A DNA stretch of 64,000 nt. Origin: an uncultured marine group I thaumarchaeote (lineage in GTDB: Archaea; Thermoproteota; Nitrososphaeria; Nitrososphaerales; Nitrosopumilaceae). The notes below the pieces were generated by a model that was given only the letters and a program-made list of their open reading frames with translations, was not told the origin of the DNA and made no database searches. This document shows, in pieces, positions 1 through 64,000 of this stretch; the stretch's first letter is position 1, and each line of letters opens with the position of its first letter. The stretch covers positions 1 through 64,000 of the forward strand of contig CACIXQ010000001.1 of assembly GCA_902590655.1 (NCBI GenBank). Direction: 5' to 3'. The translations under genes were made by a program, and so were the position numbers.

Positions 1-308
1 GGGTCACCTATTGTGAGATAAACAACATTTTTTCCAGATAGTACCTTTTCAGCCATTATCTTTGCGTTTTTTTTCCAAGTTGCCTCAAGCACATCCTTAT
101 CCTTAGTCATTGGAAATATGAGACGAACAATTTCCTGATTTTGTGTCTTATCAATTATTTCAGAAACAACAGATAGTGCAATGCTTGGTCTGTCTTCGTT
201 AGAAGCAGGACACATGATGGTGTCTGCTGCTTTAATGGCATTTACAGCTTTAACTGTTAGTAATTCTGGGTCTCCCGGTCCGCACCCAACACAAACTAAT
301 TCAGCCAT
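1..308 (-). CDS. cbiL: Cobalt-precorrin-2 C20-methyltransferase (N-terminal part; cut by window edge)
   Basis: Only the first ~102 codons are inside the window; the gene continues beyond base 1. The protein opens MAELVCVGCGPGDPELLTVK, the glycine-rich SAM-binding start of tetrapyrrole methylases, and continues with the ADTIMCPAS region and a GKNVVYLTIGDP segment as in CbiL/CobI. The family adds the C20 methyl group to (cobalt-)precorrin-2 in corrin ring synthesis. CbiT lies 14 nt upstream on the same strand, so the two are probably co-transcribed. CbiL is preferred over other methylases of the fold because of this opening and the context; the missing C-terminus limits certainty. Confidence 0.82.
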   Translation of the reverse strand, partial: MAELVCVGCGPGDPELLTVKAVNAIKAADTIMCPASNEDRPSIALSVVSEIIDKTQNQEIVRLIFPMTKDKDVLEATWKKNAKIMAEKVLSGKNVVYLTIGD

Positions 309-322
309 AAAAAATCATCTCT

Positions 323-913
323 TTAGTTTTTTGTGGCAGACAATATTGTAACTGGATTTCGTGCAAGCATCATGGTACCTGTAGATGTCTTTCTACTCTT
401 TGAAATTGTAACTTGAGTTATATCAACTGACTTGAGACCCTGTTCCTGTACAAAAGACAGAACAGAAAATATTGTCTCTATCTGTATCATTCCTACTACT
501 ATTCTTCCCTCTGGCTTAAGTTTCTCTAGACACATCTTCACTATTCCCGTCGTGTCTTTGCCCGTTCCGCCTACAAAGATGGTATCTGCTTCAGGCAACT
601 CAGGAATAGCCTCACCTGCATTCTTGTCTATTACAGAAACGTTTGATATTCCAAACTTTGCAAGATTTTTTTTTGTTAATTCAACAGCCTTTGGATCATA
701 ATCTACTGCATGCACATGACCAGAATCTTCTATCTGTATTGCTGCTTCAACAGATATAGAACCAGATCCACAGCCAATATCATAAACAATCATTCCTGGC
801 TTTAGTCTGCCCTTTGCAATCTGAATAACTCTGACTTCTTCCTTTGTAATTGGAACTTTTTCATCTCGTTCAAAAAGTTCATCAGGAATGCCAGGAGTTT
901 TTGTCTTCCACAT
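323..913 (-). CDS. cbiT: Cobalt-precorrin-6B C15-methyltransferase (decarboxylating)
   Basis: Class I SAM methyltransferase of about 196 aa that methylates C15 and decarboxylates the C12 acetate side chain during corrin synthesis. The SAM-binding motif VYDIGCGSGSISVEAA is clear, followed by AVDYDPKAVELTKKN and the IFVGGTGKDTTGIV strand typical of CbiT. An in-frame ATG at 991 exists, but it would place 64 nt inside the preceding membrane-protein gene (which ends at 928). The ATG at 913 gives MWKTKTPGIPDELF, the usual CbiT beginning, so I use it. The gene lies directly before cbiL. Confidence 0.88.
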   Translation of the reverse strand: MWKTKTPGIPDELFERDEKVPITKEEVRVIQIAKGRLKPGMIVYDIGCGSGSISVEAAIQIEDSGHVHAVDYDPKAVELTKKNLAKFGISNVSVIDKNAGEAIPELPEADTIFVGGTGKDTTGIVKMCLEKLKPEGRIVVGMIQIETIFSVLSFVQEQGLKSVDITQVTISKSRKTSTGTMMLARNPVTILSATKN

Positions 914-927
914 ATGATGCAACCAAC

Positions 928-1605
928 CTAAGTAAATGGAAGTGAAAAGTCCTCTTTTGGAAGGTTGAGAAGTGTGTATGTCATGATCCATGCAAACAAG
1001 TACAAGAAAATATAACTACCCATTCCTGTTGTCACAAGTTTCTTTCTATCTGACTTTGGGAAGTTTATCTTCATTCCTTTTGCTATGAAGCAGGTTATAA
1101 TGAAAAGAATGATCATGAAAATTATTGACGTCCATCTGCGTTCTTCACTATCCTCTATTCCTTCAAAGAGAAATGTTGCAATAGATCCTCCAATCATTGC
1201 AAAGGCAAAGCGCAACCAGAAAAGAATGTTAGTACGTTTTTTGGTGATGTTTTGTTGTTCTTCAGAGATCACTGGTTGCGGATCTGGTTCCGTGTTTGGT
1301 GTATCAGAGGATGGCGCTAAAGGAACATCAGCGAACTCTGGTTCTGGTTCAGGTTCAGTTTTTACGTCGTCTTCGGTTTGATCAGGTGAAAGTTTCTTTT
1401 TAATTTCGTTGTAATCCCACTCATTTAGTCCAACTGCATTGTAAATTGTAGTATCAGGATAGTTTCGCTCAAACCAATCACGATATTTCTCTTCTAAAAT
1501 GTACCTCTTGATATAACTACGAGGATCTTTGTTAGGATCTACGAAATCCTCAATTTTTTTATCCTTTGAACCAAACCTTATTCTTTTTTTACCGTGTCTC
1601 GCCAA
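928..1605 (-). CDS. Conserved membrane protein, three C-terminal helices
   Basis: A 225-aa protein of unknown function. The first ~70 residues are charged and soluble (basic start MARHGKKRIRFGSKDKK), followed by an acidic, Pro/Glu-rich linker around residues 75-118. Three hydrophobic segments follow at about 126-150, 157-177 and 194-215. It is the first gene of a probable cbiT-cbiL operon, but nothing in it suggests a corrin enzyme, and it may simply share the promoter. No family recognised. Confidence 0.72.
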   Translation of the reverse strand: MARHGKKRIRFGSKDKKIEDFVDPNKDPRSYIKRYILEEKYRDWFERNYPDTTIYNAVGLNEWDYNEIKKKLSPDQTEDDVKTEPEPEPEFADVPLAPSSDTPNTEPDPQPVISEEQQNITKKRTNILFWLRFAFAMIGGSIATFLFEGIEDSEERRWTSIIFMIILFIITCFIAKGMKINFPKSDRKKLVTTGMGSYIFLYLFAWIMTYTLLNLPKEDFSLPFT

Positions 1606-1704
1606 TGAAATTTCTAGGTTGACTCAGTAATGCCTTTTTTAAAACCTTTGTCTGCCTATACGGATAATCGATAAGAGTATAATCGTAGACCATTTAGTAG
1701 TATT

Positions 1705-3594
1705 ATGGCTCTAGCTGGAATTGAATTAAGATACCTTGTTAACGATATCAACAAAAGAATTGAGGGTTACTATGTCAGTAACATCTATGGAATCACAAAG
1801 GATAGCTTGCTCTTCAAATTTCATCACCCAGAAAAATCTGATATTTTACTCATGCTGTCTACTTTTGGAATTTGGGTAACAAATGTCAAGATAGAACAAA
1901 TTGAGCCAAACAAATTACTTAAACATCTACGAAATAATCTTCTTCGATTCAAACTTAAGGAGATAAAACAGATAGGTACTGAAAGAATTGTATATCTAAC
2001 ACTTTCATATTTTGAAAAAGAGTTTGTTATTGTAGTAGAGTTGTTTGGTGATGGAAACATCATAATTTGTAATAATGAAATGAAAATTCTAGCTCTATCA
2101 CATTCTATCAATGTCAAGCATAGGCAACTACGTGTGGGCTCACAATATATTCAACCTCCATTAGACAGCCTAGACGTTTTGAATATGACTGAGAAAGATT
2201 TTGAATCTATTCATTCTGCACCAATTGCCGTAGCAAAATGGATCGGAAAAACACTGGGGTTGCCAAGAAAATATATCGAAGAGATAACAAGCTTGGCAAA
2301 AGTTGAATCAAAAAAGAAGGGAGAAGAGATCACTGACGAGGAAACAAAACGGTTGTTTGACTCCGCAACTCAGATTATTAACAATGTTGTGGCCGGCAAA
2401 CATGATCCTGAGATTGTTCGAGATGATGAGATGTATGTTAATCCAATCTCATTAGCGGGAGAAAATCATGAAAAAATTGCTAGTTTTATGGATGGGCTTG
2501 ATACAGTTTTCACTGAAAATATTCTTGCCAAGGGAAAGACAATTCAAAGTTCTCCTTTTGCTAAAAAAATTTCAGAGTTAGAAACAAGACTTGATGAGCA
2601 AACAAAAGCAATTGGGATAGTAACTGAAAAATCAGAAAAAATTGCAACAGTAGCAAACTCCCTTTTTGATGGCGTTTCCCAAGGAATTTCATCCATGGAT
2701 GACCCTAAAATTACTGCACTTCTAAAAAAGAACAATTCAGATATTGTAAAAGAGAAAGGGGTAACATATCTCAAGGTTGAGGATGAAAAAATCAAAATAG
2801 ATTTGAATTCATCTCTTCCTACAACGGCTTCTGCATTGTTCAATGAATCAAAAAAACAAAAAGCTGCTATAGGCTCCATTGAAAAACTATTAGAAAAAAC
2901 TGAGAAGGATCTCCAAAAAGTTGTAAAGAAAGGTGAGGGTGCAAAGCAAGTTAACGTTACACAGGTAAGAAAGAAAAACTGGTTTGAACGATATAGATGG
3001 TTTTACACAACAGATGGTGTATTGGCTGTGGGAGGACGTGACTCTTCATCAAACTCTGCTATTATCCGAAAACATCTTGAGAAAAATGACAAGGTTTTCC
3101 ATGCTGAAATATCAGGCTCACCATTTTTCCTGTTAAAGGATAATGTTTCACCAACGCCCGCAAGCCTTACTGAAGTTGCCCACGCTACGATCTGCTTTAG
3201 CAAAGTATGGAAAGAAGCATTCTATGGTTCAAGCGCTTACTGGGTTAATCCAGATCAAGTCAAAAAGGGCGCTCCCAGCGGACAATCTATGGCTAAAGGA
3301 TCTTTCATGATCGAGGGACAACGTAACTTTGTCAAAATTTCAAATTTGAAGATGTGTGTTGCCATAATCAAACATGAAGAAAGTTATTTGCTTACTTGCG
3401 GTCCACCAAACATGAAGAATACAGCAATCTGCTATGCCATGATAGAACCTACAGGACAAGATATGCCTGATGTTGCAAAAAGAATTCGTTATGAATTTTT
3501 GTCAAGTAATGAGGAGATTGCAAAGCCATTTAGTATTGATGATTTTGTACGAGTTTTGCCTACAGGTGCATGTAACATAACAGAATCTGGATGA
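1705..3594 (+). CDS. rqcH: RqcH/NFACT-family ribosome quality-control protein
   Basis: 629-aa NFACT protein, the archaeal homologue of Rqc2/RqcH, which binds obstructed large ribosomal subunits and recruits tRNA to tag stalled nascent chains. The N-terminal NFACT-N domain starts MALAGIELRYLVNDINKRI; a helical coiled-coil middle spans about residues 280-410 (charged heptads, KKQKAAIGSIEKLLEKTEKD); the NFACT-R domain begins near residue 421 with KKNWFERYRWF and TDGVLAVGGRDSSSN. A TATA-like sequence (agtataatcg, 1675-1684) lies ~25 nt before the ATG, suggesting a nearly leaderless mRNA. It is transcribed divergently from the membrane protein at 928-1605. Confidence 0.9.
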   Translation: MALAGIELRYLVNDINKRIEGYYVSNIYGITKDSLLFKFHHPEKSDILLMLSTFGIWVTNVKIEQIEPNKLLKHLRNNLLRFKLKEIKQIGTERIVYLTLSYFEKEFVIVVELFGDGNIIICNNEMKILALSHSINVKHRQLRVGSQYIQPPLDSLDVLNMTEKDFESIHSAPIAVAKWIGKTLGLPRKYIEEITSLAKVESKKKGEEITDEETKRLFDSATQIINNVVAGKHDPEIVRDDEMYVNPISLAGENHEKIASFMDGLDTVFTENILAKGKTIQSSPFAKKISELETRLDEQTKAIGIVTEKSEKIATVANSLFDGVSQGISSMDDPKITALLKKNNSDIVKEKGVTYLKVEDEKIKIDLNSSLPTTASALFNESKKQKAAIGSIEKLLEKTEKDLQKVVKKGEGAKQVNVTQVRKKNWFERYRWFYTTDGVLAVGGRDSSSNSAIIRKHLEKNDKVFHAEISGSPFFLLKDNVSPTPASLTEVAHATICFSKVWKEAFYGSSAYWVNPDQVKKGAPSGQSMAKGSFMIEGQRNFVKISNLKMCVAIIKHEESYLLTCGPPNMKNTAICYAMIEPTGQDMPDVAKRIRYEFLSSNEEIAKPFSIDDFVRVLPTGACNITESG

Positions 3595-3681
3595 TCTGTT
3601 TCTCTCTTTCTAATCGGAGGATCTTGATCTTTTGTTTTTGTTTATCCTCTGGCAGTTGAAACATAACACATTACGGCATTC

Positions 3682-4044
3682 TTAGCCAAGTGATATCTCA
3701 TCCCCATCCTTCATATTTTCATATTCATCAGATGACAAAATAAACAAAGGAATGTTTGCAAGCGCACATCCTGATGCAACTGTAAGGTCTACCTTTTGAC
3801 AAGCCATCGCAGCAGGAGCAACATTATTTGATTTCAGAGAATAGATGGTATATGCACCAACACTACTGCCTATTCCATTTGGGAAAATCAGGATCGAATC
3901 GGCAATCTTTTTTCCAAAGAGATCATGCTTTTGGTCAGTAATTTCGCCTGTTTTTTTATCGATCGAACCTAGAAAGTTGATTGGCTGACTAGACTTGAGG
4001 ATTTTGCCTGTAACCTTTCCTCTTACAATAGTTTTCAGAGTCAA
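3682..4044 (-). CDS. Phosphomevalonate dehydratase, small subunit (AcnX/DUF126)
   Basis: 120-aa swivelling domain of the aconitase-X family (DUF126). Recognisable segments are VRGKVTGKILKSSQPINFLG near the start and the FPNGIGSSVGAYTIYSLK motif of this subunit. With the large subunit just upstream it would form the archaeal phosphomevalonate 5-dehydratase, which makes trans-anhydromevalonate 5-phosphate in the modified mevalonate route to archaeal isoprenoid lipids. The start overlaps the end of the large-subunit gene by 4 nt (ATGA type), indicating translational coupling. Proline racemase-associated AcnX enzymes are a less likely alternative. Confidence 0.87.
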   Translation of the reverse strand: MTLKTIVRGKVTGKILKSSQPINFLGSIDKKTGEITDQKHDLFGKKIADSILIFPNGIGSSVGAYTIYSLKSNNVAPAAMACQKVDLTVASGCALANIPLFILSSDEYENMKDGDEISLG

Positions 4045-5195
4045 CTTGTTTCATCCTCGATAATTTTTGATAGTGGTTTTAGATTTACATCTAATCCACT
4101 TGAGTTTTTGTAATAATATGCTCCCTTGATGCTGTTTGTGGTAACTTTGTCCACATCTTTTTTAGTAACTAATGGGGTCAGACATGTACAACAGTCCGAC
4201 ATCAATTCGCACCCGGCACTTTCAAGTTGACCCGCATATCCCAAATGTCTTGCCTGTTCCTGAATTGCTCTTGGACAAAAAATCAGACATCTTTTCTTGA
4301 ATGCCCTTCCCTTTAGCATTGAAGACAAATCATTCATCTCTTCTAGTCCAAGCTGTGGACTGCCGAGTGTAATCAGGTCTCCTGACTCTGTGGTGTTCAG
4401 TTCATCGTAAACTTTCTGCATCTCCTTTTCATCAAAATCTACCTTTTCTGATGCATTAGAGTTATCATCCAAAACAAACTTGCCACAACTGCCAGATGTT
4501 CCCATGCTGGCACATAATGACTTGTTACATCTTTTATCCAAATTCTTTACGCCAGAAATTGCAACAGACTTGTCTGCCACCTTTCCAGCAAAGTATCCCA
4601 ACAGTCCAAATGTAAGCTCGTTTGGATCTGAAACCTTCATTGCGATTGACATGGTTGGTGAATCATCTTTTCGAAGATCAGAGTATGGACTCTTACCAGT
4701 GATTGCGCTCGCTAATGCAGAAAACGCACTTTCCTTGTTGGTCTTTAGCTTTCCAATCGAGTTTGCGTAAATTGCTGCATTAGTTTCCGCAAAGGCTACT
4801 TGGGTTCCTTCCCCTGGCATATCATATAGCTCATATGGAATGCAAGAAAATGTTGGAATTGCTCCCATCCTTTTGTATGATTCTCGAATACTTTCCTGCT
4901 TTTGTATAAAATTTTCATCAAGACCAAATTTCTCTACGCTATCTTTGTCATAGCCCATTGGGTTTACCGTAGTCCTTACCCTGAACTTTGCGTTCTTGCT
5001 TAGAGTTGCTAGAAATTCTTCTCCTGCATCACCAATCGTATTATAGTTTACACCAGATACATGTGCCCAATGAATTGGTACGAGTTTTTCAGCATCAGTT
5101 GCTTCGCCAGTAGCTGATAAAATTCTGTATGCTGTTTGCAGCGCTTCACCATGTTCGCCGTTTAGCGATTTCTCTTCATCCTTTGTTAATTCCAA
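4041..5195 (-). CDS. Phosphomevalonate dehydratase, large subunit (AcnX/DUF521)
   Basis: 384-aa aconitase-X catalytic subunit. The start MELTKDEEKSLNGEHGEALQ, the segment VPIHWAHVSGVNYNTIGDAG, the cysteine-containing SLCASMGTSGSCG, and near the C-terminus the cysteine-rich SAGCELMSDCCTCL are typical of the family and provide Fe-S ligands. The reaction inferred from archaeal homologues is dehydration of mevalonate 5-phosphate. It is paired with the small subunit (4-nt overlap). GGGP synthase at 57.4 kb acts later in the same lipid pathway but is not in this cluster. Confidence 0.88.
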   Translation of the reverse strand: MELTKDEEKSLNGEHGEALQTAYRILSATGEATDAEKLVPIHWAHVSGVNYNTIGDAGEEFLATLSKNAKFRVRTTVNPMGYDKDSVEKFGLDENFIQKQESIRESYKRMGAIPTFSCIPYELYDMPGEGTQVAFAETNAAIYANSIGKLKTNKESAFSALASAITGKSPYSDLRKDDSPTMSIAMKVSDPNELTFGLLGYFAGKVADKSVAISGVKNLDKRCNKSLCASMGTSGSCGKFVLDDNSNASEKVDFDEKEMQKVYDELNTTESGDLITLGSPQLGLEEMNDLSSMLKGRAFKKRCLIFCPRAIQEQARHLGYAGQLESAGCELMSDCCTCLTPLVTKKDVDKVTTNSIKGAYYYKNSSGLDVNLKPLSKIIEDETS

Positions 5196-5228
5196 TAATT
5201 GTGATTTGGCTTTTCTCTATAATAGTGA

Positions 5229-5720
5229 TTACTGTTTTGCGCCACACTTACCACAAAACTTTGCAGTTGGCTTTAGTGGTTTTCCACAACTGTTACAAGA
5301 TGAAGGCGTTGGTCTTGATTCTGCAGGTCTTCGTCTAGGTCTTTGACCTTGTCTTTGTAGATATTGTTCCTCATAATCTTCCAGATCTTGTCTAGCCGGT
5401 TTTGGTCTTTTTGTTCCACTTGATCCTCTCCTTACAGCAAAGACAATTCCAACAATTGCAGCGCCTATTGCAGCTGCCCCAGCTGCGATATATCCTGGCT
5501 CGATTGAGCTTCCTGATGATTTGTCAAGCTGACATACTCCATTAACCATGACTGTTCCTGCACCACATCCATCATTGGATTCCTTAGGTGCAAGTTGGCA
5601 AACTCCGTCTACCAATATGGTGCCTTCACCACAACCATCAGCTGCAAATACACTAGGTGCTATCACAACCCCAAGTAGTATAATTCCTAAACAAATTGGA
5701 AGAATCATTATTTTTTTCAT
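5229..5720 (-). CDS. Exported/membrane protein with paired CG-repeat motifs and C-terminal zinc ribbon
   Basis: About 163 aa from the chosen ATG at 5720, which gives a good signal peptide (MKKIMILPICLGIILLGVV...AFA-like end). An earlier in-frame start at 5759 would overlap the upstream gene. After the signal come two near-identical motifs, CGEGTILVDGVCQL and CGAGTVMVNGVCQL, each with a Cys pair likely to be disulfide-bonded outside the cell. Then follow a membrane helix (about 73-97), an Arg/Pro-rich stretch, and a cytoplasmic zinc ribbon SCNSCGKPLKP...FCGKCGAKQ. Function unknown. It follows a second zinc-ribbon gene by ~20 nt. Confidence 0.78.
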   Translation of the reverse strand: MKKIMILPICLGIILLGVVIAPSVFAADGCGEGTILVDGVCQLAPKESNDGCGAGTVMVNGVCQLDKSSGSSIEPGYIAAGAAAIGAAIVGIVFAVRRGSSGTKRPKPARQDLEDYEEQYLQRQGQRPRRRPAESRPTPSSCNSCGKPLKPTAKFCGKCGAKQ

Positions 5721-5740
5721 CTTATCACATGTTTTTTTAC

Positions 5741-6703
5741 TTATCGCTTTGCCCCACAACTAGTACAAAACATATCGTCTTTAGCGATCTTGGCTCCGCA
5801 TTCTTCACAAAATCTATTAGGTTTTTTTGATTTAGGTTTCTTTACTTCTTTATTCTCTGTCTCTGGTGGTCTATAATATCGTGAAACTACTTTCTCTTCA
5901 TTCTTACCGCCCACAGTTTTTTCAACAGAGGTGGTTGGCTCTTCCACTGCTTTCTGACTCTCTGTAGTTTTTTTGCCTGAAAGGTCTGGTTTTTTCATTC
6001 CAACAATCCTGAAAACCTTAATGCCAGTAATCGGAGATCTGCCCTTGATGGCCCATTTGCCATTTTTCATTTTTATAACTTTCGGATCCTGAATTTCCAC
6101 TTTCCTTTTTGCCTTAACATCATAGGCTTTCCAAGAAACTTTGGTCTCTGACTCGTTAAGATATTTTTTCTCATACTCCTCCAGCTCCTCTTGTCTGGAT
6201 TTCTTCTTTGGTTCTGGTTTTTCTTGTGCGCTTTCTCTGATTCCAGATTCCACCATCTCGCCATCATCAGTAAATGTAAAGCCACCAGTTCTTTCTTGCT
6301 TGTTTGATTCAACTTCTGGTGTAATTTCTGGCTCTGTGGTAGGTGCAGGTGTATCTTCAGTTGGAGGTGAGCTTGATTCTATAGGTGTACCACAATCAGT
6401 ACAAAACTTTTCATCGGGTGAAGCTTCCGAACCGCACTCCTCACAAAACCGTTTAGCCACATCAGGTGTGGATACTACTCTTGCCTGGTATATCCTATCT
6501 TTCAAATGTGTCTTAACTAAATCATGTAGAAAATTCTTATCAGAGATGTAAAGTTCCCTTCCACTCTCAAGGGTTTCCCTTATGTGCACTAGTCTATACT
6601 TGTCTCCCCTACCTAACGCGATCAGCATCTCCACTTGTTCAATATCAGAAAGCAATGGTTTTGATTTTATTTGCTGAAAATTAAACTTATAACAAAAAAT
6701 CAT
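5741..6703 (-). CDS. Zinc-ribbon protein with two CxxC pairs at each end and a central DUF5679-like segment
   Basis: 320 aa. A helical N-terminus (SDIEQVEMLIALGRGDKYRL) is followed by a zinc ribbon FCEECGSEASPDEKFCTDCG near residue 88, a low-complexity Pro/Glu/Lys linker, a ~50-aa segment (VSWKAYDVKAKRKVEIQDPK then KNGKWAIKGRSPITG and FRIVG) resembling a DUF5679-type domain without its cysteines, and a second zinc ribbon FCEECGAKIAKDDMFCTSCG at the C-terminus. The start at 6703 leaves only 16 bp to the divergent nth gene; Met at 6628 is an alternative. Probably in an operon with the zinc-ribbon membrane protein downstream. Function unknown. Confidence 0.75.
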   Translation of the reverse strand: MIFCYKFNFQQIKSKPLLSDIEQVEMLIALGRGDKYRLVHIRETLESGRELYISDKNFLHDLVKTHLKDRIYQARVVSTPDVAKRFCEECGSEASPDEKFCTDCGTPIESSSPPTEDTPAPTTEPEITPEVESNKQERTGGFTFTDDGEMVESGIRESAQEKPEPKKKSRQEELEEYEKKYLNESETKVSWKAYDVKAKRKVEIQDPKVIKMKNGKWAIKGRSPITGIKVFRIVGMKKPDLSGKKTTESQKAVEEPTTSVEKTVGGKNEEKVVSRYYRPPETENKEVKKPKSKKPNRFCEECGAKIAKDDMFCTSCGAKR

Positions 6704-6719
6704 ACGAAATTGTATGTAA

Positions 6720-7373
6720 ATGAAGAGAATCCTTGATGGAATGCAAAAGACAATGATGGCTGTAAAACCACCTAGATATACAGCATTGGAAGGATTACAT
6801 AAAATTCAGGCTGCCAGACCTTTCAGGATATTGATAGCAACCGTGCTTTCTGCCAGAACAAAGGATGAGAACACTACCAAGGCTGCAGATAAATTATTCA
6901 AGGTATATGGTACTCCCAAGAAACTAGCAAAAGCTAATGTAAAAGACGTTGAGAAGATGATAAAATCAGTTGGGTTTTACCATGTAAAGGCTAGACGTAT
7001 AATCGAAGTTGCTAATATCATACTCACCAAATATCATGGAAAAGTTCCTCCTGACATGGATAAACTAGTAGAAATTCCTGGGGTTGGAAGAAAAACAGCT
7101 AACTGTGTTCTTGTATATGCATTTGAAAAACCAGCAATACCAGTTGATACACATGTTCATCGTATATCAAACAGACTTGGTTTGGTTGATACAAAGACTC
7201 CGGAGGATACAGAGATGGAGTTAAGGAAAAAGGTTCCAAAAAAATATTGGCTTCCCATAAATAACACATTTGTTATGTACGGTCAGAACATCTGCAAACC
7301 AATTTCACCAATGTGTGAGGTTTGTAAAATTAGAAATAATTGTAAGTATTTTAAAACTAAGAACGCTTCTTAG
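6720..7373 (+). CDS. nth: Endonuclease III (DNA glycosylase/AP lyase)
   Basis: 217 aa, normal length. Base-excision repair enzyme removing oxidised pyrimidines and cleaving AP sites. The helix-hairpin-helix VEIPGVGRKTANC (about 116-128) carries the catalytic lysine, and the aspartate lies in PVDTHVHRISNRLG (about 140). The [4Fe-4S] ligands are seen as C-x6-C-x2-C-x5-C in CKPISPMCEVCKIRNNC close to the C-terminus. Its 3' end overlaps the convergent gene at 7357 by 17 nt. Confidence 0.95.
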   Translation: MKRILDGMQKTMMAVKPPRYTALEGLHKIQAARPFRILIATVLSARTKDENTTKAADKLFKVYGTPKKLAKANVKDVEKMIKSVGFYHVKARRIIEVANIILTKYHGKVPPDMDKLVEIPGVGRKTANCVLVYAFEKPAIPVDTHVHRISNRLGLVDTKTPEDTEMELRKKVPKKYWLPINNTFVMYGQNICKPISPMCEVCKIRNNCKYFKTKNAS

Positions 7374-8043
7374 AAAAAATCAAGACAGCAACCACTACCC
7401 CAAGAATGCCAGTGACAACAAATGGAAATAATGAAAGTGGATTATCACCATAATCAGCTGAGATTATTTTAACTGTGTAGACACCATCTGTCACGGCTGG
7501 AGGATCAGTAGAACCTTTCATACCGTAAACAGAATATGACTTAATTGTAAATGGCGAGAGGTCAAGGTTTGATAGAACGGTTCTCAAACCATTATCAACC
7601 GTAAGACCAGTTTGTTCCGAGTATGTAATTTTTGTAGGCTTTCCTTGGATCCAACCATTTTCAAATGCTGAGTAAAGAAGAACGTAGCCTGTTTCTGGAA
7701 CGTCAGCAGCTATCCAGTACGAGTACCTTGGGTGGCTTCCCATTCCAATCTCAAAAAACTTGCCTGGAATCTCAGAATCGTAAATGCGTATTACTGCATC
7801 ACCCTCAGGATTTCCATACAGCAAATCGTTATGCAACTCTGCCTGCCAGCTACTTTCATGCATATTTTCAAATTCTTTTATCAGCACATCGCTTGAAACT
7901 CTATTGAATTCAGAATACGGAATTTCAGTTTTTTGAATTAATAATGATTCATTGGTTGGTTGTATGTAGTCTCCAATGATCGGCTCTTGAGCAAAAGCTG
8001 GAATTGCTGTAAATGCTAGAAAAATGACAAGTAGATATCTCAT
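7357..8043 (-). CDS. Exported protein with C-terminal membrane anchor
   Basis: 228 aa with a signal peptide (MRYLLVIFLAFTAIPAFAQ), a β-rich extracellular part, and one C-terminal hydrophobic helix (about 200-222) ending in a short basic tail (KKRS). This layout, secreted domain then anchor, recurs in thaumarchaeal envelope proteins. No family recognised. It converges on nth with a 17-nt overlap. Sat lies upstream on the same strand after a ~30-nt gap, so co-transcription with the sulfur genes is possible but not evidence of a sulfur role. Confidence 0.72.
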   Translation of the reverse strand: MRYLLVIFLAFTAIPAFAQEPIIGDYIQPTNESLLIQKTEIPYSEFNRVSSDVLIKEFENMHESSWQAELHNDLLYGNPEGDAVIRIYDSEIPGKFFEIGMGSHPRYSYWIAADVPETGYVLLYSAFENGWIQGKPTKITYSEQTGLTVDNGLRTVLSNLDLSPFTIKSYSVYGMKGSTDPPAVTDGVYTVKIISADYGDNPLSLFPFVVTGILGVVVAVLIFSKKRS

Positions 8044-8074
8044 GTTCTAAGAAATTTTTGGCGAGGATAAAAAT

Positions 8075-9220
8075 CTAGTCGACAAATGGTTTATCATATC
8101 CCAGTATTACTTTTGCAACTTCTGGTCGTAGAATAAATTCTGATGGTGCACTTCCTTCTTGGATCAATGTCCGCAGTTTGGTTCCACTGATTTGTTCCCT
8201 AGATTCCTCTCCATGAGGGCATACTTTTGGATTGGTAAATGTAAGACATTTCTTACAGTAAAAGAACGCAGGGAAAAATATTGGTGCAATCTCAAGATCA
8301 TGATAATCATCAAATATCTTTTGAGCAGCAAATGGATCATAAAATTTTCCAACTCCGGCATGATCACGCCCAATGATGATGTGTGTACACCCATAGTTTT
8401 GCCTCATTATTGCGTGATGAATTGCTTCTTTTGGTCCTGCATATCTCATCTCAGTATGAAGTGTACCTAACTTACACCTATTTTCAGGATAATAATTTTC
8501 AATCATAGCCTCATACGACTTGATAATCACTTCATCTTTAAAGTCGCCAGATTTTTTCTTTCCAACAAGTGGATTGACGAAAACACCATCTCGGGTAGTT
8601 ATGGATGTCTTTTGAAGAATCTCATGAGCTACATGTGGTGGATTCCTAGTCTGAAATGCAACAATTTTTTTCCATCCAGCCTTTGAGAAAGATTCTCTTG
8701 TTTCTTGAGGAGTCATTCGCAGTTTTCTAATCTCGGTACTTTCTGGTCTCTTGATGTAATCTATTTTCCCACTCAAAAGAAAATCATTCATTGACATAGT
8801 TTTCGCAACACCGGGATGTGAATTGTCAGTTGTACCATAAACTCCCTGTACTGTTTTTTCTTTGTCAAAGCTAAATACTTCTTCTACATTCAATATTGCA
8901 ACCCCTAATCCGTCAGGGTTTTTCAGCAAAACATTGCCACTATCTTTTGCTTTTGAGGCAGTTGATTCATCAACATCTAATACAATTGGAATTGTCCATG
9001 GTATATCGTTAGCAAGTCTTCCCTTCTCTACTACATTTTCAAAATCCTGTTTAGACAGAAATCCCTCTAATGGACTGAATATGCCATCAGCAATATTTTC
9101 CACGTCATTTGCAAGATCGGTAGTGATTGATATTGATGATAAACCAGAAGGATCAGTATTCGAAAATCTGTTTACTAGATTCCCACCATGTGGTTTAGAT
9201 ACTCCAATACCTTCGGACAA
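8075..9220 (-). CDS. sat: ATP sulfurylase (sulfate adenylyltransferase)
   Basis: 381-aa homo-oligomeric type ATP sulfurylase, which makes adenosine 5'-phosphosulfate (APS) from sulfate and ATP. The nucleotide-binding motif [12 protein letters not shown] sits near residues 187-198, the second motif GRDHAGVG near 284, and a zinc-type Cys cluster [16 protein letters not shown] near 325-340. The APS reductase gene ends 5 nt upstream on the same strand, forming a two-gene sulfate assimilation operon. No APS kinase is present in the window, consistent with direct APS reduction. Confidence 0.94.
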
Positions 9221-9225
9221 AATTT

Positions 9226-9945
9226 TTACTTCTTATGATCCATATGTAGACCGCATTCCTTGTCGGATTGATTTTCCCACCACCAACGGCCTGCTCGTAA
9301 ATCTTCTCCAGGTTTTATTGCCCTTGTGCATGGTTCACAACCAATGCTAGGAAACCCTTGATCAATTAATTTGTTGTAAGGAATGTCATTTTCTTTAATA
9401 TAGCCCATTGTCTGTTCCCAACTCCAATCAAGAATTGGATTAATCTTTATCATGCCATCATGTTGTTCGTCAATTTCAATTTTTGTAGATGTTTGTCTGT
9501 TTTGGGTTTGGTCGCTTCTAAGACCGGTAATCCAACCATCCAATGTAGATAGCATTTTGTTTAAAGGATGTACTTTTCTTACACCACAACATAATTTTCT
9601 ATTTTCGGCACTTTCATAGAATAAATTCATACCATGACTTTGTACCATCTCAATTACTTCGGTTGCGTCAGGAAAAGTAATTTCAATTTTAGTGTTGTAT
9701 TTTTTTCTGATTTCATCCATAACGTTGTATGTTTCCTGATTTATTCTCCCAGTATCTAATGAAAAAACTCTAGCCTCTGGATTAATTTTTGATAGCATAT
9801 GAATTACACATACATCTTCAGCACCGAAACTTGATGCTAATGCAAGTTTAGGATGTATATTCTCTAAACCCCATGCCAATACTTCCTCTGGAGTTTTTAA
9901 TTTGTCGTTTAGTTCAGCTACTTGCTCTGGGGTAAATTTTGACAT
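9226..9945 (-). CDS. cysH: APS reductase (phosphoadenylyl/adenylyl-sulfate reductase family)
   Basis: About 239 aa from the ATG at 9945 ([16 protein letters not shown]); in-frame starts up to 9999 exist but add only a non-conserved tail. PP-loop fold with [17 protein letters not shown]. It has both cysteine pairs that hold a [4Fe-4S] cluster, KLCCGVRK (about 118) and GCEPCTR (about 203), so it is of the APS-reducing type rather than the cluster-free PAPS type. It reduces APS to sulfite with thioredoxin-like donors. The C-terminal catalytic cysteine is in ECGLHMD. Operon with sat. Confidence 0.92.
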
Positions 9946-10030
9946 AAAAATCATTTTTTGATTTGTTTTATAATCATTACTCATACCAGTCAATAACAAT
10001 TCTAAAATTACAAACGAGTAGTGATACTAC

Positions 10031-11161
10031 ATGAAAGATGAGGTTTTAATCGTAGTATTTCCGTCTACATTTTCTAAAAATAAGGCTAGTTCTCTTATAA
10101 CAAATATTAAAAAAGTTCTCAGAATACAAAATCAAAAATTTCGTAAAATAAGAAAAGAGGGAGATATAATAACAGTCGAGGCAGATGACCCAGTTTTTGC
10201 ATCATCAGCGATCAACACATTATTTGGAATAAAGGGAGTAGCAATTGCAAAACAAGTTAGTAATGACTTTGAATCGATTGTCAATGGTATATCAAAAATT
10301 GCTAAAGATATCTTCCTTAAGGGTGAAAGATTTCTTTTACAGGTAGAAGGAGATGCTAAAGGATTTACAACCAAAGATGTTGAGCTTGCAGCTACATCAT
10401 CTGTAATAGAAAAAACTGTGGGAATGGGAATTAAACCTGGTACTAGTAAAAAATATGATAGAAAACTTTACGTTTGTTTGACAAAACTAAACGCCTACAT
10501 CTGTATTTATTATGATAAAGGACTCGGAGGAGTTCCAAACAACTCACAAAATGAGGAAATAATTTGTTGTATATTTGATGAACTGTCAGCTGTATCATGT
10601 CTTGAAACCATTAAACAAGGATTTGATGTTAAGATTATCGTTTGTTATAACAAAGATTCGGAGCTCTTACATTTAGTAAAAATTGTTAATCAAATAATAC
10701 GTAGAACGGTTAAACCAAAAATAAATTTGGATTTTTATAAAATAGATAACAATAAGAAACTAGCACGGCTCCTACTAACAGAAATCACATCCAAAATATT
10801 GATCCGAATAGCATCTACAAATGGGAACAAAAGAATTTCTTTTAGTACATCCCCGTTAATTTATCCAATTGATTTTTCTGAGAGCTTAACAGGTCAGGCA
10901 TTCAACAAAAACCTAATTCCATATTTTCCTTTATCCGGTTTAGATGATAATGTGTTTGAGAGCGCCAAAGAGATTGGATTAGAAAAATATCTCAGTAACA
11001 TCAAGAAGCTAGGTAATATAAAATTCCATAATTCAAAACATCCTACAAAAATAATTGAAAAAATTGTTAATGAATCTATAATGAATAAAAAAACTGTCGC
11101 AGTAAAAATTGGGCCTAACAATGTTCATGAGATTTTGGATGAAGTAAGATTAGATGGGTGA
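10031..11161 (+). CDS. ThiI-family THUMP protein with degenerate PP-loop (probable pseudoenzyme)
   Basis: 376 aa aligned by eye along the whole of ThiI, the tRNA 4-thiouridine synthase. A ferredoxin-like/THUMP region covers about 1-165 (LFGIKGVAIAKQVSNDFESI). GLGGVPNNS matches the GKGGLPVGS segment, and LTGQAFNKNLIPYFPLSGLD with SAKEIG matches the GQVASQTL..PVLRPL..K..A..IG region. But the ATP-binding PP-loop SGGIDSPVA is replaced by FDELSAVSC (near residue 182), and the final PKHP segment (SKHPTK) lacks the neighbouring cysteine. The fold and tRNA-binding part are kept, catalysis is probably lost. Divergent from cysH; 7 nt before a glycosyltransferase gene. Confidence 0.8.
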   Translation: MKDEVLIVVFPSTFSKNKASSLITNIKKVLRIQNQKFRKIRKEGDIITVEADDPVFASSAINTLFGIKGVAIAKQVSNDFESIVNGISKIAKDIFLKGERFLLQVEGDAKGFTTKDVELAATSSVIEKTVGMGIKPGTSKKYDRKLYVCLTKLNAYICIYYDKGLGGVPNNSQNEEIICCIFDELSAVSCLETIKQGFDVKIIVCYNKDSELLHLVKIVNQIIRRTVKPKINLDFYKIDNNKKLARLLLTEITSKILIRIASTNGNKRISFSTSPLIYPIDFSESLTGQAFNKNLIPYFPLSGLDDNVFESAKEIGLEKYLSNIKKLGNIKFHNSKHPTKIIEKIVNESIMNKKTVAVKIGPNNVHEILDEVRLDG

Positions 11162-11167
11162 AGGTTT

Positions 11168-12403
11168 ATGAAAAAAATAGGGCAGTTTATCTATCCTTGG
11201 GGAAATGGGCATTACACACGAATGATGAGGCTTGACAAAGTATTACCAAAATATCTCAATGAGGAATTTAATACTCATTATTTTAGCAAGGGAGAGGTTT
11301 ACAAAAAATTACTTGAAAGATTTCCAGATAAACAAAATAATGTACATGAAGTTCTAATGCCAACTCCCATAGATGGAAAGGTTGGTCCAAGTGTTTCGCG
11401 GTCTCTACTTAACATACTTTTTCCAGTAGCAGATAATCACTCGTTGGTAAATCAAGTTAAAAACTACATGAAAAAAGAGAGGGAGTTCTACAACAAGGAA
11501 AAATTTGATATTGTGATAAATGATGGCGATATGGGCTCTAACGTATTGGCTAAGAAAAGGGGCATACCTAGCCTCTTTGTAACAAACCAGTATATGCCTA
11601 AACTGTGGAAATCTAGAAGTTATTTTTATCCTGGACTATATTTTATATCAAAACAAATTGCAAAGGCTACAAGAATATTGGTGGCAGATTCGGCACCACC
11701 TTATACAATCTGTGAATACAACTTGAATTTCCCTGATGATATCAAAGATAAGGTTACGTATGTTGGGCACTTCTCAAGTAGAAAATTGGTTGATCATACA
11801 CCAGAAACTGATTTGGAAAAGATTGTTGATGGGGCAGATTTTGGATATTGGATGAGAACTGGAAATAAATCTACAAATGATGGAACTGGTAAAAGATACG
11901 AAGAAGTTTTCCATGAAACTGATATGAATAACGAAAGACGAATTATTTCGCATGCCAAGAATGACAAATCTATTGATAGAGTTGTTGGAAAAGATGGAAA
12001 AAAATATTCAATTAAAGATGCATATGAAAAAAAGATTGATTGGATTCAAATTGATGTAGGCTTTTTGACGGAGCAAGAAATGCAGACGGTATTATCTGGA
12101 TGTAAATACGCAGTAATCAATGGTTCTCACACAATAATGGGAGAAGTGATGGGCATGAACTCAAAGCCTATAATTGGCATGCCGATATATGACGAACATA
12201 CAAATCAAATCAAATGGGCAGAAGAAAAACAGTTAGGAGTTTTGGCGGAGAATAAAAAACAAGTCATTAAGGCTATCCAAAGGATAAAACAAAACTATAA
12301 CAAATATGAAGAAAAATTGGAAGAATTTTCGAAAAAATTTGATGGAAATGGAGCAGAAAATGCTGCTAAAATTGTATCAGAGATTCTAGAAACAAAGAAA
12401 TAG
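11168..12403 (+). CDS. GT-B glycosyltransferase (MurG/UGT-like)
   Basis: 411 aa. The N-terminus IGQFIYPWGNGHYTRMMRL has the glycine/histidine turn that opens GT-B acceptor domains, and the C-terminal half has NGSHTIMGEVMGMNSKPIIG, matching the donor-nucleotide loop (HGG..T..E....G.P) of family GT1/GT28-like enzymes in a weakened form. The middle contains an unusual charged insertion (about 225-290). The donor and acceptor cannot be told from sequence. The start lies 7 nt after the ThiI-like gene, so they are probably co-transcribed. Followed by a candidate structured RNA or terminator at 12427-12505. Confidence 0.75.
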   Translation: MKKIGQFIYPWGNGHYTRMMRLDKVLPKYLNEEFNTHYFSKGEVYKKLLERFPDKQNNVHEVLMPTPIDGKVGPSVSRSLLNILFPVADNHSLVNQVKNYMKKEREFYNKEKFDIVINDGDMGSNVLAKKRGIPSLFVTNQYMPKLWKSRSYFYPGLYFISKQIAKATRILVADSAPPYTICEYNLNFPDDIKDKVTYVGHFSSRKLVDHTPETDLEKIVDGADFGYWMRTGNKSTNDGTGKRYEEVFHETDMNNERRIISHAKNDKSIDRVVGKDGKKYSIKDAYEKKIDWIQIDVGFLTEQEMQTVLSGCKYAVINGSHTIMGEVMGMNSKPIIGMPIYDEHTNQIKWAEEKQLGVLAENKKQVIKAIQRIKQNYNKYEEKLEEFSKKFDGNGAENAAKIVSEILETKK

Positions 12404-12426
12404 TTTTAACTTCACAATTTTTGGTA

Positions 12427-12505
12427 GTCTGGTACGTGGTATGTTCGATGGGCGAACTGACCTTAACGGGATGAAGATATAATCCACGTACTAGGCATGT
12501 TTTTT
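12427..12505 (+). ncRNA. Candidate structured RNA with 13-bp closing helix and 3' T-tract
   Basis: Positions 12427-12439 (GTCTGGTACGTGG) pair with 12484-12496 (CCACGTACTAGGC) in 13 consecutive pairs, two of them G-U. Inside is a second hairpin, GTTCG at 12443-12447 with CGAAC at 12453-12457, then CTGA (12457-12460) and GGATGAAG (12469-12476) around a short CC/GG stem, an arrangement like the K-loop bound by L7Ae. A run of six T (12500-12505) follows the helix, as in archaeal termination sites. It lies between a glycosyltransferase and a zinc-finger gene that has its own TATA-like box. No known family recognised; it could instead be an unusually elaborate terminator. Confidence 0.5.
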
Positions 12506-12540
12506 AGAAAATGTTATGCGATCATTCCTATTGGGAACGC

Positions 12541-12546
12541 TTTTAT
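12541..12546 (+). promoter_or_regulatory. TATA-like box for the zinc-finger gene at 12571
   Basis: cttttatgg contains a TTTTAT core about 25-30 nt before the TTG start at 12571. This supports a nearly leaderless transcript and separates the gene from the upstream candidate RNA. Confidence 0.4.
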
Positions 12547-12570
12547 GGAAAAAATTTAGTCTGGTGAGCA

Positions 12571-12888
12571 TTGCCTAATTGCCCAGAATGTGTTGCGCGA
12601 GAAAAGAAAGCTATTAAAAAAGAACATCAAATCAAAGCTGAAAAGGCAGAAGAAGACGGTGAAAGTTACCTCATTCCCGATGACAGAGATATTGGAAATG
12701 ATATAGAAATACCTATGAAATTAGATCCTTCTACAAAACATTTCATCTGTAAGAGATGTGGACTCTACGCCACTAGAGAACAAATATCTGATATACGTCA
12801 GAAGCTTAACCAAAGAGAATTTACAAAGGAAGACAAGCAATATGATTATTTAGAATGGTGGCAAAAAAGCAAGAAAGACAAACAGTAA
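12571..12888 (+). CDS. Small zinc-binding protein, conserved hypothetical
   Basis: 105 aa starting at TTG (MPNCPECVAREKKAIKKEHQ). Two CxxC pairs, NCPECV at the start and FICKRCGLYATREQI near residue 65, could bind one zinc. Between them is a charged helical region. The C-terminus (YDYLEWWQKSKKDKQ) is basic and aromatic. Function unknown; the layout suggests nucleic-acid or protein binding. The next gene follows after 16 nt. Confidence 0.72.
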   Translation: MPNCPECVAREKKAIKKEHQIKAEKAEEDGESYLIPDDRDIGNDIEIPMKLDPSTKHFICKRCGLYATREQISDIRQKLNQREFTKEDKQYDYLEWWQKSKKDKQ

Positions 12889-12904
12889 ATGTGATTTAAA
12901 TAAA

Positions 12905-13276
12905 ATGGGGAAAAAACAGAATGATATACCTGAAGATATCAATAAAGAATTAGAATCGCCAAAATTTGGAAAACCTACAGAACTTACTGCATCTGGATAT
13001 ATTCTAGATATTAATGAAACAGATAACAAAGTTGACATCCAAACTTACGAACCAGTTTCTGGAACTACAATTTTGGAGGGGCTTTCTGTTTCAAAAAAAA
13101 TTAAGCTTAATGATTTGGAAAAAGGTGTAGTTTGTGAATTCAAGCTTGATGAGCTAAATGCTCCATTAAGCAAAAAAACTGTGGAATATCTGAAAGAGCA
13201 GGGAATAATGATGAATGCGATTATTAAACTTGAATTAAAAGAAATGAAAATAATCGATGAGCATGAAACATCTTAA
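12905..13276 (+). CDS. Conserved hypothetical protein
   Basis: 123 aa, no signal peptide or membrane helix. The body is β-rich (ELTASGYILDINETDNKVDI, TILEGLSVSKKIKL) and may be a small barrel. No motif recognised. It overlaps the convergent SDR gene by 4 nt at its 3' end and probably shares a transcript with the zinc-binding protein upstream. Confidence 0.65.
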   Translation: MGKKQNDIPEDINKELESPKFGKPTELTASGYILDINETDNKVDIQTYEPVSGTTILEGLSVSKKIKLNDLEKGVVCEFKLDELNAPLSKKTVEYLKEQGIMMNAIIKLELKEMKIIDEHETS

Positions 13277-14085
13277 GATTGTTTTTTAGAACTTCTTTTT
13301 GACAGTTGTTTTCTAAAAGCGTTACCTATAATGGGATTTATTAAAAATGGGAAATTATGTTTTGACCAAATAGCGGCATTCGCGAGTGAGGGTACAACAA
13401 TTTCCAGTTTTGATGAGTTTGCAGCCTTGAGAATTGCGTTTGCTACTGTTTCAGGTTTCAGTGTAGTTATTGTAGATTGCTTTGAAAAATTCTCAAATGA
13501 TGGATGATCAAACAAAGAAGTATCCACCATAATTGGACTCACTACAGTAACATCCACGCCTGTTCCATGAAGTTCGTGTTTTAAGCCCTCTGAAAAACCT
13601 AGCATAGCAAATTTAGTTGCGCAATATGAAGCGATACCAGGAACACCAAAGCTGGCTCCAACTGATGCAACATTGACGATATGTCCTTGTCTCTGTTCAA
13701 TCATATGTGGAAGAAAATTCTTCGTACAGTAGATCATCCCAAAGTAGTTTGTTTCCATCTGTGATTCTATTTCTTCAATTGTAAGCTCTGAAACTTTACC
13801 ATAAATAACAAATCCTGCGTTATTCACTAAAACATCAATTCGGCCGAAAGTGTCTATTATTGTATCTGACATCTCCTTAACTTCTGATTTGTTAGAAACA
13901 TCGCATTGACAAACCAAAGTAGAATCTGCATACTGTGAAATCTCTTTCTCCACTTGAAGTAATTTTTCCTTTCTTCTTGCTACCAAAACAACTTTAGCAT
14001 TTTTTTTTGCAAATTTGATAGCTGATGCTTTACCAATTCCACTGGACGCACCTGTGATTACAACCACTTTATTCTTGAAATTCAT
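13273..14085 (-). CDS. Short-chain dehydrogenase/reductase
   Basis: 270-aa classical SDR. The NAD(P) motif TGASSGIG is at residues 11-18, LVARRKEKL follows strand 2 (basic, suggesting NADPH), NNAGFV is near 90, and the active-site pair Ser and SYCATKFA (Tyr-x3-Lys) near 137-155. Substrate not predictable. A C-terminal hydrophobic/basic region (AIWSKHNFPFLINPIIG) may associate with membrane, as in lipid-acting SDRs. The flippase-like gene is ~40 nt upstream on the same strand. Confidence 0.88.
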   Translation of the reverse strand: MNFKNKVVVITGASSGIGKASAIKFAKKNAKVVLVARRKEKLLQVEKEISQYADSTLVCQCDVSNKSEVKEMSDTIIDTFGRIDVLVNNAGFVIYGKVSELTIEEIESQMETNYFGMIYCTKNFLPHMIEQRQGHIVNVASVGASFGVPGIASYCATKFAMLGFSEGLKHELHGTGVDVTVVSPIMVDTSLFDHPSFENFSKQSTITTLKPETVANAILKAANSSKLEIVVPSLANAAIWSKHNFPFLINPIIGNAFRKQLSKRSSKKQS

Positions 14086-14127
14086 AGTTTCAAATTATTG
14101 AAGGAAAATAAAGTGCTTTCTACATCC

Positions 14128-15231
14128 TTATGGTGTATTTTGCTTATGTTCATTTTCCAAATGACTAGCAAACTCAGTATCGCTTAATGCCTTACCACAA
14201 ACTGGGCATTCATTCTGTGCCGCTTCTGGTCTTGTATACTTACCAAGTGCTAGCTTAACCAACAGAATCCAAGTTACTACAATTGGAACATAGTATGTTG
14301 CAATTCTCCAGCCTATTACTGCATTCCATTCAAGTCCTTCCTCTGGTATTACCAAATTAAAAGGATCCAAGTTGTTTAGATATGCTATAATTCCAAATTC
14401 TGCCAAACCAGAACCTCCTACGGTAATAGGCAGGTTTCCAATTGCGTTTGCACCCATCACAGCCATTACAGATTCAAACAATTCTAGAGTAAATCCAACA
14501 CTGTTTGCTATTATCAAAAATGAAATTCCATAAAATATCCATGCAACAAAAGCTACTAGGAAACCAACAGCAAAGACTTTTTTTGTTTTCTTTGAACTCA
14601 AATTTTCCCTGCTTAGTGCACATACTTCTTCTAGCCATTCATTAGTTTGTTTTAGAGATTTCTCACCACGTTCCTTTCCAAATTTTGTCATTAATACAGC
14701 TAATCCTTTTGGTACATGAAACGTATGCTTTGACGAAACAAAAAACAGCACAATCCAAATCGATGTTACAACAATACTAGTTCCTAAAACTATAGTAGCA
14801 ACTACATAAGCACCACTTAGTAATGCAAAAACTCCAGCAAGAATTGATAATACACCACCAGCAAGAACTTCTGTGACAATATCAACAATTGCTACCCATG
14901 ATGCTTTCGCTGGTGAAATTTTCTTTTTAGTTAAATAATAAATCACTGCAAATTCTGCACCAACGAACATCGGTGTTGTAAATTTAATGAACTCACTTCC
15001 AACTCTCATAGCTGCTAAATTCTTGATAGAGTCAAAAGGGCCAAGAAATGTTCTTGCGATGTAACTTAATTTCAGTCCTTGTAGTCCTAATTTTGCCATC
15101 ATAGCTAATGACGCTCCAAGGAATGGTAATGCACCTATGGCAAGAACATCTTCTAATTTTATATCAAATTGAATGATGATGATGATGATGGGAATCATGG
15201 TTGCAGGAATAACTGCAATTCGCCAGTTCAT
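14128..15231 (-). CDS. Flippase-like integral membrane protein (LPG synthase TM/UPF0104 family) with C-terminal C2H2 finger
   Basis: 367 aa, about eight hydrophobic segments. The LPG_synthase_TM family pattern shows in AYIARTFLGPFDSIKNL-like text (KLSYIARTFLGPFDSIKN), MRVGSEFIKFTTPMFVGAEF and the late NAIGNLPITVGGSGLAEFG motif, where glycines and prolines mark the substrate-path helices. Family members translocate or modify lipids. Unusually, the cytoplasmic tail ends in a zinc finger, CPVCGKALSDTEFASHLENE plus H (about 341-362), with C-x2-C-x12-H-x4-H spacing. Neighbour of the SDR; a lipid role for both is only inference. Confidence 0.8.
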   Translation of the reverse strand: MNWRIAVIPATMIPIIIIIIQFDIKLEDVLAIGALPFLGASLAMMAKLGLQGLKLSYIARTFLGPFDSIKNLAAMRVGSEFIKFTTPMFVGAEFAVIYYLTKKKISPAKASWVAIVDIVTEVLAGGVLSILAGVFALLSGAYVVATIVLGTSIVVTSIWIVLFFVSSKHTFHVPKGLAVLMTKFGKERGEKSLKQTNEWLEEVCALSRENLSSKKTKKVFAVGFLVAFVAWIFYGISFLIIANSVGFTLELFESVMAVMGANAIGNLPITVGGSGLAEFGIIAYLNNLDPFNLVIPEEGLEWNAVIGWRIATYYVPIVVTWILLVKLALGKYTRPEAAQNECPVCGKALSDTEFASHLENEHKQNTP

Positions 15232-15303
15232 TCGAAGAATTTTTCATGCATTCAAATATAAGCCAATCAAAGAAGATATTCTGACGAACGAGGTTGATGG
15301 TTA

Positions 15304-16227
15304 ATGGTTACAAGTGTTAAAGTACGGGCCCCATCGTCAACAGCAAATTTGGGTCCTGGCTTTGATGTATTTGGCTTAGCACTAGATGCATTCCATGACG
15401 AAATAACACTTACAAAAAAACCGTGGCGTGGAGTCAGAATACTAACTGCAGATGATATACCTAAAGATCCACAACAAAACACGGCTGGATTAGTAATCAA
15501 ATCAATGAAACAAAAATTCAAGATAAAGTCTGGAATTGAGATGAGAATTAAGAAAGGAGTTCCAGCTGGATTTGGAATGGGAAGTAGTGCGGCTTCTGCT
15601 GCTGCGGCTGCATTGGCATGCAATAGATTGTTTAATCTAAAATTAGATAACAAAACATTAGTCAAGTATGCTGGGATAGGAGAAAAGGCAAGCGCTGGAA
15701 CAATCCATTATGATAATGTTGCCGCATCATTGCTTGGTGGGTTTGTGGTGGTTAAAACAAAACCATTTGATGTAATCAGGTTAGAACCACCAAAAGATTT
15801 AGTCTTGTGTGTAGCCATTCCAAAATTAAAAGTACCAAAGAAAAAAACAAAGGTTTCAAGAGCCGTAATTCCAAAGACAGTTAAACTATCTGACTTGACA
15901 GAAAATCTCGCAAATGCCGCTAACATTGTTTCTGGATTTTTACTCAAAGACTCGGATCTCATTGGAAGATCTATTCAGGATGTAATTGTTGAACCAGCTA
16001 GAAAACACTTGATTCCAGGTTTTTCAAGGGTAAAGAATAATGCGCTTGATGCAGGAGCTTTGGGTGTCACAATAAGCGGTGCTGGACCATCTGTGATAGC
16101 CTTCTGTAAAAAATCTCAAAACGTAAAGAAAGTTGCAAAATCCATGGAGAAGGGATTTAGTTCTGCAAAGATAGATTGTGAGACAATTATCTGTAAGCCT
16201 AGTATAGGTCCTAAGATTAGGGTTTGA
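15304..16227 (+). CDS. thrB: Homoserine kinase
   Basis: 307-aa GHMP kinase. RAPSSTANLGPGFDVFGLAL at the N-terminus and the ATP loop GVPAGFGMGSSAASAA at about 85-100 are diagnostic of ThrB. A C-terminal GHMP motif GALGVTISGAGPSVIAF follows. It phosphorylates homoserine for threonine synthesis, working downstream of the aspartate kinase at 45.0 kb. The queC gene starts 1 nt after the stop, so the pair is probably one transcript though the pathways differ. Confidence 0.93.
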   Translation: MVTSVKVRAPSSTANLGPGFDVFGLALDAFHDEITLTKKPWRGVRILTADDIPKDPQQNTAGLVIKSMKQKFKIKSGIEMRIKKGVPAGFGMGSSAASAAAAALACNRLFNLKLDNKTLVKYAGIGEKASAGTIHYDNVAASLLGGFVVVKTKPFDVIRLEPPKDLVLCVAIPKLKVPKKKTKVSRAVIPKTVKLSDLTENLANAANIVSGFLLKDSDLIGRSIQDVIVEPARKHLIPGFSRVKNNALDAGALGVTISGAGPSVIAFCKKSQNVKKVAKSMEKGFSSAKIDCETIICKPSIGPKIRV

Positions 16228-16228
16228 G

Positions 16229-16903
16229 ATGAAAAAAGCCGTAGTGGTTTTCAGTGGAGGAATTGATTCTATCAGTGTCTGTGCATACTTGAAACAAAAA
16301 TATGATTTGTATGGAATTTCTTTTCTATATGGACAAAAAGCAAATCAAGAAATAAAAACAGCAAAGTCGTTCGCAAGAATCTTTGGATTAAAAGATCATA
16401 AGATTGTCGATATTAGTTTCATGAAGAAATTGTATGGAAATACAAATGCGCTTACAAGCTCAAAGAAAAAAATTCCTGGTAAATTTAATTATTCAGTTGT
16501 AGTGCCTATCAGAAACGGTATTTTCCTATCCATTGCAACAGCTTGGGCTTTTTCAATAAATGCTTCTTTGGTTGCATATGGCGCCCACACAGGTGATACA
16601 AACTATCCGGATTGCAGGCCATCCTTTTCAAAAAAAATTGAGGCTTCATTTAATCAGGGCGAAATTGATGGAATTAAATCAGGAATTCGAAAAAGGATAC
16701 AAATTTGGTCACCATACAAGGCAAAATTATCAAAGAAACAATTATTGAAAAAAGGCTATGATATTTTAGGAGATAAAATTTTCAACACTTGGAGTTGTTA
16801 CAAAAATGGAAAAGTACAGTGTGGTCAATGTGAATCTTGTAATAACCGAAAGATTGCATTTGTAGCAGCAGGAATTGAAGATAAAACAGTATATCTTAGA
16901 TAA
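16229..16903 (+). CDS. queC: 7-cyano-7-deazaguanine (preQ0) synthase
   Basis: 224 aa. PP-loop SGGIDSISVCAYL (about 9-21) binds ATP; the four-cysteine zinc site lies in SCYKNGKVQCGQCESC (about 188-203). HTGDTNYPDCRPSF is the conserved middle motif. It converts 7-carboxy-7-deazaguanine to preQ0, which archaeal TGT inserts into tRNA for archaeosine. QueE and FolE of the same route lie at 17.3-18.6 kb on the opposite strand; QueD is not in the window. Confidence 0.94.
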   Translation: MKKAVVVFSGGIDSISVCAYLKQKYDLYGISFLYGQKANQEIKTAKSFARIFGLKDHKIVDISFMKKLYGNTNALTSSKKKIPGKFNYSVVVPIRNGIFLSIATAWAFSINASLVAYGAHTGDTNYPDCRPSFSKKIEASFNQGEIDGIKSGIRKRIQIWSPYKAKLSKKQLLKKGYDILGDKIFNTWSCYKNGKVQCGQCESCNNRKIAFVAAGIEDKTVYLR

Positions 16904-17230
16904 TTATCGGTTTCCTAGAATTGGTTTTTTGATAATCAATCCTCTAATGACTATATACCAGCCAATAAACACTGCACCTACAATCCCCCAGTATATCCAA
17001 TTTAGTAATCCTTGATCAGACACTTCTTCCTCAGTTGGGGCACATTTAGACAACCATGATACCTGCTCACAATACAAAAGATTCTTCTGTCCAATCACCT
17101 CATCAGCCATTGGTATTATTTGAAATGCGATTAGGTTTGCCACCGCAAAAACTATGGCGAATTCTATGAGATACCACGTAAAACTTGGCCAAGATTCCTT
17201 TGGAATATGAGCATTATCGCGTCCTACCAC
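16904..17230 (-). CDS. Small membrane protein, two helices
   Basis: 108 aa from a GTG start. Two hydrophobic helices (about 20-40 and 82-102) flank a loop with two cysteines (LLYCEQVSWLSKCAPTEEE) that faces outside if the N-terminus is cytoplasmic, so a disulfide is possible. C-terminus basic. No family recognised. It abuts the queC stop codon (convergent, no gap) and lies 32 nt downstream of folE. Confidence 0.65.
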   Translation of the reverse strand: MVGRDNAHIPKESWPSFTWYLIEFAIVFAVANLIAFQIIPMADEVIGQKNLLYCEQVSWLSKCAPTEEEVSDQGLLNWIYWGIVGAVFIGWYIVIRGLIIKKPILGNR

Positions 17231-17262
17231 AAATCGAATCTAACTATTGATTATTTATCTTT

Positions 17263-17829
17263 TCAGGAATTTTGTGTGAAAAATGTTTTTGATGGTTTTC
17301 TAATAGTATTTACAATACTTTCTTTTTCTTCTTTATTCTCATAAATTCCTCTAAATGCAGCAGAGGAGACAAATGCGTTATTTTTCACACCCCTCATCTT
17401 CATGCAAAGATGTTCAGCTTCTGCTATTACAGCAACTCCCTTAACTCCATGAGAATACAGTTCATCAGCTATATTTTTTGTCAATCTTTCTTGAATTTGG
17501 AGCCTTCTAGAATATTTTTCAACTAATCTGACCAATTTGGAAATCCCAAAAACCCTTCCACTTGGAGAATATGCTAATTGAATTTTCCCAAAGAATGGCA
17601 ACATGTGGTGCTCACACATTGAATAGAATTGAATGTCTCTTACTACCACGACTTCAGAGTCCTCGGAAAATTGTACAGATAATTCAGAATTAGAATCGTA
17701 TCCGCTGAAAATCTCTCTATAGGCATCTGCTATACGTTCTGGTGTTCTAGCCAATCCCTCCCGAGTTGGGTCCTCACCTATTTCTATGAGTAATTCTCTA
17801 ATGAGTTTCTTGATCCTTTCCTCATCCAT
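17263..17829 (-). CDS. folE: GTP cyclohydrolase I
   Basis: 188 aa, normal type I length. Zinc site residues in FYSMCEHHMLPFFGK (about 70-84) and EAEHLCMKMRGV (about 136-147); GEDPTREGLARTPERIA is the conserved N-terminal helix. It makes 7,8-dihydroneopterin triphosphate from GTP. In this neighbourhood (queC, queE) the product most likely feeds preQ0 synthesis. queE lies ~75 nt upstream on the same strand. Confidence 0.94.
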   Translation of the reverse strand: MDEERIKKLIRELLIEIGEDPTREGLARTPERIADAYREIFSGYDSNSELSVQFSEDSEVVVVRDIQFYSMCEHHMLPFFGKIQLAYSPSGRVFGISKLVRLVEKYSRRLQIQERLTKNIADELYSHGVKGVAVIAEAEHLCMKMRGVKNNAFVSSAAFRGIYENKEEKESIVNTIRKPSKTFFTQNS

Positions 17830-17906
17830 GATAATACAAATTAAAAAAGTAAAGAGCTATTTATACCAGATGGCGTGATCCATGTTAGTACCAAATATTT
17901 TAGGAA

Positions 17907-18620
17907 TTATGGGGCTGAGATTATTTTATGCAGTTGTGGTACAACTCTGACTTCATTATAGTACGGATAGACAGCGTCATAAAATTCTAATAATTGTTCC
18001 AAAGCTGGTTCGGAAATGCTGGTTGTCGGCTGAATTATGAATCCAGCAATATTTTCCTTCGATGCAATCTTGAATATTTTATCCAAAAGATCTTTGAATG
18101 ATGCTATCTCTGTTTTTGAGCTCACAACCATCTTGATGTAGGTTGTTTTTTTAGCTTCTATTGCTGCCTGAAGGCATTCTAGTGTATTTCTGACAAGCTC
18201 AGGGTGATGTTGTTGATCAACAAATTCTGAATCTATTGTTTTGAACTCAATTTTAACAAAATCAATTGATGGTAAAACATGCAGAAATTTTTTTGAATCA
18301 AAGCATGCAGATTCCAAATACGTTGGTATGCCTTGTGCTTTGACATATTTTGCGAGCTCACTGACAGACTCGTATTGAATAAGAGGCTCACCTCCAGTAA
18401 AGTTTACTTTGAAAGTGTTATCTTGCAGATTTCTATCTATCAGATTACAGGCTTCAGTAATCGAATATTCTTTACCGGAATCTAACGGAAGTGCATCTAG
18501 TGTATCACAATAAAAACATGAATAAGGACATCCAGCAAGTCTCACAAATAATGTCTTTGTTCCATAAAGTATTCCCTCTCCCTCAATAGAGGTAAAAATT
18601 TCAAAAATTCTAACATTCAT
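17907..18620 (-). CDS. queE: 7-carboxy-7-deazaguanine synthase (radical SAM)
   Basis: 237 aa. Begins MNVRIFEIFTSIEGEGILYG, the typical QueE opening, then the radical SAM cluster AGCPYSCFYCDT (C-x3-C-x2-C, about 31-40) and NFTGGEPLIQ for SAM binding. It rearranges 6-carboxytetrahydropterin to 7-carboxy-7-deazaguanine. The start overlaps the stop of a small membrane-protein gene by 4 nt. Confidence 0.93.
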   Translation of the reverse strand: MNVRIFEIFTSIEGEGILYGTKTLFVRLAGCPYSCFYCDTLDALPLDSGKEYSITEACNLIDRNLQDNTFKVNFTGGEPLIQYESVSELAKYVKAQGIPTYLESACFDSKKFLHVLPSIDFVKIEFKTIDSEFVDQQHHPELVRNTLECLQAAIEAKKTTYIKMVVSSKTEIASFKDLLDKIFKIASKENIAGFIIQPTTSISEPALEQLLEFYDAVYPYYNEVRVVPQLHKIISAP

Positions 18621-18811
18621 GCGGCTACTGGTTGTTTAGTGTAAAACAATCCGGCTATGAACAATATGACGCCTATAATGCCAATTAAACTCCCAATGAA
18701 TTCAACAGTATCTTTAACATCTCCAACAACAGGTGCCCAGAAAATTGCAATTAAAAAACCTGTAATAATCATAGGAATCCCAATTCCAACAGTAATTTGT
18801 TTCGATGCCAT
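18617..18811 (-). CDS. Small two-helix membrane protein
   Basis: 64 aa with two hydrophobic helices (about 8-28 and 38-58) separated by a short loop. ATG start (MASKQITVGIGIPM). Overlaps the queE start by 4 nt and so is translationally coupled to it. Function unknown. Confidence 0.62.
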   Translation of the reverse strand: MASKQITVGIGIPMIITGFLIAIFWAPVVGDVKDTVEFIGSLIGIIGVILFIAGLFYTKQPVAA

Positions 18812-18844
18812 GATTGAAACTGCTCCTAAAATTGTATATGAAGT

Positions 18845-19900
18845 TTATGATGAAGTGTAAATCAATTTTTCAACTTTCATAAGCAAGTCTTTGATTGTTT
18901 CAATGTTTTTACCAATTGTTAAATCAAGGTTTTTTGTGTCAATTCTTCCAGAAATGTATTGCAAATCTTGTATGTCCTGTTTTGTCTTCTCAATAAGATT
19001 GAAAGCATTATCGAGTAGGTTTGCTGCTGCATTATTTCCTTGAAGATCATCAGCTAGGCGTTTAGCCTTATTTTCAAGTGGTTCGATTAATGATTGTAGC
19101 CTCAAAAGCTCTGCCTGGCTTACTTCTTTTACATGTTCAACCTTTTGCTGATGTATGATGATAATTTTGAATTGTTGTTTTATTTGATTGGTGGTATTGG
19201 CTTGTAAAAGTTGAATTTGAGATTGCTGCAATTCATTAGCAGTCTTGTCTAATCCAAATGTCTTAGCTTGGAGTATTAGATTCTGAATTCTCTCGGCATG
19301 CTTTTGAACAAACTGTTTTGCCTTGAGAATTTTGTTCTCCTCACTAATTTCATGCAATAATTTCTGAATTTGCTTACCTTCTGATGCAACCTCATTAAGT
19401 GTATCTTTGGCTTGTTCTAACTTACCTTGAGCATTATTTGCTTTGGCTAAAGTAAGCAGATGATCTATCTTTTCAAAGTCAATATCAGCTTTCAATTTTG
19501 TTGATATGATCTTTAGTTTCTGGATATTGGTCGCGTATTTGTTAATTATTGGACTATGATCCACGATTACTTCCTGTGGCTGGTTTTCAGAAATTGCCAA
19601 GCTAGCTTGTTTGAAGGCAATCATAGCATCAATAAAATGCTGCTTTGCTGAGACATCATCTTCATTTTCTACAGCCTGAATCAACAGAGATGTTTGGTTT
19701 GCACCACTATCATAGAAATCATGAATTTTTTGTGGAGCATTGTTCATTTGGTCAATGTCTTTTTTGATTTGTGCTTGTGTGTTTTGAGTGATTTTTATCA
19801 GTACGTCAAGTTGAGAATCTGCATGTGCTGAGTTTGGCATGGTAACAAAACACATTGTAGCAATCAAAAACAATGAGAGAAGGATCAGTGGTTTGTTCAT
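18845..19900 (-). CDS. Secreted coiled-coil protein
   Basis: 351 aa with a signal peptide (LLSLFLIATMCFVTMPNSAHA). The mature part is almost entirely helical, rich in Gln, Lys, Glu and Leu heptads (IKQQFKIIIIHQQKVEHVKE, AKRLADDLQGNNAAANLL). No membrane anchor or enzyme motif. It overlaps the upstream gene for a membrane-bound winged-helix protein by 4 nt, suggesting a functional pair: an envelope stalk protein with a sensor/regulator. That link is inference. Confidence 0.75.
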   Translation of the reverse strand: MNKPLILLSLFLIATMCFVTMPNSAHADSQLDVLIKITQNTQAQIKKDIDQMNNAPQKIHDFYDSGANQTSLLIQAVENEDDVSAKQHFIDAMIAFKQASLAISENQPQEVIVDHSPIINKYATNIQKLKIISTKLKADIDFEKIDHLLTLAKANNAQGKLEQAKDTLNEVASEGKQIQKLLHEISEENKILKAKQFVQKHAERIQNLILQAKTFGLDKTANELQQSQIQLLQANTTNQIKQQFKIIIIHQQKVEHVKEVSQAELLRLQSLIEPLENKAKRLADDLQGNNAAANLLDNAFNLIEKTKQDIQDLQYISGRIDTKNLDLTIGKNIETIKDLLMKVEKLIYTSS

Positions 19901-20844
19901 GAATTATCCTCCAAGCTGCTTTTTAGCTTTACAATGTTCTGCAAATCTTTCTTCTCAATTTCTATAATTCCTTGCCTTTCGAGACGCTTGACAGCCCTCC
20001 ACATAGTAGTACGTGGTTGAAGGAATTTCTTACGTAATTCACTTTCATAGGCCTGCCCCCCGTTTGCAGCTATGAAATTAACTATTTCTTTATCATCTTC
20101 CCTTAGATCCTGTTTTGCTTTGAAAATTGATTCTGGATCAGGTATTTGTGGTTTGGATTCTTCATCTTTAATTATTTCAGTTGACTCGGCAGTTCTGGAT
20201 CTTCTTTTTGCAATAACTAATGCAGTAATAATTGCAGCAGCTGCGATGCCACCTATATACAAGATTAATTGGTCATCAATTCCATTATCTTCAACTGCTT
20301 GTTGTACAGGCTGGGCAGAAGCTAATGTGCTGATGTAATAACTAATGCTAGTTTCACCTGATGGGAAAACCAGACGTGACTGATCATTTTCTACCTGCAT
20401 GCTAATTGGAAAATTACTCATTTCAATAATCACTGAATTTTTTGGTGTTACTACGGAGTATTGCTCAACTGCATCAATAGAAAATGTCCATATTTTTCCA
20501 GTTTTTGAAACTAAATCTTGTGTGTCATAATCAATGGAGATTTGTGACGCACCAAATGTCTCTATTAACGCTAAATTATGGTCAATCTCACTAGATAGTA
20601 AAAGTCCATCTTCATCAACAATTGTAATATTTTCTATCATTTTCCCAAAAAGCTCAACTGGCACTTCCAGTTTTAGTGGGTCCACATCTAATTCATAAAA
20701 AACATGTGTTGAGCCATCCTGATAAATGGTAAAATCAAGGGTTCGGCTGGACGCAAAGGACTGCTGGATTGGTGTGCTTAGTGCTATAAGCACCAGACCT
20801 ATCACAACTATTGGTAATCCTACCATCGTTGAGATGATATCCAT
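19897..20844 (-). CDS. Membrane-anchored winged-helix regulator
   Basis: 315 aa from the ATG at 20844, which has a strong Shine-Dalgarno GGTGAG four nt upstream; earlier in-frame starts to 20913 lack this. The N-terminus is a signal/anchor (VGLPIVVIGLVLIALSTP), followed by a β-rich outer domain, a membrane helix (QLILYIGGIAAAAIITALVI, about 196-218) and a cytoplasmic winged helix (DDKEIVNFIAANGGQAYESE then RKKFLQPRTTMWRAVKRLER). This resembles archaeal one-protein sensors in which an outer domain controls a DNA-binding tail. It lies between a soluble wHTH gene and the secreted coiled-coil gene. Confidence 0.78.
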   Translation of the reverse strand: MDIISTMVGLPIVVIGLVLIALSTPIQQSFASSRTLDFTIYQDGSTHVFYELDVDPLKLEVPVELFGKMIENITIVDEDGLLLSSEIDHNLALIETFGASQISIDYDTQDLVSKTGKIWTFSIDAVEQYSVVTPKNSVIIEMSNFPISMQVENDQSRLVFPSGETSISYYISTLASAQPVQQAVEDNGIDDQLILYIGGIAAAAIITALVIAKRRSRTAESTEIIKDEESKPQIPDPESIFKAKQDLREDDKEIVNFIAANGGQAYESELRKKFLQPRTTMWRAVKRLERQGIIEIEKKDLQNIVKLKSSLEDNS

Positions 20845-20916
20845 CTTCCTCACCAAAAGCATTTCCCCCCCCGGAGATTGATGCTTTTGTGCAACAATTT
20901 GTTGCAAATTCAAAGC

Positions 20917-21204
20917 CTAATACCTTAGATTCATGGATTCAATGAGATTTTGAAACTTTTGGAATTCTTGGATAAAATCAAGTCCTTTTTCGGTAATCTT
21001 GAAAAGTCTGTTTCTATCGCTTCGTTCCGATTGCATCAAACCTGCATTGATTAGCTTCTCACATTTGTCTAATACTGCATAGTGAGAGAGGTTTGCTTTT
21101 CGGGATATTGCAGATACAATAACCCCTCTTTGACCTCCATCCATGGTTACATCTAGGATATCCCCCATGATTCCCATTTCGGATCTGTACTGTTGTTTTG
21201 ACAT
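20917..21204 (-). CDS. Winged-helix transcriptional regulator (HTH_45-like)
   Basis: 95 aa from the ATG at 21204 (MSKQQYRSEMGIMGDILDVT). The in-frame extension to 21354 is basic and unlike the family, so the internal Met is preferred. The wHTH reads GVIVSAISRKANLSHYAVLD, then KLINAGLMQSERSDRNRLFK and TEKGLDFIQEF, typical of small thaumarchaeal wHTH proteins. It is the first gene of a three-gene run (regulator, membrane wHTH, secreted coiled coil). Direct repeats in its promoter region (21254-21273) may be its operator. Confidence 0.82.
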   Translation of the reverse strand: MSKQQYRSEMGIMGDILDVTMDGGQRGVIVSAISRKANLSHYAVLDKCEKLINAGLMQSERSDRNRLFKITEKGLDFIQEFQKFQNLIESMNLRY

Positions 21205-21388
21205 GTCATAGTATAGGATCGGGGTGTTTATGAGGAACATTTTGAAACGCCATAGCGGAACGCCTAGCGGAACACGTTTTGAGTGGTCAAAATCTGCTAA
21301 AAATTGGTATTTTCTCTGCGGGGGCGAAAATCCAAGAATTTTGGGGTTTGGCATAACTTTTATCTTGCTGAATAATTTTATTGAATCA
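21205..21388. other. Divergent promoter region between wHTH and coiled-coil genes
   Basis: 184 bp holding the AGCGGAAC repeats and, toward the wHTH gene, a weak TATA-like CATAAA on the minus strand. No gene seen. Confidence 0.4.
21254..21273. promoter_or_regulatory. Direct repeat AGCGGAAC, possible operator
   Basis: AGCGGAAC occurs at 21254-21261 and again at 21266-21273, 12 bp apart, in the 184-bp region between the divergent wHTH gene (start 21204) and coiled-coil gene (start 21389). GC-rich repeats stand out in this AT-rich DNA. Binding by the adjacent wHTH protein is only a suggestion. Confidence 0.35.
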
Positions 21389-21940
21389 ATGGGTCTGTTC
21401 GACGTTTTTAAGGATGAGGATAAAGATGAAAATTCTGGTGGAACAGCTGAAGAAACACCTAGTTTTGAATCTGAGCCAGAACCAACAGAAACACCTAGTT
21501 TTGAATCTGAGCCAGAACCAACACCTTCTACGGAACCTACTGAGGAAACAACATCATATTCACAAACTGGTACTGCAGTACAAAGTCAGCTTGGAATAGA
21601 AGGGTTGATGGATAAACGACACAAAGTGGGAGAGGCTATTGACTATGTTGGCTCGATGATTAAAGAGTTAAGAGAAAAACGAGCAAACCTACAAAAAAGC
21701 ATTGAAGATGAATCTGTTGATATTAAGAATTTGAAGGAAAAGCTTACGAAGATAAATCAATTCATACAGGAAGAAAATGATGGTTTGCAGGAATTAACCA
21801 GAAAGCGTTCTGAAGTAGAAAAGGATGCAGATGAAGTAGGTAATATTGTTTATAGCTTACGTGATAAGATTACAGAAATTGATAAAGTAGTAGCTGACGA
21901 AGCCAGTAGAATTAGTAGTTTTAAATCTTCTAAAGGTTAG
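21389..21940 (+). CDS. Acidic coiled-coil protein
   Basis: 183 aa from the ATG at 21389 (MGLFDVFKDEDKDENSGG); an upstream in-frame extension to 21224 runs through the promoter region of the divergent gene and is rejected. Residues ~20-60 are Glu/Pro/Thr-rich and contain a nearly perfect 36-bp tandem repeat encoding ETPSFESEPEPT twice. Residues ~75-183 form a long coiled coil (KELREKRANLQKSIEDESVD, EELTRKRSEVEKDADEV-like). Function unknown; the MGLFDVF start resembles other archaeal structural proteins but this is weak. Confidence 0.7.
   Translation: MGLFDVFKDEDKDENSGGTAEETPSFESEPEPTETPSFESEPEPTPSTEPTEETTSYSQTGTAVQSQLGIEGLMDKRHKVGEAIDYVGSMIKELREKRANLQKSIEDESVDIKNLKEKLTKINQFIQEENDGLQELTRKRSEVEKDADEVGNIVYSLRDKITEIDKVVADEASRISSFKSSKG
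21452..21523. repeat. 36-bp tandem repeat, two copies, inside the coiled-coil gene
   Basis: Copies begin at 21452 and 21488 and encode two ETPSFESEPEPT-type units. The near-identity of the DNA points to recent duplication of an acidic linker. Confidence 0.75.
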
Positions 21941-22077
21941 GAAAATACTGATTCTTTTATCTGTCGTTTTTCTCCACAATTTGTACAGAATATATCATCT
22001 GTAGCAATCATAGAACCACAGCTTGTACAAACTGGCTCATGATGTTTCTCTGGAGTTTTGAACCAATTTCGTAGCAT
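21937..22077 (-). CDS. 46-aa zinc-ribbon protein in tandem with cdvB
   Basis: A short frame, MLRNWFKTPEKHHEPV followed by CTSCGSMIATDDIFCTNCG and a KRQIKESVFS tail. Two CxxC pairs spaced 10 residues apart form a complete mini zinc ribbon like those in the genes at 5.2-6.7 kb. It begins 10 nt after the cdvB stop on the same strand and its stop overlaps the end of the convergent coiled-coil gene by 4 nt. This compact fit and the intact metal site support it being real. Possible ESCRT-associated adaptor, by position only. Confidence 0.7.
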   Translation of the reverse strand: MLRNWFKTPEKHHEPVCTSCGSMIATDDIFCTNCGEKRQIKESVFS

Positions 22078-22087
22078 CTAAAATCAC

Positions 22088-22735
22088 TTACATAAAACGA
22101 GATTGTGAAGAAGCCTGCGATACTTCATTTGGTATAGATGGGAATCTATCTCCAGATTGCTGTTCTGCAACTGCAGAAGCTTCTTGCAATATTTTTTCTG
22201 ATTCTGAATTCATGACCGCATCAGTGCCAAATGAGGCATCTGTGCTGTGGAAGGTTTCTGTCATCAAGCCACCTAACATCTCTGCCATGTTGTTGAGTTC
22301 TTGGTCTGCACCTGGCATGAATTTGGCTAGTGACGTTTTCATGTTCTTCATTAATCCGATGGTTGGCATTACAGTTACTACTGTGTCTCCCAAGTCATGG
22401 AATGTTGTTAATCGTAATTCTATTTGTTCGATAGCCATTCGTGCATTTCCTAGAACACGACGTACTTTGCGAACTTCGGCTAATTCTTTTGATAAGGTTT
22501 TAGCAGTATGAGTATCGTGCTGTTGTGTAGCTTCGACTATTCTATGAAAAATTTTCTCGTTTCTACTATCTAATGATGATAGCATGTTATCTAATTTTGC
22601 AACTTGCATTTGCAATTTTTTAATGGCTGTTTCAATGCGTGGTTTTAAGGCACCCTTTGGTTTGATTACACTGTTTAATCTTTCAGATATGCCTGGTTTC
22701 TGTGGTTTTGACCACCTGCTTGATAGTGAAGCCAT
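22088..22735 (-). CDS. cdvB: ESCRT-III/Snf7-family cell division protein (CdvB family)
   Basis: 215 aa, helical throughout. The basic N-terminus (LSSRWSKPQKPGISERLNSV) and long paired helices (IETAIKKLQMQVAKLDNMLS, KELAEVRKVRRVLGNARMAI) followed by the acidic helix α-region (TEMLGGLMTETF-like) match archaeal CdvB proteins, which polymerise at the division site and are disassembled by the Vps4-like CdvC ATPase. The last ~25 residues form a flexible tail. No winged helix is seen. Which of the several thaumarchaeal CdvB paralogues this is cannot be settled here. cdvA and cdvC are not in the window. Confidence 0.88.
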   Translation of the reverse strand: MASLSSRWSKPQKPGISERLNSVIKPKGALKPRIETAIKKLQMQVAKLDNMLSSLDSRNEKIFHRIVEATQQHDTHTAKTLSKELAEVRKVRRVLGNARMAIEQIELRLTTFHDLGDTVVTVMPTIGLMKNMKTSLAKFMPGADQELNNMAEMLGGLMTETFHSTDASFGTDAVMNSESEKILQEASAVAEQQSGDRFPSIPNEVSQASSQSRFM

Positions 22736-22837
22736 ATGGCATGATTTCGAAATTGATTATTAATTTCAGGTGTGAATAATGGTTAACAGTACATGAAATT
22801 TCGATGACTAAATTTACTAGTAAACAGCACAAGTCCT

Positions 22838-23296
22838 GTGAGTAAAAAGCCCATAATTGGTGGTATTATCCTCGCAGCCATCATAGGGGTGGTATTTGTT
22901 GGAGCCCAGATAAATCCGGATAATCCAGAAAATCTCAAAATTGATGATTCTGACGTTTTCCATATCCGTTTGGCTGATTCGTCATTATATGAAAATGGAG
23001 TTTATTCTGAAATGTTCCAAATTGAAAAAGGAGTCTACAAATTCAGATTTGTACCAAATGGTGACAGCCCGCAAAAACTATCAATAAAATTACTCACAGA
23101 ATCCGGTGTTGTTCTAATGGATAATCATTTCGAGTTAGAGGGAACCCTGATTGATAATGGAATATCATCATGGTATACTTGGGATTATTTGAGTAATGAT
23201 AACATGCTCAAAATTGATGAATCACAGCAGGTTAAGATTTTCGTCAATCCGAATGGAAATCTGAAAGGCTCAGTAAGTATATCGCTATCGCGATAA
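22838..23296 (+). CDS. Membrane-anchored extracellular β-protein
   Basis: 152 aa from a GTG start. One N-terminal helix (IIGGIILAAIIGVVFVGAQI) acts as uncleaved signal or anchor; the rest is β-rich and resembles a jelly-roll outer domain (SEMFQIEKGVYKFRFVPNGD, VKIFVNPNGNLKGSVSISLS). No family assigned. It ends ~40 nt before another small membrane protein on the same strand. Confidence 0.68.
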   Translation: MSKKPIIGGIILAAIIGVVFVGAQINPDNPENLKIDDSDVFHIRLADSSLYENGVYSEMFQIEKGVYKFRFVPNGDSPQKLSIKLLTESGVVLMDNHFELEGTLIDNGISSWYTWDYLSNDNMLKIDESQQVKIFVNPNGNLKGSVSISLSR

Positions 23297-23334
23297 AATA
23301 GAAATAGCCTTTGAAATAATGAAAAGTGAGATAA

Positions 23335-23544
23335 TTGGCAAATAACAAGAAAAAGCAAAGACGAAATATTATTATCGTTATGGCAATAATCTGGTTTGTA
23401 ATTACACTGCCTTTGCCTTGGCTATTTACTGGTGATATTGGTCTGGATCAAGCATTCACTATATTGCCTATTATTGGTTTTATCTCAATTCCTTTTGTAG
23501 TACTTGGTATTGCATGGACTTTGAAGCCAGAATTAACAACATAA
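23335..23544 (+). CDS. Small two-helix membrane protein
   Basis: 69 aa from a TTG start (basic MANNKKKQRRN), with hydrophobic helices at about 12-30 and 42-62. Ends one base before the convergent hemerythrin stop. Function unknown. Confidence 0.6.
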   Translation: MANNKKKQRRNIIIVMAIIWFVITLPLPWLFTGDIGLDQAFTILPIIGFISIPFVVLGIAWTLKPELTT

Positions 23545-24087
23545 CTAATTTTTGAACCAAGGCTGATTTTCCAAATAATCTAGTTCTTTTACAATAGATT
23601 CTATTTTTTGGGTAATTGCCATATCTGACTGAAATTGCTCAAACATCTCCTTTTCTTCTTCTTTTGAAAGAATCTCCTTTTCTGCTTTCTCGAAAAAATC
23701 CTCTTCCTTTGATAAATGGTCGTTCAGATAAATTGAGTAAGTTTTCAAGAATCGTGCCACAGGCTCGCTAGAGTCTTCTCCATTTTTCCATCGTTTTAGG
23801 TGATGTGTGATTTTGAATGCGATATTTCTACTAAATTCGTGTTCTATCAATAATGCCCGAATCTCTTTTTTGAGATGGTCATAACTGGCAACGCATGGAA
23901 AGTATGAATCCTCTTCTCTGGAATAATGGATCGAATCCAGAAAATCTGGGATGATGATACTGATCTTCTCTAAATCAGGGAATGGGATAGTTTTTCCAGC
24001 ATTAAGAACAGAATAGGATTTTACAATAATCTTGTCTAACCTTTTGATTTGTTTATGATCATTTCTGAGAGTCTCTGTAGCGCTCAA
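23545..24087 (-). CDS. Hemerythrin-like (HHE) cation-binding protein
   Basis: 180-aa four-helix bundle. Metal ligand residues are visible as TLRNDHKQI (His about 10), IHYSREEDSYF (His near 55 with Glu), LIEHEFSRN (His near 82) and YLNDHLSKEEDFF (His near 130). Such proteins bind a di-iron centre and handle oxygen, NO or iron stress. Single gene between convergent and divergent neighbours. Confidence 0.85.
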   Translation of the reverse strand: MSATETLRNDHKQIKRLDKIIVKSYSVLNAGKTIPFPDLEKISIIIPDFLDSIHYSREEDSYFPCVASYDHLKKEIRALLIEHEFSRNIAFKITHHLKRWKNGEDSSEPVARFLKTYSIYLNDHLSKEEDFFEKAEKEILSKEEEKEMFEQFQSDMAITQKIESIVKELDYLENQPWFKN

Positions 24088-24166
24088 CTATTCAAAATTT
24101 GCAAGCTGTCTTATAATTTGTATATGACCTAATCGTTATTTTACGGACCAAAAGGGGATAATTATA

Positions 24167-25624
24167 ATGAATTTGATGTTCTTTGCTTTGCTAGATAGTT
24201 TTGTCTCTTTTTTCAGAGATGAGGTTTTCCCTGGGATTAACACAAGCGAATTTGCTGGTTCTAATGTAAGAGACATACTTGGAAAATATTTTGAAGAAAA
24301 TCCTATTCCTGAAGGTAATCCTGAGCAATTTGGCTCAAATTTCCTTCTAGAAGGCGTTACAAATTTGCAGAGTGTTATAGCTGATTTAACATTTGGAGAT
24401 TCGCTGGTTGCCTCAGCACCAATTTTGCTCCTTGCCGCCAGTGTTGTAATAATATTGGGTGTATTGGGTGAGGCATTTTTCAAAAGGACAGGAATTCCAG
24501 ATATCTTGTTTTTGATGGTTTTAGGAATCATTATTGGACCAATTTTGGGAATAATCCAACCTGAAGCTGTACTTGAAATTGTTCCTTACTTTGCCGCTGT
24601 AGCTTTGATTATTATCATGTTTGATGGTGGCTTGAATCTCCATATTGGCAAAGTTTTGAAGACCGCACATTTTGCTATAATTCTAGTAATTGTCGGCTTT
24701 GCAGTTTCGGTTGGAATTGTTGCTGGACTTGCACATTATGGTTTGGGATGGGAGTGGATAGACAGTATTTTGCTAGGAACGATAGTTGGAGGTAGTAGTT
24801 CTATCATCGTCTTCGGTCTTGTGAAAAAGATCCACATATCCGAAGATGCCAAATCTATGCTAAGCTTCGAGTCCGCACTGACTGATATTTTTGCAGTAAT
24901 TATTGCATTCGTTTTGTTCGAGGCAGCATTATCTGGAGAATTTAGTCTTGACCTGTTAGGAGTAACGATTGGAAAGGCAGTGATGGTTGGTCTTGTGCTA
25001 GGTCTTGGAGTTGGCATTCCCTGGATGTTTGTGATATCAAAACTGAAGAATGCACAACATAGCTACATGCTAACAATCGGAATGGTCTTCATGCTATTTT
25101 TCTTGGCCACCTCGTTTGGCGAGTCAGGTGCACTAACCGCTCTCGTTTTTGGATTAATGCTTGGAAAGAAGACATACTTCTCACGAATTTTAAAAATCAA
25201 ATTTCCAGAGGATACAATAGACAATTCGTTACATAGCCAAGTGACCTTCTTGGTGAGAGCATTTTTCTTTGTTTTTGTAGGTTTGCTAGCAAGTTTTGCC
25301 CAAATAGAATATGTAATTTTTGGAGTCATAGCAGCAATAGCAATTTACATAGGCAGAGTAGTCATTGCTAAATCAGTCCTAGTTAGAGGGTTTTCCAGGC
25401 TTGACAAAAAAGTGACCTCGGTTATGATTCCTCGTGGATTGGCAGCCGCAGTATTGGCTACATTTCCGCTGTCGATGGGTCTGCCAAATGCTGAAGCATA
25501 TCCACAAATTGTCTTTTTCGTTGTCATAACATCTGTTATTATTACCACAATTGGTTTAGGTGGTGCAAAAAATATTCCCCCTCCAGAAAGTCAGAGTGGT
25601 GGTTTTGTTAACGAGAAAAAATAA
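24167..25624 (+). CDS. Monovalent cation/proton antiporter (CPA family)
   Basis: 485 aa with about 12-13 hydrophobic helices after an amphipathic N-terminus. Motifs: GIPDILFLMVLGIIIGP, IIMFDGGLNLHI, and ESALTDIFAVI with the family aspartate in the transport helix. A Shine-Dalgarno AGGGG sits ~9 nt before the ATG at 24167. NhaP/CPA1-like exchange of Na+ or K+ for H+ is expected; the C-terminal TrkA domain seen in some relatives is missing. The first ~75 residues (including an alternating acidic region) precede the family core and are unusual. Confidence 0.85.
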   Translation: MNLMFFALLDSFVSFFRDEVFPGINTSEFAGSNVRDILGKYFEENPIPEGNPEQFGSNFLLEGVTNLQSVIADLTFGDSLVASAPILLLAASVVIILGVLGEAFFKRTGIPDILFLMVLGIIIGPILGIIQPEAVLEIVPYFAAVALIIIMFDGGLNLHIGKVLKTAHFAIILVIVGFAVSVGIVAGLAHYGLGWEWIDSILLGTIVGGSSSIIVFGLVKKIHISEDAKSMLSFESALTDIFAVIIAFVLFEAALSGEFSLDLLGVTIGKAVMVGLVLGLGVGIPWMFVISKLKNAQHSYMLTIGMVFMLFFLATSFGESGALTALVFGLMLGKKTYFSRILKIKFPEDTIDNSLHSQVTFLVRAFFFVFVGLLASFAQIEYVIFGVIAAIAIYIGRVVIAKSVLVRGFSRLDKKVTSVMIPRGLAAAVLATFPLSMGLPNAEAYPQIVFFVVITSVIITTIGLGGAKNIPPPESQSGGFVNEKK

Positions 25625-25628
25625 AAAA

Positions 25629-26540
25629 TTATTGGGAATCTTTTAATCCCTTGTAGCGATTTCTGATAGTTACTTCTGTAACATTGGCTGCCTCTGCAAT
25701 ATCTCTCTGTGTTTTATCTTCACCATTTTTTACACATGCGAGGTATAATGCTGCTGCTGCTAGACCCATAGGATCCTTTCCCGCAGATATCTCGTTTTGT
25801 TGTGCAGTTTTTAGGACCTTAATTGCGTGTCTTTTTGTTTTTTCTTGTATGCCTATCTTACTTGCTATTCGTGCTACACACTGAACAGAATCCGTAACTG
25901 GCATCTTTAGATCCAATTCTTTGATAAGAAGTCTGTAACATCTTGCAATATCTTTTCGTTTTATGTTTGCAGCATGTTCTACATCCTTAAGATTTCTTGG
26001 AGTTTCTGTATCTCGACAAGCAGCATATAGTGCTGATGCCATTAGTGCAGAGATGGATCTTCCTCTGACTAGACCTTTGTCCAGCGCTTTTCTGTAAATG
26101 TATGCAGCTTTTTCTATCACTGCATCAGATATAGCGAGTTTGTCTTTCAGTCTATTCAGCTCACTAAATGCCTGCCTAAAGTTTCGATCTACTGGTTCGT
26201 GAACTTGGCTTCTACTGTCCCAAGTTCTCAGTCGCTCGATAGTACTTTTCATTGTAGTAGTTAGGGGCTTACCAGATGCATCCTTGTTGGTAGGATTAAT
26301 GATGGTTGCAAGACCCATGTCGTGCATTGTTAGTGATGTAGGAGCACCAGCTCTGGCTCTATCGCCGTGTTCGTCCTGAGTAAAGGATCTCCATTCTGGT
26401 CCAGCTTCTTGCAGTTTTTCAGATAATACAAAACCACATTTTGAGCAGAACATTTCTCCAGATTCATGATCAGTTACCAATGTGCCTTTGACACATCTAG
26501 GACATTTCTCTTTCAAATTTGCTTTTGAAGTTTTTACCAT
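25629..26540 (-). CDS. tfb: Transcription initiation factor B (TFB)
   Basis: 303 aa. N-terminal zinc ribbon KCPRCVKGTLVTD...MFCSKCGFV (about 12-40), B-reader/linker segment PEWRSFTQDEHGDRARAGAP, then two cyclin folds (RNFRQAFSELNRLKDKLAIS and later KIGIQEKTKRHAIKVLKTAQ) ending in the HTH TQRDIAEAANVTEVTIRNRY that recognises the BRE. Recruits RNA polymerase to TBP-bound promoters. Thaumarchaea usually carry several TFBs. It has a clear TATA box (26572-26581). Confidence 0.95.
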   Translation of the reverse strand: MVKTSKANLKEKCPRCVKGTLVTDHESGEMFCSKCGFVLSEKLQEAGPEWRSFTQDEHGDRARAGAPTSLTMHDMGLATIINPTNKDASGKPLTTTMKSTIERLRTWDSRSQVHEPVDRNFRQAFSELNRLKDKLAISDAVIEKAAYIYRKALDKGLVRGRSISALMASALYAACRDTETPRNLKDVEHAANIKRKDIARCYRLLIKELDLKMPVTDSVQCVARIASKIGIQEKTKRHAIKVLKTAQQNEISAGKDPMGLAAAALYLACVKNGEDKTQRDIAEAANVTEVTIRNRYKGLKDSQ

Positions 26541-26571
26541 GTTTTCACTTCCCCGATCTAATTTCGTTAGT

Positions 26572-26581
26572 CTTTATAAAC
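26572..26581 (-). promoter_or_regulatory. TATA box of tfb
   Basis: On the minus strand the sequence reads GTTTATAAAG, a near-consensus archaeal TATA box ~32 nt before the tfb ATG at 26540, giving a very short leader. Confidence 0.6.
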
Positions 26582-26604
26582 CATGTACTAAAAGGTTAGG
26601 TCTG

Positions 26605-26613
26605 TATTTATAG
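26605..26613 (+). promoter_or_regulatory. TATA box of the NNAGWWA-repeat gene
   Basis: TATTTATAG about 25 nt before the ATG at 26634; this spacing supports that ATG as a leaderless start. Confidence 0.55.
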
Positions 26614-26633
26614 AGATTTGATTGCTGATAGTA

Positions 26634-28199
26634 ATGTCCATGCGTTTTGGTATGAAAATTGAATGGGTTTTTTGTTTTAGCCTGATCGCCTGTATGCTAT
26701 CATTTTCCTCCATTGCTGAATCATATGGTCATGGATTAGGATATGAAATCATGCCGCCAGAAATGCTTGGTTCAAAATTAGTTTCACTTGAAATATCATC
26801 CGATACATGGCCGGATGAATATACAAAAGAAATAATCTTCTCGTTATTTGAAACCGATACTGGTGTTAATGTCGAGAATGTCACATATTTTATTATGCTA
26901 ACTAAGCAAAATGAAGTACTGTTTGACGTAACAGGTCAAAGGGATGATGGTACATTTACTTTAAAACTACATACAACGGAATCTGATCAGATCACTGTTG
27001 AGGAGGCAGGTTCTGATCTTTTTGGTTCACTGTTTGATGGTGGTGAAGTTGTTAATGTGAAAGGCAATGTATTCAGTTCAGGGGGATTGTACGAGTTTAA
27101 GGTGATTATAACAACAGGAGATGATTACTCAAATGTGCTTTCTCCTCCACTGGATTATGATGTAGGTATTTCGTTTTTGGATAAGACATCATACAATATT
27201 GATGACATAAATTTTGGTCAACAGGAGCTTGGTATTATCACATATTATGATTTGATTAATGATGATTTTGTCTATGATCAAAGTAAAAAAATGATCACTT
27301 ATTCGATGCCATTTGATTGGTCTGAGGAAAATATCTTAGTAACTTCTACCATGCATCAGGAGATTATAATCCCAAAAACTTTTGGTGATTTAATGGTGGA
27401 AAGTTTTTCTGCCAGAGTTAATGGATTTGATGTGCAGGAAAGTGTTTTAACAATTGATGATTTTTCACCAGTAAATAGACTTGTTCATCTAGTTTTAAAT
27501 CAAAATGATCTTCTACAAATATCAAAATCAATAGATGGATTCCCCAACAAAATGGACTTTGCTATAATGCCATCTGCAGATAATTTACCTCTTACCACAA
27601 TGACAGAAAATGCGCAATACAAACTAAATCTAAGCTGGGAACCTAAAAATATAGAATCCGGTTCAACTGCTACATTTTTCTTCGAGGTTTTAGATGCATT
27701 CCTCATAGATAGGCAGGTTTCTGTTGCTTATGACCTATCTATATTACATGATGGCGAGAGAATTTTCCAAACAAATGGTAATAGTGTTGATTCTGGACAT
27801 AGCATAATAGAATTTAATATTCCAGATGATGTTACCGGAATAATTACTTTGCAATTTGAAAATTTGAATGGAAGTGATTTAGCTGATGCATCTTTCCACA
27901 TAGTTGTAGATAGAGCTGATATTGAACAGATATCAATTCCTGCTTGGATTAAGAACAATGCGGGTTGGTGGGCAACAGATCAAATTGATGACCCATCGTT
28001 CCTGAAGGGAATTCAATATTTGATCCAAGAAGGAATTATGATTATTCCGCCCACTGAAGCATCAGAGCAGAGTGGTTCACAGACGGTTCCTGCTTGGATT
28101 AAGAACAATGCGGGTTGGTGGGCAACAGATCAAATTGATGATACTGCATTTGTTCAAGGAATTCAGTATTTGATCCAAGAAGGAATTATAGTAGTCTAA
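26634..28199 (+). CDS. Secreted protein with two C-terminal NNAGWWA repeats
   Basis: 521 aa from the ATG at 26634, placed by the TATA box 25 nt upstream. A signal peptide (IEWVFCFSLIACMLSFSSIA) is followed by a large β-rich extracellular part and two copies of a ~37-aa repeat, IPAWIKNNAGWWATDQIDD then a FxxGIQYLIQEGI segment. The same repeat ends the protein at 56.0 kb. The two DNA copies share 55 identical bases (27937-27991 and 28087-28141). The repeat is common in thaumarchaeal envelope proteins; its role, perhaps cell-wall or surface binding, is not known to me. Overlaps the convergent kamA-like gene by 4 nt. Confidence 0.78.
   Translation: MSMRFGMKIEWVFCFSLIACMLSFSSIAESYGHGLGYEIMPPEMLGSKLVSLEISSDTWPDEYTKEIIFSLFETDTGVNVENVTYFIMLTKQNEVLFDVTGQRDDGTFTLKLHTTESDQITVEEAGSDLFGSLFDGGEVVNVKGNVFSSGGLYEFKVIITTGDDYSNVLSPPLDYDVGISFLDKTSYNIDDINFGQQELGIITYYDLINDDFVYDQSKKMITYSMPFDWSEENILVTSTMHQEIIIPKTFGDLMVESFSARVNGFDVQESVLTIDDFSPVNRLVHLVLNQNDLLQISKSIDGFPNKMDFAIMPSADNLPLTTMTENAQYKLNLSWEPKNIESGSTATFFFEVLDAFLIDRQVSVAYDLSILHDGERIFQTNGNSVDSGHSIIEFNIPDDVTGIITLQFENLNGSDLADASFHIVVDRADIEQISIPAWIKNNAGWWATDQIDDPSFLKGIQYLIQEGIMIIPPTEASEQSGSQTVPAWIKNNAGWWATDQIDDTAFVQGIQYLIQEGIIVV
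27937..28141. repeat. 55-bp exact direct repeat (27937-27991 and 28087-28141)
   Basis: Both copies encode the first half of the NNAGWWA repeat, 150 bp apart. Identity at synonymous sites implies recent duplication or gene conversion. Confidence 0.85.
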
Positions 28200-29545
28200 C
28201 CTGCTTTCGTGTATTTTGTTTCAAACTCATCTTCAAAGAAGAACTTTTCACCAAATGCAGGTTCCAAATCATCAAGCCACATTGCACTTTCATCATATTT
28301 AGCAAAGAATGGTTTACCGACCCATTCTGATTCTCTACCCTGTAATAGCTGTAGTGCCATCACTTTTTGCCCATTAACTTCTGACACACCAAGTACATGC
28401 ACTTTACCTGGAGTTGATGACATGCTTGGTCCTCTAACAGTCCTTGCCAGACCACTAACCTGTCTAAATGCTGTTCGGAAGATCTCTTCTGCTTTTACAA
28501 GAGAAACTCCAAAATAGTGTTGAGCGCCAGTATCACGAACAACAAACATGTAGTATGGTATACAACCTAACGAAACCTGTTTTTGCCACATCTTTGCCCA
28601 CATGTTTGCATCGTCGTTTATGTGAGCTAAAAGTGGTGACTGAGTTCTGATTTGGGCACCAGTATTTCTTATACGTTTGATTGCTTCTTTTATTGGATCC
28701 GTTGAGAGCTCAACAAGATGATTAAAGTGTGCCATTACTGCTAGATGTGTCCCGCTTTTTACTATTTTTTCAAAATTTTTCAGAGTTTCATCCGCATCAG
28801 AGTCAGTTAAAAATTTGTATGGCCAGTAAGAAACAGCCTTGGTTCCAATTCTAATTGTCTTTAGGTTAGGTAATTTTGCATCAAGCAAGGCGTCAATATA
28901 GACAGAAAACATGCTAGCCTTCATGATCATTGGATCTCCGCCTGTGAATAAAACATCAGATATTTCGGGATGCTCCTTCAGATATTGTACTAGCTGTTCT
29001 CCTTCTTTCATCGCAAATTTCATCTCATCCATACCGACAAACTGTGGCCATCGAAAACAAAAGCTACAATAAGCATGGCACGTTTGGCTCTGGCTTGGAA
29101 AGAATAGACAAGTTTCATCATACTTGTGTTGCATTCCATAAAGTTTTGTTCCATCCTTTAATTGTGGAACATTTAGTTCCATCTGACCAGCTGGATGCGG
29201 ATTTAATTTTAAACGGATTTCATTTGCAACTCTTTGAATCTCTTTTTTATCTGCACTACTCTTTAGAGTGGCTGCCATTTTATCATAATGTTCAGGAATC
29301 AACATGCCTTTTTGAGGAAATGTTAGAACAAACATAGGATCCTTTGGAATGTTGTCCCAATCAATGAGCTGCTCAACTACGTAGTTATTGGTCTTGAAAG
29401 GAAGTACGTTTCCAACAACTTCCATTTCAAATTTAGCTTCTTCTGACATTTGCTCAATTTGTGGAATTGTGCGAAAATTTGTTAGTGTATAAGATTTAAT
29501 CGATTTAGTCTCGTTCACGGACCAAAGCGCTTGCTGTTCTGTCAT
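28196..29545 (-). CDS. KamA-family radical SAM protein (lysine 2,3-aminomutase-like)
   Basis: 449 aa. The radical SAM cluster is in TCHAYCSFCFRW (C-x3-C-x2-C, about 157-166), followed by DVLFTGGDPMI for SAM contacts, the family pattern of lysine 2,3-aminomutases. HYFGVSLVKAEEIFRTAF and RGPSMSSTPGKVHVLG are conserved in the PLP-binding KamA fold. Substrate is uncertain: N-acetyl-β-lysine osmolyte synthesis would need the acetyltransferase AblB, which is not nearby. Overlaps the preceding convergent gene by 4 nt. Confidence 0.8.
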   Translation of the reverse strand: MTEQQALWSVNETKSIKSYTLTNFRTIPQIEQMSEEAKFEMEVVGNVLPFKTNNYVVEQLIDWDNIPKDPMFVLTFPQKGMLIPEHYDKMAATLKSSADKKEIQRVANEIRLKLNPHPAGQMELNVPQLKDGTKLYGMQHKYDETCLFFPSQSQTCHAYCSFCFRWPQFVGMDEMKFAMKEGEQLVQYLKEHPEISDVLFTGGDPMIMKASMFSVYIDALLDAKLPNLKTIRIGTKAVSYWPYKFLTDSDADETLKNFEKIVKSGTHLAVMAHFNHLVELSTDPIKEAIKRIRNTGAQIRTQSPLLAHINDDANMWAKMWQKQVSLGCIPYYMFVVRDTGAQHYFGVSLVKAEEIFRTAFRQVSGLARTVRGPSMSSTPGKVHVLGVSEVNGQKVMALQLLQGRESEWVGKPFFAKYDESAMWLDDLEPAFGEKFFFEDEFETKYTKAG

Positions 29546-29722
29546 TACTTATTTTATCACATACCATTGTTAAATCTTGGTAAAAAAGGGCAAAATAGGC
29601 GTGAATTTTTGTTTTCTAGGCATGAAGAATTTATAAAAAATTTTGATTGCTGCTTAAATAACTACTGACTGACTGGTATAATTCTGACATTCAGCCTAAT
29701 TTTTGATTAGTGAACAGGGGAG

Positions 29723-31444
29723 ATGGTAGAGGAGCTTAGTGAATTTTCCGCAGGAGAGTTTCAAACTTTTACAGAGTTGTTTCTAGCTGACACCACTCTC
29801 CAAATTTTGGTAGCCATACTCGGCGGTGGTTTGTTATTCATTGCAATAATTTACCACCACTTTGGTAAGCTGTGGGACAGACAAGAGTTTAGTTACACAA
29901 AACCGCACGTGTCAGGAGTTGTCCGTTCTGCGTTGTTAGGTTTGTTTCTGATTGGATTAGTTACTGTTTGTAATGCGCTCATACAACCGGAAATCAGTCC
30001 TCAGTCAATGGCAGTAGCAAATCCTGACGCAATTTCAAAATTTGTAAAAGTATTAAATACAATTAACATACTTGTCGTTGCATTCACGGTTGCTAAGCTA
30101 ATGCCAATTGTGCTGAACAAAGCAGAAAAAACAAAACTCGAAAAGGAAGACTTTGAAAAATGGAAGGAGATGAAAGGGTTTGCAGACGATGAAGATAATT
30201 TATTCTATAAAATATTCAAATGGATTCCACCAAAGACACACCCGGAGGATATGACAAAGGAGGAATTTGAAAAAAATCTACAAACAAAAGATGGAATAAA
30301 TTTTTTGGAAAATTATCGAACAAGTAAGGGGGTTACAATAGGAAGTTATGAAAAGCTGGTAGAATATCCTTTTGGAGAATGGAAGAAGGCGGAGAGGAAA
30401 AAATATCAGAAATATCTCAATAACTGCTTAAGTGGAAATAACGAAACAGGAAGGAAACTTGCACTAGGGGCAAAACCCCAAGAAATCTATCCCATTGATA
30501 CATGGAGGGAAGAAAAAAGACTACGTGGATACGATCCAATAATTCCTGCAGCAAAACCTGCGGGACATGCTGAATTACAACAAGAGCTTGTTCCAAAAAC
30601 AGCTAAGCAAATTCTTCCCGTTGGAATTATTGTTGCCTCTGTTATTGGCGTAGTTGGATGGTGGGGTGTTGATCTTTTTGTTTTAGCCACTGCTACTGGT
30701 GGTCTAGCGTTGGGAGTTGGCTTAGCACTAAAAGAAACATTGGAAAATTATTTTGCGTATATTCTAATTAGGAAAGACAAAGTGTTTGTTGAAGGAGATA
30801 GAATCCAGTTAGCAAGTGGTTATAATGGAATCGTACATAGAATAACTCCTAGAGTTACTTACATAAGACATGCACTTAATGAATCACTTGCCATTATTCC
30901 AACACGACAGTTGGTTACTGCTGAGATAATTAATTATACAAAAGAAATAGAGTTTGTGCCAGCTATAGTTGATGTTGGCGTATCCTATCTTAATGATCCA
31001 AAACAAGTCGCGTCCATCTTGGTTAAAATTGGGAAACGCGCACTAATTGAAGTAAAAGATTCAAAGGGAAATCATGTGTCGGTGCAGAAGCGTTGTCCGT
31101 ACCTTGACCAAAACAAACCAAGCTGTGGATGTGATAAGAATATTCATGTGGATATAGAACAGCCCACTGTCCGGTTTAACAAATTTAATGACTCTTCTCT
31201 TGATTTTTCAATTTGGGTATATGTTAGATCATACGGAGCACAATTCAAAATGAAAAGTACAATGCGGCTAATAATGTATGAAGAATTTAAAAAATACGAT
31301 ATCAGAATTCCATGGCCAATTAGAACGGTTTACCAGGGAGACGAAAAACGGGAAGAAAAGGAAATTGCTGAACGTGAAACCAATAGAAAACAAGTTGTAG
31401 ATGAATTTGGAATTGGTGACTTGTCTCGTGGCGAAGGCGATTAG
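29723..31444 (+). CDS. MscS-type mechanosensitive channel with insert and Cys cluster
   Basis: 573 aa. Three N-terminal helices (about 28-50, 68-90, 108-125), a long soluble insert (about 135-290, charged: EDFEKWKEMKGFADDEDNLF), then the pore helices GWWGVDLFVLATATGGLALG and GLALKETLENYFAYILIRKD and the β-domain VEGDRIQLASGYNGIVHRI. The C-terminal domain holds a cysteine group, RCPYLDQNKPSCGCDKN (C-x8-C-x-C), not normal for MscS. Probably releases solutes on hypo-osmotic shock; the insert and cysteines may add a sensory role. A 177-bp gap precedes the ATG. Confidence 0.85.
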   Translation: MVEELSEFSAGEFQTFTELFLADTTLQILVAILGGGLLFIAIIYHHFGKLWDRQEFSYTKPHVSGVVRSALLGLFLIGLVTVCNALIQPEISPQSMAVANPDAISKFVKVLNTINILVVAFTVAKLMPIVLNKAEKTKLEKEDFEKWKEMKGFADDEDNLFYKIFKWIPPKTHPEDMTKEEFEKNLQTKDGINFLENYRTSKGVTIGSYEKLVEYPFGEWKKAERKKYQKYLNNCLSGNNETGRKLALGAKPQEIYPIDTWREEKRLRGYDPIIPAAKPAGHAELQQELVPKTAKQILPVGIIVASVIGVVGWWGVDLFVLATATGGLALGVGLALKETLENYFAYILIRKDKVFVEGDRIQLASGYNGIVHRITPRVTYIRHALNESLAIIPTRQLVTAEIINYTKEIEFVPAIVDVGVSYLNDPKQVASILVKIGKRALIEVKDSKGNHVSVQKRCPYLDQNKPSCGCDKNIHVDIEQPTVRFNKFNDSSLDFSIWVYVRSYGAQFKMKSTMRLIMYEEFKKYDIRIPWPIRTVYQGDEKREEKEIAERETNRKQVVDEFGIGDLSRGEGD

Positions 31445-31487
31445 TATTTTCTGAAGACTTAAGAATCTGTTTCATTGCGTTGAATTA

Positions 31488-32363
31488 TTGGTCAAATTTG
31501 CTGTTATTGCGGGAAATGCATCCAAGGATCTTGGAAAACGAATTGCAAGGAAACTAAAGGCTCCATATGTAGAAGCAAAAACAAGAGTTTTCCCAGATGG
31601 TGAAAGTAAGATTACATTCGGGCGCATACAAAAAAATAGTATAATATTGGTGGTACAGTCGACATATCCGCCTGTTGATACAAATCTTTTACAAGCTTTA
31701 TCGATTATTTCTCAGGCTAGAAAGGTATCCTCAAAGATCTATGCAATAATACCATACATGGGATATGCGAGGCAAGATAGACAATTCCTAAGTGGAGAAG
31801 TAGTCACCATGTCGATAGTTGCAAGGATGCTTAAGTCTGCTGGTGCACAAAAAATTGTTGTTGTTGATATACACAGTAAAATCGCATTAAATCATTTTAA
31901 AATTCCTAAAGAAAATATTTCCGCAATTCCAGAACTTGCAAAATATTTCAAAAGGATGAAATTGAAAGATGCTTTGGTTGTTTCGCCAGACATGGGTGGA
32001 GCTTTAAGGGCAAAAAAATTTGCTAGTCTGATAGATACTGATTTTATTGCATTAAAGAAATCTAGAAATAGAAATACTGGAAAGGTAGTGATCCAGTCTT
32101 CCAAAGTAGATGTTCGTGGAAAGGATTTGATTTTAGTTGATGACATAATAAGCACAGGCGGTAGTATTGTTAAGGCCACTCAGTTCCTAAAGAAACAAAA
32201 ATGTAAACGAGTTTTTGTGGCATGTACACATGGATTGTTTGTAGAGGGTGCAGAAAAGAAGATCAAAAATGCTGGAGTCTCACGCATTATAAGCACAAAT
32301 ACCATACCTAGAAACACTTCAAAAGTTGACATATCAGGTGTGATAGCAGATTCAATTCGATAA
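31488..32363 (+). CDS. prs: Ribose-phosphate pyrophosphokinase
   Basis: 291 aa from a TTG start (MVKFAVIAGNASKDLGKRI). The PRPP-binding motif DLILVDDIISTGGSI is near 212-226, the catalytic flexible-loop region is YMGYARQDRQFLSGE, and VVVDIHS is present. It makes PRPP for nucleotide, His and Trp synthesis. Only 3 nt separate it from RNase Z, likely the same transcript. Confidence 0.94.
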   Translation: MVKFAVIAGNASKDLGKRIARKLKAPYVEAKTRVFPDGESKITFGRIQKNSIILVVQSTYPPVDTNLLQALSIISQARKVSSKIYAIIPYMGYARQDRQFLSGEVVTMSIVARMLKSAGAQKIVVVDIHSKIALNHFKIPKENISAIPELAKYFKRMKLKDALVVSPDMGGALRAKKFASLIDTDFIALKKSRNRNTGKVVIQSSKVDVRGKDLILVDDIISTGGSIVKATQFLKKQKCKRVFVACTHGLFVEGAEKKIKNAGVSRIISTNTIPRNTSKVDISGVIADSIR

Positions 32364-32366
32364 ATC

Positions 32367-33266
32367 ATGGAACTTATTTTCTTAGGAACTGGTGGTGCGC
32401 AGCCTACTCTTGAACGTTCTACTACATGCATTTGTTTGGTAAAAGATGGAGAAATTTTGATGTTTGATGCTGGGGAGGGTGCACAAATTTCATACTTAAA
32501 ATCAAATCTAGGATGGAATAAAAAAATGAAAATCTTTGTCACACACTTACACGGTGACCATTGCATTGGTATTTTGGGATTCTTGCAAACAATGACTTTG
32601 CAAAATAGAACGGAGCCAATTGAGATTTATGGTCCAAAGGGTATTGAGGAATTGATTGCTGCCAATACAAAAATTATGAATTTTGGTTTATCATTTCCTG
32701 TTCTAATAACACTAGTAAATGAAGGAACGGTTGTAGATGAAGAAAAATATCAGGTTCATGCCTGTGAAGCGGAACACTCTGTGCCAACATTTTCTTTCCT
32801 TTTTGAGGAAAAAGAAAAGCCTGGAACGTTTTATCCTGAAAAGGCTAATTCGTTTGGAATCCCAAAGGGAGAATTATGGCATCAATTACAGCAGGGAGAT
32901 GAAGTTGTGATTGGAAACAAATCGATAAAGCCTTCTGATGTAATGGGACCTAACGTACCAGGGAAAAAAATTGGGATATCTGGTGATACGAGACCTACAA
33001 AAAAACTAGAAGAGTTTTTTGAAAACTGTGATTATCTTGTTTTCGATTCCACTTTTTCGGATGAACTAAAAGAAAAGGCGGTAGAGTCTTGTCATTCTAC
33101 TGCAAAAGAAGCTGCTACTTTTGCAAAAAACACAAATGTATCAAACTTGATTTTAACTCATTTTTCTGCAAGATACAAAAATGACAAGGTTTTGTTGGAC
33201 GAAGCAAAGACTGTTCATGATTCTGTCGTAGCTGCAAAGGATCAATTAAAAATTGAAATTGTTTGA
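32367..33266 (+). CDS. rnz: Ribonuclease Z (tRNA 3'-processing endonuclease)
   Basis: 299-aa metallo-β-lactamase fold. Zinc motif THLHGDHCIGI (about 58-68), GTGGAQPTLERSTTC at the start, HACEAEHSVPTFSF, GISGDTRPTKK and a late ILTHFSARY histidine all match RNase Z. It removes 3' trailers of pre-tRNAs before CCA addition by Cca (34.8 kb). Confidence 0.94.
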   Translation: MELIFLGTGGAQPTLERSTTCICLVKDGEILMFDAGEGAQISYLKSNLGWNKKMKIFVTHLHGDHCIGILGFLQTMTLQNRTEPIEIYGPKGIEELIAANTKIMNFGLSFPVLITLVNEGTVVDEEKYQVHACEAEHSVPTFSFLFEEKEKPGTFYPEKANSFGIPKGELWHQLQQGDEVVIGNKSIKPSDVMGPNVPGKKIGISGDTRPTKKLEEFFENCDYLVFDSTFSDELKEKAVESCHSTAKEAATFAKNTNVSNLILTHFSARYKNDKVLLDEAKTVHDSVVAAKDQLKIEIV

Positions 33267-33279
33267 ATAAAAATACCTA

Positions 33280-33681
33280 TTATTCAATATCAGATACAAG
33301 CCAATCTATCACATCTTCAATGTTTTTTGAATGTAATACTATTTTGATTGGACCCAGTGGTGATTCACTTTCATCATCACACAATACAACAGCATTTGCA
33401 AAAGCAGCTTGTTTGTTAAGATAAAACCAGGTAGAGTCTTCTGTCATGTTACGCATTAGGTGACGGCGATATGCAGTTTTGGTCTTTCTTGTTCTCATAG
33501 CTTCATAGATCTTGGTTAAAGATTCATAGTTGCTTGAATTTGCAACAAAAGAACTATCATCTGTTGTTTCATCCATATCAGTTAGAATATTTGATATGGC
33601 TGTTTTTACCTTATTCACATCTTCTGATTCATTTATGTTACAATAAACAGATATTTTACAATCTACATTTAGAGATCTCAA
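33280..33681 (-). CDS. UPF0201 family protein
   Basis: 133 aa from TTG. The family pattern RMTEDSTWFYLNKQAAFANA-like (TEDSTWFYLNKQAAFANAV) and SPLGPIKIVLHSKNIEDVID is clear. UPF0201 (DUF54) is an archaeal RNA-binding-like fold fused to UPF0200 in some archaea; function unsettled. The TTG overlaps the stop codon of the UPF0200 gene (4 nt), so the two are translationally coupled. Confidence 0.8.
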   Translation of the reverse strand: MRSLNVDCKISVYCNINESEDVNKVKTAISNILTDMDETTDDSSFVANSSNYESLTKIYEAMRTRKTKTAYRRHLMRNMTEDSTWFYLNKQAAFANAVVLCDDESESPLGPIKIVLHSKNIEDVIDWLVSDIE

Positions 33682-34247
33682 ATTTCAATCCATTTTTCAA
33701 TTGTCTTGCTTGCTAGTTGAGTAAGTTCATCTAGTGTAATATCACTATTAGAAATAGTTTCATCAGCTATTGCTATTGATTCACCAATTCCAACGCCCAA
33801 CTCCCTATTGTCACGCTCTTCAAATTTTTCCCTTGTTGCAGGATCGTCTGAACGTCCACGGGAGCTCAAAAACTTGTAGCGAGTATCAGCTGTCGCCTCT
33901 ATTGATAATAGTTTTACAGAGCCAACATTCTTTAAAACTTCAATTTCTGCAGTTGATCTTACACCATCAATAATGATTACTTTAGATTGAGAATTTTTTA
34001 TTGGTTCAGTAAGCAGAGCAGCAATAGCGCCTGGTCCATTTTTCTCACGTAATTCTAACATTAATTTGCCTAAATTATCACCAGTTGGTTCTAGATTACG
34101 CCTTTTTGCCTCAGCACGAACTCCATCGCCTAAATTCAAAGCCTCAAATCCTTTGGTCTTCAATGCAGATACAATGGTTGATTTGCCAGAGCCTGGCATG
34201 CCTGTGAGACAGACTATTAGTTTAGACAAGATAAAATTATTTACCAA
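33678..34247 (-). CDS. UPF0200 family P-loop nucleotide kinase-like ATPase
   Basis: 189 aa. Walker A GMPGSGKSTIV (about 16-26) and downstream VIIDGVRSTAEIEVLKN resemble dephospho-CoA or adenylate kinases. Starts at TTG 34247, or at the TTG eight codons later. Coupled to UPF0201 downstream, a pairing that is a single fused protein in other archaea. Substrate unknown. Confidence 0.82.
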   Translation of the reverse strand: MVNNFILSKLIVCLTGMPGSGKSTIVSALKTKGFEALNLGDGVRAEAKRRNLEPTGDNLGKLMLELREKNGPGAIAALLTEPIKNSQSKVIIIDGVRSTAEIEVLKNVGSVKLLSIEATADTRYKFLSSRGRSDDPATREKFEERDNRELGVGIGESIAIADETISNSDITLDELTQLASKTIEKWIEI

Positions 34248-34270
34248 CCCGAGTCTATGAAGTTACCGGA

Positions 34271-34810
34271 ATGCGAACGTTTGTTGCTATTGAAGTAAAT
34301 AACAAAAATGTTTTGAATTCCATTCATCAAGTCCAATCTGAGTTAAACATCAAAGCTAAACCGATAGAACTCCATAACATGCATTTTACTGTGCAGTTCT
34401 TAGGAGAAGTTTCAGAAGAGATGGTTGGAAAAATTTCTGACGCATTGATTGGTATAGAATTTTCTACATTTTCAATAACTTTTACTGGCATTGGAGCTTT
34501 CCCTAAACCAAACTCCCCACGAGTAATCTGGATTGGAGCTAATGACGGTATCAACGAACTTGAAAAACTAGCGGAAACGGTGCATGCTAAATTATCGGAT
34601 CTTGGTTTTAATCCAGATAAAAAATTCAAACCACATGTAACCATATTTAGAGTAAAAAACAAGATTGAGGGTCTCGCAGATAAATTAGGAAAATACTCAT
34701 CATATTCTTTTGGGAAGCAAGAAATCTCAGAAATTAAATTAAAGAAAAGTGAACTCACGCCTAATGGACCAATTTATACAGATCTGTTGGTTGTGAAAGG
34801 AAAGCAATGA
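34271..34810 (+). CDS. thpR: RNA 2',3'-cyclic phosphodiesterase (2'-5' RNA ligase family)
   Basis: 179 aa. The two HxTx motifs are HFTVQFLGE (about 38) and HVTIFRVK (about 122), the catalytic histidine pairs of 2H phosphoesterases; the N-terminus MRTFVAIEV is typical. It opens 2',3'-cyclic phosphates of RNA, for example after tRNA splicing. Its stop overlaps the cca start by 4 nt (ATGA), the common archaeal thpR-cca pair. Confidence 0.92.
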   Translation: MRTFVAIEVNNKNVLNSIHQVQSELNIKAKPIELHNMHFTVQFLGEVSEEMVGKISDALIGIEFSTFSITFTGIGAFPKPNSPRVIWIGANDGINELEKLAETVHAKLSDLGFNPDKKFKPHVTIFRVKNKIEGLADKLGKYSSYSFGKQEISEIKLKKSELTPNGPIYTDLLVVKGKQ

Positions 34811-36141
34811 AATCAATCTTAAACTCTGCAAAAAAAGAAGCAACACCGCCAAAAAAATTGCAGGAACAAAAGATGCGTATAGCTAAGAAAGCCTGCAATT
34901 TAATTGGACAGACAATAGAAAAACATCCACAGGTAGTTGGATTTGAGTTGGGTGGTTCATATGCTAAAGGTACATGGCTAGCAGAGAAAGCTGATATCGA
35001 TATTTTTGTTAAATTCAATAAAAAAACATCTGAAAGTAATTTTACAGATCTTGGAACAAAGATAGGCTTTCAGTCTTTAAAGAAATACAAACCATACACT
35101 AGATATGCAGAACATCCATTTGTAGAAGCGGTGATTGATGGAACTAAGGTAAACATCGTTCCATGCTATGATGTCAACAAAGGAGAATGGCAGAGTGCTA
35201 CAGACAGATCGATCTATCATACAAAATTCATGTCCCAAAAGTTATCCGATTCTATGAAAGGAGAAGTAAGAATCCTCAAGAAATTCTTTCATCACATAGG
35301 TGTATACGGAGCTGAAATAGCCAAGGAAGGATTTAGTGGTTATGTCTCAGAGGTATTAATTTCCTACTTTGGTAGTTTTGAAAAAACAATTAAAAAAATC
35401 TCAGAGTTGAAGAAAGGACAAGTCATTGGAAAATCTGGAAAAAAATTTGATTCGTATGTAGTGATAATTGATCCGGTTGACAGCAACAGGAACCTTGGAA
35501 CTGCAATTTCAGTAGATAATTTAGGAAAGTTTGTCTTAGCAAGCAGGGAGTTCTTGAAAAAACCCTCCAAGAAATTTTTTAAAAAGCCAACTTCTAAACG
35601 TAGTGTGAAAAACACTGATAAAATCATAGTAACACAATTCAGGTTTAAAGCCAGAAGTGACGACATTATTTGGGGTCAAATAAAACGTGCATCAAATGCG
35701 CTAAAAACTCAGTTAGAGTTAGGCGGATTTTCTGTTTTAAGAAATTCGGCGGTAAAGGATGAGAATGGAAATGCGGCGTTAATCTTCTTACTACATACAA
35801 AAAAAATTGAAAGTAGTTTGGTTCGAAGCGGGCCAGAAATCTCTAGTAAAGAGCATTGTAAAAAATTCATTTCAGCTAACCGCAAAAAAAGCCAGCTTAT
35901 GTGGATCAACGATGATGGTAGGATACAATCATTACAGAAAAGAAAACATGATGATGTGAAATTATTTTTACGTGATGTCTTGAAAAATAATCTCAAAAAC
36001 TCTGGTATACCTAGAGGTCTTGAGAAGGATTTCAAAAGCGGTGTAAAAGTTATCGACGCAAGCAAAGTTTCCACAAAATCCATTAAAGAAGCAATTACAG
36101 ATATTGCTATAACAGATGAAACAGTCTTTCGTGCAAATTAG
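34807..36141 (+). CDS. cca: CCA-adding enzyme (archaeal class I tRNA nucleotidyltransferase)
   Basis: 444 aa. Catalytic GGSYAKGTWLAEKADIDIF (about 49-67) contains the G-S and D-x-D residues of class I nucleotidyltransferases, with KVNIVPCYDV after it. It adds CCA to tRNA 3' ends; the tRNA-Pro in this window lacks an encoded CCA, consistent with that need. ATGA overlap with thpR and a 26-nt overlap with the kinase gene downstream. Confidence 0.94.
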   Translation: MKSILNSAKKEATPPKKLQEQKMRIAKKACNLIGQTIEKHPQVVGFELGGSYAKGTWLAEKADIDIFVKFNKKTSESNFTDLGTKIGFQSLKKYKPYTRYAEHPFVEAVIDGTKVNIVPCYDVNKGEWQSATDRSIYHTKFMSQKLSDSMKGEVRILKKFFHHIGVYGAEIAKEGFSGYVSEVLISYFGSFEKTIKKISELKKGQVIGKSGKKFDSYVVIIDPVDSNRNLGTAISVDNLGKFVLASREFLKKPSKKFFKKPTSKRSVKNTDKIIVTQFRFKARSDDIIWGQIKRASNALKTQLELGGFSVLRNSAVKDENGNAALIFLLHTKKIESSLVRSGPEISSKEHCKKFISANRKKSQLMWINDDGRIQSLQKRKHDDVKLFLRDVLKNNLKNSGIPRGLEKDFKSGVKVIDASKVSTKSIKEAITDIAITDETVFRAN

Positions 36142-36871
36142 AAAAATAACTGAACCACCATATTCAGACATTTTGGTTTACCCAAGGGGAACCAAAGCAC
36201 AGATAAAATCACGAATAAATGAGTTAGAAGATCTTGGTGTAGAAAGCATTTCGTTCCAAGGCAAGTTGGAAATAGGCACTATCAGCATATTAGGAAAGGG
36301 ATACGTTGGGATTGTAGTTTTAGGTAAAATAGGAAGAAAAAAAGTTGCTGTGAAAATAAGACGAAATGACTCTCCTAGAAAAAATCTGAAAAAAGAGGCA
36401 GAGTTACTTGAGATAATAAATGACTACAAGATAGGACCAAAATTAGTATGCTTTAGTAAAAATTTTCTTGTAATGGAGTATCTTGACGGTGAAAAAATTG
36501 CTGACTGGGTTGTTGAATTAAAGAAAGGCAATTCCTCACTCCTCAAAAAAACAATGAAAAAAATTCTAGAAGATTGCTATAGTCTTGACAGGATAGGTTT
36601 GGATCATGGTGAATTAAGTAACCTATCAAAACACGTGATTATTGGCAAGAAAACTACCATTATTGATTTTGAAAGTTCTAGTATGAATAGAAAAGTTTCA
36701 AATGTTACATCCGCAACTCAAGCACTATGCATAGGATCTGGTATTGCAAAAATTATAGGTCATATACATAAAATTCCGAAAAAACAGAAGTTGATTACAG
36801 CCCTACGTAGATACAAACGAGAAGAAACTAGAGATAGTTTTGATAATTTGTTATCTGTTTTAAAATTATGA
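36116..36871 (+). CDS. RIO/Bud32-like atypical protein kinase
   Basis: 251 aa. Glycine loop ISILGKGYVGIVVLGK, ATP-binding KKVAVKIRR, hinge FLVMEYLDGEKI, catalytic GLDHGELSNLSKHV (HGxxxxxN pattern) and metal-binding TIIDFESSS (DFE instead of DFG). Short, lacking the activation segment of normal kinases, as in RIO/Bud32-type enzymes. Start overlaps the end of cca by 26 nt. The substrate is not predictable; its placement with tRNA-processing genes may be meaningful. Confidence 0.8.
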   Translation: MKQSFVQIRKITEPPYSDILVYPRGTKAQIKSRINELEDLGVESISFQGKLEIGTISILGKGYVGIVVLGKIGRKKVAVKIRRNDSPRKNLKKEAELLEIINDYKIGPKLVCFSKNFLVMEYLDGEKIADWVVELKKGNSSLLKKTMKKILEDCYSLDRIGLDHGELSNLSKHVIIGKKTTIIDFESSSMNRKVSNVTSATQALCIGSGIAKIIGHIHKIPKKQKLITALRRYKREETRDSFDNLLSVLKL

Positions 36872-36946
36872 TGGGACCGGCAGGATTTGAACCTGCGACC
36901 TCCAGCACCCCAGGCTGGTATCATAGCCAATCTAGACGACGATCCC
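36872..36946 (-). tRNA. tRNA-Pro (anticodon GGG)
   Basis: On the minus strand a 75-nt cloverleaf: acceptor GGGATCG/CGGTCCC, anticodon stem CCAGC/GCTGG with loop CTGGGGT (anticodon GGG), T arm GCAGG-TTCAAAT-CCTGC, discriminator A. No intron and no encoded CCA. The D stem is short (GTC/GAT with one G-U). It starts one base after the kinase stop on the other strand. Confidence 0.95.
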
Positions 36947-36997
36947 TGCTTTAGGCACTAATCGTGAAATTATTAAACCGTCTGATAGTTTTGGGTT

Positions 36998-37741
36998 TTA
37001 TCGTTCTTGAGAAGTAGGTCTTACTAGAACTTCATTGACATTCATGTGTTCTGGTGATTGTAGTGCAAATAAAATTGCATTCGCAATATCTTCAGCTCTT
37101 AAACTCTGTGTCTTTTTTGCAGCTTCAACAAAACTTTGTAGAGAATCATCAGTTATTGTATTTAGTAATTCGGTTTCAACCACTCCTGGTTCAATACATG
37201 TAACTCTAATGTTTGAACGTGTACTAAATTCCTGCCTTAAACCCTCACTCAAAGCAGTAACAGCATGTTTTGTTGCACAATATACGCTCCCAGAAGGAAA
37301 TACAACTCTTCCTGCTACCGATGAGATGTTAACTATGTGACCTGATTTTTTTTCCTTCAAATGGGGAATAACTGCTGCAGTACAAAAAAGCACTCCCTTG
37401 ATGTTTACATCAATCATCTGTTCCCACTCATCAATTTTGAGATTTTTTATAAAACTAAGCGGCATCAGGCCGGCATTGTTTACCAAAATATCAACAGTTC
37501 CCCATTTTTTTACTACCTGTTCAACAAATGCATCACAATCAGTTTTTTTTGTAACATCAAGTTTTTGTGCTAGTGCCTCACCACCATTTTTTTTAATTTC
37601 ATTTTCTAGTTGTTCTAACTTATCAGTTCGTCTAGCTCCTATTGCAACCTTTGCTCCAGCCTTGGATAATACTAATGCTGTTGCATAACCAATACCACTG
37701 CTTGCTCCTGTAATAATAGCAACTTTGCCTTCTATCGACAT
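36998..37741 (-). CDS. Short-chain dehydrogenase/reductase
   Basis: 247 aa from the ATG at 37741 (MSIEGKVAIITGASSGIG); an earlier in-frame ATG at 37780 adds 13 poorly fitting residues. TGASSGIG, GARRTDKL (basic, NADPH-type), NNAGLMP and the active site SSVAGR...VYCATKHAV are all present. Classical NADP-dependent YdfG-like SDR with broad hydroxy-acid/alcohol substrates; substrate unknown. Confidence 0.88.
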   Translation of the reverse strand: MSIEGKVAIITGASSGIGYATALVLSKAGAKVAIGARRTDKLEQLENEIKKNGGEALAQKLDVTKKTDCDAFVEQVVKKWGTVDILVNNAGLMPLSFIKNLKIDEWEQMIDVNIKGVLFCTAAVIPHLKEKKSGHIVNISSVAGRVVFPSGSVYCATKHAVTALSEGLRQEFSTRSNIRVTCIEPGVVETELLNTITDDSLQSFVEAAKKTQSLRAEDIANAILFALQSPEHMNVNEVLVRPTSQER

Positions 37742-37826
37742 TACAGGTAATTTCAATAAACATGGTAAATGTGTTTTCAAAACTAAAATGGTACTAATTT
37801 ATTAAGAAAAAACGAAATATCTAGCC

Positions 37827-38054
37827 ATGTTAGAGGAAAAGTGTGCTTATTGTGGAGATATGACAGACATGCCGTTTGAATGTAATTATTGTAAGGATCC
37901 TTTCTGCTCCGAACATAGGCTGCCGGAGGATCACCGGTGTGTGAAGCTTTCTCAGCTCAGAGCAAAACGATTTGGAGAGAAACGAAAAATTATCCGTGAT
38001 GGTGGAACTGGAAAAAAGAACAAGTTTCGTAAAATGTTTGGCAGGTTTGGCTAG
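37827..38054 (+). CDS. AN1-type zinc-finger protein
   Basis: 75 aa. Nearly the whole protein is an AN1 finger: CAYCGDMTDMPFECNYC then FCSEHRLPEDHRCV, with the C-x2-C, C-x2-C, H-x5-H-x-C ligands. A basic tail (RAKRFGEKRKIIRDGGTGKK) follows. AN1 domains in eukaryotes are ubiquitin/stress linked; in archaea the role is open. Confidence 0.85.
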   Translation: MLEEKCAYCGDMTDMPFECNYCKDPFCSEHRLPEDHRCVKLSQLRAKRFGEKRKIIRDGGTGKKNKFRKMFGRFG

Positions 38055-38384
38055 TTAATAGATTGATTTTTCTGGATTGATCTTTGCCCGTCTTGCCTGA
38101 AAAAATAGAGCGCCTGCTAGTGCAAGTAAACAAAGTGCTGTGATGAGGTGTGGTTCGACGTTATGGGCTTTATCTGTATTTGTAAAAAATGGCATAAAGC
38201 CAATGTAGGCTACAGTAAATCCAACCATCGTTACCCCCTGTACTGACAGTTTAACCCATGAAGGGACAGGTCTCGATATCTTGCTAATAGCCCTGCTGAA
38301 AATCTCAATGATAAATAATGCACCAACTGGATAAATTGTTAATAAAACAAAATCGATTATATCAACAGAGCCGGGGTGGGACAT
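38055..38384 (-). CDS. Membrane protein, three helices
   Basis: 109 aa with hydrophobic helices at about 8-28, 45-65 and 78-95, and a basic tail (RRAKINPEKSIY). Begins directly after the AN1-finger gene ends (convergent, no gap), and lies 13 nt downstream of the gene at 38398. No family recognised. Confidence 0.65.
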   Translation of the reverse strand: MSHPGSVDIIDFVLLTIYPVGALFIIEIFSRAISKISRPVPSWVKLSVQGVTMVGFTVAYIGFMPFFTNTDKAHNVEPHLITALCLLALAGALFFQARRAKINPEKSIY

Positions 38385-38397
38385 AATATCTTCCTGC

Positions 38398-38772
38398 CTA
38401 TTGAGTGTCTAAATTATGTGGCTCGCCCTTTAAGATCCCAGATAGAATGGTTTCCATTCTTTCTGTCATTTCTGCTTTAGAATCAAGAATGTATTTTTCT
38501 TCATCAAGTAAAACAGATGTATTTGAATTTCCCAAAGTAGCCTTTTCTAATCTTAATTTCAATAGTGTTGATGTCGTCTCAGTTATCATTTCTATCATAA
38601 CCTGATTGAGTTTTTCTTCTATTCCATCATGTTTCTTATCTTTCAAGTTTTTAAGAAGTTTTGAGATAGAATTGTAAAGATCTGAATTAGTTTCTTGAAT
38701 TGCATCACTCTCCAATTCCTGTAAGGCCAATCTATGAAGATAATTTATGTTAATTTCATTTTGTTGTGACAT
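38398..38772 (-). CDS. Small helical protein, possible GINS A-domain protein
   Basis: 124 aa, all helical. NINYLHRLALQELESDAIQE then SDLYNSISKLLKNLK and MITETTSTLLKLRLEKA follow the layout of the archaeal GINS A domain (Y/F-L...E-x-ES..., D-x-Y..I..L..., then a late T..LL..RL.K helix). GINS tethers MCM and Cdc45/GAN at the replication fork. The match is by eye only and the B domain is missing, so this is tentative. Divergent from glnA. Confidence 0.6.
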   Translation of the reverse strand: MSQQNEININYLHRLALQELESDAIQETNSDLYNSISKLLKNLKDKKHDGIEEKLNQVMIEMITETTSTLLKLRLEKATLGNSNTSVLLDEEKYILDSKAEMTERMETILSGILKGEPHNLDTQ

Positions 38773-38833
38773 CGAAACGCATCTAATAATCCTTAAATCA
38801 CGGGGTTATTTTTGTTCTGTTGAAGAAAAGAAA

Positions 38834-40294
38834 TTGCCATATAAAGTCATTGGTGGTAAGCCAACTAGAATAGAATATTCCGCTGATGATGTATTCTCTA
38901 AAATTAAGCAAGAAAAAATAAAATTTATCGATCTGCAGTTTACCAGTTTGCCTGGTCGTTTTCATCATACCACAATTTCATCTAATACATTCACATCTGA
39001 CCAGATGGAAGATGGTCTTCCAAAACTAGATGGTTCTTCCATTGTAGGATTTACTAGTATTGACGATTCTGATCTGATTTTAAAGCCAGACCCAAATACG
39101 TTTGCTGTAATTCCGTGGATGACTGATAAAAAATCTGCTAGAATGTTGTGTGATATCTATCGTGGTGCAGGCCGGGGCAGGCTGGACACAGATCCTAGGG
39201 GAATATGCCAAAAAGGTGAAGAGCATTTGAAGTCGCAAGGATTTGATGAAAGCTTTTGGGGTCCAGAAGTAGAATTCTTTGTTTTTGATAAAATTCATTG
39301 GGATGTGTTGACTCCATACAAGGGACAATCCTACTCAATCGAGTCAAACGAAGCACCTTGGAGCCAAGAAGGTACTGGTTATCCAATGGGTTTGCAAGAA
39401 GGTTACTATCCTAGTACTCCTTCAGATACGCTAACTGGGTATAGAAATGACTGTGTAGAAGTATTGAATGAAAATTTTGGGATTTTATGTGATAACCATC
39501 ATCATGAGGTGGCTACTGCTGGTCAATGTGAGATTGATATCAGCTATGATAAAATGACAAATGCTGCTGACAGTGCTCAATCTTACAAATATGTTGCACG
39601 AAATATTGCTAAAGAACATGGTAAAATTGCTACCATGATGCCTAAACCAATATCGATGGACTCTGGTTCAGGAATGCATACTAACGTCAGCCTTTGGAAA
39701 TCTGGGAAAAATGCATTTTACGATAAGGATGACCCAATTGAATTGAGCCAGGCAGGACGTTATTTTTGTGGCGGAGTTATGGACCATGCTAAGGCATTGG
39801 CTGCCATTACAAATCCAACAACAAACTCATACCATAGGCTTGTGCCAGGATACGAAGCCCCAGTTTACATTGCATGGAGTACTGCAAACAGATCCGCTAC
39901 GATAAGAATTCCAGGACATTTTAAAGGAGAAAAATATGCTCATCTTAAGAGACTGGAATATAGAGTTCCTGATCCATCGTCTAATCCATATCTTGTATTT
40001 TCTGCTGTTCTATCTGCAGGTCTAGATGGAATAAAAAAGAAAACAGACCCTGGAGATCCAATACATGAAGACATTTACAAAATGTCTAGGACAGAAAGAA
40101 AAAAGCGTGGCATTGGGGTTTTACCAGCTAATTTAGGTGTCGCATTAGACGAACTTGAGAGCGACAGAAGTTTTCTTAACCCTATTTTTGCTGATAATGT
40201 AATTGATAGAATTATTGAGCTGGAAAGAAAAGATCAGCGTGAGATATCTATCAGACCGCATCCTCATGAATTTTATCTATACTTTGATGTCTAA
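38834..40294 (+). CDS. glnA: Glutamine synthetase
   Basis: 486 aa from TTG at 38834 (MPYKVIGGKPTRIEYSADDV). A frame open to the ATG at 38747 would overlap the divergent gene and encodes an unlikely Cys-rich start. Type I glutamine synthetase signatures: GPEVEFFVFD, SGSGMHTNVSLW (about 277), NRSATIRIPG (about 350) and YRVPDPSSNPYL. It assimilates ammonia into glutamine. The ENDRK adenylylation site is not evident. A TATA-like CTTAAATC lies at about 38789-38796. Confidence 0.92.
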   Translation: MPYKVIGGKPTRIEYSADDVFSKIKQEKIKFIDLQFTSLPGRFHHTTISSNTFTSDQMEDGLPKLDGSSIVGFTSIDDSDLILKPDPNTFAVIPWMTDKKSARMLCDIYRGAGRGRLDTDPRGICQKGEEHLKSQGFDESFWGPEVEFFVFDKIHWDVLTPYKGQSYSIESNEAPWSQEGTGYPMGLQEGYYPSTPSDTLTGYRNDCVEVLNENFGILCDNHHHEVATAGQCEIDISYDKMTNAADSAQSYKYVARNIAKEHGKIATMMPKPISMDSGSGMHTNVSLWKSGKNAFYDKDDPIELSQAGRYFCGGVMDHAKALAAITNPTTNSYHRLVPGYEAPVYIAWSTANRSATIRIPGHFKGEKYAHLKRLEYRVPDPSSNPYLVFSAVLSAGLDGIKKKTDPGDPIHEDIYKMSRTERKKRGIGVLPANLGVALDELESDRSFLNPIFADNVIDRIIELERKDQREISIRPHPHEFYLYFDV

Positions 40295-40764
40295 CCTCGG
40301 ATGAATTCTAGCTTCCACCAATCCTGAATCAGAAAAATCAATGCTAATGATATTGCAATTAATACGAATCCAACAGCAAGAAGAAGTCCTTGTCTTTTGT
40401 TAGATGTCGTAGCTTTGAAAATTAGTATGCCTCCTGCTAATCCTAGAAACAACATTGCTGTCCCTCCGATAACAAAGCTAAAAGCGGCATCGGCTCCAGT
40501 TGTGATTAGTGGAAAGAAAACTCCAGAAAGTAACGCAAAGATCGCTACTAAGTAGACGTATCTAGGAATTTGAGCCAGAATTGGATTTGATTTAGAAGTT
40601 TGAGTAGTCTCAAGTTTTTGGGTTTTTTGAGAGTGTTTTATTTTATCAGGAATTTTTTTTTGTTCAGTTGGTTTTATTTCATTTACTTCAGAGACAGAGT
40701 CTGTTGGTTCTTGTTCTATTCTTCTTTTTTCCTTTCTCCTCCTCATGCGTGCCCATTTAGTCAT
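40291..40764 (-). CDS. Membrane protein with basic N-terminal tail
   Basis: 157 aa. A strongly basic start (MTKWARMRRRKEKRRIEQEP) and Lys/Gln-rich cytoplasmic region to ~75 are followed by three hydrophobic helices (about 70-90, 95-115, 122-145). No family recognised. Overlaps the end of glnA by 4 nt (convergent). Confidence 0.65.
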   Translation of the reverse strand: MTKWARMRRRKEKRRIEQEPTDSVSEVNEIKPTEQKKIPDKIKHSQKTQKLETTQTSKSNPILAQIPRYVYLVAIFALLSGVFFPLITTGADAAFSFVIGGTAMLFLGLAGGILIFKATTSNKRQGLLLAVGFVLIAISLALIFLIQDWWKLEFIRG

Positions 40765-40828
40765 TTAATCTACCCCGGTTAACAATCAAAGAATATCTTT
40801 CTAAAGTTTTTCTAATAATCTAATGAAA

Positions 40829-42526
40829 CTACATCATTCCGCCCATATCAGGCATTCCACCCATACCAGGTGGCATTCCACCCATACCACCCATACCAGG
40901 TGGCATTCCACCTTCTGCGCCTGGTGGTGGTCCAGCTGATTTTGCAGTCGCAATAACATCATCAATACGTAAAATCATACATGCCGCCTCAGCTGCTGCT
41001 GAAATGATTTGGTGTTTAACTGCTAAAGGTTCAACAATATCACTTGATTTCAAGTCTACAACTTTTCCTTTCATCACATCAATCCCCGTCCATTTGTTAC
41101 CGCCTAGCTGTTTTGAACGGAGTGAGGCAAGTGTATCAATTGGGTCCATACCTGCATTCTCACTTAGTGAAAGCGGAATGGCCTCTAGAGCTTCTGCAAA
41201 TTTTTCAGCCGCAAGCTGCTCACGTCCTTCAAGTGATTTTGCCCAGCTTCTAATTTTAGTTGCTGCAAATGTTTCAGGAGCTCCGCCACCTGCTACAATT
41301 GATGGTAATTCCATAACGTCTTTCACTACCATAATCGCATCATGAACTGATCTCTCAACCTCATCTACAACTCTTTGTGAGCCAGCTCTTAGTAAAATGG
41401 TTACAGATTTTGGATGTTTGCATCCTTCTACAAAGACCCATCTGTCTTCTTCAATTTTTCTTTCCTCAACTAAATCTGCAGCACCTAAATCCTTTTCAAA
41501 TAGATCATCAAGATTTGTTACAATCCTTCCGCCAGTTGCCTTAGCAAGTTTTGTCAAGTCGCTTTCCTTTACTCTCCTGACAGCAAGTATTCCTGCCTTG
41601 GACAGATAATGTTGTGACATGTCGTCTATTCCTTTTTGACAAAATACCACTGATGCACCAGAACCAACTACCTTGTCGACCATTCTTTCAAGCATTTTGC
41701 TTTCTTCGTCTAGGAATGATTTCATTTGTTGTGGATTTGAAATATTTATTTTAGCGTCAGTCTCCGTCTTGCTAATTTCTAATGCAGTGTTAATAAGAGC
41801 AATTTTTGCGCTGGTTATTTTTTTTGGCATTCCTGAATGAACTACCTCCTTATCAAGAACAATTCCCTGTAAAATTGATGAATCTGCAATTGAGCCGCCT
41901 GATTTCTTTTCTACTTTAATGTCATCTATATCTACAGTATAACTACTTCCACTTTTTTCTGCAACAGCTAATGCAGATTTTACAACAATGTCAGAAAGCT
42001 TGTCAGAATCTTTTCTTACCAGTTTTGTTTGCATGGATGTTTTTGCGATCTTTGATAGAGTTGACTTGTCATCAGAAGCAACTTGATCGGCAATATCTTT
42101 GATGTATTGTTTAGCTTTGTTTGCCGCCTTTCTATATCCATCAACAATTACTGTAGGATGAACTTCTTGTAGTAAAAGCGATTCAGCTTGTTCTAATAGG
42201 GCTCCTGCCAGAACCACAGCTGAAGTAGTGCCATCACCAACTTCGTTGTCAGTTGATTTTGCAATTTCAACTAGCATTTTTGCAGCTGGATGTTGAACGT
42301 CAATTTCTTTTAGAATGGTAGCACCATCGTTTGTAATTGTAACATCTCCTAGCGAGTCAACAAGCATTTTGTCCATACCTCTTGGACCCAAACTAGTATG
42401 TACTATATCGGCAATGATTTTCGCTGCAGAAATATTGTTTTTCTGTGCTTCCCTACCTTTAGTTTGAGAAGCGCCGTCTTTGAGCAAAACAACTGGCATG
42501 TTTGCCCCTGAAGCTTGAACTGCCAT
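40829..42526 (-). CDS. Thermosome subunit (group II chaperonin)
   Basis: 565 aa. [20 protein letters not shown] and NDGATILKE near the start, [20 protein letters not shown] (~94; ATP-binding GDGTT), and GGGAPE near 405 are CCT/thermosome hallmarks. The C-terminus is a Gly-Met-rich tail ([10 protein letters not shown] repeats, about 540-565) that projects into the folding chamber. ATP-driven folding of cytosolic proteins. Divergent from glyA, with overlapping upstream regions of ~95 bp. Confidence 0.95.
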
Positions 42527-42620
42527 GTCAAAAAACTTCTTTTGCCTATTTTATACCTTATTTAATTTCACGCCTCGAATCAATAGGTATTTTTTAATTG
42601 GGAAAATTAGTGTGGATAGC

Positions 42621-43943
42621 ATGACGAATAATTCGAATAAAGATGCTTATGATGAGGTTTTTGCTAGTCTTGAAAAACACAATAAATGGTTCGAAGATTC
42701 AATTCCGTTAATTGCTAGTGAAAATATTCCAAGTCCAGCTGTAAGAGAGGCTATAATATCTGATTTTGGAAATAGATATGCGGAGGGTTGGCCAGGTGAG
42801 CGAGTCTATGCGGGATGTACCTACATTGATGAAGTTGAGAGTCAATGTATGGAACTGGCAAAAAAATTATTCAAATCAGAGTTTGCAGATGTGAGACCAA
42901 TTTCTGGAGTTGTTGCAAATCTAGCAATTTATTCAGCTTTTTCAAATCCGGGCGATGTAATGATTGCCCCATCAATTCCAGCTGGTGGTCACATCTCACA
43001 TGGTAAGAAGGAACACTCGGGAACCGCAGGACTTGTTCATGGTTTGGAAATTGAGTTTTTTGCATTTGATTCTGATGAGATGAACATAGATGTTGAAAAA
43101 ACAAAAACAAAGGTTGAAGAATTAAAAAAGCAAGATAGGTTGCCGAAGATAGCCATGTTTGGCGGTTCTGTGTTTCTTTTTCCACATCCAGTAAAAGAGT
43201 TAGCTGACTTTCTGAAAAGTTATGATATGCATATCAACTATGACGCTGCACATGTTGCAGGATTAATAGCTGGTGGTGAGTTTCAGGATCCATTAAGAGA
43301 AGGAGTGGATACCATGACGATGAGTACCCATAAAACATTATTTGGTCCGCAGGGCGGACTTGTTTTGGCATTTGAAAAAAATGCTGATGCAATAAAAAAA
43401 GCAACATTCCCAGGACTGACTAGCTCTCATCATATTCACCATATGGCTGGAAAGGCAATTACATTTGCTGAGGCTTTAGAATTTGGGCATGATTATGCCA
43501 CTCAAACCGTTAAAAATGCAAAAGCTTTAGCTGTAGCACTAAATGATTCTGGTTTCAAAGTTTTGGGCGAAAAAAAGGGTTACACACAGTCACACCAAAC
43601 TGTTGTAAATGTGCTTGATTATGGTGATGGTGGTAAAATTGAAGCTGATTTGGAAAAGGCTAACATTATTGTAAATCGTCAATTAATTCCAGGCGATTTA
43701 AAGGCAAAAAGACATTACATGCATCCAGGTGGAATCAGGCTTGGTTCTTCTGAAGTTACACGTTTAGGAATGAAAGAATCAGAAATGCAACAAATTGCTT
43801 CATTCATTAAACAAATAGTCATTGATAATAAAAATGCAAAAGAAATTGCAACCCAAGTAACAGAATTCCGAAAGAGTTTTCAGAAAACACAATACTGTTT
43901 CGATAATAAACTTGGTGCATATGAATATGTTAAACTAAGATAA
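42621..43943 (+). CDS. glyA: Serine hydroxymethyltransferase
   Basis: 440 aa from the ATG at 42621 (MTNNSNKDAYDEVFASLEKH); GTG at 42612 is an alternative. Signatures: LIASENIPSPAVREA, NRYAEGWPGERVYAGC, and the PLP lysine in MTMSTHKTLFGPQGG (about 234-240). It interconverts serine and glycine and supplies one-carbon units on a pterin. The extra upstream in-frame codons to 42525 run into the thermosome gene and are rejected. Confidence 0.93.
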   Translation: MTNNSNKDAYDEVFASLEKHNKWFEDSIPLIASENIPSPAVREAIISDFGNRYAEGWPGERVYAGCTYIDEVESQCMELAKKLFKSEFADVRPISGVVANLAIYSAFSNPGDVMIAPSIPAGGHISHGKKEHSGTAGLVHGLEIEFFAFDSDEMNIDVEKTKTKVEELKKQDRLPKIAMFGGSVFLFPHPVKELADFLKSYDMHINYDAAHVAGLIAGGEFQDPLREGVDTMTMSTHKTLFGPQGGLVLAFEKNADAIKKATFPGLTSSHHIHHMAGKAITFAEALEFGHDYATQTVKNAKALAVALNDSGFKVLGEKKGYTQSHQTVVNVLDYGDGGKIEADLEKANIIVNRQLIPGDLKAKRHYMHPGGIRLGSSEVTRLGMKESEMQQIASFIKQIVIDNKNAKEIATQVTEFRKSFQKTQYCFDNKLGAYEYVKLR

Positions 43944-43945
43944 CT

Positions 43946-44137
43946 TTAGCCGGAAGATACGTTTCGGTTCTTTGCGTTTTTGGTTTTGGTTATTCCCCAT
44001 GTATTCTTCTTGGTCTGAGTTTTTGAGCTCTGACTATGCGCCTTCTCAGCATGACGTTCTAATCGCTCTGGTGAAGAAAACTCTAGATCACACTTCTTAC
44101 ATTTTGTCTCATTATCCTTTTTGCCAAAAAGACCCAT
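43946..44137 (-). CDS. Small C2H2 zinc-finger protein
   Basis: 63 aa. One finger, CKKCDLEFSSPERLERHAEK plus AH, matching C-x2-C-x12-H-x4-H, between a Gly-Leu-Phe start (MGLFGKKDNETK) and a basic tail (TQTKKNTWGITKTKNAKNRN). Possibly nucleic-acid binding. Ends 2 nt after the convergent glyA gene. Confidence 0.78.
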   Translation of the reverse strand: MGLFGKKDNETKCKKCDLEFSSPERLERHAEKAHSQSSKTQTKKNTWGITKTKNAKNRNVSSG

Positions 44138-44185
44138 ATTCTGTTAGTATGGATTTAGTTTCAAATAAAGTGGATCATTCAGGCA

Positions 44186-44974
44186 CTAGTTCTGTATTTT
44201 TTGTTCTGCCTGAAGACTGTATTTTGATTTGTAGCCTCTAGGATTAATCATCAGATCGTTAAAGTTGTAGGTTGATGAGTTTCCGACAATAACAGTGCTA
44301 ATCATACCTAGCTTGTCAGCATATTCCTCCATATGTTCCAGATCAGTAATAACTATGGATTGAGATTCTCTGTATGCTCCTTTGATGATTGCTACAGGTG
44401 TTTGTGGGGAACGATGTTCCATCAAAAGTTTTCTAGTATCCTGTAATTGGTGTATTCTTTTTTTGCTTGAAGGATTGTAAATTACTATAACATAATCACC
44501 CTTAGCTGCCGCTTCTACTCGCTTGACAATTACTTCCCAAGGAACAAGAAGATCACTCATGCTTACCACTGCGAAATCCGTCATCAATGGGGAACCAATT
44601 AATGACGCACAAGAATTCAGTGCGGAAACTCCTGGTACTATCTCTACTTGCAATCCTGTTTTAGGATCCCAACCAGATTCTGCAAGTATCTCAAAAATTA
44701 GTCCTGCCATACCGTAGATACCAGGATCACCGCTAGAAACTAGTGACACAATTTTTCCATCAGTAGCAGATTTGATGCATTGCTGTGCTCGTTCAACCTC
44801 TTGTGTCATGTCATATTTGTAAACATCTTTTCCATCAATTAGATCTTCAACCAAATTTACGTACGTGGAATAACCAACGATGGTGTCACTTTCTTCAATT
44901 ACTTGTTTTGCACGAAAAGTCATGTGATCATGATGGCCAGGACCTACACCAACTACGTATAATTTTCCTACCAT
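44186..44974 (-). CDS. cobJ: Cobalt-precorrin-3B C17-methyltransferase
   Basis: 262-aa tetrapyrrole methylase. GKLYVVGVGPGHHDHMTFRA opens it; VSLVSSGDPGIYGMAGLIFE and EIVPGVSALNSCASLIGSPL are the CobJ/CbiH-specific motifs. It methylates C17 with ring contraction in corrin synthesis. Related steps are at 0-0.9 kb and 61.4 kb, so the pathway is scattered. The next gene upstream (aspartate kinase, 45.0 kb) is on the same strand ~40 nt away. Confidence 0.92.
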   Translation of the reverse strand: MVGKLYVVGVGPGHHDHMTFRAKQVIEESDTIVGYSTYVNLVEDLIDGKDVYKYDMTQEVERAQQCIKSATDGKIVSLVSSGDPGIYGMAGLIFEILAESGWDPKTGLQVEIVPGVSALNSCASLIGSPLMTDFAVVSMSDLLVPWEVIVKRVEAAAKGDYVIVIYNPSSKKRIHQLQDTRKLLMEHRSPQTPVAIIKGAYRESQSIVITDLEHMEEYADKLGMISTVIVGNSSTYNFNDLMINPRGYKSKYSLQAEQKIQN

Positions 44975-45014
44975 ACCATTGCTGGATTTACAATTAATTT
45001 ATCTCTTTCAGCAT

Positions 45015-46418
45015 TTAGTTGATTTTATCCAACTGAAATTCTTCATGAAGTGATTCTAGAACAGACTTACAATCGGAATCCTTTACAACAAATGCTAGAT
45101 TAAGTTCTGATGATCCCTGTGCTATCATCATTACATTGACTTTCCGTTTTTGTGCGGCAGAAAACACTTTGGCGGCTACACCAACCGTACCCTTCATGCC
45201 AGAGCCAATAACTGCTATTATGGAAGCGTTTGATGATCCCTCTATTTTTTTAACCATTTTGCCTAGCAAATTCATTTCAAGCGCATTGATAGATTTCGCA
45301 AGATCCACTTTTTTAACAATTATTGAGATGCTTGCTTCAGATGGGTTGGAAGAGACCATCAACACGTTGATATTTTTTTCTGCTAAAATTGTAAATATTT
45401 TTGCTGCTGACCCTGGTGCGGCAAACAATATGCCTCCGCTTAGATCCATCAATCCTATGTTTCGAAGTGCAGATATGCATTTGACCGTTTTTTTAGTTGC
45501 TGCGGAAGGTGATGGTGTCACTAGTGTACCGGTATTCTTTACATCAAACGTGCTTCTAATTCGCATAGGAATTTTTTTGGATAATAATGGCTCAAATGTT
45601 TTAGGATGTATTTGCTTCGCTCCAAATTGTGCCATTTCAATTGCTTCTGAATATGAAACTTCTTTGAGTAGTTTTGCATTTTTTACAAGTTTTGGATCAG
45701 CTGTCATCAAACCATCAACGTCGCTCATTAACCAAACTTCGTCTGCATTTATGCTAGAAGCAATTATTGTTGCAGTATAATCTGAACCACCTCTACCGAA
45801 TGTTGTTACGTTTCCATGTTGATCTGCCCCAGCAAACCCACCAACAACAGGGATTACTTTTTTTGATAGCAAAGATCCTAAAGTCTTAGAAATACGGATT
45901 CGAGTAGTGTCCATTAATGGTCTTGATTCACCAAAATTCGAATCAGTTACTATGCCAACCTCCTTGCCATTAAGTGCGGTAGATTTTTTATCGAGATCTT
46001 GTAGTGCGAATGATACCAAATCATCAGAAAGACGCTCACCAAAAGAGACCAAGTAATCTAATGAGCGTGCTGATACTTCCTTTAGCAATGTTAATCCTCG
46101 TACTAATTCCTGTAGTTCAGAAATATCATCGTCAAGTTTTTCTACCAATTGTTTTTTTATTCCAGAATTTTTTATTGTCTGGTCAGCAAGTTTTCTATGT
46201 TTTTTGATTAGTTCATCTAATGCTTTTGCAACATCCTTCTTCTTTTTCTGTTCAATCATTCGAGAGATTAGGATTAGAGAGTCAGTAACACCATCAACCG
46301 CTGAGCATACTACAACAATCTCATTTCCCTTTGAGAAGGATGCAACCGTTTTTGCAACGTTTGTAATGTCCTTGGGAGATGCGAGTGATGTTCCGCCAAA
46401 TTTTAACACTAGTTTCAA
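45015..46418 (-). CDS. lysC: Aspartate kinase
   Basis: 467 aa from TTG (MKLVLKFGGTSLASPKDI). KFGGTS binds substrate; FGRGGSDYTATIIASSINAD and the PL.MRIRSTF region are conserved. Two C-terminal ACT domains (about 315-467) suggest allosteric control by threonine or lysine. First step to homoserine/threonine (ThrB at 15.3 kb) and lysine precursors. Confidence 0.92.
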   Translation of the reverse strand: MKLVLKFGGTSLASPKDITNVAKTVASFSKGNEIVVVCSAVDGVTDSLILISRMIEQKKKKDVAKALDELIKKHRKLADQTIKNSGIKKQLVEKLDDDISELQELVRGLTLLKEVSARSLDYLVSFGERLSDDLVSFALQDLDKKSTALNGKEVGIVTDSNFGESRPLMDTTRIRISKTLGSLLSKKVIPVVGGFAGADQHGNVTTFGRGGSDYTATIIASSINADEVWLMSDVDGLMTADPKLVKNAKLLKEVSYSEAIEMAQFGAKQIHPKTFEPLLSKKIPMRIRSTFDVKNTGTLVTPSPSAATKKTVKCISALRNIGLMDLSGGILFAAPGSAAKIFTILAEKNINVLMVSSNPSEASISIIVKKVDLAKSINALEMNLLGKMVKKIEGSSNASIIAVIGSGMKGTVGVAAKVFSAAQKRKVNVMMIAQGSSELNLAFVVKDSDCKSVLESLHEEFQLDKIN

Positions 46419-46452
46419 AGTAGTATACCTGCCTTCTTAATCAATAAATTCG

Positions 46453-47199
46453 TTAACTTTCAACGCGTGGCGCTAAATAGAAGTGAATTCTGCCAATATT
46501 GGTAACTTTGAATTCAATTCGTAATGGTTTTTCGCTAGAAAATTCACAAATTATCGAATCAGCAGTTCCTCCTACAGCCTTTACTATTGGATCTAGATAT
46601 TCTAGGCTGTATGTCCCAGAGCTTTCCTGACTTACAGAGATGTCCTCTACGTCTTCCATATCTTTTTCAAGATTTATGGTTGCTTCCCCAGCATCCCCCT
46701 TTCCAGAGAATTCCACATTTTTTTGTGTTGTTTTGATCGACAGATAGTCAGACACAACGTCGATATCTCCTAAAATTTTGTCAAGTCGGGATGAGGATAA
46801 AGTAATTTTTGAGTCATAAGAAATTTTTGGTAATGGCGTATCAGAAGCTGAACTCTCAATTAATCTCATTTTGTATTTCTTGTTTTTCCCTATAGATACA
46901 TGTAGCATGCTATCATCAGATATGTTGATTTCAACACCGTCACTTTTTTCAGCACGTTTGATCAGTTTAGAAAATTCATCAATACGAACACCAAATTTTA
47001 TGTCCCCATCACAACTGTATTTTTCAAATGCAGAGTTAGGCCAAGAAATATCTATTAATGCAACGTGTGATGGATCCATTCCTCTAAATGATACACCTTC
47101 AACCGTTGCTTCAAAAGTTGCTTCTTCAACCAGAGTTGATATCGCAGAGATTATAGCCTTCCATTCTTCCGAAGTATTTGTTTTAGCTGAAAATTCCAT
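46453..47199 (-). CDS. pcn: DNA polymerase sliding clamp (PCNA)
   Basis: 248 aa from the ATG at 47199 (MEFSAKTNTSEEWKAIISAI); a TTG three codons upstream is possible. FRGMDPSHVALIDISWP is the conserved N-terminal region; the interdomain loop and the C-terminal PIP-partner region FYLAPRVES are as in archaeal PCNA. Homotrimeric ring tethering DNA polymerases, FEN1 and ligase. TFS follows upstream on the same strand, with a 34-nt gap. Confidence 0.93.
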   Translation of the reverse strand: MEFSAKTNTSEEWKAIISAISTLVEEATFEATVEGVSFRGMDPSHVALIDISWPNSAFEKYSCDGDIKFGVRIDEFSKLIKRAEKSDGVEINISDDSMLHVSIGKNKKYKMRLIESSASDTPLPKISYDSKITLSSSRLDKILGDIDVVSDYLSIKTTQKNVEFSGKGDAGEATINLEKDMEDVEDISVSQESSGTYSLEYLDPIVKAVGGTADSIICEFSSEKPLRIEFKVTNIGRIHFYLAPRVES

Positions 47200-47232
47200 T
47201 TTAATCAAATATCATACTGTCAATGTTAAAAG

Positions 47233-47556
47233 TTATGTGTAATCTCTCCAAGTGTGGTTACATTTCGTGCATCTGTAAAATTTAGTTTCAGGTTCATCGG
47301 CACTGCGCGTCTGAAATGTCCACGAAACTCCTTCCTTGTTATGACACTTCTCACAGTCAATCGGTACAGTTGATTCTAGTCCTTTTGCCTTACTCAGGTC
47401 AGATTCATCCATAACTAGAAACTCAGAATTAACTTCTTCTGATTTTTTTGTATCTTCCTTGATCTTGCCTTCCTTAACAAATTGACATTTTGGACAAACT
47501 AGTGACCCATCACTATTTTTTTTTAATCGTGATTCACATTTGGGACAAAAATCCAT
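47233..47556 (-). CDS. tfs: Transcription factor S (TFS/TFIIS-like)
   Basis: 107 aa. N-terminal Zn ribbon FCPKCESRLKKNSDGSLVCP plus KC, and C-terminal ribbon DCEKCHNKEGVSW ... FYRCTKCNHTWRDY. The acidic hairpin tip QTRSADEPET (D-E pair) inserts into RNA polymerase to stimulate transcript cleavage in stalled complexes. Directly between PCNA and the Rpo11 gene, same strand. Confidence 0.95.
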   Translation of the reverse strand: MDFCPKCESRLKKNSDGSLVCPKCQFVKEGKIKEDTKKSEEVNSEFLVMDESDLSKAKGLESTVPIDCEKCHNKEGVSWTFQTRSADEPETKFYRCTKCNHTWRDYT

Positions 47557-47832
47557 TCACTTTACCTTTATCTTAGAAGCCAACAGTTTTTTTAATTCAG
47601 CTGCTCCTTTGATTGCGGTGTTTGTGGCACTTTCAATGTCTTTAAGTGGGGTGCTTGAAACTACTCGCATCCATAATTCGTCAGTCAGTGGGTGTCTAGT
47701 TATTACACCAGCAAATTCAGTACTAGAATTTTTTAGCAGTTCATCCTGTATGATATACAAAATGCCAATATCTCCGCCCAATATTGATAAATTAGCTTCT
47801 TTTTTGCTTAATTCTCTTAGTTGAACTTCCAT
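47557..47832 (-). CDS. rpoL: DNA-directed RNA polymerase subunit L (Rpo11)
   Basis: 91 aa from the ATG at 47832 (MEVQLRELSKKEANLSILGG). The longer frame to 48000 overlaps the divergent gene and is not conserved-looking. TRHPLTDELWMRVVSSTPLK matches the HPL..... motif of Rpb11/RpoL dimerising with Rpo3. Its stop is 1 nt before the tfs start. Confidence 0.9.
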   Translation of the reverse strand: MEVQLRELSKKEANLSILGGDIGILYIIQDELLKNSSTEFAGVITRHPLTDELWMRVVSSTPLKDIESATNTAIKGAAELKKLLASKIKVK

Positions 47833-47881
47833 CCAAGCGAAAAACAACTTATTGTGGATATAAATCATTATAAGTACAGAA

Positions 47882-48415
47882 TTGGCTAGCGAGATTTCAA
47901 ACCTGAATTTGGTTAAGGACAAAGATGTGTATGCATCTGATGACAGCATAACAATAAATGTCAAATTCTCACTAAGTGGGGATGTTCGCAATTCATTCAA
48001 TGAAAAAAATTGGACTGATGCTTACGAGAAGAATGATAACCAATTCAAGCTAAAATATGGAATAAAACTCGTTTCCAGTGGACTGAGAAAACATGATGTC
48101 GTAAAGCCAATTGACACCTATAGAAAGGCATCAATCTTCTGGACTAGAAATCCCAAGCTTGTAAATCCCATGAAAGAAAAAAGAATCTGGGTTCAGGTGG
48201 CAAAAAACTTTGAACCTATCATAAAATTAACCGAAGAGGATGTTCAAAAAGAACTGTTTGATTTTGACGAGCCAGTTATTTTGAATGCGTCAGATCTTGG
48301 ACAGGGCAAACACAAAGTCAGTGCGGAGGTTTTTGCCTCATGGAACAAGCATGCATACGTTGACAAAAATGAGGAAAAAACACATTCGGATGAAATTGAA
48401 ATTGAAATCAATTAG
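47882..48415 (+). CDS. Conserved hypothetical protein
   Basis: 177 aa from TTG (MASEISNLNLVKDKDVYASD). β-rich, no signal peptide, charged; KHKVSAEVFASWNKHAYVDK near the end resembles an Ig-like strand pattern. Function not recognised. Followed after ~30 nt by two tandem 50-aa genes. Confidence 0.65.
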   Translation: MASEISNLNLVKDKDVYASDDSITINVKFSLSGDVRNSFNEKNWTDAYEKNDNQFKLKYGIKLVSSGLRKHDVVKPIDTYRKASIFWTRNPKLVNPMKEKRIWVQVAKNFEPIIKLTEEDVQKELFDFDEPVILNASDLGQGKHKVSAEVFASWNKHAYVDKNEEKTHSDEIEIEIN

Positions 48416-48444
48416 GATATAAGTACGGAATTTCAAAACTTATC

Positions 48445-48597
48445 ATGGCAAAGTACGATGGTTTGTTGGGACAACCACTGTTAGAAGTGGAAGAACCAGA
48501 TAAAGAGGGTGGCGTTACACTAATTTTCAAAGATAATAGATTTTTATTCATTAAAGTGGAAGATGGTAAACTGTCTACTATATCAATACCAGAGTGA
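48445..48597 (+). CDS. 50-aa small protein (first of a tandem pair)
   Basis: Frame MAKYDGLLGQPLLEVEEPDK then EGGVTLIFKDNRFLFIKVED and GKLSTISIPE. Its paralogue begins 4 nt after the stop; about half of residues are identical and length is the same, including K-DGL/I, LEV..PDK-GG-TL-FK, and VED/VVDGK. Predicted all-β. No homologue recognised. The ATG, length match and similarity to the next gene support a real gene. Confidence 0.7.
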   Translation: MAKYDGLLGQPLLEVEEPDKEGGVTLIFKDNRFLFIKVEDGKLSTISIPE

Positions 48598-48601
48598 TTG
48601 T

Positions 48602-48754
48602 ATGGTAAAGTTTGATGGAATAAGAATGGCTGATCTTGTTGAAGTACAGGATCCAGATAAAGATGGAGGAATCACTCTCGTCTTTAAAGAAGATAAATTT
48701 CTTCACGTAAAAGTAGTCGATGGTAAGATTGTTACCGAATCAGTTCCTGAATAA
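48602..48754 (+). CDS. 50-aa small protein (second of a tandem pair)
   Basis: MVKFDGIRMADLVEVQDPDK then DGGITLVFKEDKFLHVKVVD and GKIVTESVPE. ATG at 48602 chosen over an in-frame upstream codon at 48563 that lies inside the previous gene. Paralogue of the preceding ORF; the pair suggests duplication of a small β-domain. Confidence 0.72.
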   Translation: MVKFDGIRMADLVEVQDPDKDGGITLVFKEDKFLHVKVVDGKIVTESVPE

Positions 48755-48757
48755 ACC

Positions 48758-49246
48758 TTAAAGAGATTTTGCGAACTGGAAAATTATTTCCTCTTGTGGA
48801 AATGATTGGATAGAGCCTGGTCTTTCGTCACGTACTTTTTGTATTGCGTCGTCAGCAGACATTTTTTTGTATTTTATAAGATAACATGCTAGGATTGTTC
48901 CTGTTCTTCCTAGGCCAGCAAGACAATGAACCATAACTGGTTCGTCATTAACTATTCTATCATGAATGAAATCAACCGTCTTAACTAAATCATCGAATTC
49001 TGGCACGCCCATATCATTTGAATGTACATGAAAATAATTCACGTTATTTGTATAATCAGTGTCAAGCGGTTCCTCCCTAATAGTAACAATAGATTTTACA
49101 CCTTGGTCGATTGCCCATTGTACCTCATCAGTTGAAGTTGGAATTGCACTTCCAGCAAGTTTACCTTCAATAATCCAAGAAAAATTATCAGGTTTTTTCC
49201 AGATTTTCCCATGAAGTTTACGTTTAACATCTCCAATCTTTGTCAT
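48758..49246 (-). CDS. Dual-specificity protein phosphatase
   Basis: 162 aa from the ATG at 49246 (MTKIGDVKRKLHGKIWKKPD). Active-site loop HCLAGLGRTGT (C-x5-R, about 106-115) and upstream general-acid region DLVKTVDFIHDRIVNDEPVM. Compact Cys-based phosphatase like archaeal tyrosine/dual-specificity enzymes. An in-frame ATG at 49288 is a less likely start. Convergent with the small tandem genes. Confidence 0.88.
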   Translation of the reverse strand: MTKIGDVKRKLHGKIWKKPDNFSWIIEGKLAGSAIPTSTDEVQWAIDQGVKSIVTIREEPLDTDYTNNVNYFHVHSNDMGVPEFDDLVKTVDFIHDRIVNDEPVMVHCLAGLGRTGTILACYLIKYKKMSADDAIQKVRDERPGSIQSFPQEEIIFQFAKSL

Positions 49247-49316
49247 ATCAAAAAATAACGAATTTGTAATATAAGATTGGTTAGTCAAATAATAAAAAGA
49301 AGTTAAAGGGGTGGAT

Positions 49317-49616
49317 TTAGTCGATTAGTTCAGTCCAGCCTTTTACGAAAACTGAGTTCTTGTAAAGTGGTACTGGTTGACCTACTGTAAAGTCCATTGG
49401 TCTCATCCAAAAGATTGCCTTTGTTGGGCATACACCGATGCATGCACCGTCAGAGATACATCTCTCTGGATAAAATACAAATGCTTTACCCCGTTTCCAG
49501 CCTTCTACTGGTTTTACTCTTAAAACATCAGGTCCCAAAGTTGTACAGATTTCTACACAAAGTGCACATCCGATACACATCTGCTCACTGATGTCTGGTA
49601 GTATTGCTACTGGCAT
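49317..49616 (-). CDS. Ferredoxin, 7Fe type
   Basis: 99 aa from the ATG at 49616 (MPVAILPDISEQMCIGCALC). First cluster ligands CIGCALCVEIC (C-x2-C-x2-C-x3-C); second CISDGACIGVCP, where Asp replaces the middle cysteine, as in [3Fe-4S][4Fe-4S] ferredoxins of Sulfolobus type. Low-potential electron carrier, for example for radical SAM enzymes or 2-oxoacid oxidoreductases; partner not shown in this window. Confidence 0.87.
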   Translation of the reverse strand: MPVAILPDISEQMCIGCALCVEICTTLGPDVLRVKPVEGWKRGKAFVFYPERCISDGACIGVCPTKAIFWMRPMDFTVGQPVPLYKNSVFVKGWTELID

Positions 49617-49710
49617 TGTAATTAAACACAAGATTCAAGCTTAATATAATTTCCTCTAAATCTATAACGCTGTTTGATTTGTTTTTGATCGCTAGTATCT
49701 GATTCTAAGT

Positions 49711-50292
49711 TTATAGAATGAGATCTGAGTCTTGTGAGTTGTCAGGATTTAACAGCGTTGCAAACGCATTGTTTTCTTTCCTTGTTAGTTGGATCTTTGT
49801 GAAATGCTCGTTATCTATCACACTTCGACCAGTATTATACAACACCCATCTGCCCTCCTCATTTAGTTTGGACAAAACACCAACTATTATGGTGGATTTT
49901 GTGTGATTTGCAGCAGAAGAAAGCAGCATTACAAATGAGTTAATTAGTCGTCCAAGATCTTTGTCGCCTTCTAAGATGTTAAAGAACCCATTTAGTGAAT
50001 CAATGACTATCAGTGATTTTTCTCGTGAAATCTTTGCAATTATAGATTTCAAATCTTCTCGAAAGCTGCTGTTCTCTGGATGAAGTAAGTTTAGGTTTTT
50101 CATTTCTTGTGTTATTCCAGATTTAACAAAACCAGTATACTGCAAATCAAAATCAATGTAAAATATAGGAACTTTGTAGTTTGAAACCTCCCTTGTAAAA
50201 AAAGATGTTTTTGTGAATGAATCCTCGTAGAAGATCATGTTTGTTGTGTTTTGTTCCAACACGTTTCGAATTGTTGTCTTTTTCTGATCCAT
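49711..50292 (-). CDS. RecA/RadA-superfamily protein with lost Walker A
   Basis: 193 aa. A RecA-like core is suggested by the Walker B strand KSLIVIDSLNGFFNILEGDK and the β-strand/helix pattern, and VSNYKVPIFYIDFDLQY resembles RadB/KaiC folds. But the position of Walker A reads YEDSFTKTSFF, without GxxGKT, so ATP binding is doubtful. Similar ATPase-dead paralogues regulate RadA in archaea. Family call is by eye. Lies before an Lrp-type effector domain gene, 26 nt. Confidence 0.6.
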   Translation of the reverse strand: MDQKKTTIRNVLEQNTTNMIFYEDSFTKTSFFTREVSNYKVPIFYIDFDLQYTGFVKSGITQEMKNLNLLHPENSSFREDLKSIIAKISREKSLIVIDSLNGFFNILEGDKDLGRLINSFVMLLSSAANHTKSTIIVGVLSKLNEEGRWVLYNTGRSVIDNEHFTKIQLTRKENNAFATLLNPDNSQDSDLIL

Positions 50293-50318
50293 ATCATTGG
50301 TTGTTGGTTGGAAATAAC

Positions 50319-50579
50319 CTATGCTTTTTCCTGTTCTTCGATAACCATCATGGTTAATGTTGATTGCACAGAGGTAATTTTTCTAATTTTGTTTGTGATG
50401 GTAGATCTCAAAGAATCAATGTCGTCAGAAGTTAGTTTTAGCACAATGTCATAAACTCCGTACACTCCTTGAATTTCATATTGTGTGTCTTTTTCCTCCG
50501 CTAGTATTTCTTTGAGTTTTGTGATTATTGATTCGTCTGTTCCGAGATCAGAATTAATGAGAATGTACGAGGTTGGCAC
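50319..50579 (-). CDS. Stand-alone Lrp/AsnC ligand-binding (RAM) domain
   Basis: 86 aa from GTG (MPTSYILINSDLGTDESIIT). The RAM/ACT-like β-α-β-β-α-β shape reads IQGVYGVYDIVLKLTSDDID, then SLRSTITNKIRKITSVQSTL and TMMVIEE. No HTH. Such proteins bind amino acids and may modulate full Lrp regulators. Same strand as the RecA-like gene. Confidence 0.87.
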   Translation of the reverse strand: MPTSYILINSDLGTDESIITKLKEILAEEKDTQYEIQGVYGVYDIVLKLTSDDIDSLRSTITNKIRKITSVQSTLTMMVIEEQEKA

Positions 50580-50626
50580 ACTTGAAATTAGTAAAATAAT
50601 ATTTAAGAGATCGTTGGTTCTTTGTT

Positions 50627-51274
50627 ATGAAAATTATAGATCTGACCCTGACGGTTTCGGATAAAATTCCTACATTCCCAGGCTCACCACAACCAAACTT
50701 CATTCCATGGGAAAACATCAAAGAAGATGGCTACAATCTGGAAGTTCTGTTTTTGAGTTCACACACTGGAACCCATATGGATGCGCCTCATCATTTTCTA
50801 GAAAAAGGCGCGAAAATTCATGAAATTAGCCTCAAAAAACTGGTATCAGAAGCAGCCTTGATACAATGTAGAAAAAATGGCGGCCAATCCATCACAAAAA
50901 CAGACATCCAAAAGTTTGAAAAAAATCATGGAGAAATTGAGAATTTTTCTTCCGTTATTTTCTATACGGGCTGGCAGAAAAATTTACAAAAAAAATACTA
51001 CTTTACTAAGAATCCTGGATTGTCGGTTTCAGCTGCGAAATATCTTGCATCAAAAAAGATCAGTTTGGTGGGCATTGATTCCCCAAGTATTGATCTAGGC
51101 AAAGATCCCAAGTTTTCTGTCCATCAAGTCTTTGCAAAAAAAGGAATTTTAATTGTTGAGAATTTAGCAAGTCTAGACGAGATAAAATCACCAACATTTC
51201 ACCTTGTAGTTTTGCCACTAAAATTGAAGAACGCAACGGGTTCGCCGGTTAGGGCGATTGCGTTTGTAGAATAA
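50627..51274 (+). CDS. Cyclase-family hydrolase (kynurenine formamidase-like)
   Basis: 215 aa. Metal-binding HTGTHMDAPHHF (about 43-54) with MKIIDLTLTVSDKIPTFPGS at the start; IGIDSPSIDLGKD-like motif (VGIDSPSIDLGKDPKFSVHQ) near 145. Zn/Mn-dependent amidase or cyclic-ester hydrolase; substrate unknown. Divergent from the RAM-domain gene with a 47-bp intergenic region. Confidence 0.87.
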   Translation: MKIIDLTLTVSDKIPTFPGSPQPNFIPWENIKEDGYNLEVLFLSSHTGTHMDAPHHFLEKGAKIHEISLKKLVSEAALIQCRKNGGQSITKTDIQKFEKNHGEIENFSSVIFYTGWQKNLQKKYYFTKNPGLSVSAAKYLASKKISLVGIDSPSIDLGKDPKFSVHQVFAKKGILIVENLASLDEIKSPTFHLVVLPLKLKNATGSPVRAIAFVE

Positions 51275-51286
51275 AAACAGAACTAG

Positions 51287-51394
51287 TTATCTGTTGAACA
51301 TAATATAAGCCAAAAATAGGATAGTCATTATGCCTATTCCAACACCCCAGCCTATGTTTTTTTTGTTATAGCTAAGCCAATCCCTTGTATCCAT
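51287..51394 (-). CDS. 35-aa single-helix membrane protein
   Basis: MDTRDWLSYNKKNIGWGVGI then GIMTILFLAYIMFNR: a short polar start and one membrane helix (about 15-33). ATG start, same strand as the downstream-neighbouring Hsp20 gene (at 51.5 kb), lying ~65 nt beyond its 3' end. Too short to classify; included because the composition is clearly membrane-like and fills an otherwise empty 185-bp gap. Confidence 0.5.
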   Translation of the reverse strand: MDTRDWLSYNKKNIGWGVGIGIMTILFLAYIMFNR

Positions 51395-51459
51395 GATGTA
51401 TTATAAAATCAAAAATTAGGATTAAAGCGTTATTACGTTTTTAAAAATAAAAAAAGAGT

Positions 51460-51960
51460 TTAGAGTACGTCTATAGATTTGCCCTTTGATTTCTCGTCTT
51501 CTAGCTTGAACACTAGTTCAAGTATTCCGTTCTTGTAAGTTGCTTTTGGAGATTCTGCATCAACTTTGTGCTTGATTGGCACCTTTACATGGTAATTTTT
51601 CTCACCACGTTCTGCGTCAATGTGAATTACTTTGTCATCTCCCACAACTACGCTGACGTCCTTCTTCTCGACACCCGGCATTTCTGCAACAATCTTCAGT
51701 GTCTTCTCTTTCTCGTCAACTAGAGTGTCAATCAATGGTTCTCTCTTGTTTTCAGTTGGAAGTGTGTCTGGCTGGACATTTCCGTACTCTTGTACTACAG
51801 GCTTACCGTCAGGACCAGTTGTCATGGTATAGCCATAAAATACTGGACCCGAAATGTTTCCTGCATTCTTTAGCATCTCAAAGACATTATCTAGGTCCAT
51901 GAAGGAACCTGACATCTGCTTAAAGATCCTGTCGAACTCATCATCGTGGAACATTGTCAT
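51460..51960 (-). CDS. hsp20: Small heat-shock protein (Hsp20/α-crystallin)
   Basis: 166 aa. The α-crystallin domain (about 70-166) shows TLKIVAEMPGVEKKDVSVVV, KVIHIDAERGEKNYHVKVPI and the TYKNGILELVFK end. The C-terminal IxI-type tail is SIDVL. A Shine-Dalgarno GGTGA sits just before the ATG at 51960, and a strong TATA box (CTATATATAATG on the minus strand, 51988-51999) lies ~30 nt upstream, so this mRNA has a leader, unlike many neighbours. Confidence 0.9.
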   Translation of the reverse strand: MTMFHDDEFDRIFKQMSGSFMDLDNVFEMLKNAGNISGPVFYGYTMTTGPDGKPVVQEYGNVQPDTLPTENKREPLIDTLVDEKEKTLKIVAEMPGVEKKDVSVVVGDDKVIHIDAERGEKNYHVKVPIKHKVDAESPKATYKNGILELVFKLEDEKSKGKSIDVL

Positions 51961-51987
51961 ATTTCACCTAAGTATGTAATATCTATG

Positions 51988-51999
51988 ACATTATATATA
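51988..51999 (-). promoter_or_regulatory. TATA box of hsp20
   Basis: CTATATATAATG on the minus strand, ~28 nt from the hsp20 start, in a 115-bp very AT-rich divergent intergenic region. Confidence 0.5.
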
Positions 52000-52075
52000 G
52001 TTTATTTCTTATTAATTAGTAATATTACACTTATTCTACTATTATTACATAATATTAATATACCTGACATAATAT

Positions 52076-52759
52076 ATGGTTTTTATGAGAACTGTGGGTC
52101 TATCTGTTCCTGATGTTGTTCGTGAGATAATTACCAGAAACAGATCAATCCATGACTGTATGGCTATGGATGTCATTAACTATACGGCCCTGGCTGTCAA
52201 AATCCAACCAGAGGTTGAAAGGCAGATTGGCAATTCAATCCAACTGAATACCATTGTTGTCGCGATTAAGCGATATGCAGACGCATTTGAGAAAAACGAG
52301 GAGGTTGTAGACGAGCCAGTTTTGAAAGATGCAAGGCTTTCGATGACAGACAGAATCATGGGAATGCAATGGACATTGAAAGATCTTCTTGATCAGGATA
52401 TGGCCAGGATGTTGGGAGAAGCTGAGAAGGCGCTTTCCAATTCAGAGTTTTTCAGGCTAGGTGATTCCTTCAGAATTTTAGCTGACGACTCTGATGTTAC
52501 CAGAAGAATATTCCAAAACTTTCCAAAAGAAAACGTCTACAGTTCCGGACTAGCAAAAATTAGAATTCAAGTGCCAGAGCAAAATAGAGCAGATGTCGTT
52601 TCTTATGTAACAGAAATTTTGCATAGAAACGGCATAGACCTGGTTGACGCGTTATTTAGCCGAGATGGTATTGTATTGATATTGAAAGAAGATCAAGCTC
52701 CGATAGCTTATGAAAAACTTAGAACCGAGATTCCGAGGGCAAGAGAAAATGGTGTGTAG
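52076..52759 (+). CDS. Conserved ACT-like domain protein, function unknown
   Basis: 227 aa. N-terminal helical part with SVPDVVREIITRNRSIHDCM and QIGNSIQLNTIVVAIKRYAD, then a C-terminal pair of ACT-type β-α units (GLAKIRIQVPEQNRADVVSY, DLVDALFSRDGIVLILKEDQ). ACT domains usually bind small metabolites. It overlaps the next gene by 11 nt, so the two are co-transcribed. Second ATG at 52085 is possible. Confidence 0.72.
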   Translation: MVFMRTVGLSVPDVVREIITRNRSIHDCMAMDVINYTALAVKIQPEVERQIGNSIQLNTIVVAIKRYADAFEKNEEVVDEPVLKDARLSMTDRIMGMQWTLKDLLDQDMARMLGEAEKALSNSEFFRLGDSFRILADDSDVTRRIFQNFPKENVYSSGLAKIRIQVPEQNRADVVSYVTEILHRNGIDLVDALFSRDGIVLILKEDQAPIAYEKLRTEIPRARENGV

Positions 52760-52973
52760 AAACATCTGTGAAGAGTACAGGGCAAAGAAGCCAGTCGGTG
52801 GCATGAGATATTTAGATGGTCAGAAACGTTGCCAGAACTGTGACCTTTTCATTCACTGGGAGGGTGTCAGGTGTCCATGCTGCGCAACAAAGTTACGAGC
52901 TGGTCCAAGGCGAAAAGGCCTCAAACAACTCATGGTTGACTCCCTACAGGAAGCCATCCCAAAAACTGTCTAA
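52749..52973 (+). CDS. Small multi-cysteine zinc protein
   Basis: 74 aa from ATG at 52749 (MVCRNICEEYRAKKPVGGMR). Cysteine pairs CRNIC, RCQNCDLFIHWEGVRCPCC resemble a compact zinc ribbon followed by a basic tail (KLRAGPRRKGLKQLMVDSLQ). 11-nt overlap with the ACT-like gene before it. Function unknown; a family of such short zinc proteins is common in this group. Confidence 0.78.
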   Translation: MVCRNICEEYRAKKPVGGMRYLDGQKRCQNCDLFIHWEGVRCPCCATKLRAGPRRKGLKQLMVDSLQEAIPKTV

Positions 52974-53009
52974 AACTAGTGTTTTTGGACAAAAAAGTGT
53001 CTAAAAAGC

Positions 53010-53033
53010 AGTAAAATTAGCTGTTTTATGTAC
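53010..53033. repeat. Quasi-palindromic 24-bp element (also at 57036-57059)
   Basis: AGTAAAATTAGCTGTTTT then ATGTAC, 21 of 24 positions equal to the element at 57036-57059; similarity extends ~12 bp leftward (TGTC, A-run). It follows the zinc-protein gene ending at 52973 and may be a terminator. Confidence 0.4.
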
Positions 53034-53082
53034 TAGTTCGCTTTTCTTACTTTTCTTAAATACAAATTTTGTATGATAAGTT

Positions 53083-53196
53083 ATGGCTAACACACCTCAC
53101 TATAACAGACACCAAGAATATTTGCGGGAACACCAAAGTTTCCTAGCTCGCCTAGAGGCATCTCGTCTCAGAATTCAGCGACAAAGATCACAATAA
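53083..53196 (+). CDS. 37-aa basic protein, probably leaderless
   Basis: MANTPHYNRHQEYLREHQSF then LARLEASRLRIQRQRSQ. A single amphipathic, Arg/His/Gln-rich helix. TATA-like CTTAAATA at 53056-53062 is ~25 nt before the ATG, the usual leaderless distance, which supports expression. Could bind nucleic acid. No family recognised. Confidence 0.5.
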   Translation: MANTPHYNRHQEYLREHQSFLARLEASRLRIQRQRSQ

Positions 53197-53251
53197 TAGA
53201 AACAATAGCAATTACAATCGGAACGACATAATATTTGCGAATTGGATTCAT
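53168..53251 (-). CDS. Possible 27-aa membrane microprotein
   Basis: MNPIRKYYVVPIVIAIVSII then VIFVAEF: basic start, one membrane helix. It overlaps the 37-aa ORF on the other strand by 29 nt, so at most one of the two may be real here. It begins 8 nt before the cupredoxin gene's 3' end on the same strand. Weak call. Confidence 0.3.
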   Translation of the reverse strand: MNPIRKYYVVPIVIAIVSIIVIFVAEF

Positions 53252-53258
53252 TTCACTT

Positions 53259-55709
53259 CTATGTTACCGTGAAATATTGAACTTCTACGCTAGATAGTGG
53301 GTTGGCGGAATCAAGGTCATCCCATAGGAAAATCTCTGCTACGTAAGTACCAGGTTCGTCGGGTGTCCAGGATATTGTTTGTGTCAATGCTTGTCCCTGA
53401 GCTAGTGAACCAGTAACTGTGGAAATTGAGACTGGTGTTCCATCTTCATATTTTATCTGCACAATGTATGCGAATATCTGCGAATCATCTTTTTGGTTTA
53501 CAATGTCTGTTTCAATCTGAATTTCAGATCCTGTGGTTATTTCGTCTGATTCGGAGACAACTTCAGCTTCCGTTTCTACTGCTTCTGGTGGAGGTTCAAA
53601 CTCAATTTGTTCTGATTCGTCTTCTGTCTGCTCTGTGGCTTCAACAATTACAGTTCCTGTCATCCATGGATGAACCATGCAAAAGTAGGGGTATGTTCCT
53701 GGTTCGTCAATTCTGAGATTAAAGCTGCCGCCAGCCATCATCAAGCTTGTGTCCCAAACTCCATCTGGCCCATCAGTTGGAGTACCGGATGTTGCTGTGT
53801 GAGCTGCATTGTCATCGTTATACCAAGTAATTCCCTGCCCAGCAGATACTGTAATGGTGCTTGGAATGAAACAATCGTTGGTTTCCTCACATCCCGGCGT
53901 TGCTGAGCCTAGTGCGTTTTTCACCACTCCTGGATTGGCTTCGGCCCATGCTGCATCTGCTGCGGCTGTTGCTGCTTCTTCCGCGGCTATTGCTGCCTCC
54001 TGTGCCGCGACAAATGCTTCTATCTCAGCCGCATCACCCACAACGACGGTTCCCTGCATCCATGGGTGAACCATGCAGAAATAGTCGTATGAGCCTGGTT
54101 CGTCAAATGCATGAGAGTATGATCCACCAACCATCATCAAGCTGCTATCAAATACACCGTCTGGTCCACCAGATGATGTACCAGAGGTTGCTGTATGAGC
54201 TGCATTATCAGTATTCTCCCAAGTAACTGTCTCGCCAATGGCTATCGCGATGGTGCTGGGCATAAAACAGGTGTTGTTTTCCTCACATCCCGGGGTTGAT
54301 GAGCCTGATGTGTTGTAGACTGTGTTAGGGTTTGATATTATCGTAAAGGTTATGGTTTGTTTATCGTCCATGTTAGTGGACAAATACATTGTAATGGTAT
54401 ATGTTCCATAATCGAGGTTTTTTATGGAAGCATCATAGTTGGTTGTATCGTTGTGAAGCTGGCTCACAGTTAGGACATTGCCGTTGGAATTTGTTAGTGT
54501 AAATATTATGTCGCTTGCAGTTGAAGGTTGAGTATGGTAAATTGACACCTCAATTGATTCGTCTACACCATGATGGTATGTAGTCCTATCAGTGCTTATG
54601 GTCAATGTTGGTGTAACTTCAGGTTCTGGGATGTTGATTTGAAGTGTAATTGGTGGTGACAGTAAATTTTTGTCATCTATATTGTCTACCACTTTAATCA
54701 TCAATATGTAATCTCCAGCACTTCTATCTGCTGCCTCCCATTCAAGAGCAGGTGAGTCTTGAGCTCCTATTTGTAATGAGTTTGAGACCCACAAACCATC
54801 AGGTTTTGCTGGTAAAGGAGGAGTAAACTGTACCCAATAAGTATATGGTTGGGGCACTTCTAGTTCATTTCTTACATCTGCCATAATTCGTACGTCGTCG
54901 AATAGTGTAACTTCTGATATTGGATTGTGCATCGGATCAACAAATCTTGCATTACTCAAAGTAACAGTCTCAGATTCTGCAGCTGTTTCAGCCTCAGATT
55001 CGGGTGGTAGCACAGTAACAATAAAGCTCTTGCTGCCTTCATGACCGTATTGGTTTAGTCCATTACATGTTACAATGGTTGTTCCAGGTGGGAATGTCAT
55101 GCTCATTGTAAATACTGGGACTGGTGGTGGATTTGTCATATGGCCTGCGGAATCATTGCATGTCACCGATTCTAAATACGAGCCAGACGAGACGTCGTCA
55201 TGGCGCACTGTCCAAGATAGGCTGTACCCAGTTGCGTTTAGTGCTGTGCGGGTTACTTCTAAGTAGTTTTCTCGCAGTGGATTACTATAAAGTAATTCAT
55301 CTACTCCATCAAACCTAAGTTCGATTGGCTCAGAAGATGGTTCACCAACAATTACAGTTCCTTGCATCCAGGGATGAACCATACAATGGTAGGGATATGT
55401 TCCTGCTTCATCTAATGTAACAGAAAAACTGCCACCAGCCATCATCAAGCTGGTGTCCCAAACTCCGTCTGGTCCATCTTCAGTTGTACCAGATGTTGCT
55501 GTATGAGCTGCATTGTCAGTGTTTTCCCAAGTCACTGTTTCGCCAACACTAATTGTAACAGTGCTTGGGATGAAACAGGAGTTGGTTTCCTCACATCCCG
55601 GCGTTGCTGAGCCTAGTGCGTTTGTTACAGTAGCGTCTGCAAACGCTCCGGGAACCGCAAAAACTCCGATAGAAAAAATTACTAAAACTGAAAAAAGCAA
55701 ATATCGCAT
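53259..55709 (-). CDS. Secreted three-cupredoxin protein
   Basis: 816 aa with signal peptide (LFSVLVIFSIGVFAVPGAFA). Three blue-copper domains at about 25-120, 465-560 and 590-690; each has the first His in NAAHTATSG and the CMVHPWM ligand trio (YPYHCMVHPWM, YDYFCMVHPWM, YPYFCMVHPWM). Between the first and second are Ig-like β-domains; between the second and third is an Ala-rich helix (EAFVAAQEAAIAAEEAATAA). Thaumarchaea use many such extracellular copper proteins in electron transfer around ammonia oxidation. No C-terminal anchor. Upstream elements shared with the gene at 56.0 kb. Confidence 0.9.
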   Translation of the reverse strand: MRYLLFSVLVIFSIGVFAVPGAFADATVTNALGSATPGCEETNSCFIPSTVTISVGETVTWENTDNAAHTATSGTTEDGPDGVWDTSLMMAGGSFSVTLDEAGTYPYHCMVHPWMQGTVIVGEPSSEPIELRFDGVDELLYSNPLRENYLEVTRTALNATGYSLSWTVRHDDVSSGSYLESVTCNDSAGHMTNPPPVPVFTMSMTFPPGTTIVTCNGLNQYGHEGSKSFIVTVLPPESEAETAAESETVTLSNARFVDPMHNPISEVTLFDDVRIMADVRNELEVPQPYTYWVQFTPPLPAKPDGLWVSNSLQIGAQDSPALEWEAADRSAGDYILMIKVVDNIDDKNLLSPPITLQINIPEPEVTPTLTISTDRTTYHHGVDESIEVSIYHTQPSTASDIIFTLTNSNGNVLTVSQLHNDTTNYDASIKNLDYGTYTITMYLSTNMDDKQTITFTIISNPNTVYNTSGSSTPGCEENNTCFMPSTIAIAIGETVTWENTDNAAHTATSGTSSGGPDGVFDSSLMMVGGSYSHAFDEPGSYDYFCMVHPWMQGTVVVGDAAEIEAFVAAQEAAIAAEEAATAAADAAWAEANPGVVKNALGSATPGCEETNDCFIPSTITVSAGQGITWYNDDNAAHTATSGTPTDGPDGVWDTSLMMAGGSFNLRIDEPGTYPYFCMVHPWMTGTVIVEATEQTEDESEQIEFEPPPEAVETEAEVVSESDEITTGSEIQIETDIVNQKDDSQIFAYIVQIKYEDGTPVSISTVTGSLAQGQALTQTISWTPDEPGTYVAEIFLWDDLDSANPLSSVEVQYFTVT

Positions 55710-55731
55710 TCTCTCTGGATCGCAGACTTTT

Positions 55732-55739
55732 AGTTAAGT
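55732..55739 (-). promoter_or_regulatory. Core promoter box of the cupredoxin gene
   Basis: ACTTAACTAAAA on the minus strand, 23 nt from the ATG at 55709. The same ACTTAACTRAAA box lies 24 nt before the gene at 56903, so the two share a core promoter with leaderless spacing. Confidence 0.5.
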
Positions 55740-55761
55740 CTGAGCTAGACATGCATTGAAA

Positions 55762-55780
55762 TGTATGCATAATGTATGCA
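55762..55780. promoter_or_regulatory. TGYATGCATWWTGYATGCA element, copy 1 (cupredoxin gene)
   Basis: TGTATGCATAATGTATGCA: two TGTATGCA half-sites exactly 11 bp apart, one helical turn. The element sits 23 bp upstream of the core promoter box. A matching pair occurs upstream of the gene at 56903. Candidate binding site for a dimeric regulator. Confidence 0.5.
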
Positions 55781-55835
55781 AATCACAACTCGAATTATGA
55801 TTGTAAAATTCTTCTGGAAGATTGTTAAACAAGAG

Positions 55836-55956
55836 TCTAGGCACACTAATCGTCTTTTTAGGACGATTAAGGATGGTTTTGTAATAATATTCCAGAGGAA
55901 TATGAAGTGTTTCTCCCGTGCCTAGAGTCGTCTTTTTAGGACGATTCTGTTTTTTT
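55836..55956. repeat. Three-hairpin composite element with flanking 9-bp inverted repeat
   Basis: Left arm TCTAGGCAC (55836-55844) and right arm GTGCCTAGA (55918-55926). Hairpin 1: TAATCGTC/GACGATTA with loop TTTTTAG (55847-55869). Hairpin 2: ATATTCC/GGAATAT with loop AGA (55887-55903). Hairpin 3: same stem-loop sequence as hairpin 1 with TCGTC, T5, AGGACGATT in common (55923-55949), followed by seven T (55950-55956). Hairpins 1 and 3 share 19 identical bases. May be a small RNA with terminator on the plus strand or a MITE-like insertion. Confidence 0.7.
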
Positions 55957-55980
55957 AAAAGTACAATGAATATGGTACTT
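55955..55980 (-). terminator. Possible terminator of the NNAGWWA gene (minus strand)
   Basis: AAGTAC/GTACTT hairpin (55959-55964 with 55975-55980) followed on the minus strand by TTTT, 33 nt beyond the stop of the gene that ends at 56013. Confidence 0.4.
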
Positions 55981-56012
55981 GTGCCTGTTACAAAATGGTG
56001 TATCAGTGGTGT

Positions 56013-56903
56013 CTAAACCTGAATTAGGCCTTGCTGAATCAAGTACGTTATTGCGTTGACGAATGTCTCATCATCGATTGTTCCATCTGCCCACCAACCT
56101 GCTGTATTCTTTATCCATTCAGGAACTTCACCGCCTCCACTTCCAGATTCAGTAGATGGAATAACAATTATGTTATTTTGAATGAGATATGAAATTCCCT
56201 CCAAGAATGATGCGTCGTTTATGTTTCCGTTGGCCCACCACCCTGCATTATTTTTTACCCAATCTGGAATGGTGATTTCTAATTCTGGCTCTTCAGCTTC
56301 TGGCTCTGGTTTTAAATCTGGCTCAGTTGTAGGATTCAAGAAAACAAATGATTTTATTATTTCCTTAATTTGTTGTAGAGTTTCTGGATCAGCCTTTGAG
56401 CCATCTATGGTTGTTCTAGATATTATCTCAACATAACTTCTACCGTCAAATATATGTGCATTAATTGAATGAATTTTGCCGTATATGTTGTATTTCATAT
56501 CCATCATCCATACTTTTCTGCCTTCGTTTGTGTAAGTAACTTCTTTATCGATCTTTTGAAAATCATAACACCCAGCCCATTCAAAAATTTCATCATCATA
56601 CACCTCGTTTACACAATACCATTTACCTTGGTGTTGCATCTCATTATGAATATCTCTATCAGTAAGCTCATAATCTTCGAGTAATGTCCAACCAATCATT
56701 CTGATCATAGATTGTTGTTCATCTTCCTGAAAGAGATGAGTCTCTGTGTCCGCGTAATACCAACAGCATGGCAGTTCAACCGTGAAGCTTTCATTAGGAG
56801 ATGTAAATAGAATAACATCATCACTGTCTGTTTCAGCAAACACATTTGGAACCATAATTCCAATCATACAAACCACAAGAATTGAAAGTAGCAGGTACTT
56901 CAT
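56013..56903 (-). CDS. Secreted protein with two C-terminal NNAGWWA repeats
   Basis: 296 aa with a signal peptide (LLSILVVCMIGIMVPNVFA). A mature domain with several tryptophans and a Cys pair (LPCCWYYAD; later GCYDF) is followed by an acidic linker and two repeats, IPDWVKNNAGWWANGNIND and VPEWIKNTAGWWADGTIDD. Same repeat as in the gene at 26.6 kb. It shares its core promoter and an upstream 19-bp element with the cupredoxin gene next to it, suggesting co-regulated envelope function. Function otherwise unknown. Confidence 0.8.
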   Translation of the reverse strand: MKYLLLSILVVCMIGIMVPNVFAETDSDDVILFTSPNESFTVELPCCWYYADTETHLFQEDEQQSMIRMIGWTLLEDYELTDRDIHNEMQHQGKWYCVNEVYDDEIFEWAGCYDFQKIDKEVTYTNEGRKVWMMDMKYNIYGKIHSINAHIFDGRSYVEIISRTTIDGSKADPETLQQIKEIIKSFVFLNPTTEPDLKPEPEAEEPELEITIPDWVKNNAGWWANGNINDASFLEGISYLIQNNIIVIPSTESGSGGGEVPEWIKNTAGWWADGTIDDETFVNAITYLIQQGLIQV

Positions 56904-56926
56904 TCCATTACAATTAATCTAGTTTC

Positions 56927-56934
56927 AGTTAAGT
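56927..56934 (-). promoter_or_regulatory. Core promoter box of the gene at 56903
   Basis: ACTTAACTGAAA on the minus strand, 24 nt before the ATG at 56903, matching the cupredoxin promoter box almost base for base. Confidence 0.5.
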
Positions 56935-56977
56935 TTGATCACTATACCACGTTTTGAACATGATTTAGGCATTAATA

Positions 56978-56996
56978 TGCATGCATTTTGCATGCA
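56978..56996. promoter_or_regulatory. TGYATGCATWWTGYATGCA element, copy 2
   Basis: TGCATGCATTTTGCATGCA: two TGCATGCA half-sites 11 bp apart. It lies 44 bp from the core promoter box, against 23 bp at the cupredoxin gene, a difference of 21 bp or two helical turns, so both face the same side of the DNA. Confidence 0.5.
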
Positions 56997-57035
56997 TTAA
57001 CATAACATTCTAAGCCATAAAACATGTCAAAAACT

Positions 57036-57059
57036 ACTAAAATAAGCTGTTTTTTGTAC
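57036..57059. repeat. Quasi-palindromic 24-bp element (also at 53010-53033)
   Basis: ACTAAAATAAGCTGTTTT-type sequence ending GTAC, matching 21 of 24 positions with 53010-53033. A-run, AGCT centre, T-run: could work as a two-way terminator. Here it lies just past the stop of the zinc-protein gene at 57078; at 53.0 kb it lies just past the zinc-protein gene ending at 52973. Confidence 0.4.
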
Positions 57060-57077
57060 CAAATCTAGGCGTAAAAC

Positions 57078-57344
57078 CTACCAAAAACCGAAATGTGCGG
57101 TCTTGATATGATGTTGAAACTTCTCGCGTTCGATCCATGCGCTGTCCTTCAAAGGATCACATTGTGGACACTTTACCCGTGGTGCTGGCATTGTAGTATC
57201 CAGGGAAGCCTCTTCTGGTTTTTGATGATCGCAATCATGTGGCCTTTCCATGTTGATATCAAAGAGTCTCCATTTTCCGGTATTTTCAAACCAGTTTTGG
57301 TCCCAAGTGAAATGACCATCTACGCCACATTTCTTACAAATCAT
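57078..57344 (-). CDS. Small zinc-binding protein
   Basis: 88 aa. MICKKCGVDGHFTWDQNWFE has a CxxC, and HDCDHQ, VKCPQCDPLKDS and FQHHIKTAHFGFW supply further Cys/His ligands, enough for one or two zinc sites. Several tryptophans. Function unknown. It lies 24 nt past the GGGP synthase gene on the same strand, probably co-transcribed. Confidence 0.75.
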   Translation of the reverse strand: MICKKCGVDGHFTWDQNWFENTGKWRLFDINMERPHDCDHQKPEEASLDTTMPAPRVKCPQCDPLKDSAWIEREKFQHHIKTAHFGFW

Positions 57345-57368
57345 AATACTCCCCAGATGATATTATTT

Positions 57369-58154
57369 TCAGATTGATTTGAGGATGTCTGTGAATTTTT
57401 TTAAACCGCCGGTTTGCTCCAGCAACGTTCCGATCACCAAGCCGTCCGCTCCGGCCTTGATCATGGCGCTGGCCGTTTTTGCCGATCTAATGCCTCCACC
57501 AACCATGATAAATCCGTCAAATACCATTCTGACGGTCTGAATCATCTCTGGGGTGACACTTTGCTTAGCTCCGGATCCCGCTTCTAAATATACGAATCTC
57601 ATACCCATGTATTGGGCGGCCATTGCGTAAGCTGCGGCGATCTTTGGCTTGTCAAAAGGTATGCCTCTGGCGTTGCCAAAGAACCAAGCCGAGGTGCCTT
57701 CTCCAATTATCAGATATGCTGTTGGGAGGGCCTCCAATTTCATCTTCCTCACCAGGGGCGCTCCGAGCGCCTGTGCCTGGGTGATGTAATATGGGTTCTC
57801 CGAGTTCATCAAACAACTAAACAATATTGCATGTGCTTTTGGGACTACTCCGGTGATATTTCCAGGAAATAGGACAATCTCTAGTTTGGTCTTTCTCCTC
57901 AAGATTCTGACTGCCCTATCCATCCCCATTTGGTCGGTTGCGGATGAGCCTCCAACCAGAATTACGGGGTAAAAGTCCTTGATGTTTTTGGTCGCATTGA
58001 AGAGTTCCTTTGCCATCTTTTCGACGCTAGCTGTGGAGCTAAAGTTCTCAGAATCAACTAGCAAAAATATGGCTGTTTTACCCCCCTTTTTGCACTTTTT
58101 TAGCCTAGTTTCGACCTTATTTCGCATACCTACGGTACGATCGAAACGTGGCAT
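57369..58154 (-). CDS. Geranylgeranylglyceryl phosphate synthase
   Basis: 261-aa (βα)8 barrel. FLLVDSENF near the start, VILVGGSSATDQ, LFPGNITGVV, YLIIGEGTSAWFFGNAR, YLEAGSGAKQSV and FIMVGGGIRSAKTA are hallmarks of GGGPS group II. It makes the first ether bond of archaeal membrane lipids from sn-glycerol-1-phosphate and GGPP. Base composition is more GC-rich than its neighbours. Divergent from an HTH gene whose start is 40 bp away. Confidence 0.94.
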   Translation of the reverse strand: MPRFDRTVGMRNKVETRLKKCKKGGKTAIFLLVDSENFSSTASVEKMAKELFNATKNIKDFYPVILVGGSSATDQMGMDRAVRILRRKTKLEIVLFPGNITGVVPKAHAILFSCLMNSENPYYITQAQALGAPLVRKMKLEALPTAYLIIGEGTSAWFFGNARGIPFDKPKIAAAYAMAAQYMGMRFVYLEAGSGAKQSVTPEMIQTVRMVFDGFIMVGGGIRSAKTASAMIKAGADGLVIGTLLEQTGGLKKFTDILKSI

Positions 58155-58172
58155 TAAAACTTAATTGAAAGA

Positions 58173-58194
58173 AGCTATACTGTTTTGTATAGCT
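58173..58194. promoter_or_regulatory. Inverted repeat abutting the HTH gene start, possible autoregulatory site
   Basis: AGCTATAC (58173-58180) and GTATAGCT (58187-58194) are perfect 8-bp inverted repeats with a 6-bp spacer, ending immediately before the ATG at 58195. In DNA it could be an operator covering the initiation region; in RNA it could hide the start. Confidence 0.45.
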
Positions 58195-58554
58195 ATGAGC
58201 GACCCCAATAAATCCAATTTTAACACAATTATACAAGAAATTATCAAAAAATCACTGTTTACAGAGCGACAAATTGAAATTATTCTAAAACAGAAGAAAA
58301 TGTTGCAGGTAGAGTTTGGTGTGTCTAAGGGTGCCTACTACAGGCAGCTAGGCCAGGCACGAAGTAAGATTGAGAGCCTGTACTATACCATTCTACTCCT
58401 GCAGGCGTATGATGTGATACTTCCTGAGAGTGATGTGATGTTTAGGCTCGCAGAACAGCTTAATGTGATGAAAGATAGTGACTTTACGCCTGAAAACGAG
58501 AGTCAGATCATGGATGTTGTAGAGAAAGCTGTGAAACAGTTAGTTAACATGTGA
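58195..58554 (+). CDS. Small helix-turn-helix protein
   Basis: 119 aa from the ATG at 58195 (MSDPNKSNFNTIIQEIIKKS); a TTG at 58165 is ignored because the region is an inverted repeat. LFTERQIEIILKQKKMLQVE followed by FGVSKGAYYRQLGQARSKIE resembles a σ4-like or resolvase-like HTH. Helical C-terminus (EQLNVMKDSDFTPENESQIM). Probable DNA-binding regulator; the adjacent palindrome hints at autoregulation. Confidence 0.68.
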   Translation: MSDPNKSNFNTIIQEIIKKSLFTERQIEIILKQKKMLQVEFGVSKGAYYRQLGQARSKIESLYYTILLLQAYDVILPESDVMFRLAEQLNVMKDSDFTPENESQIMDVVEKAVKQLVNM

Positions 58555-58663
58555 TTTTGTTTGTGAGTTTCATTAGCAAAATTTGTGATGTTATGATTTT
58601 TTATTCGTAAATTGTAAACTAATGTTGTCCCGTTATGATAAATCATCTCATTGTTAGTTTGTT

Positions 58664-59239
58664 GTGATGATAATTGACATCCCTGATACAGGCATCATGT
58701 TGGTTGCAGTGCTAGCATTTCTCAGTGGTATTGTAACTTTGTACTTGTACAACAAGACAAGAACGGTGGGAGTTTCGGAAAAGATTGCTCCAACTAACCT
58801 GGAACGCATCGACTACTACGAAAAGGAGATGATTGATATGAAAATACGCCTAGATGTTATGGAATTAGATGGTGAAGAGTACACAAAACCAGACTTGCCA
58901 ACGAAAAAAGTAACGTCTTTTGACGTACCAGAAGTGAAGGAACCAGAATTTGTTGCTCCAAAACCAAAGGCAGCAGCACGAGTTCCTAACATGAGTTTTG
59001 AAAAGTCAGTTACATTTGTGTTAGAAAAAATCACAGAAGGTCCGATGACATCACGTGATATTGAAGTGACATTAGGAAAATCACGTGAACATGTTTCACG
59101 GTTGATGAAAAAGTTGTTTGAGGACAATCTTGTTGGTAGAGATACTTCTACCAGACCTTACAGATACACAATTACCGAAAAAGGTAGAGAACGAATTGGT
59201 TCTGGTGATGGTGGCGTTGTTTACGCAGTATCACAGTAA
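58664..59239 (+). CDS. Membrane-anchored winged-helix protein
   Basis: 191 aa from GTG (or ATG at 58667). One N-terminal helix (GIMLVAVLAFLSGIVTLYLY, about 9-28), a coiled-coil/linker region, then a C-terminal winged helix: VTFVLEKITEGPMTSRDIEV, TLGKSREHVSRLMKKLFEDN and YRYTITEKGRERIG. DNA binding from a membrane-tethered position; second such protein in the window after the one at 19.9-20.8 kb. Preceded by ~109 bp with no gene. Confidence 0.8.
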   Translation: MMIIDIPDTGIMLVAVLAFLSGIVTLYLYNKTRTVGVSEKIAPTNLERIDYYEKEMIDMKIRLDVMELDGEEYTKPDLPTKKVTSFDVPEVKEPEFVAPKPKAAARVPNMSFEKSVTFVLEKITEGPMTSRDIEVTLGKSREHVSRLMKKLFEDNLVGRDTSTRPYRYTITEKGRERIGSGDGGVVYAVSQ

Positions 59240-59243
59240 GAGT

Positions 59244-59627
59244 CTAAGGATGTTTTTGTGCTATACGAATGATTTGGTATGACCACTCTCTTCCTACACG
59301 TGCACGCTCAATCTTGTTTCGTGAGGCAAATCTTGCCAAATAGGTAGAAACTATGCTTAGTTTGATAGGCTCATTGTACTCGTCTTCGTACTTTTCAAGC
59401 ACGTCTGAGGAGGTGAATTTGCCTGCTGGGAAGTGATTCTCTACGACATTCCATATCTTGCCTCCTACGGAGTCCAAGTCTGGTGTCTGTTCCTCCTCTA
59501 TGTTCATCAAATCCATTAATTCGAAGAGTTTGAGGACTTTGTCTTTGGTGACGTTACCCTCAATGTCAAACTTGAATTTGGCCCCTTCGGTGTCCTCTAG
59601 GTTTATTCGTATCCTTTTCTGTTTCAT
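59244..59627 (-). CDS. Conserved protein with C-terminal winged helix
   Basis: 127 aa. A β-rich start (MKQKRIRINLEDTEGAKFKF) and a helical/winged C-terminal part (FTSSDVLEKYEDEYNEPIKL, SIVSTYLARFASRNKIERAR). Could be a DNA-binding protein; it starts next to the putative replication origin, which makes a replication-linked role worth testing. Convergent with the membrane wHTH gene. Confidence 0.68.
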   Translation of the reverse strand: MKQKRIRINLEDTEGAKFKFDIEGNVTKDKVLKLFELMDLMNIEEEQTPDLDSVGGKIWNVVENHFPAGKFTSSDVLEKYEDEYNEPIKLSIVSTYLARFASRNKIERARVGREWSYQIIRIAQKHP

Positions 59628-59755
59628 ATCGAGATCTATGAGGATCCTGTGTTAACACTTCAATGGATCCTACAAGTTTTGTTAACAAACGAATTTGTTA
59701 AGATTGACTGCCTGGTCCACGCTGGCCTGTTTTTGGTTGTTAACAGAGGCTGGAC

Positions 59756-59770
59756 TGGAAATAAGGGGGT
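59756..59770 (+). repeat. ORB-like origin repeat 1
   Basis: TGGAAATAAGGGGGT, with the TGGAAA...GGGGG core of archaeal (mini-)ORB elements recognised by Orc1/Cdc6. Exactly repeated 38 bp further on in the same direction. Confidence 0.65.
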
Positions 59771-59791
59771 AAGGTTTGGTTTTGTGCCTAG

Positions 59792-59810
59792 AGTGGAAAT
59801 AAGGGGGTGT
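59792..59810 (+). repeat. ORB-like origin repeat 2
   Basis: AGTGGAAATAAGGGGGTGT; its central 15 bp (59794-59808) equal repeat 1. Same strand and one G-string each. Confidence 0.65.
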
Positions 59811-59932
59811 TTTTGGTCTCTTAACATGTGTTAAGGGTCTTATTAACACCATTAACAAGCAAATAAGCCCATTTTTACCTTCTTTTGTAAAAATATAACC
59901 CGTTATTAACAAATCTCTTCGTTGTGAACCCA

Positions 59933-59950
59933 CACACCTTGGTTTCTACT
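59933..59950 (-). repeat. Degenerate inverted ORB-like repeat
   Basis: Read on the minus strand, AGTAGAAACCAAGGTGTGT, matching repeat 2 at 14 of 19 positions and pointing the opposite way across the AT-rich stretch (the match runs one base further, to 59932), the usual arrangement around an unwinding element. Confidence 0.4.
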
Positions 59951-60159
59951 CTTTTTGTTATAAAAAAATTTTTTATGACAAGAACAAACTAACAAAAACC
60001 AAATCAAAATAACATATTATTCTAAAAATAGATTAGAAATGATGGTGTGTGTGTCATCGATCAAGCCGATCAGAGCATGTCAACCAGAACGATCAATGTT
60101 GTAAAAACGAACTACTGGATCCATTCAAGTGTGAAATTACGATAGATAATGATCTCAAA

Positions 60160-61395
60160 ATGAGTATAACAACTTTGGATCCAGTGGAAAAACTACTAGA
60201 TAGTGCAGAACAAGGTAACTTGTTAATCAAAAACCCAAACGTGTTACGCCATGACTACATCCCAGAACGAATCTTGCATAGAGACAAGCAGCAAGAACTT
60301 GTAACACAATCATTAATTCCATTATACAAAAAATCAATACCACCAAACTTGTTGGTGTATGGCAAGCCAGGAACTGGCAAGACACTTGTAATAAAAAAAG
60401 TACTAAACCAAATTCAAAACAGAGTCGACAAGAACTCACATAAAATCAAGATAGCAACCACAAACGCAAAGGATCAATCAAACCTTTACAATGTGTTGGT
60501 TGACTTGGGCAGACAACTTGGCCTCAAATCAAAAAAGACACCTGACGACAAACTTTGGTTACCAAACACAGGACTATCAATCAGTGAAGTTTTCAATCGT
60601 ATTCTTTACATTATTGACAAAAACAAAATTAATTCCGTCTTTGTAATAGATGAAATTGATCATCTTGCTAAGCTTGTTGACAAGACTGGCAAAGACGTTC
60701 TTTACTCAATTACCAGGGCAAACCTAAAACTAAAAACTGGCTCGTTATCTCTAATTGGAATTTCTAATGACGTCAGATTCAAGGACGAATTAGACCCAAG
60801 AGTAATTAGTACACTTAGTGAGGAAGAACTTGTTTTTCCAGCATATGAGACAAATGAGATTAAAGAAATCTTAGAAGACAGAATACCATTAGCATTTGAG
60901 CAAGACGCTGTATCAAGCGGGGCTTTGAACCTATGTGCTTCTATGGCATGTAGAGAACACGGCGATGCTCGAAGGGCAATCAAATTGTTAGATGTAGCTG
61001 CAAAGACTGCAGAACTAAAACAAGACAAATCCATCACAGACGAGCACATACGTTTAGCATCTCAAAGGATTGAGGTAGACAAGGAATCCCAACAACTTAA
61101 CGCCTTCTCATTACACGAAAAACTACTTGTAATCACCATAATGAAATCCCCAAACATCTCAACCGGAGACATCTACACAGCATACAAATCACTTTGTAAA
61201 ACCACTCACCAAAATACACTCACACAGAGGCGTGTTACACAAATGCTTAATGAGATAGAACTATCTGGTCTCATTTCTGGTAAAATGATCCACCAAGGAA
61301 TTCATGGAAATACAAAGAAATTCAACCTCACAATAACTCCAGATTTGGTCAAAAACACCCTCAAATCTGATGAAATATTCTCAGACGTCTTATAA
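60160..61395 (+). CDS. orc1/cdc6: Origin recognition/Cdc6 replication initiator
   Basis: 411 aa from the ATG at 60160 (MSITTLDPVEKLLDSAEQGN). A GTG at 60049 extends the frame by 37 residues that look unlike the family and include several Cys/His, so I prefer 60160. Walker A YGKPGTGKTLVIKK (about 67-80), Walker B SVFVIDEIDHL (about 160), sensor region SLIGISNDVRFKDELDPRV, arginine region and a C-terminal winged helix (VLTQRRVTQML-like; LTQRRVTQMLNEIELSGLIS). Binds ORB elements and loads MCM. It lies directly beside the putative origin. Confidence 0.93.
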   Translation: MSITTLDPVEKLLDSAEQGNLLIKNPNVLRHDYIPERILHRDKQQELVTQSLIPLYKKSIPPNLLVYGKPGTGKTLVIKKVLNQIQNRVDKNSHKIKIATTNAKDQSNLYNVLVDLGRQLGLKSKKTPDDKLWLPNTGLSISEVFNRILYIIDKNKINSVFVIDEIDHLAKLVDKTGKDVLYSITRANLKLKTGSLSLIGISNDVRFKDELDPRVISTLSEEELVFPAYETNEIKEILEDRIPLAFEQDAVSSGALNLCASMACREHGDARRAIKLLDVAAKTAELKQDKSITDEHIRLASQRIEVDKESQQLNAFSLHEKLLVITIMKSPNISTGDIYTAYKSLCKTTHQNTLTQRRVTQMLNEIELSGLISGKMIHQGIHGNTKKFNLTITPDLVKNTLKSDEIFSDVL

Positions 61396-62094
61396 TCACA
61401 AATTGATGTAAGATTCTGGTTTTGTTTGACTGATCACCATTACTGATAGGTCAGAAAATTCCTTTCCTTCCAATTCGGAGACAAACCCAGAAAACGTCTG
61501 TTCCTTCCCATTGGTCAGAGACTCGAAAACATAAACTGGGATTGTAGTCGTGTCAAAACCATTCTTCTTAAGATAAAACGCGACCTCTGATGGCATGAAA
61601 TGTTTTTTGGGATCCTTTGGCCATGGTCTAGGAATTAACACAACATTTTGCCCATCAATTATTGCTTTTTGAAGTTCTAACTTCTTTTCTTCAATAGATG
61701 TTGTGACATGCATTGTAATTACTTTAGATTTGTCTAGTGGTACCCTGGCTTTCGATGCAGCAACTTGAATAGAACTAATTCCAGGCACCAATTCAACATC
61801 ACCAAAAATTTCAACTAATCTATCTACGACCTCAGATTCAGAAAAATTCACATCGCCAGTGAATGGAACAACCAAACTTCCATCTCCCAACTCTTTCTTA
61901 ACATCTTGGTATGTCTGTTCTTGGTTTCCCATTGTGATCACATGAGTTTTTTTATCTTTAATCAAATCAGATATAGCTTCAAGCGTGTATTTGTAACCTA
62001 CAATGACATCTGCATTTTCAACAGTTTTTCTTACGGTTTCCGTTACGTAGTTTTTGGATCCCGGACCAACACCAACAGCAAAAACCTTACCCAT
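61396..62094 (-). CDS. cbiE: Cobalt-precorrin-7 C5-methyltransferase
   Basis: 232 aa. GKVFAVGVGPGSKNYVTETV opening; DVNFSESEVVDRLVEIF and VELVPGISSIQVAASKARVP as in CbiE/CobL-N. Methylates C5 of precorrin-7; partners with CbiT at 0.3 kb, which is a separate gene as in most archaea. Abuts the cdc6 stop (convergent, no gap). Confidence 0.88.
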   Translation of the reverse strand: MGKVFAVGVGPGSKNYVTETVRKTVENADVIVGYKYTLEAISDLIKDKKTHVITMGNQEQTYQDVKKELGDGSLVVPFTGDVNFSESEVVDRLVEIFGDVELVPGISSIQVAASKARVPLDKSKVITMHVTTSIEEKKLELQKAIIDGQNVVLIPRPWPKDPKKHFMPSEVAFYLKKNGFDTTTIPVYVFESLTNGKEQTFSGFVSELEGKEFSDLSVMVISQTKPESYINL

Positions 62095-62095
62095 T

Positions 62096-62587
62096 TTAAT
62101 TCGTCACAATCTGCCTATCTTTGATATACTTTACAAACCCTGACCAATCAACCTTCAAGAATTTTGTCGGTGCGCTAAGGGGATATTTTACCCAATCCTG
62201 GACAATAGAAAACTGATACTTTTCCTCCTTTCCATCTTCCATTACATCCAAAAATAATACACTCCCCCAAACCTTTTCTTTTACTTCAATTTGTAAAATA
62301 TTGTTAAAACTAATTTTTTGGTTCTTTTTATTTTCCAAATCTATTTCTAAGTTTGTTGTGTCATACCCGTCTTCTGTAAACATTACATCCTTATTCTGTA
62401 ACAACCTAACCACCTGCCTAGTTCTAATAGCACCCCACCATTTCATAGGCGCCTCTGTTTTTTTGATAAATAACAAACGTTTGTTTGTTAGAATTAACAT
62501 ACCTTCACTTCCTTTACCGCTAAAGAATCCCCTTTTTTCTTTCCAAACTGAAAGGATATGTGCCTGTATATCCTCACCCGTATCCAT
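62096..62587 (-). CDS. PH/GRAM-like domain protein
   Basis: 163 aa. GMLILTNKRLLFIKKTEAPM is the GRAM/bacterial PH-type β-motif; MKWWGAIRTRQVV and YDTTNLEIDLENKKNQKISF follow. Cytosolic, may bind membrane lipids or proteins. Starts 1 nt upstream of the cbiE region on the same strand and is probably co-transcribed with cbiE. Confidence 0.7.
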   Translation of the reverse strand: MDTGEDIQAHILSVWKEKRGFFSGKGSEGMLILTNKRLLFIKKTEAPMKWWGAIRTRQVVRLLQNKDVMFTEDGYDTTNLEIDLENKKNQKISFNNILQIEVKEKVWGSVLFLDVMEDGKEEKYQFSIVQDWVKYPLSAPTKFLKVDWSGFVKYIKDRQIVTN

Positions 62588-62662
62588 GAATGTGCATACG
62601 TAACAACTTGATAAAAACTAATACTAAGAACAGCTTTTATTGAAGTTGGAAAAACTACCGTC

Positions 62663-64000
62663 ATGAATTTTACAGTTTTTGTAATTTCCATTTTGGTAGT
62701 ATCAGGCCTTGTTGGAACTGTGTTTGCACAACAGACTGTTCTGTTAACCCAACAAGAATTTACCGAGGAGGAGATCTATAAAATGAAAAATACCGCCGTT
62801 CATCTTTCAACAGAGAAGGGGACTATAATAATCGAATTATATCCTGAAGACGCTCCAAACACAGTCCATAATTTTTTAAAATTGGTTGAAAGCGGCTTTT
62901 ATGACGGCGTGGTTTTCCATCGTATTATAGAAGGTTTTATGATTCAAGCTGGAGATCCAAACACCAAGGATCCAGAATATGATCGAGGTTTGTGGGGAAC
63001 TGGAGGCCCAGGATACCAAATTAAAGAAGAGTTTAACACACTTCAACATGATAGAGGAGCTGTTTCGATGGCAAGACAACAACATCCAGACAGTGCAGGC
63101 TCACAGTTTTTCATTGTGCATAAAGACTCGAACTTTCTTGATAAACAATATACAGTCTTTGGCAGAGTAGTACCAGGAACATATAGTTATGACGCAGTAA
63201 ACTATATCGCTAATCTACCAACAGACGATCGTGATGCACCAATAAGTACAAAGGACGCCACAATAATAAAAGCAGAAATAATGTACCCTTTTTCCTCAAG
63301 TGATTTTGGTGAGTTGGATCGATACCAATCAATTATCAAAGAATATCAAGATCCATACGATCCTGAAGCTCTACAATCCGTCGATGTCTACCACAACCAA
63401 CTTCACGATGTATTATTTCATGTTCCTTATAGATGGGATGTTGCTGAGGGGCAAGGAGATTTGTTAAGTGTAAAAATGGAACCTGGTAAAGATGAGCATA
63501 ATGCACAACAAACTATAGCGAAAAGCGGATTTATACCACAAGTTTTGATTGGTTCAGAAAACAGAACAAACCATCAAGCAGAAAACAGTGTGGTTGGAAC
63601 AGGCAACATCTTTTCAATTCAAGGCGGTGACGACCCTAAAATTTTAAACAATTTCATAATAAGAGATTCTAGTGGAAACAAAGCCCACCTAGTAATGACA
63701 ACACAAAACCTACAAACAGAACAGGGGCCAAAACAATTCAAAATCTTACAACTTCATTTCAACAACTTAGAAACTAACTATTCGGCAATCTACGTCAACA
63801 CCACGGAATTTTTTAGATATGAAGTCAATTCTTTCAGTTACGCTGTAAATAATTTTCATATTATGATTGATGGAGAAATGCAGAGGTTGCTGTTTGGCGA
63901 AAGTCCTGTATTTCAACAATTAATGAGAGACGCAAAAGCAGCACCCGAACCTGAATCATTACCACCAGCAAGAATTGGCGGTTGCCTAATAGCTACTGCA
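62663..64000 (+). CDS. Secreted cyclophilin-type peptidyl-prolyl isomerase (C-terminus beyond window)
   Basis: At least 446 codons, running off the right edge. Signal peptide MNFTVFVISILVVSGLVGTV..FAQ, then a cyclophilin domain (about 40-215): TEKGTIIIELYPEDAPNTVH, FHRIIEGFMIQAGDPNTKD, AGSQFFIVHKDS, FGRVVPG. A second, uncharacterised β-domain follows. The last residues, PPARIGGCLIATA, are the start of a CFI-box-type C-terminal sorting/anchor signal (GGCLIATAxYG). Divergent from the PH-like gene. Likely folds or isomerises envelope proteins outside the cell. Confidence 0.85.
   Translation, partial: MNFTVFVISILVVSGLVGTVFAQQTVLLTQQEFTEEEIYKMKNTAVHLSTEKGTIIIELYPEDAPNTVHNFLKLVESGFYDGVVFHRIIEGFMIQAGDPNTKDPEYDRGLWGTGGPGYQIKEEFNTLQHDRGAVSMARQQHPDSAGSQFFIVHKDSNFLDKQYTVFGRVVPGTYSYDAVNYIANLPTDDRDAPISTKDATIIKAEIMYPFSSSDFGELDRYQSIIKEYQDPYDPEALQSVDVYHNQLHDVLFHVPYRWDVAEGQGDLLSVKMEPGKDEHNAQQTIAKSGFIPQVLIGSENRTNHQAENSVVGTGNIFSIQGGDDPKILNNFIIRDSSGNKAHLVMTTQNLQTEQGPKQFKILQLHFNNLETNYSAIYVNTTEFFRYEVNSFSYAVNNFHIMIDGEMQRLLFGESPVFQQLMRDAKAAPEPESLPPARIGGCLIATA

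Follow-up and report, generated by a model that had tools for sequence, protein, structure and literature searches.

The window analyzed here is a stretch of 64,000 nucleotides, the first 64 kb of a 110-kb contig (C1) from an assembly of 910,982 bp in 40 contigs that is 74% complete. An intergenic stretch at 59628–60159 is bordered on one side by a single-copy minus-strand gene for a 127-aa winged-helix protein (59244–59627) and on the other by the divergent plus-strand gene of a cdc6/orc1 initiator (60160–61395, start ATG at 60160). The 411-aa product of the latter matches Cdc6_lid, Cdc6_C and AAA, scores above the cut-off of TIGR02928 (E 6e-101) and has its nearest solved chain in 2qby_A (Cdc6 homolog 1; E 4.5e-74), bearing out the original prediction that an orc1/cdc6 gene adjoins the repeats described below; it is the sole copy found in this incomplete assembly. 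Just past the 127-aa gene lies a second winged-helix gene (58664–59239; HTH_27, E 3.8e-6) whose product has a hydrophobic N-terminus.

Four boxes (ORBs) of the TGGAAA...GGGG type, three direct and one inverted, populate the intergenic stretch. The first two contain the predicted pair of exact 15-bp direct repeats, TGGAAATAAGGGGGT, at 59756–59770 and 59794–59808, both on the plus strand. An exact search of the 910,982-bp assembly finds this word at these two places only, and allowing two mismatches adds just three scattered sites with two mismatches each. A degenerate opposite-strand copy had also been proposed and is present at 59934–59951 (minus strand, GAGTAGAAACCAAGGTGT); it was not recovered by a 15-mer search with three mismatches and is weak when taken alone. 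Because a regular expression overlooked boxes in other families, we used a 24-position matrix instead, trained on boxes from twelve other genomes, with neither the window's subclade nor the complete genome of a congener (G025; 1,232,128 bp, same genus) among them. The top four matches of this held-out matrix in the 110-kb contig all fall at this locus, namely ORB2 (59785–59808, plus strand, 34.5 bits), ORB1 (59747–59770, plus strand, 31.8 bits), ORB4 (60031–60048, plus strand; 24-mer at 60025–60048, 21.6 bits) and ORB3 (59934–59951, minus strand; 24-mer at 59934–59957, 17.5 bits), while the fifth and best match elsewhere reaches 10.9 bits. ORB4, a conserved direct box beside cdc6, had been overlooked, leaving the original inventory of boxes one short. 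In the complete congener the four best matches likewise all lie at the cdc6 locus; matches away from it are single and weaker than these four, and the matrix scan revealed no second box cluster.

From the winged-helix gene toward cdc6, the elements follow in the order box, box, inverted box, AT-rich DNA of 80 bp, box and cdc6. This box order upstream of cdc6 is conserved at orthologous loci in the family, the order, the class and other classes, and beyond the class the usual order is direct box, inverted box, direct box and then cdc6. ORB3, with its conserved CCCACACACC extension, is kept across the family and is found as an inverted box in most class and phylum loci read. The idea that the repeats arose by chance or reflect low complexity of the AT-rich intergenic DNA could draw on the degeneracy of the inverted copy when taken alone, but it is refuted by the ranks in the held-out scans and by conservation over many families, and we give it practically no weight. 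A further block kept across the family alignment, TTGACTGCCTGGTCCACG (59704–59721, plus strand), looks like repeated left halves of a box. In one genus-mate (L024), an insertion of roughly 90 bp of unrelated-looking sequence separates the direct boxes from the inverted one, with the box order unchanged.

AT-rich DNA had been expected to separate the direct pair from the inverted copy, but that interval (59809–59926) is just 69% AT compared to 63% for the contig. The real AT minimum was misplaced in the original prediction and lies between the inverted ORB3 and ORB4, where a probable duplex unwinding element (59952–60030) is 84% AT; the 80-mer at 59958–60037 belongs to the least stable 0.08% of the contig's 80-mers. 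With the fourth box overlooked, this element between inverted boxes was overlooked too. Since an AT-rich element in this position is required in Sulfolobus oriC1, we count it in favor of reading the locus as an origin.

The 38-bp spacing of the direct boxes had been suggested to be lineage-specific, and it is indeed confined to five closely related genomes, with 61–62 bp at 34 of 34 other family loci. At these 34 loci, 154–167 bp separate the first direct box from the winged-helix start codon; in the five-genome subclade of the window, the distances of the two direct boxes from this codon are 126 and 164 bp. By these distances ORB2 is the ancestral first box, ORB1 is an addition and the ancestral second box has decayed. 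ORB1 is confined to the five-genome subclade, and its alignment position is missing from the sister clades. The ancestral second box is intact in the sister clades and leaves a remnant scoring 10.9 in L010; its site in the window, 62 bp after ORB2 and around 226 bp from the winged-helix start (59853–59870, plus strand), gives no match. The 38-bp layout is real and is a derived state within the family. Spacings of 59–64 bp recur outside the family, in both the order and the class, and family f2 has three boxes (spacing of around 41 and 62 bp) and family f3 a spacing of 43–44 bp, so that a box near the added position arose or survived elsewhere too.

The window genome is a draft whose 110-kb contig is uninformative for skew, and skew was read in the complete congener. 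There the cumulative GC and AT skews both have their minima at 613.0 kb, which is halfway around the chromosome from cdc6, and the detrended GC skew has its maximum around 4.5 kb from cdc6; skews at third codon positions flip symmetrically between the two chromosome halves. The strand leading away from cdc6 is C- and T-rich, opposite to the common polarity of a G-rich leading strand. Given this unusual polarity, we examined the direction of strongly expressed genes as an independent test, identifying them by short motifs: 16S rRNA, RpoA1, RpoB, a translation-type GTPase and two chaperonin genes are all directed away from cdc6, and coding sequence as a whole shows a slight bias in the same direction (54% and 53%). 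Since the checked genes point away from cdc6, the 613-kb minimum is best read as the terminus. The original prediction had named a skew minimum far from the site as evidence against an origin here, and such a minimum is literally what we find (at 613 kb, with the maximum at cdc6), although in this lineage the polarity is inverted. In a genome of another genus (G033, 49% sampled), the AT skew is lowest at around 690 kb, compared to around 715 kb for the point opposite its cdc6; its GC skew is noisy, and the agreement there comes from AT skew alone. At around 613 kb in the congener (L068:12990–13035), the GC and AT minima lie at most 20 bp apart in a gap between divergent genes, which is likely the terminus region and possibly holds a dif-type site.

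The skew turning point at 613 kb could also be taken to mean that replication begins elsewhere and that the boxes serve Orc1 autoregulation only, as an operator for cdc6 and the divergent gene beside it. This possibility gains from the location of the boxes in a divergent promoter region and from a leader element shared by both genes (see below), which makes shared regulation likely. However, gene direction makes 613 kb the terminus, the matrix scan of the congener showed no other box cluster and only single, weaker matches elsewhere, and 8 of the genomes with separated genes have no boxes upstream of cdc6. We consider it very improbable that the boxes serve as an operator only; an autoregulatory role could coexist with a role in the origin. 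The original prediction of an origin beside orc1/cdc6 is instead strongly supported by the held-out scans, order-wide conservation and the skew turning points of the congener. As the best explanation of the sequence evidence as a whole, we are highly confident that this locus would be the chromosomal replication origin and probably the only one.

AlphaFold predicts that the 127-aa neighbor folds into a winged helix with a strand pair and a helix ahead of it (mean pLDDT 80, mostly above 90 in the winged-helix part). It matches no Pfam family above the cut-off, a profile of the protein found nothing specific in PDB and Pfam, and Foldseek with the model returned generic winged-helix regulators alone (E 6e-3 or worse). 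Relative positions of this gene and cdc6 were tallied by hand from search outputs. In the order, the two genes lie no more than 3 kb apart, and are nearly always divergent, in all 45 genomes that have both. Elsewhere in the class they are adjacent in 18 of 18 genomes that carry both on a single contig (in one case across the circular junction). Beyond the class, they are divergent neighbors in 22 of the 40 genomes examined, 3.4 kb apart in one more and separated in 17; in several genomes of the phylum the gene's family was not found. Eight of the 17 separated genomes have boxes upstream of the winged-helix gene and none within 900 bp upstream of cdc6, at a threshold that gives around 5 chance matches per million bases in the congener, whereas the other 9 (f30, f35 and f49) have the boxes and most TT(A/C)AC sites with cdc6 and not with the winged-helix gene. 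The winged-helix gene therefore has a link to the origin of its own, although not an indispensable one.

The intergenic stretch further contains an array of short TT(A/C)AC motifs. Around nine motifs of the TTAAC type had been counted originally, and the TTAAC/GTTAA matches do reduce to nine distinct sites (59651–59910); the 12 matches in the 530-bp stretch compare to a contig mean of 1.05 and are the highest number anywhere in the contig. Taking one locus each from 22 other families, we counted 107 TT(A/C)AC sites in the interval from the winged-helix gene to the first box, compared to 26.5 (sd 4.7) in dinucleotide shuffles, and 19 tandem pairs 8–10 bp apart where shuffles give around 0.2. 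The window's relatives favor TTAAC and many other families TTCAC, and the window's TTAAC sites are part of a phylum-wide TT(A/C)AC array. The notion that TT(A/C)AC is a mere operator of the winged-helix gene is weakened because the sites mostly accompany the boxes once the genes are separated, with two f35 genomes retaining some near the winged-helix gene.

Both genes also carry a twin leader element, GGATCCATT(G/C)AAGTGT(T/G)AA, at 59652–59670 on the minus strand for the winged-helix gene and at 60117–60135 on the plus strand for cdc6, each ending 25 nt before the start codon. These two copies are the only ones in the 911-kb assembly at up to three mismatches, and in genus-mates both shift in concert to GATCAGTTGA-type words, suggesting that the element may be a shared operator or promoter. 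GATC sites are another feature of the leaders, with five in the 130-bp cdc6 leader (60059–60154), kept at each of the 21 loci examined in the genus, and another three ahead of the winged-helix gene (59633–59669), and the family has a Dam-type methylase (TIGR00571, E 1.8e-88; nearest solved chain DpnM; L143:4589–5449). However, most other family members have no GATC in the cdc6 leader, two genera with the methylase have none in the whole intergenic stretch, and the congener has a denser GATC cluster elsewhere in its genome. Because of this inconsistency across the family, we did not keep methylation-linked control as an explanation and regard it as a lead at most.

Based on these features, we propose that Orc1/Cdc6 made next door would bind the four boxes as oriented monomers and that the inverted pair ORB3/ORB4 would direct MCM to the 80-bp AT-rich element, where the DNA would open. 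Forks would then depart in both directions and converge half a chromosome away. The two direct boxes upstream, together with the TT(A/C)AC array, may form a second assembly platform that assists or limits assembly, with the divergent winged-helix protein as the best candidate for its ligand, and the twin leader elements could couple expression of the winged-helix gene to that of cdc6. The winged-helix protein and the TT(A/C)AC array might thus constitute a second dedicated initiation component in much of the phylum, in which the array-bound protein would promote or restrain Orc1 assembly and adjust the amount of initiator via the twin elements; we put this forward tentatively, at slightly less than an even chance. 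Alternatively, the protein may be a mere regulator of itself and cdc6 that has remained a neighbor by chance through a shared promoter, with TT(A/C)AC bound by another protein such as a nucleoid protein. This would fit the 9 separated genomes that keep boxes and most TT(A/C)AC sites with cdc6, the generic nature of the Foldseek matches, the shared leader elements and the precedent of UBP/ucm in Sulfolobus (PMC12141716), but it sits poorly with the 8 others in which boxes stay with the winged-helix gene and with a single-copy gene that adjoins cdc6 throughout the order and class wherever the two share a contig. A regulator of this kind is a serious contender, though we would not quite call it an even bet.

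The locus provides a base-level origin map for a lineage of abundant marine archaea, showing box spacings that are held fixed and where one subclade shifted a box, and it singles out one small uncharacterized protein and one motif class for direct testing at the origin. With the arrangement of boxes, array and winged-helix gene kept across much of the phylum, this gene is a candidate, open to testing, for a replication factor that has gone unnoticed. If the protein does act at the origin, the initiation machinery of much of the phylum has been missing a part.

Origins with Orc1 boxes are already well known, and we found no description of the winged-helix neighbor or the TT(A/C)AC array in the open-access literature; we provisionally regard the winged-helix partner, the array and the fixed 61-bp spacing as undescribed. 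Nitrosopumilus maritimus has one mapped origin (Pelve et al. 2013, as cited in PMC4010727 and PMC5333045), also called by Ori-Finder 2 (PMC4164010), and shares with the window its family-level lineage and the expectation of a single origin. The Nitrosopumilus-type relatives examined match the window in box order upstream of cdc6 but have a spacing of 61–62 bp where the window has 38 bp and a decayed site. Sulfolobus oriC1 (Orc1-1, ORB1-3, AT-rich element and ucm) similarly has Orc1-type boxes beside an initiator gene and, like the window, inverted boxes around an AT-rich element, and mutating either flanking box abolishes firing (PMC12141716). Beyond this arrangement, the window has an extra direct pair, the TT(A/C)AC array and the divergent winged-helix gene. 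A winged-helix gene beside an archaeal origin is also known from WhiP, the initiator of Sulfolobus oriC3 (PMC12141716, PMC4010727); WhiP defines its own origin, whereas the 127-aa protein lies beside an Orc1-box origin with an orc1/cdc6 gene, boxes and gene whose presence would speak against a WhiP-type origin. UBP/ucm of the Sulfolobales offers an extra sequence element besides the boxes that is bound by a non-initiator protein (PMC12141716), and the window too has a second element of its own. However, ucm sits within the AT-rich element while the TT(A/C)AC sites lie mainly upstream of the first box, and UBP is a saddle-shaped dimer, unlike the winged-helix protein of the window.

Follow-up and report, generated by a model that had tools for sequence, protein, structure and literature searches.

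Two questions are raised by the intergenic region upstream of the orc1/cdc6 gene of this marine archaeon: whether it serves as a chromosomal replication origin, and whether the close spacing of its repeats defines a lineage-specific origin layout. To our knowledge, archaeal origins have hardly been dissected beyond Sulfolobus, haloarchaea and Thermococcales. In this study, we conclude with high confidence that positions 59628–60159 constitute a chromosomal origin of the Orc1/Cdc6 type (oriC1 type), with turnover of ORBs in the clade to which it belongs and with a second repeat, TTAAC. The window, that is, the whole stretch of 64,000 nucleotides analyzed, comes from contig C1 of a 0.91-Mb draft genome (74% complete, 40 contigs). 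Its host is a Marine Group I ammonia-oxidizing archaeon of the Nitrosopumilaceae, from a Nitrosopelagicus-like genus, and the named relatives close to it (91–96% identity in Cdc6) come from single-cell and draft genomes of Marine Group I. The initiator gene (60160–61395, + strand, 411 aa) is recognized by Pfam Cdc6_lid and Cdc6_C and by TIGR02928, and a profile search of the 74%-complete draft returned it as the single match. Its conserved start is the ATG at 60160, which sets the intergenic region at 59628–60159. Elsewhere in the window, a secreted protein of 816 aa is encoded at positions 53259–55709 (− strand); to judge from its three cupredoxin-like repeats (TPGCEE..CF.PST...MVHPWM.GTV), it is likely copper-binding.

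The original prediction had placed two exact 15-bp direct repeats, a degenerate inverted copy and an orc1/cdc6 gene next to each other, and all of these stand, with positions correct to within a few bases. The repeat TGGAAATAAGGGGGT occurs exactly at 59756–59770 and 59794–59808, both on the + strand; the 0.91-Mb draft genome holds no further exact copy, and the next best carry two mismatches. The 20-mers at 59751–59770 and 59789–59808 each match 17 of the 20 positions of the common ORB motif of Ori-Finder 2, TCCA[CG]T[TG]GAAA[TC][GA]AAGGGGT (PMC4164010), a score with zero occurrences in 20 × 64 kb of first-order Markov controls of the window. We also built an ORB position matrix from the boxes of relatives only, leaving the window out. 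In the window, its four highest-scoring sites are all ORBs lying upstream of cdc6, at 59789 (32.6 bits), 59751 (32.1), 60029 (16.6) and, on the − strand, 59934 (13.5), followed by a fifth-ranked site at 6.0 bits. The two strongest are TAGAGTGGAAATAAGGGGGT (59789–59808, + strand), the ancestral ORB1, and TGGACTGGAAATAAGGGGGT (59751–59770, + strand), which lies 38 bp upstream of it and, as the comparison below shows, was gained. The inverted box is ORB3 (59934–59953, − strand), which matches 14/20 and keeps its position and strand across the family. The fourth box, ORB4 (60029–60048, + strand), absent from the original prediction and added by the present analysis, also keeps its position in relatives. 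Each of the window's ORB3 and ORB4 is weak on its own. Between them lies a candidate DNA-unwinding element (59959–60038), which has the lowest stability of any 80 bp in the intergenic region and is the third least stable 80-mer of the window. By analogy with characterized archaeal origins, Orc1/Cdc6 from the adjoining gene would bind the four ORBs (59751 and 59789 direct, 59934 inverted, 60029 direct), melt the AT-rich DNA that separates ORB3 from ORB4, and then load MCM.

This anatomy is widely conserved. The ORB pair and the inverted ORB3, usually with ORB4 too, are kept upstream of cdc6 in all scanned Nitrosopumilaceae. Most of the order's remaining families keep this arrangement as well, and several of them have boxes that match 20/20, so that the expectation of finding the repeat at orthologous loci was borne out across the order. 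For comparison we relied on a complete genome from the window's genus (G096, 1,232,128 bp) and on a second complete genome from the family (G093, 1,645,259 bp), in both of which the arrangement around cdc6 is as in the window. They appear to be Ca. Nitrosopelagicus brevis and N. maritimus, respectively; these names, like the family codes used below (f1 and so on), are ones that we infer. Cumulative GC skew was detrended and sampled in 20 evenly spread 20-kb pieces of each genome, with a permutation test. In G096, the skew has its maximum at cdc6 and its minimum at 430–490 kb (p 0.0006), and the signal of G093 is weak (p 0.35). The skew extremum anticipated at this site is therefore present in G096, but as a maximum instead of the predicted minimum, and skew by itself cannot separate an origin from a terminus. 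The local skew within the window makes no clear turn at the candidate origin. A phage search with the origin DNA returned no matches.

The single origin of Nitrosopumilus maritimus SCM1 was reportedly mapped by Pelve et al. in 2013 (Mol Microbiol), a study cited in PMC4010727 and PMC5333045, both of which give one mapped origin for N. maritimus. A further paper (PMC5797428) assigns the origin to a site next to ORB repeats and cdc in both N. maritimus and N. cavascurensis, the placement in Ca. Nitrosocaldus being made by analogy. Altogether, we assign an origin to this region because the ORBs, the cdc6 gene, their conservation, the skew extremum of a relative, the low-stability element and the N. 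maritimus origin all agree. This type of origin is already known, and an origin at the cdc6 site is expected for the group.

The spacing of the direct boxes was found to be lineage-specific, as had been proposed. They lie exactly 38 bp apart in five sister species, namely the window and four others, and nowhere else among the family members scanned, whereas the pair is 61–62 bp apart in 63 of 63 other Nitrosopumilaceae with a scanned upstream region (47 sampled across the family and 16 genus genomes outside the window's clade). A stricter pattern allowing 54–80 bp found the pair in 157 of 250 family genomes, at 61 or 62 bp among the matches listed. When 24–52 bp were allowed, only the window and three sisters matched (4/250); the fourth sister, G201, has the 38-bp spacing too, and one of its boxes departs from the strict pattern. 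In the Cdc6 tree, the five species group together with full support, and their clade sits at the end of a long branch, the position of which within the family is not well supported. The Cdc6 of this clade is only ~62% identical to that of the rest of its own genus.

How did the 38-bp spacing arise? The difference between 62 and 38 is 24 bp, and a single deletion of that length between the ancestral ORB1 and ORB2 would be simpler than the gain and loss of boxes; misassembly is the other alternative. We regard both as very improbable. Against them, the spacing is exactly 38 bp in five independent assemblies, the family's ORB1–ORB2 linker (TTAACA..TGTTAA, then C/ATGCC or CACC) comes after the second box in the 38-bp clade, and G201 has a third, damaged box, TGGAATGGTAAAAGGGGTGT, exactly 62 bp after the second. 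Because the linker follows it, the box at 59789 is identified as the ancestral ORB1. At the ORB2 site, 62–64 bp further on, the damaged box of G201 still scores 12.8 bits and is preceded by the family's CATGCC; at any single position, a score this high is expected by chance in fewer than 1 in 200,000 cases. The same site scores −3.7 bits in G207, and nothing recognizable is left in G227, G205 or the window (below −19). The window's decayed remnant of ORB2, identified by clade comparison, spans 59851–59872 (+ strand) and falls below the ORB score. Moreover, the alignment of the sister clade shows no box corresponding to that at 59751. The graded decay of ORB2 together with this unmatched box thus indicates that one box was gained and one lost. 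These sequence comparisons show that the clade acquired an upstream box and retained ORB1, with the old ORB2 (~59853) decaying in steps.

This clade-specific turnover of boxes appears to be new. Our search of the open literature, which covered few subscription papers, found nothing on ORB layout in ammonia oxidizers beyond the papers cited here. With the altered spacing, the bound initiators probably took on a different geometry, since 62 bp is about six helical turns and 38 bp is not a whole number of turns. In the order outside the Nitrosopumilaceae, the direct pair is mostly 58–64 bp apart. One genome of f2 (G030) and one of f3 (G002) also have a box 41–44 bp upstream of another, so that an extra upstream box is either old or has arisen more than once. 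The G030 locus (L098) carries three direct ORBs at 389–287 bp upstream of cdc6, 41 and 61 bp apart; its divergent gene is 3 kb away, and its extra upstream box resembles that of the window's clade. Comparing hundreds of genomes thus resolves origin anatomy to the base, with an ORB pair nearly fixed at 61–62 bp throughout a family, and offers a rare look at the turnover of initiator sites at a single essential origin.

Besides the ORBs, the region carries an array of TTAAC/GTTAA boxes (59651–59910). The original prediction of about nine such motifs proved exact, with nine sites at 59651, 59681, 59697, 59739, 59821, 59830, 59843, 59852 and 59906. Three of them are GTTAAC palindromes, and the nine hold 12 TTAAC/GTTAA strings. 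All 12 fall in the densest 300 bp of the window, the next best 300 bp holding 5. These strings are ~10 times denser at the origin than in the genome; in the window as well as in G096 and G093, the origin is where their density is highest. In families f1, f2, f3 and f8, TTAAC reaches 24–36 per kb against ~3–4 for other letter orders, also at 48% GC. In f4, f6, f7, f10, f11 and f16, TTCAC stands in homologous places (7–14 per kb against ~2), and f9, f12 and f14 are mixed. The origins of f13 are enriched in neither TTAAC nor TTCAC, and the winged-helix gene described below is turned round in this family; at L163 (G067) and L183 (G053) it is co-directional with cdc6 across a short gap. By this comparison, the TTAAC array belongs to a second, order-wide element that reads TTAAC or TTCAC depending on the family. 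A direct-triple TTAAC pattern was also tried as a genome-wide origin marker and set aside as not specific: the origin matches, yet so do scattered other sites. The ORB1–ORB2 linker of f1 contains the palindrome TTAACA-N-TGTTAA, which suggests a dimeric binder. In the window, comparison with the family linker places a palindrome, TTAACATGTGTTAA, in the former ORB1–ORB2 linker (59821–59834).

The gene divergent from cdc6 (59244–59627, − strand) encodes a 127-aa winged-helix protein and is an order-wide neighbor of the origin. Nothing significant was found for it in Pfam, NCBIfam or PDB sequence searches. Among 201 genomes of the order, 160 have a match to its own profile (115 of 129 when only good genomes are counted), almost always a single one, and a gap of 500–570 bp facing cdc6 is closed by this gene in most families. 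In the single-sequence model, a beta-hairpin/helix part is accompanied by a C-terminal winged helix that is modelled with confidence and the recognition helix of which is strongly conserved (LSxISTYLxR). Foldseek/VIA returned generic winged helices (Fur at Z 10.5, with those of Cdt1 and Orc1 among many near Z 8), so that we read no function from the structure matches. At residue 100, within this helix, families with TTAAC have F/Y and most of those with TTCAC have L/M, a correlation confounded by phylogeny. The objection that TTAAC does not track the gene, raised by f10, which has the gene and no TTAAC, was dropped in view of the TTCAC boxes in homologous places there. In most Nitrosopumilaceae, the origin gene pair is also adjoined by a second winged-helix gene, membrane-anchored and of the HTH_27 type (58664–59239, + strand, in the window).

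These sequence features make a dimeric winged-helix protein the probable binder of TTAAC, and the divergent 127-aa product is the best candidate for it. The correlation across families suggests that this protein reads TT(A/C)AC boxes; it could then act as an autoregulator and/or as a co-factor of the origin. On this basis, we tentatively propose, as a possibility we hold with considerable doubt, that Nitrososphaerales origins have a second recognition system besides ORB/Orc1, in which TT(A/C)AC arrays would be bound by the winged-helix protein that nearly all families encode divergently at the origin, and the box would have changed from TTCAC to TTAAC in f1, f2, f3 and f8, which we take to be the ammonia oxidizers. 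To judge from the order-wide element and its winged-helix neighbor, ammonia-oxidizing archaea may have a second origin factor. We found no description of TTAAC boxes at archaeal origins, nor of such an element with a winged-helix neighbor, in the open literature, most subscription papers lying outside the search; our results suggest that the latter combination is new.

It could be argued that the repeats and the TTAAC boxes serve as operators for cdc6 and the winged-helix gene, which have divergent promoters here, and that the origin lies elsewhere. We consider this very improbable. The four boxes match the ORB of Orc1, and the order-wide layout persists where the intergenic region has grown to 1–1.9 kb, although the elements do sit in a divergent intergenic region and autoregulation of Cdc6 through ORBs would be compatible with an operator role. 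The TTAACA-N-TGTTAA palindrome is typical for a dimeric repressor, and the neighbor is a winged-helix protein; however, at L097 (G071) the boxes lie ~300 bp further from cdc6 with their mutual spacing unchanged, and the skew extremum of G096 falls at cdc6. With the region read as an origin, a double role of TTAAC at the origin and as an operator is possible. That the TTAAC boxes are a by-product of the AT-rich composition of the region (~65% AT) hardly deserves credence, as TTAAC occurs 12 times against a mean of ~1 for other permutations of the same letters, f8 origins at 48% GC still hold 15–16 TTAAC, and the TTAAC positions are conserved.

The origin described here shares with oriC1 of Pyrococcus, Sulfolobus and haloarchaea the initiator gene next to the origin, the ORB core GTGGAAA...GGGGT on both strands, and an AT-rich element between inverted boxes. 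It differs from them by the additional TTAAC array and by the 38-bp pair of its clade. In addition, TGGA/TAGA has replaced the left TCCA half in the boxes of the Nitrosopumilaceae. This replacement extends to all boxes in the whole family (G093, G111 and others), the rest of the order having TCCA, and on sequence comparison it is a concerted change of initiator sites. With N. maritimus SCM1, represented by G093 under its presumed identity, the window shares the family, the cdc6 and 127-aa gene neighbors, ORB1/ORB2/ORB3 and the TTAAC array; in contrast, the direct pair of G093 is 62 bp apart instead of 38 bp, and ORB2 has decayed in the window. On the other hand, oriC3 of Sulfolobus has the winged-helix initiator WhiP encoded beside it. 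The two systems are alike in having an origin with a neighboring winged-helix gene; the sequence searches gave no sign that they belong together. Unlike at oriC3, the neighbor here is a protein of ~127 aa with a single winged helix, encoded at an origin that has cdc6 and ORBs as well.
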